Shown here: positions 1 through 36,313 of the stretch, in pieces | Numbering within the stretch: position 1 is the stretch's first letter | How the letters are laid out: each line of letters opens with the position of its first letter | Origin: Alphaproteobacteria bacterium | GTDB lineage: Bacteria; Pseudomonadota; Alphaproteobacteria; Sphingomonadales; Emcibacteraceae | Direction of reading: 5' to 3' | Length of the DNA stretch: 36,313 bases | Assembly: GCA_013152755.1 (NCBI GenBank) | Contig: JAADFR010000073.1 | Coordinates: forward strand, 1-36,313 | Program-made: the position numbers and the translations under genes | The notes under the pieces: model-generated | Seen by the model: only the letters and a program-made list of their open reading frames with translations | Told to the model about the DNA's origin: nothing | The model's database searches: none

Positions 1-1
1 G

Positions 2-466
2 GAATCCCTCTATTATTACTATCCGGGTAAATATGACCTGCTTTACGATATTATCGAGCCGCAAATCGCCAATGTGATGACAGGCTTTGAACAGATCATC
101 GGGCAGGGCACGGATATTCGCGCCACCATAGAACGGGGCATAGAAAACCACCTGCAACAGTTTAATGCTGATTATCTTCATATGGCCATGGCGGTCCGAA
201 AGAACAGCCGGGATGAAGTGGAACAGAAATTTGCCCACCTGCGCCGCCTGTTCAAGGATTATGAAAATCTATGGGTGATCCTGCTCACCGCCGCCCAAAA
301 GGACGGGCAGCTACAGGGCCATATCCCGCCAAAAATGCTGGCCTATTCCATTCTGGGTCTGTGCAACAGCCTGTCCAGCTGGTACATGCCGGACGGGGAG
401 ATGTCCCTTGATCAGATCGCCGGTCATTACAGCCGGATCATTCTGGACGGTATTGTGCCCGCTTAA
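2..466 (+). CDS. TetR-family transcriptional regulator (5' end missing)
   Basis: The reading frame is open from the window edge, so the start and most of the DNA-binding domain lie outside. The first visible residues (ESLYYYYPGKYDLL) match the end of the TetR helix-turn-helix, where a Leu-Tyr-Tyr-Tyr-Tyr stretch and a Lys precede the ligand domain. The remaining ~140 residues are a helical C-terminal ligand-binding and dimerisation domain. An internal ATG at 74 is not the true start, because the conserved helix-turn-helix end lies upstream in the same frame. The gene converges on the beta-oxidation gene and the two stop codons share the palindrome TTAA. TetR regulators near such genes often sense acyl-CoA; here that is an inference from position only. 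The ligand is unknown. Confidence 0.85.
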   Translation, partial: ESLYYYYPGKYDLLYDIIEPQIANVMTGFEQIIGQGTDIRATIERGIENHLQQFNADYLHMAMAVRKNSRDEVEQKFAHLRRLFKDYENLWVILLTAAQKDGQLQGHIPPKMLAYSILGLCNSLSSWYMPDGEMSLDQIAGHYSRIILDGIVPA

Positions 467-2481
467 CCGGTTTTTTCAAAATCCGGTTTGCGCCGCTCGG
501 AAAAGGCGGAAATGCCCTCTTTCGCCGCCGCCGTACAGGCACTATCGCCAAAGGCCTGATAGCCCACCTCAAGGGCCGCCGTCAGTGACGTGGCCTGTGC
601 CGCATCGGCCACCGCCTTTTCAATGATGGCAATGATTTTACCGCTTAAAGTCTGACCTGTGACGGCTTTGCCATCTGTGGCACTAAAACCCGCAATATCA
701 ACCGGCCCATCGGTAATTTTATAGGGCTTGCCCTGAAGGGCGTCCAGTTGACGAAGGGCGGCGGGAATCAAATCCTCCGGCGCCGTGACCAGTTCGGCAA
801 TCATACCCAGATCACGGGCCTTTTCAGCTGTTAGTTTTTCGGCGCGGGTTAGCATGCCGTTGAAAACCGCCGCGCCTTCTGGCCAGCGGCGATAGGGAAT
901 GACCATGGCCCCGATGCCCGGCACGATACCAAGGGTGACCTCGGGCAATTGCATCCATGCCGTGTCCCGCGCCACAAGGGCATGACAGCGGGTGGCCAGC
1001 TCAAGGCCGCCGCCCAGCGCCAATCCATTGAGGGCCGCCACCACCGGTTTGGGGCAACGGTCCAGATGAACCAGCAACCGCGAGCAGCTTTTGGCATAAT
1101 CAACGCTCTGGTCTTTGTTGCCGAGCATGGCCGGGAATTTGCCAATATCCGCCCCGGCGCAAAAGGCCTGTATGCCGTAACCGGTAATGACAAAACCCTT
1201 GACCTCAGGGTCATTCTCATGGGCGGTAATTACCGACAGGATTTCATCGGTCATTTGATCATGGAGCGCATTCATGGCCTCTGGTCGGCGTAGGGTAATG
1301 ACCTTGGCCCCGGCCACATCATCCACCAGAATATAACGGTGAAAGTCCAGATAATTGGCGATTGCTTTTTTCGGCTGGGGCATGCCCGGCTTATAGGCGG
1401 CAAATTCATTGAGGATACGCATGACCTCTGCCTCACCGTAATCCCGCATTAGCTCCAACGGGCCTTTTTTAAAGGCAAAGGCAAGACAGCAACCCAGATC
1501 AAGGTCCGCCGCCGACCCGATTTCACGGTCCAGAATATCCACCGTCTGGGAAAAGAGAATGCCCAGCAGGCGATCCCGGATGGTGGCCGCCACATCCGGC
1601 GCCACATCCACCGGGGAGCCGGGTGGGTTTGTCTCCCATTTATCCACTTCGTTAAAAATGGTGGCGGGGGTGTAATGATCGCCCTCATCGGCGGCTTGAA
1701 CCGTATTGGTTTCCACAATGATCGGATTGCCATTGGCCAGATTAAGGACAAAGAACGGCCCCGCATGGACCAGCTCCATGGCCACGCTGTCAATCTCCGC
1801 CGGGCTGGCAATATCCAGCAACAGGGCCGCCTCATTGCACCAGTTATCAAATATCCGGTCCAGCATGAAACAGACCGCATCGGTGGTGATCATGGGCACC
1901 TTGCCGGTCATGGCAAAGAACCAGCGCAAATAGCCGCCCAAGGCCGGGTTGGCTCCTGACCAGTCAATGACCTCTACCACCGGATTTTGGAAAGCCGGAG
2001 CAAAGAAATGGGTGACCGTGGCCCGTTCCGGATGGGCAAGATGGGAAAACAGCCGTTCCGCCGGCAGGGAACTGGTGTTGGACGTAATCAGGGCGTCAGG
2101 GCGGACATGGGCTTCGATTTCGGTAAATATTTTTCTTTTTAAGGCCAGGTCTTCCGTGGCGGCTTCCAACACCCAATCACAGTCTTTCAGGGCGCTATAG
2201 TCGGTTGAAGTCACCAGGTTTTTCCGGACCGCTGCGGCCTGCTGTTCGGTTAGCTTGCCCCGCTTTAGGCCCTTTTCCACATAGGCATGGATACGGTCCA
2301 CTGCCCGCGTCAGGGCCTCCGGGTTAATATCAATCAAGACCAATGTCAGGTCCGCCAAGGCGCTTTTCAAATAATAGCCAATATCCGGGCCGATAGTGCC
2401 CGCCCCGATAATGGCAATGGATTTGGGCATCTTGCGGTCCGTATCCAGCAGAACTGGATTGTGAATCATTTGGGCGCTCAT
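463..2481 (-). CDS. Bifunctional 3-hydroxyacyl-CoA dehydrogenase / enoyl-CoA hydratase
   Basis: 672 residues. An N-terminal NAD-binding Rossmann fold (GAGTIG at 26-31) and hydroxyacyl-CoA dehydrogenase C-domain run to about 365; a crotonase domain follows from about 383. This order (dehydrogenase first) is the reverse of E. coli FadB and resembles archaeal fusions. In the dehydrogenase the His-Glu pair is present (H158, E170) and S137 lies in NTSS, but the usual HFFNP reads HFFAP (A161) and the usual Gly-Phe-x-x-Asn-Arg reads CFMLDR (C204, D208). The crotonase half keeps both glutamates, E494 in GGGLELA and E514 in LPEVTLG, 20 residues apart as in rat hydratase, so hydration looks intact. Expected role: fatty-acid or other acyl-CoA beta-oxidation in the cytoplasm. 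The start is supported by GAGGAAAAG upstream. It stands alone, without an adjacent thiolase. Confidence 0.9.
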   Translation of the reverse strand: MSAQMIHNPVLLDTDRKMPKSIAIIGAGTIGPDIGYYLKSALADLTLVLIDINPEALTRAVDRIHAYVEKGLKRGKLTEQQAAAVRKNLVTSTDYSALKDCDWVLEAATEDLALKRKIFTEIEAHVRPDALITSNTSSLPAERLFSHLAHPERATVTHFFAPAFQNPVVEVIDWSGANPALGGYLRWFFAMTGKVPMITTDAVCFMLDRIFDNWCNEAALLLDIASPAEIDSVAMELVHAGPFFVLNLANGNPIIVETNTVQAADEGDHYTPATIFNEVDKWETNPPGSPVDVAPDVAATIRDRLLGILFSQTVDILDREIGSAADLDLGCCLAFAFKKGPLELMRDYGEAEVMRILNEFAAYKPGMPQPKKAIANYLDFHRYILVDDVAGAKVITLRRPEAMNALHDQMTDEILSVITAHENDPEVKGFVITGYGIQAFCAGADIGKFPAMLGNKDQSVDYAKSCSRLLVHLDRCPKPVVAALNGLALGGGLELATRCHALVARDTAWMQLPEVTLGIVPGIGAMVIPYRRWPEGAAVFNGMLTRAEKLTAEKARDLGMIAELVTAPEDLIPAALRQLDALQGKPYKITDGPVDIAGFSATDGKAVTGQTLSGKIIAIIEKAVADAAQATSLTAALEVGYQAFGDSACTAAAKEGISAFSERRKPDFEKTG

Positions 2482-2520
2482 GATCTTTTCCTCAATTGTG
2501 ATATTTCTGATAACGGATTA

Positions 2521-2540
2521 ATTCTACACTAACGTAGAAT
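2521..2540. promoter_or_regulatory. Inverted repeat, candidate TetR operator
   Basis: ATTCTAC and GTAGAAT form perfect 7-base arms around a 6-base spacer. The site is 40 bases upstream of the beta-oxidation start codon and 65 bases upstream of the sigma-factor start, so it could act on either divergent gene. Size and symmetry suit a TetR dimer, and a TetR gene lies at the other end of the enzyme gene. Binding is inferred. Confidence 0.45.
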
Positions 2541-2604
2541 TTTATCAATAGCTGTTGTGAATAGACCTTGAAAAGTACCGGAAAAGCCTTATCCTTTTAA
2601 AAAC

Positions 2605-3114
2605 ATGAAAAAAAAGCAAGCATCATTTATTGAGCAGATGTATCAGGATAACCATGAGGGGTTCCTGAGGTTCCTGTTGCAAAAAACCCGCAACCGGGAA
2701 GATGCCCATGATATTCTGCAGGAAGCTTTTCAGAAACTGATGAACCGGGACGGTCTTGGGGATATGGAAAATCCCCGGGCTTATCTTTATCGCACCGCCA
2801 CCAACATCATCATTGACCGCCAACGCAAGGGCCAGCACCATATTAAATATATCCGCGAAGTGACCGGCGATGCCATGAATTTTCCCGCCAGCGACGTGAT
2901 TCCGCCGGACCGACATGTGGCCGCCCGTCAGGAGCTAGCCGCGGTATATCAGGCATTGAATTTTCTGCCTGAAAAATGCCGGCGGGCCTTCCTCATGCAT
3001 CGGGAACAGCATATGACTTACGGCACCATTGCCGAGAATCTGCAAGTTTCTGTTAGCATGGTGGAAAAATATATTATACAAGCGCTGAAACATTTAAGGC
3101 GCAAATTAAAATAA
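2605..3114 (+). CDS. ECF sigma factor, FecI-like
   Basis: 169 residues, the usual size for an extracytoplasmic-function sigma factor. Sigma region 2 spans about 10-78 (DAHDILQEAFQKL, then PRAYLYRTATNIIIDRQRK, the -10 recognition helix) and region 4 about 112-166 (LNFLPEKCRRAFLMHREQHMTYGTIAENL, a helix-turn-helix for the -35 element). There is no extra C-terminal domain. It is followed after 63 bases by a FecR-type anti-sigma factor and a TonB receptor with a signalling domain, which is the classical cell-surface signalling arrangement, so it probably directs RNA polymerase to the receptor promoter. The run of lysine codons after the ATG has no strong ribosome site before it; ATG 2638 is a less likely alternative because it would cut into region 2. 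Confidence 0.9.
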   Translation: MKKKQASFIEQMYQDNHEGFLRFLLQKTRNREDAHDILQEAFQKLMNRDGLGDMENPRAYLYRTATNIIIDRQRKGQHHIKYIREVTGDAMNFPASDVIPPDRHVAARQELAAVYQALNFLPEKCRRAFLMHREQHMTYGTIAENLQVSVSMVEKYIIQALKHLRRKLK

Positions 3115-3177
3115 AAGATTGAGGGATTGGTCCAGCGGACCGTTAAGTTTTAAGTACGGGGTAAAGAAGACAGAAAT

Positions 3178-4176
3178 ATGAGTGAACAGATTATAAACGA
3201 CAAACTGCTGGACAAAGCCACCGAATGGTTTGTGCTGATGCGGGCCGAAGATATTTCAGAGGCGCGCGCGGAAGCCTTCGTTGAATGGATCAGCCAAAGC
3301 ACCAGCCATCAGGCGGCCTATGCGGAAATAGGCGGTTTCTGGGATGGCTTGCCGGTGGCCAAGGCGGCGTCTGTGACCTCTCTGTCTGATCATAAAGCCA
3401 AACAAACGCCCACCCCCGCCAAACGCAAATGGTCCCCGCGCCTGATCGCGGCCTCGGTTGCTTTTCTGATCATCAGTTTTGCCGCCGTTCAATATGGCGC
3501 TGTCTTTATGATGGACAGCCGGACCACGAAAGTCGGGGAACTGGCCGATATTATTCTGGAGGATGGTTCTCATCTGGCCATGAATACCAACAGCGAAATC
3601 CGCATTGACCTGCAAAAAGACAAACGGATTGTTTATCTGGACCGGGGCGAGGTTTTCTTTGAGGTCGCCCGCGATGAAACGCGACCCTTCTTTGTGGAAA
3701 CATCCGGCGGACTGGTCCGGGTTCTGGGGACAAAATTCAATATCCGCCGTAAGGGCAACAGCAGTGATGTGACCGTTTTGGAAGGTTCTGTCGGGGTCAT
3801 GGATTATGGCCATATAAAGGGCGATGAAGCGACCATGACAATGGACGCCACCCTGTCCCCCAATCAGAAATTTATCCTTGGCAATGATGCGGTGGCGAAT
3901 GTGGCAATCCCGGTAAGTGCTGCCGCCGTTCTTGCCTGGCGCGACCGGAAGCTGGTTTATGACGGGGAAAGCTTTGCTACTCTGGTGGCAGATATCAACC
4001 GCTATTATGACGGTGAAATCCGCATTGGCGACCCGGTTCTTAATGACATAAAGGTTGTCGCGATCCTGAAAATAGAGGACCGGACCGCCACCCTGAAGGC
4101 GCTGGAAACCACATTCAATGTGACCGCCCGTCCCGTGTCAAAGAAACTCATCATGCTCTATCCCAATAATAAATAA
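3178..4176 (+). CDS. FecR-family anti-sigma regulator
   Basis: 332 residues with the three-part FecR layout. The N-terminal cytoplasmic DUF4880-type domain, which would bind the sigma factor, is at about 12-55 (ATEWFVLMRAEDIS, then FVEWISQSTSHQAAYAE). One transmembrane helix is at 88-110. The periplasmic FecR domain is at about 118-215 (LEDGSHLAMNTNSEIRI, DRGEVFFEVA, FVETSGGLVRVLGTKFNI). A C-terminal DUF4974-like region from about 255 would meet the receptor's STN domain. The protein should relay the occupancy of the receptor encoded at 4227 to the sigma factor encoded at 2605. A purine-rich AAAGAAGA precedes the ATG. Nothing is truncated. Confidence 0.9.
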   Translation: MSEQIINDKLLDKATEWFVLMRAEDISEARAEAFVEWISQSTSHQAAYAEIGGFWDGLPVAKAASVTSLSDHKAKQTPTPAKRKWSPRLIAASVAFLIISFAAVQYGAVFMMDSRTTKVGELADIILEDGSHLAMNTNSEIRIDLQKDKRIVYLDRGEVFFEVARDETRPFFVETSGGLVRVLGTKFNIRRKGNSSDVTVLEGSVGVMDYGHIKGDEATMTMDATLSPNQKFILGNDAVANVAIPVSAAAVLAWRDRKLVYDGESFATLVADINRYYDGEIRIGDPVLNDIKVVAILKIEDRTATLKALETTFNVTARPVSKKLIMLYPNNK

Positions 4177-4181
4177 TATTG

Positions 4182-4198
4182 TATAGTAAATAACTATA
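4182..4198. promoter_or_regulatory. AT-rich inverted repeat before the signalling receptor
   Basis: TATAGT and ACTATA are perfect 6-base arms with spacer AAATA, flanked on both sides by AATATT. It sits in the 50-base gap between the FecR gene and the STN receptor, where an ECF-dependent promoter or operator could lie. In AT-rich DNA such a repeat can arise by chance, so the regulatory reading is weak. Confidence 0.25.
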
Positions 4199-4226
4199 AA
4201 AAATATTATGGGAGGACGTTCAGGGA

Positions 4227-6746
4227 ATGCGACAAATACTTGTCGGATTATTTCCTATTTTTGTGGTTATTTTGAACAGCCTTGCCCTGACATTCGGGGT
4301 GAGTGAGCTATCTTATGGCCAAGCGGAACGGCACGCCGTTAAAAAAACTTTCTCAATTATGGCCCAGCCTCTGTCCTCCGCCCTGCTGGATTTTGGCGCA
4401 CAGGCCAACCTGTCATTGCTGGTCCGTAAAGCCGACACCGAAGGCCTGACCGTAAAAAAACTAACCGGTAGTTTCTATCCCAGAGATGCCCTGAATATTC
4501 TGCTTGCGGACACAAAACTTGGGTTTGACTATATTGATTCAAGTACAATTTCCATTTCACCGGATCTATTCCGCCCCGCACCTCCAAAACCCGCCCGGCA
4601 AACGGCAGATCAAGATATAACAACCGATGAAACCCTTAATGAAGATCAAATGGCCACGCTGGACGAGGTTATCGTCACATCCCTGCGGCGGCGGAGCAAT
4701 ATGCAAAAGGTTCCCGTAGCCGTATCAGTCATCAAACCGCCCCTGATCCGGGAAGCGCGTATTCACGACATAGAGGATGTAGGCACCCGCATCCCCGGCC
4801 TGACCGTGTCCAGTTTCAGCATCGGTCAACCAACTATTCATATGCGCGGCGTGGGGTCCAACGATGACGGGGCGGCGCTGGATAATTCCATTGTTCTGTT
4901 TATTGATGATGTCTATGTGGGGCGCATCACTTCCATCAATATGAGTTTTTTTGATCTTGAGCAGATTGAGATCATACGCGGACCGCAAGGCACCCTTTAT
5001 GGCAAGAATGCCATTGGCGGGGCCATCAATGTGACCAGCAATAACCCCACGGACCATCTGACCGGTGAGGTGGAAGCCACCCTTGGCAATTACAACCGGT
5101 TTGACCTGCGGGCCAACATCAGCGGCCCCCTGATTGAAGACAAGCTTTTGGGCAGGTTGGCCTTTCATTCCAGAAAGCGGGATGGTTGGCAGAAAAGCCT
5201 TTTTCTGCCGGGAATTAAACAGAATGATGAAAACACATGGGCAGCGCGGGGCAAGCTGTTGCTCGCCGTTAATGATACTACGCAGATTGATCTGAACGGG
5301 GATTACAGCCGCGATGACCTGGAAAGCACGGGCCGCATTCCGGTGGTGGGCCGGGTGCCGGTGCGCCTGCTGGGCCCGGATGGCAGGCCCACGGGACAGC
5401 GGGCTTTGCCCACGGATATTTTCAGTGCGCTCGGCGGTAATGTGCGCACAGCCATCAACAGCGACCGGGGGTTCACCGACCGGACTATTTGGGGCCTGAG
5501 CAGCCGGATCAGCCGCGAAGGTGATTTCGGGCGGCTTCTGTCAATCACCGCCTTGCGTCAGACTGATTTTTCCTGGCTGGAGGATTCCACCGGCCTGCCG
5601 TCTTCCGTCACTGATCAAAAGGTCAATTCAAACGTCAATGAAAAACACAGCCAGTTCTCTCAGGAATTACGCTGGATTTCCCCCGATGGAGGGCGGTTGA
5701 AGCATGTTCTTGGTTTTTATTACCTCTATGAGCATACGCACCGGATTGAGAATTTTATCTTTCCCCGGCGAAAATCTACGACCGATCAGGATAATGAAAC
5801 CAACAGCTTTGCTATTTTTGGCGAGGCCACATATGCCATAACTAAAAAAGTGAGTTTTACGGCTGGTGCGCGCATGACCTATGAAACCAAGAATATGATC
5901 CAGCAAAATACCACCAATGGTGACCGGACAATCCTGTTGGAGGATTTTACGCTGAATAACAAAGGAAACTGGACCGATTTTTCACCGAACTTTGTCCTCT
6001 CATGGCAACAGAGTGACGATATTATGTGGTACGGCAGTATTTCACGTGGTTATAAAAGCGGTGGATTTCAGGGCGCGCCGGCCACTCGTGAGCTGGCCCG
6101 TCGGACAATCAACCCGGAATCGGTATGGAATTACGAAATTGGTTATAAGTCCCAATGGCTGGACGATCGCTTTCGCCTGAATCTGGTGGGTTTCTATTCT
6201 GACTATCGGGATTTACAGGTGGTCCAGTTCAAGACAGAGGGTAATTTCGGCGTTTTCCAGACCAGCAATGCGGCCTCGGCCAGCCTGAAAGGCGTGGAGC
6301 TGGAATTTACCCTGAAACCAGTTAGCGGCTTGGAGTTTTTTGGCTCCTACGCTTTTCTGGATGCCACCTATGATCAATTTAATGACTTATCAGGGCGGGA
6401 TTTCACCGGTAATGTCCTGCGGCAGGCCCCGCGCCATTCCCTCTATCTGGCCGCTTATTATGAGCGGGATTTTTACAAAGGCCGCCTGAGGTTCCGGGCT
6501 GATTACCGCTATCAGGGCAAAAGTTTTCGTGAACCGGACAATAGCGTCACAATTCAGCCGGGATTTGATCTGGTGGATGCCTCCGTTGCTTACGAATCCG
6601 CTGACGACAGTTGGGAAGCAACCCTGTGGGCCAAAAATCTGATGGATAAAGAATATATCTCCCACCTCTATGTATTGGGCGGAAATGACTATGCCCTCTT
6701 TGGTACGCCCCGTACCTACGGCCTGACAATTACCCGTAATTTTTAA
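4227..6746 (+). CDS. TonB-dependent receptor with N-terminal STN signalling domain
   Basis: 839 residues. A signal peptide (about 1-33) is followed by an STN domain at about 40-112 (FSIMAQPLSSALLDFGAQANLSLLV; FYPRDALNILLADTKLGFDY), the part that contacts FecR. A linker leads to the TonB box LDEVIVTS at 145-152. The plug domain follows (VPVAVSVI, MRGVG, DDVYVGR, EIIRGPQGTLYGKNAIGGAINV) and then the 22-strand barrel, ending in the aromatic outer-membrane signal TITRNF. It should bind a scarce ligand at the cell surface, import it with TonB energy and report binding to FecR and the sigma factor. The substrate cannot be read from sequence: FecA-type wiring suggests iron chelates, but this receptor class also takes up many organic compounds. 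GGGAGG lies 11 bases before the ATG. Confidence 0.92.
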   Translation: MRQILVGLFPIFVVILNSLALTFGVSELSYGQAERHAVKKTFSIMAQPLSSALLDFGAQANLSLLVRKADTEGLTVKKLTGSFYPRDALNILLADTKLGFDYIDSSTISISPDLFRPAPPKPARQTADQDITTDETLNEDQMATLDEVIVTSLRRRSNMQKVPVAVSVIKPPLIREARIHDIEDVGTRIPGLTVSSFSIGQPTIHMRGVGSNDDGAALDNSIVLFIDDVYVGRITSINMSFFDLEQIEIIRGPQGTLYGKNAIGGAINVTSNNPTDHLTGEVEATLGNYNRFDLRANISGPLIEDKLLGRLAFHSRKRDGWQKSLFLPGIKQNDENTWAARGKLLLAVNDTTQIDLNGDYSRDDLESTGRIPVVGRVPVRLLGPDGRPTGQRALPTDIFSALGGNVRTAINSDRGFTDRTIWGLSSRISREGDFGRLLSITALRQTDFSWLEDSTGLPSSVTDQKVNSNVNEKHSQFSQELRWISPDGGRLKHVLGFYYLYEHTHRIENFIFPRRKSTTDQDNETNSFAIFGEATYAITKKVSFTAGARMTYETKNMIQQNTTNGDRTILLEDFTLNNKGNWTDFSPNFVLSWQQSDDIMWYGSISRGYKSGGFQGAPATRELARRTINPESVWNYEIGYKSQWLDDRFRLNLVGFYSDYRDLQVVQFKTEGNFGVFQTSNAASASLKGVELEFTLKPVSGLEFFGSYAFLDATYDQFNDLSGRDFTGNVLRQAPRHSLYLAAYYERDFYKGRLRFRADYRYQGKSFREPDNSVTIQPGFDLVDASVAYESADDSWEATLWAKNLMDKEYISHLYVLGGNDYALFGTPRTYGLTITRNF

Positions 6747-6850
6747 AAAATTAACAAAATGTTAAAAAAAACTGAGGGCTTTTCCATGCCCGCCGTTGAA
6801 TAGAGTATTGCAGCCCGTGACATAGGGTGTGGCTGCGCATTGTTACAATA

Positions 6851-6868
6851 ATATTTTGATCAAAATAT
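6851..6868. promoter_or_regulatory. 18-bp perfect palindrome upstream of second receptor
   Basis: ATATTTTGA followed directly by TCAAAATAT is a gapless palindrome in the 139-base gap between the two receptor genes, ending 7 bases before the GGGAG ribosome site of the second one. Its position suits an operator or the end of a promoter that controls the second receptor separately. No matching repressor gene is seen beside it. Confidence 0.4.
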
Positions 6869-6885
6869 AGAATGGGAGTAAATTC

Positions 6886-9171
6886 ATGAAAACCAGTATT
6901 AGACATAATATGCTGTCCGGCGTTGCCCTATTGGCCATCGCCATGCCTTTTTCCGCCCAAGCCGCCGAAGAAGCAGATGACAGCCTGAGGATTGATGAAA
7001 TCATTGTCACCTCCACCCTGCGGGCAAAAAATGTACAGGACATACCGATCACGGTTGCCGTCCTTAGCATGAGCCAGATTAGCAAAGCCGACATCCATGA
7101 TGCAGACGGGATCGCCAATTACGTGCCGGGTATGCAATATTCTGAATTTTCTCCGGGACAGGCTCTGTTTTCCATGCGCGGCGTTGGCTCTTTTGATGAC
7201 GGGGCCGGCCTTGATAACTCTGTCGCCCTGTTTCTTGACGGGGTTTATATTGGCCGGGGCGCCGGGGTAAACTTTGACATGTTCGATCTGGAACGGATTG
7301 AGGTTCTCAAAGGTCCACAGGGCGCATTATTTGGCCGTAACACTATTGGCGGCGCGATTTCCGTGGTTACCCAGAAACCATCTGATGAATTTGCCGCCAA
7401 GCTAGCTGTAACCGGTGGTAACGAGGGTATTTTGCGTGTTCAGGGACTTGTGACCGGACCGATTTCAGAAAACCTGTCCGCCAAGATCGTTGGTAATTAT
7501 CGCCGCCATGATGGCTTCGTCCGCAATACTTTGCTCAAGAAAGATCTGAACAACGAAGATCAGGGCTCCGTGCGTGGTCAGTTAAAGCTGGATATGGATG
7601 ACAGTGAATGGATATTGTCTGCGGACTATATGAAAGATGACCGTGAAAGTGCCGGACGTTTTCCAGTAGTTAACGGCAACTTTGATTATGTGGGTACTGC
7701 CGAGGCCCTTGGGGCCAACAGGCCACAGACGTCCGCTTCACCAATCAACGGGTTTTCAAAACGTGAGGGCGCCGGCACCAGCCTGACAGGTAATGTTAAT
7801 TTTGACAAGGGTACTTTGACCTCTATTACGGCCTACCGCACGATTGACACCTCTTGGGCAATGCCTTCTGTTGGCGCGCCTCTGGGGGGCGGTTTTGACC
7901 TGGCCAACGGGGTTTACGGTCTTGATGTGAACGATGTAATTGATGAATCTGTTGATACCTTCTCACAGGAATTACGCTGGACGACCGAACTGGGCGGTAA
8001 TTTTGGTTTTGTCGCCGGTGCTTTTTTCTTCTCGGAGAAAACCGACCGGGTGGAGCAATTCAAGATTGACCGCAACACGGAAGCAACCGGACAGGTAACC
8101 GTGGGTAACGAATATACCCGCACCCAGAATAAATCTACATCCTATGCCATCTATGGACAGGCCCAATGGGATTTTGCCGAACAATGGACATTGCTGGTCG
8201 GGGGCCGTTTCTCTCATGATAAAAAGGATTATGTGGCCACAGCGGTAAACTGCGGAAATTCCGAAGCGGTGCGCGCGGCGGCGGGCTTTGCCAACTTCCC
8301 GGCTTGCGATGGTGTCGGTGGTTCATTGCGCATCATTGCGGAAACTTTCCGGGTACCCACCCAGAAAAGCTGGAATGACTTCTCCCCCATGGCCTCATTG
8401 CAGTATCGTCCCAATGAAAATGTCATGATGTTTGGTACCATATCCACAGGCTATAAAAGCGGCGGCTTTGCCGGGTCGCAAGGGGTGGCTTCTGCCGCCT
8501 CCAAACCGGTGAATCCGGAAAGTGTGATCAATTATGAAATTGGTTTCAAAAGCGACCTTGCCGATGGTACGGTACGCTTCAATGCCACCGCCTTCTATAT
8601 GGATTACACTGACCTGCAAGTGGTTCGCTTTGGCCCGGTTGCCGGATCTGCTTTTGGATCATTCCAGACCACAAATATCGGGTCTGCTGATATTAAAGGT
8701 TTTGAAACGGAATTGACCTGGGCGGTGTCGGAAAACTTCACATTGAGCGGCAGTTATGCTTTCCTTGATACGAAAGCCAAAGATCTGTTTCTGGAATTAA
8801 GAACTGGTCCTGTCGATTTTTCCGGTCTGCCTCTCCGTCAGGCACCTAAAAACTCGTATAATATTGTTGCCGATTATGATGTGGAACTGGATAATGACCA
8901 GGGGTCATTGAATTTCAATGCTAACCTGTCACATACCGATAAATCCCATAATGACTTTGCGACCGCCTCACAAACCTTAAATCAGGCGAAAACGCTGTTG
9001 GATGCCGGGGTTACCTGGACGGCGTCGGATGATAAATACAAGATTTTTCTCTGGGTCAAGAACCTAGCTAATAAAAGCTATGTGGCTCATTCTTACTTCA
9101 TCGGCCCCGGTACAATCGGGGTTTGGGGCGCACCAAGAACATTTGGTGTAACCGCAACGGCTAACTTTTAA
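6886..9171 (+). CDS. TonB-dependent receptor without signalling domain
   Basis: 761 residues. The signal peptide ends at AQA (26), the TonB box is IDEIIVTS at 36-43, then come the plug (IPITVAVLS, FSMRGVGS, DGVYIGR, EVLKGPQGALFGRNTIGGAISV) and barrel, ending in TATANF. It is clearly a paralogue of the preceding receptor: the plug, the stretch TGYKSGGF, the NPES-x-x-NYEIG-x-KS segment and the C-terminus align by eye. It lacks the STN domain, so it should transport without signalling. It has its own ribosome site GGGAG and a 139-base leader with a palindrome, and a strong terminator follows. Tandem duplication followed by loss or gain of the STN domain is a reasonable inference. The substrate is unknown, perhaps related to that of its neighbour. 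Confidence 0.92.
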   Translation: MKTSIRHNMLSGVALLAIAMPFSAQAAEEADDSLRIDEIIVTSTLRAKNVQDIPITVAVLSMSQISKADIHDADGIANYVPGMQYSEFSPGQALFSMRGVGSFDDGAGLDNSVALFLDGVYIGRGAGVNFDMFDLERIEVLKGPQGALFGRNTIGGAISVVTQKPSDEFAAKLAVTGGNEGILRVQGLVTGPISENLSAKIVGNYRRHDGFVRNTLLKKDLNNEDQGSVRGQLKLDMDDSEWILSADYMKDDRESAGRFPVVNGNFDYVGTAEALGANRPQTSASPINGFSKREGAGTSLTGNVNFDKGTLTSITAYRTIDTSWAMPSVGAPLGGGFDLANGVYGLDVNDVIDESVDTFSQELRWTTELGGNFGFVAGAFFFSEKTDRVEQFKIDRNTEATGQVTVGNEYTRTQNKSTSYAIYGQAQWDFAEQWTLLVGGRFSHDKKDYVATAVNCGNSEAVRAAAGFANFPACDGVGGSLRIIAETFRVPTQKSWNDFSPMASLQYRPNENVMMFGTISTGYKSGGFAGSQGVASAASKPVNPESVINYEIGFKSDLADGTVRFNATAFYMDYTDLQVVRFGPVAGSAFGSFQTTNIGSADIKGFETELTWAVSENFTLSGSYAFLDTKAKDLFLELRTGPVDFSGLPLRQAPKNSYNIVADYDVELDNDQGSLNFNANLSHTDKSHNDFATASQTLNQAKTLLDAGVTWTASDDKYKIFLWVKNLANKSYVAHSYFIGPGTIGVWGAPRTFGVTATANF

Positions 9172-9193
9172 ATAGTCCGGATATATAGATAAT

Positions 9194-9228
9194 TTAAGGG
9201 GCCAGTTTCTGGCCCCTTAATTTTTTTT
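9194..9228 (+). terminator. Rho-independent terminator after second receptor
   Basis: A perfect 12-bp stem (TTAAGGGGCCAG with CTGGCCCCTTAA) closes on a TTT loop and is followed by eight T. It starts 23 bases after the receptor stop codon, so it ends the receptor transcription unit before the symporter genes. Confidence 0.93.
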
Positions 9229-9285
9229 GGATAAATGCCTCCGCTTATTATAAACTCTGTAAAAATCAAAATATCGGGAGTTACA

Positions 9286-9600
9286 ATGTCACCGTCTGAA
9301 ACTGAAAAATGTCTCAATAATCCCAAATTCAAAAAGCTCACCCGCGCCCGGGCCAATGGTAATATACTGTTCAGCCTGATTATTCTTGTGGGTTATGGCA
9401 TCTATGTCTTGGGTATCTCCTTTACCCCCGCTTTTATGGCCAGCCCCGTGGCAAGTGGCAGCAGCCTGACGTATGGCATTTTAATTGCGGTATTGGTTAT
9501 TGTCAGCGGCATGGTCTGCTCCGGCTTTTATGTCTGGTGGGCCAATCGGAAATTTGATGTCCTGAAACAGGACCTGTTGAAAGATTTGGGCCATGAATAA
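9286..9600 (+). CDS. DUF485 inner-membrane protein (YjcH-like)
   Basis: 104 residues from the ATG at 9286, chosen over an in-frame ATG at 9235 because GGGAG lies 5 bases before it and the family has this length. Two membrane helices (about 26-47 and 63-86) lie between charged ends, as in the DUF485 family, of which E. coli YjcH is the best-known member. YjcH genes regularly precede actP, and here the last 8 bases overlap the symporter start, so the two are translated together. The exact role in the symporter unit is not established; a small accessory or stabilising subunit is the common assumption. A 57-base gap separates it from the upstream terminator, so a promoter must lie there. Confidence 0.88.
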   Translation: MSPSETEKCLNNPKFKKLTRARANGNILFSLIILVGYGIYVLGISFTPAFMASPVASGSSLTYGILIAVLVIVSGMVCSGFYVWWANRKFDVLKQDLLKDLGHE

Positions 9601-11263
9601 AATGTTGCGTGTATTTCTAGTGTCCCTGTCAGCAATTTCCTTTTCCGGCCCGGCTTTGGCCGCCGGGGGCGTGGCCTTGGGCGAGGTAAAAAAACAACCA
9701 CTGAATATCACCGCCATATTCATGTTTTTCATCTTTGTTATGGCCACCCTTGGCATTACCTGGTGGGCGGCGCGGCGCACCAAGACCAAAAGTGATTTCT
9801 ATGCCGCAGGCGGCGGTATCAAACCTTGGCAGAACGGCACCGCTATCGCCGGGGATTTCATGTCGGCGGCGACCTTCCTTGGTATTACCGGGGCTATTTA
9901 TGGCTTTGGCTTTGATGCGCTGGTGCTGGCGGTCGGGGTTATGGCCGCCTGGCCGGTCATTCTATTTCTGATCGCCGAACGGCTGCGCAACCTGGGCAGC
10001 TATACCTTCATCGATGTGGTGTCTTACCGGCTGGAAAAAAAGCCGATCCGGATTATTTCTGCTATTGGTTCCCTGTCGGTGATAATCTTTTATCTGATTG
10101 CCCAGATGGTCGGGGCGGGCAAGCTTATTCAGCTCCTGTTTGGTGTGGATTATGTTTATGCGGTGGTATTGGTCAGCTTCCTGATGATCTGCTATGTGAG
10201 CTTCGGCGGTATGCTGGCCACCACATGGGTTCAGTTGATAAAGGCAATCCTGCTGCTCATCGGCGGCACATTCATCGCCTTCACCGTGATGCAGAGCTTT
10301 GATTTCAGTTACGAGGCCCTGTTGTCCAGCGCCGCAGAAAACCACCCCAAGGGAACGGCGGTCCTTGGCCCGGGCCTGTGGATGCATGATCCCATTGCCA
10401 TTATTTCCATCGCCCTGACCATGATGTTCGGCATTATGGGATTGCCCCATGTATTGATGCGTTTCTTCACCGTAAAAGATGCCAAAGACGCCCGCAAATC
10501 GGTTTTTGTCGCCACCACCCTGATGGGGTATTTTTATATCCTGATCATCATCATCGGTTACGGGGCCATGACCTTCGTTATGGGCAACCCGGATTATCAT
10601 GATGCGGCGGGCAAAATTCTGGGCGGCGGTAATATGGTGGCGCTCCATCTGACCCAATATATGGGCGGTAATCTGATGCTGGGCTTCATGTCGGCGGTGG
10701 CCTTTGCCACCATTCTTGCTGTGGTCGCCGGGCTGACCCTGGCCGGAGCCGCAACCATCGCCCATGACCTCTATGCCAAGACCTTTAAAAAAGGCCCGGT
10801 CAGCAATGCAGAGGAAATAAAGGTATCCCGTATGGCAACCTTTGCCCTTGGGGCCATCGCCGTGGTTCTGGGCATTGCGTTTGAGAAACAGAATGTGGCC
10901 TTTGTCGCCTCGCTGGCGCTGGCCATCGCCGCCAGTGTTAATTTCCCGATCCTGATCATGTCCATGTATTGGCGAAATATGACCACCAAAGGAGCTGTGG
11001 CGGGCGGGGTAGTGGGCCTTATCCTGTCCATTGGCCTGATCATTCTGGGGCCGGGGGTCTGGACCGCTGTTCTGGGCAATGCGGAGCCGATCTTCCCACA
11101 GATTTATCCCACCTTCTATTCCATGCCGCTGGCTTTTTTCGCGATCTGGCTGTTTTCCGTGACGGATAAAAGCGGGCAGGCGGAAAAGGAAAAGGCGCTG
11201 TTTGACGAGCAATATGTGCGCTCTGAAACCGGCATTGGTATTTCCGGGTCCAGCAAACATTAA
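9593..11263 (+). CDS. actP: Sodium/solute symporter, ActP-like (acetate or other short carboxylate)
   Basis: 556 residues. An N-terminal signal-like segment ending at ALA is followed by about 13 membrane helices of the SSS family. The ActP-typical stretches are easy to see: WWAARRTKTKSDFYAAGGGI, AGDFMSAATFLGITGAIY, GSYTFIDVVSYRLEKKPIR, MGLPHVLMRFFTVKDAKDARKS, and NPILI-type NFPILIMSMYWRNMTTKGA. The closest characterised relative is E. coli ActP, which imports acetate and also glycolate. Here the substrate could be another short carboxylate. It overlaps the DUF485 gene and is followed after 62 bases by formate dehydrogenase on the same strand, so co-expression with C1/C2 metabolism is possible. 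No catalytic acetyl-CoA synthetase gene is adjacent. Confidence 0.9.
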   Translation: MNKMLRVFLVSLSAISFSGPALAAGGVALGEVKKQPLNITAIFMFFIFVMATLGITWWAARRTKTKSDFYAAGGGIKPWQNGTAIAGDFMSAATFLGITGAIYGFGFDALVLAVGVMAAWPVILFLIAERLRNLGSYTFIDVVSYRLEKKPIRIISAIGSLSVIIFYLIAQMVGAGKLIQLLFGVDYVYAVVLVSFLMICYVSFGGMLATTWVQLIKAILLLIGGTFIAFTVMQSFDFSYEALLSSAAENHPKGTAVLGPGLWMHDPIAIISIALTMMFGIMGLPHVLMRFFTVKDAKDARKSVFVATTLMGYFYILIIIIGYGAMTFVMGNPDYHDAAGKILGGGNMVALHLTQYMGGNLMLGFMSAVAFATILAVVAGLTLAGAATIAHDLYAKTFKKGPVSNAEEIKVSRMATFALGAIAVVLGIAFEKQNVAFVASLALAIAASVNFPILIMSMYWRNMTTKGAVAGGVVGLILSIGLIILGPGVWTAVLGNAEPIFPQIYPTFYSMPLAFFAIWLFSVTDKSGQAEKEKALFDEQYVRSETGIGISGSSKH

Positions 11264-11325
11264 ATTGTCTGCCTTAACCATCGGTGTTACACTGTCCTTC
11301 ATGATGCAGAAGGATTTTTACACCG

Positions 11326-11817
11326 ATGGATACAAGGGATAACAGCCGCCCGGACCGGGCCGCATGGGATCAGGATGAAGCCCGGCGGATCATCACCCGA
11401 TGTGCCGCCCTGAAGGGGGGGTTGATGGAAGCCTTGCACGGGATTCAGGGCGCATTTGGCTATATTCCGGCGGAAAGCTACGATATGCTGGCCGATGCCT
11501 TTAATCTGTCGGGGGCTGAGGTTTACGGGGTCAAAAGTTTCTACCATGATTTCCGTGATACGCCCGCAGGCCACCATGTGATAAAAATCTGTCAGGCGGA
11601 ATCCTGTCAGGCACGGGGCAGCCGGCTATTGACTGCCCATGTGGAAAAGCTACTGGGCATCAGGCTGGGGGAGACCACCGCCAATGAGCGTATCACGCTG
11701 GAGCCGGTCTATTGTCTGGGCAATTGCGCCGTATCGCCCAATATCACCATAAATGACAAGCTATATGGCCGCATGGACGAGGACCGCCTTGAGGGATTAC
11801 TGGGGAAACTTGGCTGA
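11326..11817 (+). CDS. fdsG: NAD-dependent formate dehydrogenase gamma subunit (NuoE-like)
   Basis: 163 residues, thioredoxin-like [2Fe-2S] protein of the NuoE/24-kDa family. Cluster ligands are C89 and C94 (CQAESC) and C130 and C134 (CLGNC), the canonical C-x4-C and C-x3-C pairs. The N-terminal helical part (ALHGIQGAFGYIPAESYDMLADAF; SGAEVYGVKSFYHDF) is also typical. In the soluble FdsABG complex it passes electrons alongside FdsB toward NAD+. Its stop and the fdsB start overlap by one base (TGATG). It begins 62 bases after the symporter gene with a weak AAGGA. It is the first gene of fdsGBA, which is the usual order. Confidence 0.93.
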   Translation: MDTRDNSRPDRAAWDQDEARRIITRCAALKGGLMEALHGIQGAFGYIPAESYDMLADAFNLSGAEVYGVKSFYHDFRDTPAGHHVIKICQAESCQARGSRLLTAHVEKLLGIRLGETTANERITLEPVYCLGNCAVSPNITINDKLYGRMDEDRLEGLLGKLG

Positions 11818-13340
11818 TGCGAGACCTTTTGACCGTCTATATCCCGCTGGAAGCAACCGCCCTGTCCCTTGGGGCGGATGAGGTTGCCGTGGCCATCCTG
11901 AAAGAGGCAGCAAGCCAAGGGCGGGATGTGGAAATTATCCGCAACGGGTCATGGGGGATGAGCTGGCTGGAACCTCTGGTTGAGATGGTGACGCCCAAAG
12001 GCCGGGTGGCTTACGGCAATATGACCGCTGACCGTGTGGCTGACCTGTTAAAAGGTGAATGCGCCGATTTATGTCTGGGGCTGACCGCTGACATTCCTTA
12101 CCTGAAATCACAGGACCGCCTGACCTTTGGGCGTTGCGGCCTGATTGAGGCTCTGTCTCTGAGTGAATATCAGGATAATGGCGGTTTTGTCGGTTTGAAA
12201 AAAGCCCTTGAAATGACGCCCCAAGATATTGTGACCCAAGTCACGGACAGTGGACTTAGAGGCCGCGGCGGGGCGGCTTTTCCCACGGGCATCAAATGGA
12301 ACACGGTGCTGGGCGCAGGTTCAGACCAAAAATATATCTGCTGTAATGCGGATGAGGGTGACAGTGGCACCTTTGCCGACCGCCTGTTGATGGAGGGCGA
12401 TCCCTATTGCCTTATCGAAGGCATGACTATCGCCGCTCTGGCCGTGGGGGCCACCGAAGGCTATATCTATTTACGGTCCGAATATCCCCTGTGCAAACAG
12501 ATATTGGACGAGGCCCTGCTAAACGCCCGCGCCGCCGGGTGGCTCGGGAAAAACATCAAAGACAGCGGCAAAGATTTTGACATTGAAATTCGCATGGGGG
12601 CCGGGTCTTACGTTTGCGGTGAGGAAACCGCCATGCTGGAAAGCCTTGAGGGCAAGCGGGGCATGGTACGCGCCAAACCACCCCTGCCCGCCCTGCACGG
12701 CCTGTTCGGAAAGCCCACAGTGGTCAATAATGTGCTATCGCTGGCCAGCGTACCGATCATTATGGCCAAAGGGGCGGATTATTACAGGAATTTCGGCATG
12801 GGCCGATCCCGGGGGACCATCGCCTTTCAACTGGCGGGAAATATTGCGCGCGGCGGCCTCGTGGAAAAGGCGTTTGGCATAAGCTTGCGGGAATTGATCG
12901 AGGATTACGGCGGCGGCACCCATAGCGACAATTCCCTGAAAGCGGTACAGGTGGGCGGACCTTTGGGGGCTTATCTCTCTGAAAATGATCTTGACCTGCC
13001 TATGGATTATGAGGCTTTCGCGGAAGCCGGGGCCGTATTGGGCCACGGCGGGATTGTGGTCTTTGACGACAGCGTGGATATGGCGGAACAGGCGCGTTTT
13101 GCCTTTGAGTTCTGCGCCATTGAGAGCTGCGGCAAATGCACGCCCTGCCGCATTGGATCGGTAAGAGGCGCGGAACTTATGGCCAAAATTCAGGCGGGCG
13201 CGGCCGAAAACCTGCCTTTGATGAAAGAACTTTGTGAGGTGATGGAATCCGGCTCGCTCTGTGCCATGGGCGGCATGACGCCAATCCCGGTATTGAGCGC
13301 CCTGCAAAAATGGCCCAATGACTTTGGAGCAAAACCATGA
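11817..13340 (+). CDS. fdsB: NAD-dependent formate dehydrogenase beta subunit (NuoF-like, FMN/NADH)
   Basis: 507 residues. A short thioredoxin-like N-terminal part precedes the NuoF core. The FMN/NADH-binding glycine loop is GLRGRGGAAFPTG at 146-158 and the flavin site CNADEGDSGTFADR is near 176-189. The C-terminal [4Fe-4S] site is C438, C441, C444 (ESCGKCTPCRIG) and C482 (GSLCAMGG). This is the diaphorase subunit, which hands formate electrons to NAD+ in the cytoplasm. The N-terminal thioredoxin-like region has no obvious [2Fe-2S] cysteines at the usual places. It overlaps fdsG by 1 base and fdsA by 4 bases (ATGA), so the three are translationally coupled. Confidence 0.95.
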   Translation: MRDLLTVYIPLEATALSLGADEVAVAILKEAASQGRDVEIIRNGSWGMSWLEPLVEMVTPKGRVAYGNMTADRVADLLKGECADLCLGLTADIPYLKSQDRLTFGRCGLIEALSLSEYQDNGGFVGLKKALEMTPQDIVTQVTDSGLRGRGGAAFPTGIKWNTVLGAGSDQKYICCNADEGDSGTFADRLLMEGDPYCLIEGMTIAALAVGATEGYIYLRSEYPLCKQILDEALLNARAAGWLGKNIKDSGKDFDIEIRMGAGSYVCGEETAMLESLEGKRGMVRAKPPLPALHGLFGKPTVVNNVLSLASVPIIMAKGADYYRNFGMGRSRGTIAFQLAGNIARGGLVEKAFGISLRELIEDYGGGTHSDNSLKAVQVGGPLGAYLSENDLDLPMDYEAFAEAGAVLGHGGIVVFDDSVDMAEQARFAFEFCAIESCGKCTPCRIGSVRGAELMAKIQAGAAENLPLMKELCEVMESGSLCAMGGMTPIPVLSALQKWPNDFGAKP

Positions 13341-16135
13341 TCACGGAAAAAGATTACGGCACACCGGAGGTTATCGCGGAAGATACGGTTACGCTGGAAA
13401 TTGACGGCAAGCCGGTCACAGTCACGGATGGCACCAGCATCATGCGGGCGGCGGCCACGGTGGATACGGATATTCCGTCCCTCTGTGCCACGGATTGTCT
13501 GGAAAGCTATGGTTCCTGCCGCCTGTGTCTGGTGGAGATTGAGGGCCGCAAGGGCACCCCGGCCTCCTGCACCACCCCAGCGGAAGACGGTATGAAAGTC
13601 ATCACGCAATCAGACCGTCTGGCCAAGCTGCGGCGCGGGGTGATGGATCTGTATTTGTCGGATCATCCCGCAGAAGACAGCCCGCTTCATGATTTGGCTA
13701 AATTGCTGGGTATGGAGGAAAGCCGTTATGGTACGGGCACCCATAATCATCTGAAATCCATCATTGATGACAGCAACCCTTACTTTCAGTTTGACCCGGC
13801 CAAATGTATTCTCTGCGCCCGCTGCGTACGCGCCTGCGAAGAGGTGCAAGGAACCTTTGCCCTGACCATCGAAGGGCGCGGCTTTGACAGCAAGATTACC
13901 GCCGGGGTGGCTCAGGATTTCCTGACCAGTGATTGCGTGTCCTGCGGGGCTTGCGTGTCGGCCTGCCCCACGGACAGCCTGCTGGAAAAAAATGTCATAG
14001 ATCAGGGCAAGCCGGATCATAGCGTGCTAACCACCTGTGCCTATTGCGGGGTGGGATGTGGCTTCAAAGCCGAGATGAAGGATGGCGACGTTATCCGCAT
14101 GACCCCGTGGAAGGACGGGGCGGCCAATCATGGTCATTCTTGCGTCAAGGGGCGCTTTGCCTGGGATTATGCCTTTCATGCGGACCGGATTACAAAACCC
14201 ATGATTCGCAAGGCCTATACCGACCCCTGGGTTGAGGTCAGCTGGGACGAGGCCATCGCCTATGCGGCGGCTCAGTTGAAAGATATTCAGCAGAAATATG
14301 GCCGGAAATCCATTGGCGGCATTACCTCGTCAAGGTGCACCAATGAAGAGGTTTATGTGGTGCAGAAAATGATCCGCACAGCATTCGGCAATAACAATGT
14401 GGATACCTGCGCCCGGGTCTGTCACAGCCCCACCGGATATGGCCTCAACCAGACTTTGGGCACCTCTGCGGGCACCCAGACCTTTGACAGCGTGATGGAC
14501 GCGGATGTGATATTGGTCATCGGGGCCAATCCCACCGATGCTCATCCGGTTTTTGGCAGTCGTCTGAAACAACGGATTCGGCAGGGGGCGAAACTGATCG
14601 TCATTGATCCGCGCGCCATTGATCTGGTTAAAACGCCCCATGTGAAAGCTGATTACCACCTGCCCTTGCTACCGGGCAATAATGTGGCGGTGATTAATGC
14701 GCTGGCCCATGTGATCGTGTCGGAAGGGCTGGAGGATACGGCCTATGTGCGTGAGCGATGCGAAGATCAGGCGTATCAGGACTGGCGCAAATTCATTCTG
14801 GACCCCAAAAACGCGCCGGAAGCCATCGCAGAATTTTCCGGTGTGCCCGCAGAAGGTTTGCGCGCCGCTGCCAAGCTCTATGCCACTGGCGGCAAAGCTG
14901 CCATCTTCTATGGGTTGGGGATTACTGAGCATTCCCAAGGCTCAACGGCGGTAATGGCCTTGGCTAATCTTGCCATGCTTACCGGCAATATTGGCTTTAA
15001 CGGTGTCGGGGTTAATCCGCTCCGAGGACAGAATAATGTGCAGGGGTCCTGTGATATGGGATCTTTCCCCCATGAGCTGCCCGGCTATCAGCCCGTGGGT
15101 GATGATGCGGTGCGCGGGGCCTTTGAAGCTGACTGGGATATTAACCTCGATCCGGAACCGGGCCTGCGCATTCCGGGCATGTTTGATCAGGCGGTGGCCG
15201 GAAATTACAAGGCCATGTATATTCAGGGCGAGGATGTGGCTCAGAGTGATCCCAACACCCGCCATGTGGAAGCGGCGCTGAAAAATCTGGATTGCCTGAT
15301 TGTGCAGGATTTATTCCTGAACGAGACTGCCCGCTTTGCCCATATATTCCTGCCCGGCACCAGCTTTCTGGAAAAGGACGGTACTTTCACCAATGCGGAA
15401 CGGCGGATCAGTATGGTCAACAAGGCGGTGGAACCGCTGGCTGGCCTCGATGAATGGGAGATCACCTGCCGTCTTGCGCGCGCCATGGGCTATGGCATGT
15501 CTTACGATAACCCGTCAGAGATCATGGATGAAATCGCCCGGCTGACCCCAAGCTTTGCCGGGGTCAGTTTTGATAAAATCCGTGGGATGGGTAGCCTTCA
15601 ATGGCCGTGCAATGAAAACGCACCGGAAGGCACGCCGATCATGCATGTGGATGGCTTTGTGCGCGGCAAGGGCAATTTTGTCATTACCGAATTTGTCCCC
15701 ACCAGTGAAAAGATCACCCGAAAATTTCCATTGATCCTGACCACGGGCCGTATTCTCAGCCAGTATAATGTCGGGGCGCAGACACGGCGCACGAACAATA
15801 ATATCTGGCATGATCAGGATCTGCTGGAAATCCACGCCAAAGATGCAGAGGATCGCAATATTCGGAACGGTGACTGGGTCAATATCAAAAGCCGCATGGG
15901 GGACACCAGTTTGCGCGCTCTGATCTCTGACCGTATGCAGCCGGGGGTGGTTTATACCACCTTCCATATGCCATCATCAGGGGCCAATGTGGTCACCACC
16001 GACAACGCCGACTGGGCAACGGACTGCCCCGAATATAAGGTAACAGCGGTAGATGTGCGCCTCACCAACCACCCCTCCGATTGGCAGGAAGAATTCGAGG
16101 CGTTATCCGAAATCACAAGACATATGGCAGAATAA
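13337..16135 (+). CDS. fdsA: Formate dehydrogenase alpha subunit, molybdo- or tungsto-pterin
   Basis: 932 residues. N-terminal [2Fe-2S] ligands are C50, C61, C64 and C78. A double ferredoxin follows (C157, C160, C163, C167; C200, C203, C206, C210). The cluster near the pterin is C234, C237, C241 and C269. The active-site metal ligand is cysteine C362 followed by H363 (CARVCHSP), not selenocysteine. The large bis-MGD domain and the C-terminal molydopterin-binding domain (LTTGRILSQYNVGAQTRR) complete it. It oxidises formate to CO2. The segment at 106-131 where relatives I know carry a His-x3-Cys-x2-Cys-x5-Cys cluster site keeps the His (H110) but has no cysteine. No fdsC, fdsD or fdhD maturation gene follows: the next gene lies on the other strand and abuts directly. 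Confidence 0.95.
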   Translation: MITEKDYGTPEVIAEDTVTLEIDGKPVTVTDGTSIMRAAATVDTDIPSLCATDCLESYGSCRLCLVEIEGRKGTPASCTTPAEDGMKVITQSDRLAKLRRGVMDLYLSDHPAEDSPLHDLAKLLGMEESRYGTGTHNHLKSIIDDSNPYFQFDPAKCILCARCVRACEEVQGTFALTIEGRGFDSKITAGVAQDFLTSDCVSCGACVSACPTDSLLEKNVIDQGKPDHSVLTTCAYCGVGCGFKAEMKDGDVIRMTPWKDGAANHGHSCVKGRFAWDYAFHADRITKPMIRKAYTDPWVEVSWDEAIAYAAAQLKDIQQKYGRKSIGGITSSRCTNEEVYVVQKMIRTAFGNNNVDTCARVCHSPTGYGLNQTLGTSAGTQTFDSVMDADVILVIGANPTDAHPVFGSRLKQRIRQGAKLIVIDPRAIDLVKTPHVKADYHLPLLPGNNVAVINALAHVIVSEGLEDTAYVRERCEDQAYQDWRKFILDPKNAPEAIAEFSGVPAEGLRAAAKLYATGGKAAIFYGLGITEHSQGSTAVMALANLAMLTGNIGFNGVGVNPLRGQNNVQGSCDMGSFPHELPGYQPVGDDAVRGAFEADWDINLDPEPGLRIPGMFDQAVAGNYKAMYIQGEDVAQSDPNTRHVEAALKNLDCLIVQDLFLNETARFAHIFLPGTSFLEKDGTFTNAERRISMVNKAVEPLAGLDEWEITCRLARAMGYGMSYDNPSEIMDEIARLTPSFAGVSFDKIRGMGSLQWPCNENAPEGTPIMHVDGFVRGKGNFVITEFVPTSEKITRKFPLILTTGRILSQYNVGAQTRRTNNNIWHDQDLLEIHAKDAEDRNIRNGDWVNIKSRMGDTSLRALISDRMQPGVVYTTFHMPSSGANVVTTDNADWATDCPEYKVTAVDVRLTNHPSDWQEEFEALSEITRHMAE

Positions 16136-16699
16136 TTATTCTTTCAGGTTAGCCAGATAATCCCGCAGGATTCTCTCCATACTGTCTTTGGTCATGCCGC
16201 CCTTGCGCGCGCTGGCTACGGCGGCTTCTGTGTCATACCCCATATCCCGGGCCAAATGGGCGCCGAGCCATCCGGCCACCCGGTTACCGCTGGCGCAATG
16301 AAGCAGAATTTTCTTGCCCTTGTTTTCCATCAGGGCCTCATGGATTTCCGTGACCGCAGAATCCTGTATCTTGCCCGCCTTCATCAGCGGAATATTATAA
16401 TAGGTCATGCCGCCTTTTTTCACTATGGCCGGTTCATCAAAATTAATTTCATCGGCGGCGCGGATATTGATCACCACATTAAAACCATCACCGGGCAGGC
16501 TTTGCAAAGTATCCGGGGAGGGTTGCCCGGTCATAAAAATGGTCCCATGCAGGGAAATAACCTTGGTCATATTGCCAATGGGGGCTTGCGGCGTCAGGTC
16601 AAGGCTGTGTTTTTCTGAATTTTCTTCGGCCTGCGCGGCGCCGAAAAGAGGTAGCAACAGGGCAAAAACAGCAAGAGTAGCGAAAAATAATTTCTTCAT
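16136..16699 (-). CDS. Exported DUF442-type phosphatase-like protein
   Basis: 187 residues with a clear signal peptide (hydrophobic 4-20, cleavage after AQA at 24), so the product is periplasmic. The mature part has the GQP segment near 58-60, VINIR near 76-80, and the signature HCASGNR at 134-140, giving a nucleophile C135 and R140 with four residues between, as in DUF442/Blh-like and rhodanese loops rather than the Cx5R loop of classical tyrosine phosphatases. This makes it either a protein-phosphatase-like enzyme or a sulfur-handling one; sequence alone does not decide. Its stop codon abuts the fdsA stop, and it is divergent from cysD across 207 bases. No strong Shine-Dalgarno beyond AAGG (ATAAAGGTTC on the opposite strand is not relevant). 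Confidence 0.75.
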   Translation of the reverse strand: MKKLFFATLAVFALLLPLFGAAQAEENSEKHSLDLTPQAPIGNMTKVISLHGTIFMTGQPSPDTLQSLPGDGFNVVINIRAADEINFDEPAIVKKGGMTYYNIPLMKAGKIQDSAVTEIHEALMENKGKKILLHCASGNRVAGWLGAHLARDMGYDTEAAVASARKGGMTKDSMERILRDYLANLKE

Positions 16700-16738
16700 A
16701 ATAAAGGTTCCCTAACATTAAATCCGATACATATAATA

Positions 16739-16751
16739 ACCCACCGTGGGT
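16739..16751. promoter_or_regulatory. Short palindrome in the phosphatase/cysD divergent region
   Basis: ACCCAC, a central C, then GTGGGT. It lies 40 bases upstream of the phosphatase-like start codon, in an otherwise AT-rich 207-base divergent region that must hold the cysD promoter too. A TGGGTCA copy follows at 16754. It is a candidate operator only. Confidence 0.3.
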
Positions 16752-16906
16752 CATGGGTCAGTAACTTTTATCACACATTTAATACATCAATTTTATGTGA
16801 AATAAAATAAATAACTTATTTTTAATGTTAAAGCTTGTAATTCTTAAAGTTGTCTATAGATATAACATACTATATAAATACGTAAAATTCAGGATCAAAT
16901 GACCCT

Positions 16907-17809
16907 ATGACGGACCTTACTCATCTTCAGCGCCTAGAGGCGGAATCCATTCATATTATGCGTGAGGTCGCGGCGACCTGCGATAACCCGGTCATGCTCT
17001 ATTCCATTGGCAAGGACAGCAGTGTCATGCTGCATCTGGCCATGAAAGCCTTTCACCCGTCAAAGCTGCCCTTTCCGCTGATGCATGTGGATACCACATG
17101 GAAATTCCGTGAGATGATCGCGTTTCGGGAAAAATTTGTCGCTGATCATGACCTCAATCTGCTGGTCCATATTAATGAACAGGGCGTTGAGCAGGGCATA
17201 GGCCCCTTCTCCCACGGGTCAGCCGTCCATACGGATGTGATGAAGACCCAAGGATTGAAACAGGCGTTGGACAAATATGGGTTTGATGCGGCCTTTGGCG
17301 GGGCACGGCGGGATGAAGAGAAATCACGGGCCAAGGAACGGATATTCTCTTTCCGGTCCGCTCAACACCGCTGGGACCCGAAAAATCAGCGGCCCGAATT
17401 GTGGAATATCTATAACAACCGCATAAGCAAAGGCGAGAGCATGCGCGTCTTTCCCCTGTCCAACTGGACAGAACTGGACATTTGGCAATATATCCATCTG
17501 GAAAATATTCCCATCGTGCCGCTGTATTTTGCCGCCCGCCGCCCGGTGGTGGAACGGGATGGTATGCTGGTGATGGTTGATGATGACCGGATGCCGCTCC
17601 TGGACGGCGAAGAACCTGAAATGAAGATGGTCCGCTTTCGCACTTTGGGCTGTTATCCGCTGACTGGGGCCGTGGAATCGACCGCCGCGACCCTGCCGGA
17701 GATCATACAGGAAATGCTGCTCACCAGAACTTCCGAGCGACAGGGCCGGGCCATTGACAAGGATGCCCATGCCTCCATGGAGCAGAAAAAGCAGGAGGGC
17801 TATTTCTGA
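16907..17809 (+). CDS. cysD: Sulfate adenylyltransferase subunit 2
   Basis: 300 residues, the normal CysD length. The PP-loop ATP pyrophosphatase motif SIGKDSSV is at 33-40. Family blocks [36 protein letters not shown] and [11 protein letters not shown] are all present, as is the C-terminal [11 protein letters not shown]. With the GTPase CysN it makes adenosine 5'-phosphosulfate (APS) from sulfate and ATP, the first step of sulfate assimilation. It overlaps cysNC by one base (TGATG), so the two are co-translated. The upstream 207-base region is very AT-rich and must hold the promoter; no CysB or SAM riboswitch element could be recognised. Confidence 0.97.
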
Positions 17810-19734
17810 TGACTGAGAATTCCAAAACCTATGAAACCGCCCAATCGGACCTGATTGCCAGCGATATTGATGCCTATCTGACGGAGCAAGAGCATAAGAG
17901 CTTCCTGCGTTTCATCACTTGCGGCAGTGTGGATGACGGCAAATCGACCCTCATTGGCCGCCTGCTCTATGATTCGAAACTAATTTTTGAAGATCAACTG
18001 GCCAGCCTTGAGGACGACAGCAAAAAAATCGGCACCCAGGGCGGGGAGATTGACTTTGCCTTGCTTGTGGATGGCCTCGCCGCCGAGCGCGAACAGGGCA
18101 TCACCATTGATGTGGCCTATCGCTTTTTTGCCACCGACAAACGCAAATTCATTGTTGCCGATACCCCGGGCCATGAGCAATATACCCGCAATATGGCCAC
18201 CGGAGCCTCATCCGCCGATGTAGCCGTGATCCTGATTGATGCCCGGCGGGGCGTTTTGACCCAGACCCGGCGCCACAGTTATATCGTCAATCTTCTGGGC
18301 ATCCGTCATGCGGTGGTGGCAATCAACAAGATGGATCTTGTGGATTATGATCAGGAGGTCTTTCAGGCTATCGAAAAAGAATTCCGGACTTTTGCGGAAA
18401 ATCTGGATTTTTCAAGCATTCACTTCATCCCCATGTCAGCCCTCAAAGGCGACAATATCATGGATGTTGGCGATCATATGAATTGGTATGACGGGCCAAC
18501 ATTAATGGCTCATCTGGAAAGCATTGATGTGAGCCATGAGCGGGCGGCACAGCCTTTCCGTTTGCCGGTTCAGTGGGTCAACCGGCCCAATCTGGACTTT
18601 CGCGGCTTTTCCGGCACCATTGCCGCCGGAACAATCAAACCCGGTGATCCTATAATCGCCCTGCCCAGCGGTAAGACCAGCCATGTGAAAGCCATCGCCA
18701 CCTATGACGGTGACCTGGGTCAGGCCATGGCGGATCAGGCCATCACTCTGACTCTGACCGACGAAATTGATATTTCCAGGGGCGATGTGATTTCAGAATT
18801 TGACAAACGCCCGGAAGTTACCGATCAGTTTCAAGCCAAAATTATCTGGATGCATGATCAGCCCTTGCTGCCGGGGCGGCCTTATTTGATTAAGACCACC
18901 AACAAGACCGTAACCGGCGAGGTGACTGAGCTTAAATATAAAGTCAATGTGAATTCACTGGAACATGAGGCCGGGAAAACGCTAGAGCTCAATGAAGTGG
19001 GGCTGTGTAACTTCAACCTTGATACGCCGGTTGTTTATGAGCCTTACCGGGACAATGCCGCGCTCGGGGCCTTTATCATGATCGACAAGATCACCAATGT
19101 TACCGTGGCGGCGGGCATGATAGATTTCGGCCTGCGCCGGGCGACCAATGTCCATTGGCAGGCGGTGGATGTGAATAAAGATGTGCGCGCGGAGCAAAAA
19201 CGCCAAAAGCCGGTTGTTCTGTGGTTCACCGGCCTTAGTGCCTCCGGTAAATCCACCATTGCCAATCTGGTGGAGAAGAAACTCCATGCGCGCGGCAAGC
19301 ATACTTACCTTCTGGACGGAGACAATGTGCGCCATGGTCTAAACCGGGATCTGGGCTTTGTTGATGCGGACCGGGTGGAGAATATTCGCCGGGTGGGTGA
19401 AGTGGCCAAATTGATGATCGATGCGGGGCTGATTGTGCTGACCGCCTTTATCTCGCCCTTCCGGGCAGAACGGCGTATGGTACGTCAAATGCTGGAAGAT
19501 CATGAATTTGTTGAAGTTTTTGTAGATACACCCCTTGAAATATGCGAACAGCGCGACCCCAAGGGCCTGTATAAAAAAGCCCGTAGCGGCGAGATCAAGA
19601 ATTTCACCGGCTTTGACAGCCCTTACGAACAACCAGAACGGGCCGATATTCACCTGCATACCGGAAACATGAGTGCCGAGGATGCCGCCGATGCGGTGAT
19701 TGCTAAAATAGAAGAACAGTATTTATCTACCTGA
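17809..19734 (+). CDS. cysNC: CysNC fusion: sulfate adenylyltransferase GTPase subunit plus APS kinase
   Basis: 641 residues, two enzymes in one chain. The N-terminal EF-Tu-like GTPase has G1 GSVDDGKS (39-46), G2 threonine in GITID, G3 DTPGH (118-122) and G4 NKMD (173-176), followed by two beta-barrel domains to about 440. The C-terminal APS kinase has Walker A GLSASGKS (475-482), [15 protein letters not shown], and the family motifs DPKGLYKKA and FTGFDSPYE. Together with CysD it makes APS and phosphorylates it to PAPS. This fusion is common in Alphaproteobacteria. Its 3' end overlaps the convergent SulP gene by 8 bases. PAPS reductase, sulfite reductase and the cysHJI genes are not in the window. 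Confidence 0.97.
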
Positions 19735-21283
19735 TTTGTATATTTTCAGGTTTTATATGGGCAAATAACCCCATTATCCTGAACATATCACAGGTATCAT
19801 TTTGTTTAATTTCTATAGATACGGCCTTCGTGTCCGGCACGGTTTTTAAAATATCCGTCAAAGCGGATGTAATGCTGAGGTCGACAGATTCTATGTCCAT
19901 GAAATTCAGGTGAACCCGGTTATGTTTGGCTAAAGACTCATTAATACGGGTCATCAGGTCTTTGACCACCGCAAAGCTTAGGTGACCGCTGAGCTTTATG
20001 GTGATGCTGTCATTGGTGCCATCTTCCATTTCAATGGCGTCATCGCATTCAAAATATTGAATTTGGCTGAGCTGACTATTGCGCATTTTCCGGGAATAGA
20101 TCATGTGGGACAGGATAAGCCCCAAACCAATGGCGGTCACAAGGTCGGAAAAAACCGTAAGTAGCAATACGGCGAACATCAGGAAAATCTTGTCTTTGGG
20201 ATATATCCTTATGTTTTTCAAGAACCCCCAGTCAATAATATCCAGCCCGACTTTGAGCAGTAGCCCCGCCAAAACCGCCTGTGGTATTCTTTCCGCCGCA
20301 TCGCCCAGCAAGGTCACCAGAACCATCAGAATAACGGCATGCAACATTCCGGACAGCCGGGTCTTGCCGCCTGCGTTGATATTGACCACCGTCCTCATGG
20401 TGGCCCCGGCCCCCGGAATGCCGCCGATAAAACCAACCAGCGCGTTGCCAATGCCCTGCCCGATAAGCTCTTTATTGGACCTGTGGCTGGTCTTGGTCAA
20501 TTTATCCGCCACCGTGGCGGTCAGCAGGGTGTCAATAGACCCCAGAAGAGCCAGCATAAAGGCCGCCGTGATGATGCCCGGCATCTGTGATAGCGGCAGG
20601 GCAATGGACATGATATGCGGCATACCCGTATGTATATCCCCGATGGTTTTCAGGGCGGGAAAATAAAATACCCCAATCAACGTACCAACAATCAAGGCCA
20701 ATAAAGAGGCCGGGATATAATTCTTTAACCGCGCCGGCACCGTCAGAGTCATCAGGAAGGTAATGCCACCCAGCAGTAATGATGATTTGTCCAGATTTCC
20801 CAAGGCCGCCGGAATAGCTTCCATCGACCCGATCAGGCCGTGATGGGCCGAATAGTCACCCAATACGGGCAATAACTCCATCAGAATGATGATACAGCCA
20901 ATGCCCGTCATAAACCCGGAAATAACCGGCAGGGGGACATAATTTACGTAAGCCCCCAGTTTAAAAACCCCAAACAGGGCCTGTATGATCCCGCACAGAA
21001 TAATGATCATGAAAATAATCTCTGGCGCGCCGCCGTATTTCATGACTATTCCCGCCATCACCACGGTCATGGGTCCGGTCGGCCCTGAAATCTGTACCGG
21101 CGTACCGCCCAAGGCCGCCGCGACAAATCCCAGCACGATCGCCCCATACAGGCCTGCTGTCGGTCCCAGCCCGGACGCTACCCCAAAAGCCAGAGCCAGC
21201 GGCAAAGCAACCACGGCAGATGTCAGCCCGCCAAATATATCCTGTCTTAATCGTGTTACATTCATTTTCATGAAAAAGAACAT
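19727..21283 (-). CDS. SulP-family anion transporter with STAS domain
   Basis: About 518 residues. A membrane domain of roughly 10-14 helices carries the SulP signature ([41 protein letters not shown]), and a C-terminal cytoplasmic STAS domain occupies about the last 100 residues ([32 protein letters not shown]). SulP proteins move sulfate, bicarbonate or other anions; next to cysD-cysNC, sulfate uptake is the natural guess. The longest frame opens with TTG at 21292. ATGs at 21283, 21271 and 21265 are all possible and none has a good ribosome site; the family pattern would fit 21265 ([13 protein letters not shown]). It is divergent from the LysR gene. Confidence 0.9.
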
Positions 21284-21353
21284 ACAGGCCAATATTTTTT
21301 TGAACAGTGAATATTATCTATACTTAACGACAATAATTTTGTATTTATTTTAT

Positions 21354-22217
21354 ATGGATGTCACTCTCGCCAAGACTTTTCTGACCATCATAGATGCCGG
21401 AAATTTCCGGATCGCCTCGGAACGTTTGCATGTCACGCAATCGACGGTGAGCGCGCGGGTTAAATCCCTCGAGGATCAGTTGGGAAAATCCCTGTTTATC
21501 CGCAATAAATCCGGCGCAACATTGACCCCGGCAGGCCGTAATTTTCAGGAATATGCTCTGAGCTTCATTCAGCTATGGGAAAAGGCCCTGACCAAGGTTG
21601 CCAGCGAAGACAGCTATCAGGATCATATCTCTATCGGGGCACGGCCGGGGCTGTGGGAACCCATTGTTATGGCATGGCTGCCCTGGGCCAAAGAAAATTT
21701 CCCCCAATTGGCCTTTAAGGCTGAATTCGGCATCGCTGACGACCTGATCCGCAAGTTGGAAGAAGGTATTGTTGACATTGCCCTGTTATTGTCCGCGCCA
21801 AGTATTCCCGGCATCACAGTGGAGCAGCTATATCTGGAAAAATTCCTGCTGGTCACCAAGGCTACAGATGTTCCGGAAAGCGGGTCTTTCACAGATTTTA
21901 TGGAAAAAAATTATATTGATGTGGATTGGGGCCGGGAATTTCGGGAAAGCAAAGATCATTATTTTCCGGGCCCTGCCGTGCCGCAGCTCTCGGTCAGTAT
22001 TGGCATTTACGGGGTGAAATATATTCTGGAATATGGCGGTTATGGCTATTTCCCCAATTCCATGATCTCAAAATATATTGAGTCCGGTGAATTGCGCGTC
22101 CTCGAGGATGCCCCGCAAATAACCCAGCCGATATATCTGGCCCATTGCCGGGATGATCATGACCAATATATCCCCTCTTTGCTGGCCGGTTTCCGGGAAA
22201 TTGCCGCCAAGATATAA
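21354..22217 (+). CDS. LysR-family transcriptional regulator, HdfR-like
   Basis: 287 residues from the ATG at 21354, where the frame reaches the normal LysR start (MDVTLAKTFLTIIDAGNF); the frame is open further upstream but that part is the antisense of the transporter gene. The winged helix-turn-helix is at about 2-60 (ASERLHVTQSTVSARVKSLEDQLG). The effector domain carries IGARPGLWEPIVMAWLPW and a VDWG segment, which recall E. coli HdfR rather than the longer CysB. The only intergenic space to the divergent SulP gene is about 70 AT-rich bases, so this regulator probably acts on sulP and on itself. The signal it senses is unknown. No Shine-Dalgarno is visible before the chosen ATG. Confidence 0.85.
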   Translation: MDVTLAKTFLTIIDAGNFRIASERLHVTQSTVSARVKSLEDQLGKSLFIRNKSGATLTPAGRNFQEYALSFIQLWEKALTKVASEDSYQDHISIGARPGLWEPIVMAWLPWAKENFPQLAFKAEFGIADDLIRKLEEGIVDIALLLSAPSIPGITVEQLYLEKFLLVTKATDVPESGSFTDFMEKNYIDVDWGREFRESKDHYFPGPAVPQLSVSIGIYGVKYILEYGGYGYFPNSMISKYIESGELRVLEDAPQITQPIYLAHCRDDHDQYIPSLLAGFREIAAKI

Positions 22218-22350
22218 CGGGTATTTAGGATAAAAAACCCTTTCAGGGCAAATAAATACACAATAATCGAAGTTAATCTTAAATAAATTTTGTTAGACAA
22301 GATGAAACAAGAAGACTATTTTGCCCGGTGAATGAAGATACAGGTGTAAT

Positions 22351-22665
22351 ATGAAGCTGTTAGATCTAAAATACATATTGAATGATGACACTAGTTTTTC
22401 CGTTCCCGGAATTAAGAGAACCATTCTAATGGTAGCCTTGGGGGCGCTGGCCGTTCTTTTTATCGCCGGCCTGACGTTTGAGGGGGAATATCTCACCTTC
22501 CTGAGTTTTGAATGGCTCATGGAATATATTGGATTATTAAATAAAAACTGGATCAATGGTCATCACGGGTTGTTCCTCCATGAGCTACAGATCGTATTTC
22601 TGGTCACATTTATATTTGAGATGTCCTATCTTATGTCCAGATACATGCGGGACTGGAAATTGTGA
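22351..22665 (+). CDS. Small two-helix membrane protein coupled to TrkH
   Basis: 104 residues, family not recognised. Hydrophobic helices are visible at about 26-45 (ILMVALGALAVLFIAGLTF) and 78-95 (LQIVFLVTFIFEMSYLM), with a soluble loop between them and a short basic tail (RYMRDWKL). Its stop codon overlaps the GTG start of the TrkH gene in the sequence GTGA, so both are translated together. The gap to the LysR gene upstream is 133 bases, enough for a promoter. Partnership with TrkH is inferred only from coupling; the usual TrkH partner, cytoplasmic TrkA, is not in the window and is unrelated to this protein. Confidence 0.75.
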   Translation: MKLLDLKYILNDDTSFSVPGIKRTILMVALGALAVLFIAGLTFEGEYLTFLSFEWLMEYIGLLNKNWINGHHGLFLHELQIVFLVTFIFEMSYLMSRYMRDWKL

Positions 22666-24167
22666 CCGCCCTTTCCGGGGCGCGCGAAAGTTACGTGCCC
22701 ACCATCAAGGCCTCAAAAAATATCGAATTTGATATGGTGTTTCTGGTCATCGGGCTGTTCCTGATGATCATAGGTGTTGGCATGTTTATCCCGGCAATTG
22801 TCGATGCGGCGGTCGGCAATCCCGACTGGCAGGTTTTTGCAGTCTGCGCGTCTTTTGTCACCTTCATCGGCGGGTTGCTTTTTCTATCGAACAAAAGCGA
22901 CTATTCGGAGCTGTCCATTAAACAGGGCTTCCTGATTACGGTCCTCGCCTGGATTGCAGTTCCCATGATGGGGGCTTTGCCTTTTGTTTTTTCCGATTTG
23001 AATCTGAGCTATACCGATGCCTTCTTTGAGGCCATGTCCGGCATCACCACCACCGGGTCCACTGTCGTAACCGGCCTTGACGGATTGCCGCCGGGCATCT
23101 TGTTATGGCGCAGCCTGCTTCAATGGTTTGGCGGAGTCGGGATTATTGTCATGGGCGTGGGCATCATGCCTCTGCTTCAGATCGGCGGCATGCAGCTGTT
23201 CCGGGTGGAGGCCTTTGACGTCAGCGAGAATTTTATCCCCCGCGCCACACAGCTGGCCCTGTCCCTGTCTTTTCTCTATATGGCGCTGACCCTGATCTGC
23301 GCGGTCATTCTCTGGATGGCGGGGATGACCCCGTTTGAGGCCGCCTGCCATGCCTTTACCACGCTGTCCACCGGCGGTTTTTCCACCTCCGACGGCTCTG
23401 TGGGTCATTTTGACAGCGCGGCGATTGATTATATCATATCCCTGTTTATGGTCTTGGGCAGTCTGCCTTTTATCTTACAGCTAAAAATGCTGGCGGGGCA
23501 TCCTTTAAGCCTTATTCGGGATTCGCAGGTGCGCTGGTTCATCATGTTGCTGGTGATCATCATCGGCATCTTATCCCTCTGGTTATGGGGCATGCGGGAT
23601 TTTGAGTTTACCCTGGCCTTGCGCCAAACCACATTCAATGTGATTTCGGTTATCACCGGCACCGGTTATGCCTCCACTGATTATACCGCATGGGGAATGT
23701 TCTCTGTTATCATCTTCTTTTTCATCATGTTTATCGGCGGCTGCGCCGGGTCTACATCCTGCGGCGTAAAGATTTTCCGGGTTCAGATCATGGTCTTGAC
23801 CGCCAAGGCGCACCTGAAAAAGATACTCTGGCCCAATATTGTCTCAGACACAAAATACAAAAACCGGACCGTCAGCGAGAATGTGGCAGGATCCGTTTTT
23901 GCCTATCTGTTTTTATTCATTGTATGCCTTTTCCTTTTGACAATCGCCCTGACCCTGACCGGGCTGGATTTTACAACGGCCCTGTCCGGTGCCGGCACCG
24001 CCATGGCCAATGTGGGGCCGGGCGTTGGGGAATTAATCGGCCCTGCGGGAAATTTCCAGAGCCTGCCGGATACGGCCAAATGGCTGCTGTCTTTTGGGAT
24101 GTTGCTGGGCCGTCTTGAACTGTTTGCGGTTCTGGTGCTTTTCTCACCCCAGTTTTGGCGGTATTGA
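22662..24167 (+). CDS. trkH: TrkH-family potassium uptake protein
   Basis: 501 residues starting at GTG. It has four pore units of two helices around a selectivity loop: ITTTGSTV (about 127), STGGFST (about 235), TGTGYAS and NVGPG. These are characteristic of TrkH/KtrB, and glycine filters are intact. About ten membrane helices are visible. It should move potassium into the cell, coupled to sodium or protons, normally gated by TrkA. It overlaps the small membrane protein gene upstream (GTGA) and, at the other end, shares 24 bases with the convergent SDR gene. The start is supported by coupling to the upstream gene rather than by a separate ribosome site. Confidence 0.93.
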   Translation: MTALSGARESYVPTIKASKNIEFDMVFLVIGLFLMIIGVGMFIPAIVDAAVGNPDWQVFAVCASFVTFIGGLLFLSNKSDYSELSIKQGFLITVLAWIAVPMMGALPFVFSDLNLSYTDAFFEAMSGITTTGSTVVTGLDGLPPGILLWRSLLQWFGGVGIIVMGVGIMPLLQIGGMQLFRVEAFDVSENFIPRATQLALSLSFLYMALTLICAVILWMAGMTPFEAACHAFTTLSTGGFSTSDGSVGHFDSAAIDYIISLFMVLGSLPFILQLKMLAGHPLSLIRDSQVRWFIMLLVIIIGILSLWLWGMRDFEFTLALRQTTFNVISVITGTGYASTDYTAWGMFSVIIFFFIMFIGGCAGSTSCGVKIFRVQIMVLTAKAHLKKILWPNIVSDTKYKNRTVSENVAGSVFAYLFLFIVCLFLLTIALTLTGLDFTTALSGAGTAMANVGPGVGELIGPAGNFQSLPDTAKWLLSFGMLLGRLELFAVLVLFSPQFWRY

Positions 24168-24932
24168 CCCTAAAATCTCTTTCGCTACATTAACCACATC
24201 ACCGGTAAAATTAATCATTTTCTGCCCCCCATCCACAGGGATCGTTACCCCGTTGATAGACGGCGATGAAATCAAAAGGCTGGCGGTTTCGGCAATGTCT
24301 TCCACCCGAAGCGGGCTACCGATAAAATTCAGATGACTGGCCAGCGCGAAGTTTTCCGCGCTCTGGCTATCGCTGATCAGGGTCAGGCCGGGGGCTATGC
24401 CATTGACCCGAAGTTTGGGGCTTAACCCCTGCGCCATCATCTCTGTTGCGCCCAGCAAACCATATTTGCTCAATGTATAGGAATGAAAATCCGGGTTCAG
24501 GGCGAAAACCTTGCTGTCGATGATATTGACCACACTGCCCCGTTCCCCGTCCGGAATCAGGCTGTGTAAGGCCCGCGCCAATTGCATGGGGGCGCGCAGA
24601 TTGACATTCTGATGAGAGGCAAAGCTGCCTTCGGTAAAATCACTGATATGGTCATCGACAAATTGCGAGGCATTATTGATCACATGGCGCGGCGCATGAT
24701 CCGGATGATCGCAGGCCGCAAGCAATTTTTCCACTGCCCCGTAATCACCAAGATCACATGGCACCAAAGCCCCGTCACCGCCCCGGTCCCGGATAAGGCT
24801 CAGAACCGCATCCGCTTCTGCGCGGGCCGTGTGATAATGCAGGTAAATAAAATGGCCTTTGGCCGCCAATGTCTCCGCAAGGCATCTGCCAATACGTTTT
24901 CCGGCGGCGGTGATCAGGATGGCGTCCTTCAT
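24144..24932 (-). CDS. Short-chain dehydrogenase, pteridine-reductase/FolM-like
   Basis: 262 residues. The NADP-binding glycine motif TAAGKRIG is at 8-15, NNAS at 86-89, and the active site reads D139, Y152, K156 (IIDSKV; SYTLSKYG). An Asp in place of the usual catalytic Ser, 13 positions before Tyr, is the mark of pteridine reductases such as Leishmania PTR1 and E. coli FolM. So reduction of a dihydropterin to the tetrahydro form is the best guess. Its ATG directly follows the stop codon of the pyruvoyltetrahydropterin-synthase-like gene (TGAATG), which supports a joint pterin role. It overlaps the trkH 3' end by 24 bases on the other strand. A generic SDR with other substrate remains possible. 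Confidence 0.82.
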   Translation of the reverse strand: MKDAILITAAGKRIGRCLAETLAAKGHFIYLHYHTARAEADAVLSLIRDRGGDGALVPCDLGDYGAVEKLLAACDHPDHAPRHVINNASQFVDDHISDFTEGSFASHQNVNLRAPMQLARALHSLIPDGERGSVVNIIDSKVFALNPDFHSYTLSKYGLLGATEMMAQGLSPKLRVNGIAPGLTLISDSQSAENFALASHLNFIGSPLRVEDIAETASLLISSPSINGVTIPVDGGQKMINFTGDVVNVAKEILGSIPPKLG

Positions 24933-25475
24933 TCACAGATCCAGATCGTTAATGGACATATCGGCCCGGCCCCACCAGGGAAGCTCCGGCCCCCCGTAAT
25001 GATCGGTGCAGATAACCTCTGCCGGATCACCGCGAAAGCTGACGGTATTGGTGGGGGTTTCCACAATCTCCACCTTGTCACAGCGCACGGCAAGGCCCTG
25101 ATCAAACAGGATAGCATTGATTTTTGACATGAAGCAGGCGGCCAAAACCTCAGTCGTTGGATCGCCCGGCGTAATCAGAATATGGGGCAGATTTTCCGGC
25201 TCCTGTTCCTTGAAATAATCCAGCATGGGATCCTGTGATGACAGTTGCAGGCTGTGATCCACATGGTCATCAATCCATTTGTGCCAGACGGATTTTAATA
25301 CCGCAAAGGGAGCCATCATATTTACTGCCCCGTCCAGCTGATTATAGCCGGTGCTGACCAGATAAACCTTCACATATTCATTATGGCCATGGGGGATGAA
25401 ACACCGGCTGCCCTTAAGGTTAAACAGACGATGGCTCATGCAGTATCGGCGGGTAAAACATATCTCAAAGCTCAT
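24933..25475 (-). CDS. 6-pyruvoyltetrahydropterin synthase / QueD-like enzyme
   Basis: 180 residues, longer than E. coli QueD (about 120). Zinc ligands H15 (MSHRL), H29 and H31 (PHGH) are present, with the candidate catalytic Cys C25 in C-x3-H-G-H spacing as in QueD. Asp/His of the relay lie in DDHVDH at 69-74, and PTTEVLA and E140 (VEIVETPTN) match the substrate-binding end. It should act on dihydroneopterin triphosphate or a related pterin. The next gene, directly abutting, looks like a pteridine reductase, so a tetrahydropterin pathway is more likely than queuosine. The start has no ideal ribosome site, and a 39-base gap separates it from the response regulator upstream. Confidence 0.82.
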   Translation of the reverse strand: MSFEICFTRRYCMSHRLFNLKGSRCFIPHGHNEYVKVYLVSTGYNQLDGAVNMMAPFAVLKSVWHKWIDDHVDHSLQLSSQDPMLDYFKEQEPENLPHILITPGDPTTEVLAACFMSKINAILFDQGLAVRCDKVEIVETPTNTVSFRGDPAEVICTDHYGGPELPWWGRADMSINDLDL

Positions 25476-25514
25476 GATTGGCTTGATAACTCAGTCACCC
25501 CCATGAGTCCAGAT

Positions 25515-26207
25515 TTATTTCCCCAGACGGTAGCCCCCGGCCTCATCGGTCACCAGAATGGTCGCGGCGGAGGGGTTCGGCTCTATTTTCTGACGCAGAC
25601 GATAGATATGGGTCTCCAGCGTGTGCGTGGTCACCCCCGCATTATAGCCCCAGACCTCATCCAGCAGAACATCCCGGTTCACAGGATTTCCGTCCGAGCG
25701 TTTGAGGTATTTCAGGATCGCGCTTTCCTTCTCCGTCAGGCGGATCAGCTCCTCTGTCTCCCGATTGACCAGAGTCTTGTCCCCGGGCCGGAAAGCATAG
25801 GGACCGATGACAAAGGACGCGTCCTCGCTGATGGCATGGGTCCGTAGCTGTGCGCGCACTCGGGCCAGCAGGATGCCGAATTTAAACGGTTTCGTCACAT
25901 AGTCATTAGCCCCGGCGTCAAGGCCCAGAATGGTGTCGCTGTCGCTGTCATTGGCGGTCAGCATGATGATCGGAATTTTGATGTTGGATTTGCGCAACAT
26001 GCGGCAAACCTCGCGTCCGTCAATATCCGGCAGGCCCACATCCAGAATGATCAGATCATAATTTCCTTCCTTGGCGGCCATCAGGCCATCACGGCCCGTA
26101 GCCGCCTCTGCCGTGGAAAATTCCTCATGAAAGGCCAGCTGCTCCGCCAGTGTCTCCCGCAGCTCATCATCATCATCGATAAGTAGAATATTATGGCTCT
26201 GTTCCAC
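25515..26207 (-). CDS. OmpR-type response regulator
   Basis: 230 residues from a GTG at 26207; AGGA lies 6 bases upstream, and the frame continues upstream only as the antisense of ribA. The receiver domain has the acidic pair D11-D12, phosphoacceptor D56 (LIILDVGLPDIDG), T84 and K106. A winged-helix DNA-binding domain follows from about 135 (LTEKESAILKYLKRSDGNPVNRDVLLDEVWGYN; THTLETHIYRLRQKI). There is no histidine kinase next to it, so it is an orphan. It lies in a minus-strand cluster with the two pterin genes and is divergent from ribA over about 85 bases. It could regulate either, but sequence gives no proof. Confidence 0.92.
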   Translation of the reverse strand: MEQSHNILLIDDDDELRETLAEQLAFHEEFSTAEAATGRDGLMAAKEGNYDLIILDVGLPDIDGREVCRMLRKSNIKIPIIMLTANDSDSDTILGLDAGANDYVTKPFKFGILLARVRAQLRTHAISEDASFVIGPYAFRPGDKTLVNRETEELIRLTEKESAILKYLKRSDGNPVNRDVLLDEVWGYNAGVTTHTLETHIYRLRQKIEPNPSAATILVTDEAGGYRLGK

Positions 26208-26291
26208 AGTTAATCCTGTTAATTTTTGCGACTGCGCACTATATATGCCAATATAACATATTAATTTAAGTCTTTGGAAAAGAATATAAGT

Positions 26292-27428
26292 ATGGCGGCT
26301 CCCATCACAAGTGACAGGGATGATAAAAATCGGCTCGATCACAAAATTGTGACCGTTCAGCGGGCCGCGTCCGACCTGCGCCGGGGCCTTCCCGTGGTGG
26401 TTTGCGGGGGGGGCAGCTCTATTCTGGTTCAGGCGGCGGAGCTGATCACCGACCCGTGGATACGGCGTCTTGAGGCTCTGTCCGGGGCGGCACCGCTGAT
26501 TGGTCTGACCCGGGAGCGGGCCAATGTCCTGCGGGTATCGCCCCGGTCCGCCGCCACCGCCCTGATCCGGCTTTCGGACCATATGAACAGCGCCGTAATT
26601 GCCGCCATGGCCGATCCGGCAGATGATTTGATGCAGCCCCTGAAAGGCCCGTTTCAGGTGGCGGATGAGACCGCAGACCTGACCCATGACGCCGGGCTTA
26701 AACTCTGCAAGATAGCGCGGCTTTTGCCTGCGGCCCTCTTTTCCGCGCCCCTTGCCGGGAATGGGCAGGCCTTTGCGAAGGGCGGGCATTTCCTCTCTGT
26801 CCATGCACAGGATATTCTGAATTATGACCGGAATGATGCGTCGGGCCTGCGCAAGATCATAGCGGCCAAGGTGCCGCTTGGCGGCGCGGAACAAACAACC
26901 ATGGTTGCCTTTCGCCCCCATGATGGCGGCACGGAGCATTTCGCCCTGATCATCGGCGATCCAAACCGCCATGACCCGGTGCTGACCCGTATCCATTCGG
27001 AGTGTTTCACTGGTGATCTTCTGGGGTCATTGAAATGCGATTGCGGCGAACAATTAAACGGGGCCATAACACATATGCAGGCGGCAGGCGGCGGCGTTCT
27101 GCTCTATCTGGCACAGGAAGGGCGCGGCATCGGCCTGATCAACAAGCTGCGCGCCTATCAGTTGCAGGATCAGGGTTTTGACACGGTGGATGCCAATGAA
27201 CGGCTCGGCTTTCACGCCGATGAACGCATTTTCGAACCGGCGGCAGAGATGCTGAAAATATTGGGGTTTGGGGCTGTGCGCCTGTTGACCAATAACCCGC
27301 TGAAGGTTGCGGGACTGGAAGAACAGGGCATCACAGTCAGCGAAAGGGTCGCCCATAGCTTCCCCGCCAATGCCCACAACGATCATTACTTGCGCACCAA
27401 AAAGAAACGTTCGGGCCATTTGTTATGA
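26292..27428 (+). CDS. ribA: GTP cyclohydrolase II with long N-terminal domain
   Basis: 378 residues from ATG 26292, with GGAAAAG before it; an in-frame TTG at 26274 is a weaker alternative. The C-terminal RibA domain (about 200-378) has zinc ligands C238, C249 and C251 (SECFTGDLLGSLKCDCG), the GRGIGL loop near 277-282, NERLGF, and the lysine-bearing TNNPLKV segment. It opens GTP to the pyrimidine precursor of riboflavin. The N-terminal ~190 residues are not the usual RibB (DHBP synthase) domain: I see no RibB signature, and the function of this part is unknown. It overlaps the exporter gene by 4 bases (ATGA). Position next to pterin genes is notable because GTP is also their starting substrate. 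Confidence 0.92.
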   Translation: MAAPITSDRDDKNRLDHKIVTVQRAASDLRRGLPVVVCGGGSSILVQAAELITDPWIRRLEALSGAAPLIGLTRERANVLRVSPRSAATALIRLSDHMNSAVIAAMADPADDLMQPLKGPFQVADETADLTHDAGLKLCKIARLLPAALFSAPLAGNGQAFAKGGHFLSVHAQDILNYDRNDASGLRKIIAAKVPLGGAEQTTMVAFRPHDGGTEHFALIIGDPNRHDPVLTRIHSECFTGDLLGSLKCDCGEQLNGAITHMQAAGGGVLLYLAQEGRGIGLINKLRAYQLQDQGFDTVDANERLGFHADERIFEPAAEMLKILGFGAVRLLTNNPLKVAGLEEQGITVSERVAHSFPANAHNDHYLRTKKKRSGHLL

Positions 27429-28609
27429 GACCGGATCTTCCCCCACGGGTTCTGGCGGTTTTTCTGGCGAGTATGGTCGCCCTAGCCCCCTTTTCCATTG
27501 ATACCTATCTGCCCGCCATGCCTGCCATGGCCACTTATTTCGGCACCAGCATCGGCATGGTGGAAATGACCGTGGGCATTTTCTTTTTGGGCTATGCCAT
27601 GGGGCAGCTGGTTGGCGGGCCGTTGTCTGACCATTTCGGGCGGCGGCGGGTTGGCGGGCCGGGGGTTGTGATCTTCTTCCTTGCCACAGTGGGGATTATT
27701 TTCGCCCCGACCATTGAATGGGCCATCTTTGGCCGCCTTGTTCAGGCCTTTGGCGGCGGCTTTGTCACTGTCATTGCCCCGTCTGTGGTCCGCGACCGCT
27801 TTAGGGGCAAGGAGGCGGCCAAAATGTTTGCCCTGATCGGGGTGGTCATGATGTTGGCCCCTCTGGTGGCCCCGGCGGTGGGGGCTGTGTTGTTGAGATT
27901 TTTTGACTGGCGGATGATTTTTGCCTTTCTGGCGGTCTATGCCCTGGTGTCTCTGGCCGTGATATTTCTGGCCTTGCCGGAGCGTCAAAAGGCCCTAAGC
28001 AAGAAGTTAAATCTGCGTAAAGTCTGGGCGGACTATGGCCGGGTTCTGACCAACCGACGCGCCATGGGCTATATGGTCACCCAGAGTTTCAGTTCGGCGG
28101 TGATGTATCTGTTCCTCACCGGGTCGGCATTTGCCTATATCGCCTATCTTGGCATTTCCACGGATATGTTTCCGATCCTGTTTGGGGCCAATATCATCAC
28201 CATGATGGCCTTTAACCGCCTGAATCCCTTTCTGCTCAATCTGTTCAGCCCGCACCGGTTGATTGGTATCGGGGTTAGCATACAATTGCTGGCCTGCGTG
28301 CTTCTGTGGTCCGGGCAATATATTGACCCGCTCAATCCCTATATGGTGGTGCCGATGATTATGGTGGCCGTGGGGGTCGCCGGGATCATCATGCCCAATA
28401 GTTTTGCCTGTTATCTTGATGATTTTTCGGACAACAGCGGTTCCGCCACCGCCATTATGGGCACAAGCCAATTTGTCCTTGGCGCAATCTTAAGCGCCGT
28501 CCTCGGCCTGCTCCACAGCACAACCATATTCCCCATGACCACCATGATGCTGTTATCCAGCATCGTCGCGGTATTGAGTTACCGTTTGCTGACACGTCAG
28601 AAAAATTAA
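27425..28609 (+). CDS. Bcr/CflA-family multidrug efflux transporter (MFS)
   Basis: 394 residues, 12 membrane helices. The Bcr/CflA N-terminus is plain: SIDTYLPAMPAM, then GYAMGQLVGGPLSDHFGRRRV (MFS loop 2-3), and FGRLVQAFGGG, with VVRDRF and a WRMIF segment before helix 6. It should be a proton-driven drug or metabolite exporter in the inner membrane. Its start overlaps the ribA stop (ATGA), so it is translated with ribA; export of a flavin- or pterin-related compound is possible but speculative. The 3' end shares TTAA with the stop codon of the convergent pspF gene. No truncation is visible. Confidence 0.92.
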   Translation: MRPDLPPRVLAVFLASMVALAPFSIDTYLPAMPAMATYFGTSIGMVEMTVGIFFLGYAMGQLVGGPLSDHFGRRRVGGPGVVIFFLATVGIIFAPTIEWAIFGRLVQAFGGGFVTVIAPSVVRDRFRGKEAAKMFALIGVVMMLAPLVAPAVGAVLLRFFDWRMIFAFLAVYALVSLAVIFLALPERQKALSKKLNLRKVWADYGRVLTNRRAMGYMVTQSFSSAVMYLFLTGSAFAYIAYLGISTDMFPILFGANIITMMAFNRLNPFLLNLFSPHRLIGIGVSIQLLACVLLWSGQYIDPLNPYMVVPMIMVAVGVAGIIMPNSFACYLDDFSDNSGSATAIMGTSQFVLGAILSAVLGLLHSTTIFPMTTMMLLSSIVAVLSYRLLTRQKN

Positions 28610-29628
28610 AGCAAATCGTGTTTCTTTAATTGGTGACGGAATTGGTGATAGGTCAGATTGAGGAATTTTGCGGTGTCCCGCTGATGGAATTTATTTTTCT
28701 CTAGCGCATCCTGCAATATGCGCGCCTCAAAGGTGCCGACGGTCCGGGCGTAATCTATGGGGTTGCCGTCCAAGACAGTCTGTTCTTGCGGGGCAGGTGA
28801 GGTGGTGTTTTCTGATTGCGCCGGCCTGTCCGCACGGGGGCGGAAGGGGGATTCGAAAGGGTCCAGCTCCAACAGGGCGATGGGGGTGACCTCATCCTCC
28901 GTATGATAGACCGCGCGCTCCACAACATTTTTAAGCTCGCGGATATTACCGGGCCAGTGATGCTGCATCAGGGCATCTATCATATCATCGGAAAAGCCGG
29001 CAAAGCTGGACCAGCCCCGGTCCTGCGCCACCCGCTGACCGAATTGATAGGCCAGCAGCAATATATCATCCCGCCGGTGACGTAGCGGCGGCAGGGTAAT
29101 CACATCAAGGGCCAGACGGTCCAGCAGGTCATGGCGAAAGTCCCCCCGGTCGGCGGCGGCGGGCAGGTCAATATTGGTTGCCCCGATGATGCGCACGTCC
29201 GTCTGAATGGTCTTGTTGCTGCCGATGCGCTGAAATGTGCCATATTCAGTGACCCGCAACAGTTTTTCCTGCGCGGACAGAGAGGTTGTGGCAATCTCAT
29301 CCAGAAACAAGGTGCCGTCATTGGCTTCTTCAAAGCGGCCAATACGCTTCATATTGGCTCCCGTGAAGGCTCCGGCCTCATGACCGAATAATTCGGATTC
29401 CAGAAGATTTTCCGGCAGGGCGGCGCAATTGACCTGAACAAAGTTTTTTTCCCAGCGCGGCGAGAGAAAATGCAGCCGGGCGGCAATCAATTCCTTGCCC
29501 GTGCCCCGCTCGCCAATGACCAGCACAGGCCGATCATGGCGGGCCGCCCGGGAACATTGATCAATGATTTCCAGAAAAGCCGGACTTTCTCCGATCAACG
29601 TCTGGTCTTGTGGAGCATTTAGGCGCAT
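28606..29628 (-). CDS. pspF: Sigma-54 activator PspF
   Basis: 340 residues, no N-terminal receiver domain, so it belongs to the PspF type. The AAA+ domain has Walker A GERGTGKE (39-46), the sigma-54-contacting GAFTGA (86-91), Walker B GTLFLDEI (105-112), and the Arg-rich sensor part. A FIS-type helix-turn-helix ends the protein (FHQRDTAKFLNLTYHQFRHQLKKHDLL). In the classical system PspA inhibits PspF until envelope stress releases it. It is divergent from pspA across 180 bases, where a sigma-54 promoter lies. That the adjacent pspA is frameshifted bears directly on its regulation. Confidence 0.96.
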   Translation of the reverse strand: MRLNAPQDQTLIGESPAFLEIIDQCSRAARHDRPVLVIGERGTGKELIAARLHFLSPRWEKNFVQVNCAALPENLLESELFGHEAGAFTGANMKRIGRFEEANDGTLFLDEIATTSLSAQEKLLRVTEYGTFQRIGSNKTIQTDVRIIGATNIDLPAAADRGDFRHDLLDRLALDVITLPPLRHRRDDILLLAYQFGQRVAQDRGWSSFAGFSDDMIDALMQHHWPGNIRELKNVVERAVYHTEDEVTPIALLELDPFESPFRPRADRPAQSENTTSPAPQEQTVLDGNPIDYARTVGTFEARILQDALEKNKFHQRDTAKFLNLTYHQFRHQLKKHDLL

Positions 29629-29740
29629 TTTGCTAAACTTTAGTTGTTTTCACTAATATTTATTATATTTCAAAACATGTCTTTTTCCAATGAAAATATA
29701 TTTTCCTTATAAAACAGTCTGTTAACATGAATATCTAAAT

Positions 29741-29756
29741 TGGCACGCTTTCTGCA
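29741..29756 (+). promoter_or_regulatory. Sigma-54 (-24/-12) promoter of the psp operon
   Basis: TGGCACG then CTTT then CTGCA matches the sigma-54 consensus TGGCACG-N4-TTGC[A/T] at all but one position of the -12 part. It is 53 bases before the pspA start codon, so the transcript would begin near 29767. The 110 bases before it, back to pspF, probably hold PspF upstream binding sites. Confidence 0.9.
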
Positions 29757-29808
29757 ATGTTCAGGGTGAGTACACCGGAGGGGTGCAATTTTTAAACGGA
29801 GAAAGAAA

Positions 29809-30501
29809 ATGGGCATTTTTACCCGCCTCACAGACATTGTAAATTCAAACATCAACCACATTCTGGACAAGGCCGAAGATCCGGCCAAAATGATCCGTGG
29901 TTCAGGAAATGGAAGACACCCTTGTTGAAGTCCGTTCCTCTGCCGCCCGTGTCATTGCCGACCGCAAGGAACTTGAACGTAATATGGCACGCCTGCAAGA
30001 CGCGCAGGATGATTGGTATGCCAAGGCAGAGCTGGCGCTGAATAAAGGCCGGGAAGACCTGGCCAGTGCCGCGCTTATGGAGCGGGCCAAGCTGGCCGAA
30101 ATGGCTGAGGATCTGGAAAGCAACCGGGTGCCTCTTGATGAAGCCCTGAAGAAATACGAAAGCGACATTATCAGTCTTGAAGCCAAAATCAAGGAAGCCA
30201 AGCTCAAGCAACGCAGCCTTGTGGAACGGCAGGAAAGCGCCACCAGCCAGTTAAAAGTGCGTCAAAAGCTCTATGACAACCGGATTGGTGACGTCATGGT
30301 CCGCTTTACTCAGATGGAAAACGTGTTGATGATACGGAAAGCCGGGTTGAGGCCGCTGATCTTGGCCGTGAGAAAACTTTGGATGATGAATTCTCTGATC
30401 TTGTGTCACAGCAGCAGGTGGCCAGTGATCTGGCGGCCTTGAAATCAAAGATGAAGGCAAAAGATACCAAAACCAAGGCCACATCAACGGCTAAAAAATA
30501 A
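29809..30501 (+). pseudogene. pspA: PspA, two frameshifts (disrupted or sequence errors)
   Basis: The reading frame is broken twice but all parts are recognisable. From ATG 29809 (ribosome site GGAGAAAG), [15 protein letters not shown] matches the PspA N-terminus. After KMIR at 29898 the frame shifts (two or five bases missing compared with R-L-x-x-Q-E-M-E) and the direct frame stops at 29926-29928, giving 39 residues. The second part, [17 protein letters not shown] onward, is open to 30442 in the next frame, but homology leaves it at the A-run 30318-30321. There one base seems lost, and the first frame resumes with RVDDTESRVE to AALKSKMKAK and a stop at 30501. The restored protein would be about 230 residues of coiled coil, an ESCRT-III-like peripheral membrane protein that controls PspF. 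With pspF, B and C intact, error is as likely as decay. Confidence 0.85.
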
Positions 30502-30508
30502 TATAATT

Positions 30509-30533
30509 CCCTTCCCTTGTCGCAAGGGAAGGG
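30509..30533 (+). other. Intercistronic stem-loop between pspA and pspB
   Basis: CCCTTCCCTTG pairs with CAAGGGAAGGG over 11 bp with a TCG loop. There is no T-tract, so it is not a normal terminator. It starts 7 bases after the pspA stop and ends 24 bases before pspB, and may protect the pspA message or lower expression of the downstream genes. Confidence 0.75.
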
Positions 30534-30557
30534 CTGAACGCAGGAAAGGGCAATATA

Positions 30558-30770
30558 ATGGAAACTCTCGGTATCCTCTTTATGGTAGTGGTCGCCCCAT
30601 TGATGATCATATTTCATTATGTCACCAAATGGAAACAGTCCAAGACATTGACCTCGGAAGATGAGAAGATTCTCACCGAACTGTGGGACAGCGCGGAAAG
30701 AATTGAGAGCCGTATCAAGAATATCGAACGTATTCTGGATACCGAGTCTCCGGACTGGAGGGCAAAGTAA
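30558..30770 (+). CDS. pspB: Phage shock protein B
   Basis: 70 residues, the usual PspB length. One N-terminal membrane helix (about 4-21) is followed by a charged helical segment (KILTELWDSAERIESRIKNIERILD) and the typical tail SPDW, near which E. coli PspB also ends. PspB with PspC senses envelope stress in the inner membrane and recruits PspA away from PspF. The first ATG is preceded by AGGAAAGGG (30541-30549). It overlaps pspC by one base (TAATG), so the two are coupled. It is intact, unlike pspA. Confidence 0.93.
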   Translation: METLGILFMVVVAPLMIIFHYVTKWKQSKTLTSEDEKILTELWDSAERIESRIKNIERILDTESPDWRAK

Positions 30771-31174
30771 TGACCCGCGATCACAACCATCAACCGCCAA
30801 GATATAACAAGCTTTATCTGGATAAGAAGAATGCCAAGATATGCGGCGTTTGTGCCGGGATTGCCGATTATACCGGTATCGACAGCACCATTATCCGTAT
30901 TGTGGCCATCCTGGGCCTGCTCTCTCCCGCCAGCGGCATCTTTTTCATCGCCTATTTCCTTATGTGCTGGTTGGTGGATGCAAAGCCTGCGGATCTATTT
31001 GAAAGCAAGGAAGAGGATGAATTCTGGAAAGGGGTACGGACCCAGCCAAAAAATACTATCCGGGATGTGCGTCATAAATTCCGGGAAATTGAACGCCGCC
31101 TGAGAGCTGCGGAAGCCCATGTAACATCGCGGGAATACAGCCTGCATAAAGAATTCGAGAATCTTGATAAATAG
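30770..31174 (+). CDS. pspC: Phage shock protein C
   Basis: 134 residues with a PspC domain at about 12-70: KLYLDKKNAKICGVCAGIADYTGIDSTIIRI, then one membrane helix (about 43-69). The C-terminal half is charged and helical, with a coiled-coil look (VRHKFREIERRLRAAEAH). With PspB it forms the membrane sensor of the psp response. It overlaps pspB by one base and is followed after 31 bases by a second PspC-type gene. Length is normal for proteobacterial PspC. Confidence 0.93.
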   Translation: MTRDHNHQPPRYNKLYLDKKNAKICGVCAGIADYTGIDSTIIRIVAILGLLSPASGIFFIAYFLMCWLVDAKPADLFESKEEDEFWKGVRTQPKNTIRDVRHKFREIERRLRAAEAHVTSREYSLHKEFENLDK

Positions 31175-31205
31175 ATCAGAGGATCGATATTAAAGGAGCC
31201 AGAAG

Positions 31206-31433
31206 ATGAGCAGACATGACACTATAAACAGTAAGAAACTCTATAAAAACAGCCGCAGGGGCAAAATATGCGGTATTTTTTCCGGCCTGGGCGACTATCT
31301 GGGGATTAATCCCATGATCCTGCGCATCCTTGGCATAATTGCCATCCTGATGACCGGACCGATTGTTATACTTGGCTATCTGCTGGTCAGCCTTTTGCTT
31401 GATGACAGCGACCAAGGGCTTTACAGAAGATAA
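31206..31433 (+). CDS. Second, short PspC-domain protein
   Basis: 75 residues, almost nothing but a PspC domain: KLYKNSRRGKICGIFSGLGDYLGINPMILRI, then a membrane helix (about 41-66) and a short charged end (LLLDDSDQGLYRR). It keeps the family core that aligns residue for residue with the longer PspC upstream, but lacks the coiled-coil C-terminus. AAAGGAG lies 8 bases before the ATG. As an isolated PspC domain it could regulate or replace the longer paralogue in the sensor complex. That role is inference. Such short forms are also found as stand-alone PspC genes elsewhere. Confidence 0.85.
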   Translation: MSRHDTINSKKLYKNSRRGKICGIFSGLGDYLGINPMILRILGIIAILMTGPIVILGYLLVSLLLDDSDQGLYRR

Positions 31434-31460
31434 AAATAATAAACTAAAGAGGATAATGAA

Positions 31461-31742
31461 ATGCTTGTTTTTGAAATGTTTGTCTGGATTGTTGCAATAG
31501 CCGTTATCGGGGGCGTCATCAAAAGCTACTTGGACCGGAAAAACGACAGGGGCTCCGGCAGTATGATGGATGACCTGAAGAATGACCTGGGCATGAGCGA
31601 AGGCGATGGCTTTTATACAAAAAAGGATATGGCCCGCTTTATGGACAGATTTGAAGTTATGGAAAAACGTATTCAGGTTCTGGAACGTATTGCCACCGAC
31701 AAAGGCCGCACGCTGGCCGATGAAATAAATGACCTGAAATAA
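31461..31742 (+). CDS. PspB-like small membrane protein
   Basis: 93 residues. One N-terminal membrane helix (about 4-22), a short linker, then a charged coiled-coil (about 52-90: ARFMDRFEVMEKRIQVLERIATDKG). The layout and the IQVLERI segment resemble the RIKNIERI segment of PspB at 30558, so I read it as a divergent PspB paralogue, although it lacks the SPDW tail and is 23 residues longer. GAGGATAATGAA precedes the ATG. It lies after the second PspC, so the operon reads B, C, C, B. The evidence for PspB homology is by eye only. Confidence 0.65.
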   Translation: MLVFEMFVWIVAIAVIGGVIKSYLDRKNDRGSGSMMDDLKNDLGMSEGDGFYTKKDMARFMDRFEVMEKRIQVLERIATDKGRTLADEINDLK

Positions 31743-31766
31743 GTTGGACAAGTGAGAGGATTTGAT

Positions 31767-32318
31767 ATGACCACAACAACCACAGAAATCATCGTAACGC
31801 CTGCCAACGACAATCCGGCACTGGGTATATTGACCATGGGGGACAAAGTTTTCCCCTGTGCCTTGGGCAAAAAAGGCATCACCCTGTCCAAAAGCGAAGG
31901 CGACCATAAAACACCGTCCGGTGTCTTTCCCCTCAGAACCGTTTTTTATCGCTATGACAAGTTGTCTAAGCCGATTTATAGCCAGGTCCCCATGATGGCG
32001 CTGCTGAAAGAAGATGGTTGGTGCGATGATCCGTCAGATGCGGCTTATAACCAGTCCGTCATGTTACCCTATCATGCCAGTGCGGAAAGCCTGTGGCGGG
32101 AAGATGAGTTATATGATGTGATTGTGGTCTTAGGCCATAATGACAGTCCGGTGGAAAAGGATAAGGGCAGTGCCATATTCCTTCATGTGGCCAAAGACCT
32201 GAATGATGATAGTAATTTTGAAGGTACGGAGGGCTGTATAGCCCTGAAAAAGCAGGACTTGCTAGAAATCCTACCCATATTGTCGCCTGAAACAACTTTA
32301 AAAGTGGTGACCCACTAA
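31767..32318 (+). CDS. L,D-transpeptidase (YkuD-type) domain protein
   Basis: 183 residues from ATG 31767, with GAGAGGA 6 bases before it; a GTG at 31752 would only add five residues. The YkuD signatures are LGHNDSPVEKDKGSAIFLHV (histidine of the active site) and TEGCIALKKQDL (nucleophile Cys in GC, usually SHGC). SKSEGDHKTPSGVFPLR is a matching N-terminal block. It resembles the COG3786 branch rather than ErfK. Such enzymes cross-link peptidoglycan or attach lipoproteins in the periplasm, but no signal peptide is visible here, so location is unclear. It ends the psp operon, and a strong terminator follows 59 bases downstream. Membership in the psp regulon fits cell-envelope repair. Confidence 0.85.
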   Translation: MTTTTTEIIVTPANDNPALGILTMGDKVFPCALGKKGITLSKSEGDHKTPSGVFPLRTVFYRYDKLSKPIYSQVPMMALLKEDGWCDDPSDAAYNQSVMLPYHASAESLWREDELYDVIVVLGHNDSPVEKDKGSAIFLHVAKDLNDDSNFEGTEGCIALKKQDLLEILPILSPETTLKVVTH

Positions 32319-32377
32319 ACCCCTTTCATACGTCACACAAATTGAATATACGCAATCTGTGTGATATCTTCCAAACT

Positions 32378-32415
32378 CCGGTGTTCCTCAATCTTAAGGA
32401 ACACCGGTTTTTTTT
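32378..32415 (+). terminator. Rho-independent terminator of the psp operon
   Basis: An 11-bp perfect stem (CCGGTGTTCCT and AGGAACACCGG) with an 8-base loop is followed by eight T. It ends the psp transcript 59 bases after the transpeptidase stop, just before the convergent PEP-CTERM gene. Confidence 0.93.
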
Positions 32416-32423
32416 GGATCAGG

Positions 32424-33062
32424 TTATATGGATTTCCGGCGGCGCAGAGCAACCATGCCCAATAAACCAAGCCCCAATAGACCTATCATGGATGGTTCAG
32501 GAACATCAGCACGTGGTGACCGCATGGTCAATACGCGAATATAATCCCCGGGACTACCTGCTCTGAAATTAATCAACAGACGATTGGCCATAGTAGGGTC
32601 TATAGAAGCAGAATCCCCTGGTTCCAATCCACGTAGAGTGGAACCAACATAATTAACGCCCGTATTGGCCAGAAAATCACTTGCCGCTAGGTTTGCGGAG
32701 CCCGTGATAATACCATAGATATCAGCATCAAAATCCACCCAGCCAATTATTCTGCGCGTCAACACAGGGTCAAAGAAAATATAATGACTGGCCACAATAT
32801 TTCCGTTAACCGGATTGGTGCCTACATCGACAGTAATTGTTGATGTGATCGCAATATTTTGATCCTCATTAAAGCCAAAAAGATTTGGGCTTTGTTGATT
32901 ATTATTCCCTACGGTAAGTCCCGCCGGAATTGGGTCAAGAAGCTCAAATACGCCACCGGTCGAGGTTCCCCCTGTGACACTACCTGTAACAATCGTGGCA
33001 AATGCCGAAACAGGCATTAAAATTACAGCCAGCATGGCCGAGATAAGTTTAATTTTTAACAT
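32424..33062 (-). CDS. PEP-CTERM surface protein
   Basis: 212 residues. A signal peptide (about 1-22, cleavage after AFA) leads into a secreted, low-charge, beta-rich domain with many Asn, Gly, Thr and Val. The C-terminus is a textbook PEP-CTERM tail: VPEP, a hydrophobic helix (IGLLGLGLLGMVAL), and an Arg cluster (RRRKS). Proteins with this tail are cut and handed on by exosortase EpsH/XrtA in bacteria that make exopolysaccharide. No exosortase or polysaccharide genes are in the window. The middle domain has no recognised family. GGAGGATATA precedes the ATG. It faces the psp terminator. Confidence 0.88.
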   Translation of the reverse strand: MLKIKLISAMLAVILMPVSAFATIVTGSVTGGTSTGGVFELLDPIPAGLTVGNNNQQSPNLFGFNEDQNIAITSTITVDVGTNPVNGNIVASHYIFFDPVLTRRIIGWVDFDADIYGIITGSANLAASDFLANTGVNYVGSTLRGLEPGDSASIDPTMANRLLINFRAGSPGDYIRVLTMRSPRADVPEPSMIGLLGLGLLGMVALRRRKSI

Positions 33063-33169
33063 TTATATATCCTCCAAAGAAATGTGTAGAGGACTATGCA
33101 AATAGCGGGCCAAATAATTTTATTGTTTAATATCATGACATTAGAATATTTGTATATTCCTACAAAGAC

Positions 33170-33197
33170 AAAACTGTAAAGTATAGTTAACAGTTTT
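33170..33197. repeat. AT-rich inverted repeat between yggS and the PEP-CTERM gene
   Basis: AAAACTGT and ACAGTTTT are perfect 8-base arms around a 12-base spacer. On the minus strand it lies about 40 bases after the yggS stop codon and about 110 bases before the PEP-CTERM start. It could be a weak terminator of yggS or an operator. Three AATATT copies lie in the adjoining bases. I make no firmer claim. Confidence 0.35.
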
Positions 33198-33237
33198 TAC
33201 TTAAAGTAATATTGTTTCAATATTGGGTAATATTATT

Positions 33238-33903
33238 TTAAGGTCGCCCTTCTCTGGTGCCGAACAAGGCCGTTCCAACGCGTACGGATGTGGCTCCGCA
33301 AGCAATGGCGGTCATGTAATCACTGCTCATGCCCATGGATAATTTTTCAAAGCCGTGCCGCTCAGCCATTTCCTTTAACATTATAAAATAGGGTGCGGGG
33401 TCACAGCCCGATGGCGGAATACACATCAAACCCGCAACAGGCAACATCAACTCATCCCGGCACAGGGCCACAAAACCGTCAAGCGCATTTGGATCAATGC
33501 CGGCTTTTTGTGCTTCCCGGCCTATATTCACCTGAATATAACAAGTGACAGTTTTGCTTTCTTCATTACAAATCCGGGCAATGGCGCGGGCCAGCTTGGG
33601 CCGGTCCAGCGTTTCGATAACGTCGAACAACTGTACCGCCTGGCGTACCTTATTGCTTTGCAGGGGGCCAATGAGATGTAATTCCACGCCGCCATATTCC
33701 TGCCTGAGCGGCGGCCATTTGGCGGCGGCTTCCTGTACCTTGTTCTCGCCGAAAGTTCGCTGACCCGCATCCAACAGGGGCCGTATAGCTTCCGGTGGTT
33801 TGGTTTTGGATACCGCAATAAGGCTGATGTCTCCGGGAGAGCGGCTCGCATTGTTGGCGGCAGATACGATATTCTTCTGAACGGTTTCAAGAGTGCTGGT
33901 CAA
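33238..33903 (-). CDS. yggS: PLP homeostasis protein, YggS family
   Basis: 221 residues, an alanine-racemase-fold protein that binds pyridoxal phosphate. The Schiff-base lysine is in AVSKTKP (about 31-37), and GENKVQEA, HLIGPLQSNK, LSMGMSSDY and the C-terminal VRVGTALFG are all family motifs. It keeps free PLP levels in check and has no known catalytic reaction. The start codon is 17 bases from the divergent ThiE-like gene; the two share this small promoter space. The enzyme is intact and of normal length. Confidence 0.93.
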   Translation of the reverse strand: MTSTLETVQKNIVSAANNASRSPGDISLIAVSKTKPPEAIRPLLDAGQRTFGENKVQEAAAKWPPLRQEYGGVELHLIGPLQSNKVRQAVQLFDVIETLDRPKLARAIARICNEESKTVTCYIQVNIGREAQKAGIDPNALDGFVALCRDELMLPVAGLMCIPPSGCDPAPYFIMLKEMAERHGFEKLSMGMSSDYMTAIACGATSVRVGTALFGTREGRP

Positions 33904-33920
33904 GGCGGGCGTCCTGTATT

Positions 33921-34544
33921 ATGGTGCTTTTCATGACATTAGCAGACATGGCGAGATGCCTCAATCAGGATTATAAACCCGACAACAACACAGACAAAAA
34001 ACATCCGGCGGCTTTTTTCATTACAGACCAGAATGCTGTCCCTGAGCCGGAAAAAATAGTTGCCCGTCTGCCGGATTATTGCGCCGTAATTTTTCGGGAT
34101 TATGACCACCCCCTGCGTGAAAAGGCGGGACGGAAATTGTCTGAAGCCTGCCGGAAAAAGGGCCTGCCCTTTCTGGTGGCCAGAGATATATCCCTCGCGG
34201 AAGAACTGTTGGCCGATGGTATTCACCTGCCCCAGGGTCTGATGCAGCAGGCACCTCAGGTCAGGGCAAAGTATCCCCATTGGATAATAACCGCCGCCTG
34301 CCATGATATGGCGTCAGTCATGGACGCGAATAATTTGCCTCTGGACGCGGTTTTAATTGCCCCTGTCTTTCCAACCCTCAGCCATCCGGGGACCAGAAGT
34401 CTTGGCCTGCCAATGGTGAAAGAAATGACCGCCTCAGTCACCGTACCTTTATATGCGCTTGGGGGCGTCACCAAAAAAAATGCCGGACAGCTCATTGGCT
34501 CCGGCATTGCGGGTATTGCGGCTATTCGCGGGTTTAAAGACTAG
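33921..34544 (+). CDS. Thiamine phosphate synthase/TenI-like protein, altered active site
   Basis: 207 residues from the ATG at 33921; ATG 33933 with GGTG before it is another candidate. The TIM-barrel pattern of the ThiE/TenI family is visible: FFITDQN near the start, then LADGIHLPQG, LIAPVFPTLSHPG and LYALGGVTKKNAGQLIGSG. But conserved substrate residues differ: the usual Gln-Leu-Arg-Glu-Lys stretch reads VIFRDYDH and the Ile-Asn-Asp reads VARD. So it may be a TenI-like regulator or an inactive paralogue rather than a true synthase. Its stop shares CTAG with the convergent barrel-protein gene. No other thiamine gene is nearby. Confidence 0.75.
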   Translation: MVLFMTLADMARCLNQDYKPDNNTDKKHPAAFFITDQNAVPEPEKIVARLPDYCAVIFRDYDHPLREKAGRKLSEACRKKGLPFLVARDISLAEELLADGIHLPQGLMQQAPQVRAKYPHWIITAACHDMASVMDANNLPLDAVLIAPVFPTLSHPGTRSLGLPMVKEMTASVTVPLYALGGVTKKNAGQLIGSGIAGIAAIRGFKD

Positions 34545-35457
34545 AAATTCACATTGGTGCCCAAGAAAAAAACCTGACTGTTTTTCAGCTTGTCCAGCTC
34601 ATTTTCCTGACCATAGGAATAATAGGTAAAGCGTCCCGTAAAGCGGATATTGGAATAAAGCTGATAAGCCGCCCCGATTTCCAACGCATAGACCGTGTTG
34701 TATGTGTTGTAAAATTCTTCCCGGCTGGCAAACAGCAGATCATGCTCCCGGCGATAACCGCCAAATTTAACATCCGCGCCCCATTTATTGCCGGAATAAC
34801 CAAGACCAATGTCATAGCCCTTCAGCCCTGTATCATTGATCATCTTTTCCCGGCTGAAGGACGCGCCCAGTTTGAACCCGGCATAGCCCATACCCACCGA
34901 CAGGTTATAGACCTGACGATTGTTGACCTGATCAAACTCAGACCCGTCAAAAAGCGGCGACATGACCGACGACGGCTCAATCAAAAACTGTGACCCGATG
35001 GAAATACCCAAGGCACGCGGGTCATGTCCATGATTTGCTGACCCATAGGAAAAAGTAACTTGCTGACCGGCTGCAATGCCGGCCGGGCTTGCAATGCCAG
35101 AATTACCCATGTTGAAAATTAACGCCGGCGCGACCTCAAAGGATTGTTTGACAAATATTTTCTTGCCCGATTTTTCCGCTGTTAGACTTACCGGTGTTTC
35201 GGACAGGGTTATATATTGATCCGCATTTTCCTTGGTCGGTTTTTCGAGGAGAATAACCTCCGGCCCGACATCTTTGATGTCTGGTTTGCCGCCAAAAAAT
35301 GACAGGACAGATGAGGTCAGGCTTTCTTCTGATTTTACGGGCTCTTTACTGCCAGTTTGGAATCCTGCCCTGAATCCGGTGCGCCATAGGCCACAGACGT
35401 CACGGCAAAAATACCAATGGTGCCCAGTAATGCTATGCTGCCCTTTAGGCTTGTCAC
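34541..35457 (-). pseudogene. Outer-membrane beta-barrel protein, frameshift after signal peptide
   Basis: Two frames are needed. From GTG 35457, with TGAGGA before it, a 40-codon stretch gives a signal peptide (MTSLKGSIALLGTIGIFAVTSV, likely cut after AYGA) and then stops at 35335. The mature protein continues one frame away: from about 35385 it reads EESLTSSVLSFFGGKPDI and on to 34541, ending FLGTNVNF, an aromatic C-terminus as in outer-membrane barrels. The ATG at 35470 in the second frame lies within the ribosome site, so its N-terminus (MRIRRDKPKG) is not credible. The barrel has repeated amphipathic strands (VTFSYGSANHG, ISIGSQFLIEP, LSVGMGYAGFKLGASF, YDIGLGYSGNKWGADVKFGGYRRE). I do not recognise the family. 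A single-base deletion or a base-call error explains it. Confidence 0.75.
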
Positions 35458-35470
35458 GGCGAATCCTCAT

Positions 35471-35811
35471 ACTATTTTATTCATCTGACAGAGACCATTT
35501 TTGTAAAAAAATATTAAAACAGCTCTGACGTTTATCATGTCTGGTGAATGTAAAGAATCACACAGATAGGTGGAAGTATATAATATCAAACAATAAAGAT
35601 CAATCTGGATTCAATCAATACCCCCGAATTATTCCAGATAGGTGATCCTGTCGCTGCAAATCATCCAAAGCGGGGCAAATGCCCCATAAATGACAATTTT
35701 ATGTAAGAAATTCTTGTTTGCCGAACAACAAACAGATAAACAGCTATGAGGGTGAAATACCAAAGACAATAATATCGCCTGAAAATGGCTGTAAAACAGA
35801 ATGGAATATGC
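35471..35811. other. 341-base gap without a gene
   Basis: I see no RNA gene or supported coding region here. A 65-residue minus-strand frame (35629-35826) has no recognisable features and runs into the lipoprotein start. The only structure is a small palindrome GGGGCA/TGCCCC at 35672-35685. Promoters for the two flanking divergent genes must lie here, but I cannot place them. Confidence 0.6.
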
Positions 35812-36282
35812 ATGACCGTGTATCAAAGAATAAGTAATATTACGAGGGTTTCAGCAAGAGCAATGGCTGTGGGGCTCGTGCTTACCTTGGGCGGCTGCGG
35901 TATTTTTGGCGGCGACAGTTCTGCAAAAAAAATTGAGGCGGCCGAAGAGGTCTATCAAATTGGCGTCAATGCCTATCTGTGGCGGGCTACTTTGGATACC
36001 ATGTCATTCATGCCCATCATGACCGCCGATCAGAATGGCGGCGTTATTCTGACGGATTGGTCGGCCAACCCCGGCAATGCCAATGAACGGACCAAGGTTG
36101 ATATTCTCATTATGGGACGCAAGCTGTCAGCTGATTCCCTGAAGGTTTCGGTATATCGCCAGTTTAAAGTTAAAGACGATTGGCAGGATACATCACCGCG
36201 TCCGGGGGCCTCCGTGAAGATTACCAATGCCATCTTGATGCAGGCCCGTTTGCTCCGGCGGAACAATGCGTCCATAAGATAG
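35812..36282 (+). CDS. DUF3576 lipoprotein
   Basis: 156 residues from ATG 35812, with GGAA 6 bases upstream; an in-frame ATG at 35785 is less likely because it adds a non-hydrophobic leader. A lipobox LTLGGC lies near the end of an N-terminal membrane segment, so the product is probably anchored by a lipid on that cysteine. The mature part (EVYQIGVNAYLWRATLDTMSFMP, GGVILTDWSANPGNANERTKVDILI, RPGASVKITNAILMQARLLRR) matches DUF3576, a lipoprotein family of Alphaproteobacteria with no known function. In related genomes the family is often found upstream of leuS and lptE, so those genes may follow beyond the window; that is recall plus inference. It ends 31 bases before the window edge. Confidence 0.85.
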   Translation: MTVYQRISNITRVSARAMAVGLVLTLGGCGIFGGDSSAKKIEAAEEVYQIGVNAYLWRATLDTMSFMPIMTADQNGGVILTDWSANPGNANERTKVDILIMGRKLSADSLKVSVYRQFKVKDDWQDTSPRPGASVKITNAILMQARLLRRNNASIR

Positions 36283-36313
36283 TTTCCGGCCTATAATTTT
36301 TGTGAAGATCAGG

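Follow-up and report, generated by a model that had tools for sequence, protein, structure and literature searches.

The psp locus of an Emcibacteraceae genome (GCA_013152755.1, contig JAADFR010000073.1), contained in the 36,313-nucleotide stretch of DNA analyzed here (the window), runs pspF/pspA-B-C-C2-B2-ykuD from position 28606 to 32318, with pspF on the minus strand and all other genes on the plus strand (Table 1). Our best explanation, put forward tentatively, is that this PspF/sigma-54 psp operon grew in two steps and that its last gene encodes a cytoplasmic L,D-carboxypeptidase functionally linked to the psp response. Emcibacteraceae are a marine family of Alphaproteobacteria and, if the explanation is true, they would tie a murein-tetrapeptide step to the psp response.

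Table 1. Features of the psp locus and its flanking signals, in window coordinates.
Feature	Position	Strand	Basis
pspF, sigma-54 enhancer-binding activator, divergent from pspA	28606..29628	-	TIGR02974, 476.4 bits vs. cut-off 443.55
Sigma-54 promoter element TGGCACGCTTTCTGCA	29741..29756	+	Exact pattern match; 68 bases 5' of the pspA ATG (29809)
pspA, frame broken twice	29809..30501	+	Three-frame reading against intact L062
pspB	30558..30770	+	PF06667, 2.5e-25; TIGR02976, 80.9 bits vs. cut-off 51.7
pspC, full length, PspC domain and coiled tail	30770..31174	+	TIGR02978, 123 bits vs. cut-off 104
C2, PspC domain only, tail-less	31206..31433	+	PF04024, 53.3 bits vs. 25, 2.4e-14
B2, one membrane helix and coiled helix, PspC-tail/PspB-like	31461..31742	+	Profile comparison, hydropathy, alignment
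ykuD, leaderless single-domain YkuD enzyme	31767..32318 (ATG 31767; GTG 31752 possible)	+	PF03734, 52.2 bits vs. 23.4
Intrinsic terminator, operon end	32378..32415	+	11-pair stem 32378-32407, then T8

The operon shares PspF, the sigma-54 site, and the pspABC order with the PspF-PspABC system of Proteobacteria, and differs from the variants of that system described in the accessible text of PMC11237479 by an extra tail-less PspC (C2), a free PspC-tail protein (B2), and the terminal YkuD gene. The same sigma-54 element lies 66 to 71 bases 5' of pspA in 10 of 10 relatives and in none of 1,000 shuffled stretches; with up to one mismatch allowed, the pattern is not rare by chance across the whole window (mean of 0.77 in shuffles). 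The order B-C-C2-B2-ykuD is shared by all 11 B2-bearing psp loci of the same genus (pspA is visible in nine, the contigs of the remaining two being cut at the locus start) and by two loci from sister genera (L043 and L044), a recurrence that argues against a chance arrangement. In the window, 24 bases separate the B2 stop from the ykuD ATG, while 2 to about 70 bases precede ykuD in ten relatives; a scan of the plus strand from pspA to 32378 found no other terminator-like sites. Given the sigma-54 site, the short gaps, the lone strong terminator after ykuD, and the conserved order, co-transcription of the operon through 32318 is likely. Hence, the single operon proposed in an earlier sequence-only reading stands, as does its succession of five open reading frames (PspB, PspC, a short PspC, a PspB-like protein, and YkuD), all of which are in place. 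Linkage of psp to YkuD or a transpeptidase was not described in the titles or abstract openings of papers returned by searches on psp, Emcibacter, PspC, and the ykuD neighborhood, and neither "transpeptidase" nor "YkuD" occurs in the main text of PMC11237479.

The pspA frame of the window is broken by two shifts opposite in direction, at about 29897 and about 30318, in a gene that is open throughout in L062. The fragment from 29897 to 30442 matches PF04012 at 2.3e-21 and, with the frame broken in this copy, scores 155 bits against a curated cut-off of 242.95. Relatives that encode PspA in a single open frame are L043-L046, L048, L049, and L062; the contig of the nearest relative, G014, begins at pspB, so its pspA region is absent from the comparison. 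Because two opposite shifts fall inside an otherwise intact, conserved operon, a sequencing or assembly error is suggested, while the gene may alternatively be a pseudogene. The sequence-only reading had overlooked this broken frame, along with the lack of an export signal in YkuD.

C2, rightly described earlier as a PspC-only protein, has the PspC domain and lacks the tail. It shares 34% identity with the head of PspC (blastp 8e-14) and falls below the cut-off for full-length PspC (TIGR02978, 48 vs. 104 bits), aligning to profile positions 1 to 66 of 121 only. B2 has a single hydropathy peak, from residue 2, followed by a coiled helix, as judged by hydropathy and alignment. Taken alone, the B2 sequence of the window matched no family significantly (PspB E 0.45; PspC E 0.0095) and lies under the curated PspB cut-off (11.1 vs. 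25.6 bits). Among 26 aligned relatives of B2, 24 match the PspC model TIGR02978 (E<=0.1, best 7e-5), 19 match the PspB model TIGR02976 (E<=0.1, best 4e-5), and 18 match Pfam PspB (best E 1.4e-4). In profile comparisons with hhalign, B2 aligned at a probability of 91% with the part of PspC that begins at its second membrane segment and includes the whole remainder, with the PspC tail alone at 84%, and with PspB at 44%; reversed and column-shuffled controls reached at most 1.0% and 1.6%, respectively. The higher probability for PspC than for PspB rules out B2 as a plain PspB. Judged by its profiles, B2 belongs to a PspB/PspC-tail kind, so that the earlier label "PspB-like" was fair with regard to the 19 relatives matching PspB and incomplete with regard to the 24 matching PspC.

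Since C2 and B2 together hold the parts of one PspC, we infer that they represent a second PspC split in two. The sequence-only reading had seen two sensor pairs in a mirrored operon; two extra PspB/PspC-type genes are indeed present, and a split PspC is the better description of the second unit, mirror included. B2 is missing from two genomes (L045 and L046) that retain C2 and ykuD, and the g5-type loci L048, L049, L066, L067, and L068 (L066 being the same locus as L049) lack C2 as well as B2. Hence, B2 is dispensable, and the B-C-C2-B2 hetero-complex that had been envisaged is ruled out as an obligate assembly.

The product of ykuD is 183 residues long from the ATG, with YkuD as its only Pfam domain and no accessory NTF2-like domain. 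A putative catalytic pair, His140 and Cys157, is invariant among aligned relatives, as is a GWCD motif. The H(S/G/D)X14-19C motif given in PMC4599014 is not matched by the window protein, in which Val follows His140, and the His-Cys spacing is within range. Hydropathy revealed no signal peptide or membrane helix, at or before the start, in the window protein or in 30 related loci (L010 and L062 among them being one gene). The absent leader argues strongly against a canonical exported transpeptidase, and YkuD is probably cytoplasmic. Close homologs are confined to Alphaproteobacteria, with weak matches outside the class (1.7e-14 at best); no NCBIfam model matched the protein at E<=1, and phmmer against solved structures returned chance-level matches only.

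An AlphaFold model of the protein (pLDDT 92.5) had as its nearest solved folds Csd6 (Z 13.4), Pgp2 (12.6 and 12.4), and YkuD (12.1), followed by mycobacterial Ldts and Bd1075 at Z 11 to 12 (Bd1075 11.4), the Csd6, YkuD, and LdtMt folds lying within 1 to 2 Z units of one another. Csd6, a three-domain protein, is reported to act only as an L,D-carboxypeptidase (PMC4599014), Pgp2 acts as an L,D-carboxypeptidase (PMC8038945), and Bd1075, which carries an NTF2 domain, has the same activity (PMC8938487). The likeness lies in the catalytic domain: these three enzymes have further domains and, as reported, act on the wall, whereas the window protein is a single domain without an export signal. YkuD is more likely a cytoplasmic L,D-carboxypeptidase of imported murein peptides than a periplasmic cross-linker.

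PspB and leaderless YkuD were located across the family, the order, and a sample of the class. The two lie within 3 kb of each other in 25 of 25 Emcibacteraceae genomes having both, compared with 0 of 15 genomes in other families of the order and 0 of 22 further genomes from the class sample, five of the latter having both genes on one contig at least 280 kb apart and the rest on different contigs, where adjacency could go unseen. These counts rule out linkage as a general alphaproteobacterial trait. Exceptions within the family were G008, which lacks YkuD and has PspB close to the end of a contig, and G018 and G025, with YkuD and no PspB. In the 11 psp-free ykuD loci (ten from other families, one from G018), yggS was always found downstream on the opposite strand, and ribA directly upstream in nine; in 74 further named loci, many on truncated contigs, yggS followed ykuD in 45 and ribA preceded it in 32. 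By this gene order, ykuD belongs to an old alphaproteobacterial neighborhood, ribA-ykuD-yggS-thiE. Loci of g1, g2, and g3 have ribA and ykuD on either side of the psp module, which may include an MFS gene. Two g5 genomes, G019 and G024, retain yggS-thiE-porin-DUF3576 as a block, and their ykuD is found elsewhere, behind pspFABC. The psp-free ribA/yggS loci and the arrangement in G019 and G024 therefore suggest that psp came to an older ykuD and that the pair later moved jointly in g5, a history in which a stress operon annexed a housekeeping neighbor and carried it along. Mean identity was 73% for YkuD vs. 66% for yggS in psp-linked genomes, and 45% vs. 58% in unlinked genomes, which hints that constraint on YkuD changed after its capture by psp; plain identities were used as maximum-likelihood branch lengths for YkuD and its neighbors averaged 6 to 8 changes per site and were unusable.

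Across the class, leaderless YkuD and LdcA co-occur less often than expected. Of 241 class genomes, 137 encode this YkuD type (three of the matches are weak, and their omission changed little), 56 encode LdcA, and 13 encode both vs. 31.8 expected (Fisher p 6e-9). With one genome per family, both were present in 7 of 119 vs. 16.9 expected (p 3e-5) and, among per-family genomes of at least 2.5 Mb, in 5 of 64 vs. 9.6 expected (p 0.004), in tests that ignore deeper relatedness. The window YkuD is the sole YkuD-domain protein of its own genome, where AmpG scores above cut-off; no S66/LdcA protein was found in 16 genomes of the genus, its own included, several of which are incomplete. LdcA was found in 10 of 13 g5 genomes, nine of which also carry YkuD, ruling out a strict one-for-one replacement of LdcA by YkuD. 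Mpl was above cut-off in none of the 241 class genomes and none of 60 relatives, so that E. coli-like tripeptide reuse is unlikely. Matches to TIGR01081 below cut-off were seen, and in f6 genomes one adjoins LdcA.

A precedent is found in Acinetobacter baumannii, where ElsL, a leaderless YkuD protein, is reported to be a cytoplasmic L,D-carboxypeptidase (PMC8649774). In common with ElsL as described there, the window protein is a leaderless single YkuD domain of 105 to 200 residues without a wall-binding domain, in genomes without LdcA. Unlike ElsL, close homologs of the window YkuD occur only in Alphaproteobacteria, the likeness drawn here being one of description; Mpl was not found here, and a psp operon is not part of the ElsL description in the accessible text of PMC8649774.

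In the mechanism that we propose, the psp module would have settled between ribA and ykuD, making ykuD the last gene, after which, in part of the family, C2 and B2 would have been added. Membrane damage would release PspF, PspA with PspB/C would guard the membrane, and C2 with B2 could form an additional PspC-type unit in the membrane, split in two, by which the reception of signals is broadened or tuned. In the cytoplasm, leaderless YkuD would cleave the last D-Ala off murein tetrapeptides that enter by way of AmpG, whereby wall fragments freed in envelope stress would be broken down or reused. The carboxypeptidase reading follows from the missing leader, the nearest folds being carboxypeptidases, the presence of AmpG, the absence of LdcA, and the avoidance of LdcA across the class. 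A broader proposition, that a class of cytoplasmic YkuD L,D-carboxypeptidase particular to Alphaproteobacteria replaces LdcA and that Emcibacteraceae have placed it under PspF/sigma-54 stress control together with a second PspC sensor split into two polypeptides, is possible though on balance doubtful. How alphaproteobacteria handle imported murein tetrapeptides without LdcA and Mpl is a standing question (PMC13046382, PMC9790009), for which a leaderless YkuD that avoids LdcA across the class is a testable candidate.

The position of ykuD could instead reflect capture without function, psp having landed before it by chance and a housekeeping gene being merely co-transcribed under stress. Such an account fits the ancestral place of ykuD at the ribA-yggS site, the lack of a psp neighbor in other families, the restriction of the link to one lineage, and the retention of ykuD without any PspB in G025, which also speaks against a functional link. 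Yet four genera have kept the link, which in g5 outlasted a joint move of psp and ykuD, and YkuD is more conserved than yggS where psp-linked and less so where unlinked; we regard capture without function as somewhat unlikely. The sequence-only reading had favored a cell-wall cross-linking enzyme that ties envelope stress to peptidoglycan repair; such an L,D-transpeptidase, induced by envelope stress and exported to repair or cross-link the wall, would be in keeping with the YkuD domain and its catalytic His and Cys and with a gene in an envelope-stress operon. This view has to contend with the lack of a signal peptide or membrane helix in the window protein and the 30 loci, with carboxypeptidases as nearest folds, and with the presence of ykuD at the ribA/yggS site before psp arrived, and is very improbable.

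A different substrate for a cytoplasmic YkuD, such as another D-amino-acid peptide, with LdcA avoidance as a lineage by-product, would fit several reports. A. tumefaciens ΔampD accumulates tetrapeptide muropeptides, from which its authors infer that a cytoplasmic L,D-carboxypeptidase is lacking (PMC9790009), and Caulobacter crescentus ΔamiR accumulates anhMurNAc-tetrapeptide (PMC13046382). By analogy, both would argue against a YkuD-type carboxypeptidase acting on sugar-linked tetrapeptides; if the two species carry this YkuD type, only free peptides are possible as its substrate, and a carboxypeptidase of free tetrapeptides that serves their degradation to amino acids is compatible with these data. 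LdtGo1 of Gluconobacter, likewise a small YkuD-only alphaproteobacterial protein, is reported to bring only marginal wall changes (PMC10727944); it is probably the 171-residue YkuD protein, an assignment that joins two papers, and it is not known to belong to a psp operon. The invariant GWCD motif, to which no role is assigned, would also suit another substrate. Set against these points are a genus with AmpG and without LdcA and nearest folds that act on murein tetrapeptide, so that we hold a different substrate to be improbable.

The B2 family extends beyond the psp operon. The same genome has a B2 paralog 3' of rpoD (L030), as do further genomes of g1, g2, g3, and g5, and in a tree of 31 B2 sequences, of low resolution, copies cluster largely by genomic location. 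The PspC tail would thus exist as a free protein both beside rpoD and within psp operons. C2, B2, and YkuD had no PHROGs matches at E<=0.01. Among the psp variants described by Ravi et al. in 2024 are operons with duplicated PspB and a PspC fusion with a divergent PspB (PMC11237479). Tandem B2-like open frames, as many as five (L016 and L027), follow the psp genes in three f6 genomes (f6 being a family) and recall the PspB duplicates noted there.

The order ribA - ykuD - yggS - thiE - porin - DUF3576 is a conserved alphaproteobacterial neighbourhood of ykuD, the gene for the YkuD-domain enzyme (loci L047 and L051-L060, and 74 further named loci). In five genomes of family f6 (G036, G042, G048, G053, and G057), an Mpl-like gene, scoring 112-130 bits and hence under the cut-off, lies about 500 bases or less from the gene encoding the L,D-carboxypeptidase LdcA.

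Within the window, two opposite frame shifts break the frame of pspA (29809-30501) in the present assembly. The stem that follows pspA could give PspA and PspB/C in unequal amounts. The C-terminal end of the frame beyond the operon resembles, as judged by eye, a PEP-CTERM sorting signal.

Features of the psp operon, its flank, and related loci
Feature	Location	Strand	Remark
11-pair stem	window 30509-30533		between pspA and pspB
Open frame	window 32424-33062	minus	just beyond psp operon terminator
B2 paralogue (L030/L061)	G000:C156:712-972 (window's own genome)	minus	directly 3' of rpoD
Two PspB genes	G203:C1:2862397 and 2863616		spacing ~1.2 kb
Two PspB genes	G283:C15:120574 and 121773		spacing ~1.2 kb

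The rpoD-linked paralogue of B2 is a small membrane protein resembling the PspC tail, and its gene is coupled to the one for the housekeeping sigma factor; this arrangement was found in the window's own genome and in several genomes of the family. At L016, L022, and L027 (genomes G053, G036, and G048), B2-like membrane-plus-coil open frames, at most five, stand in tandem 3' of pspC, and most of them end in an ERIVTD-type tail.
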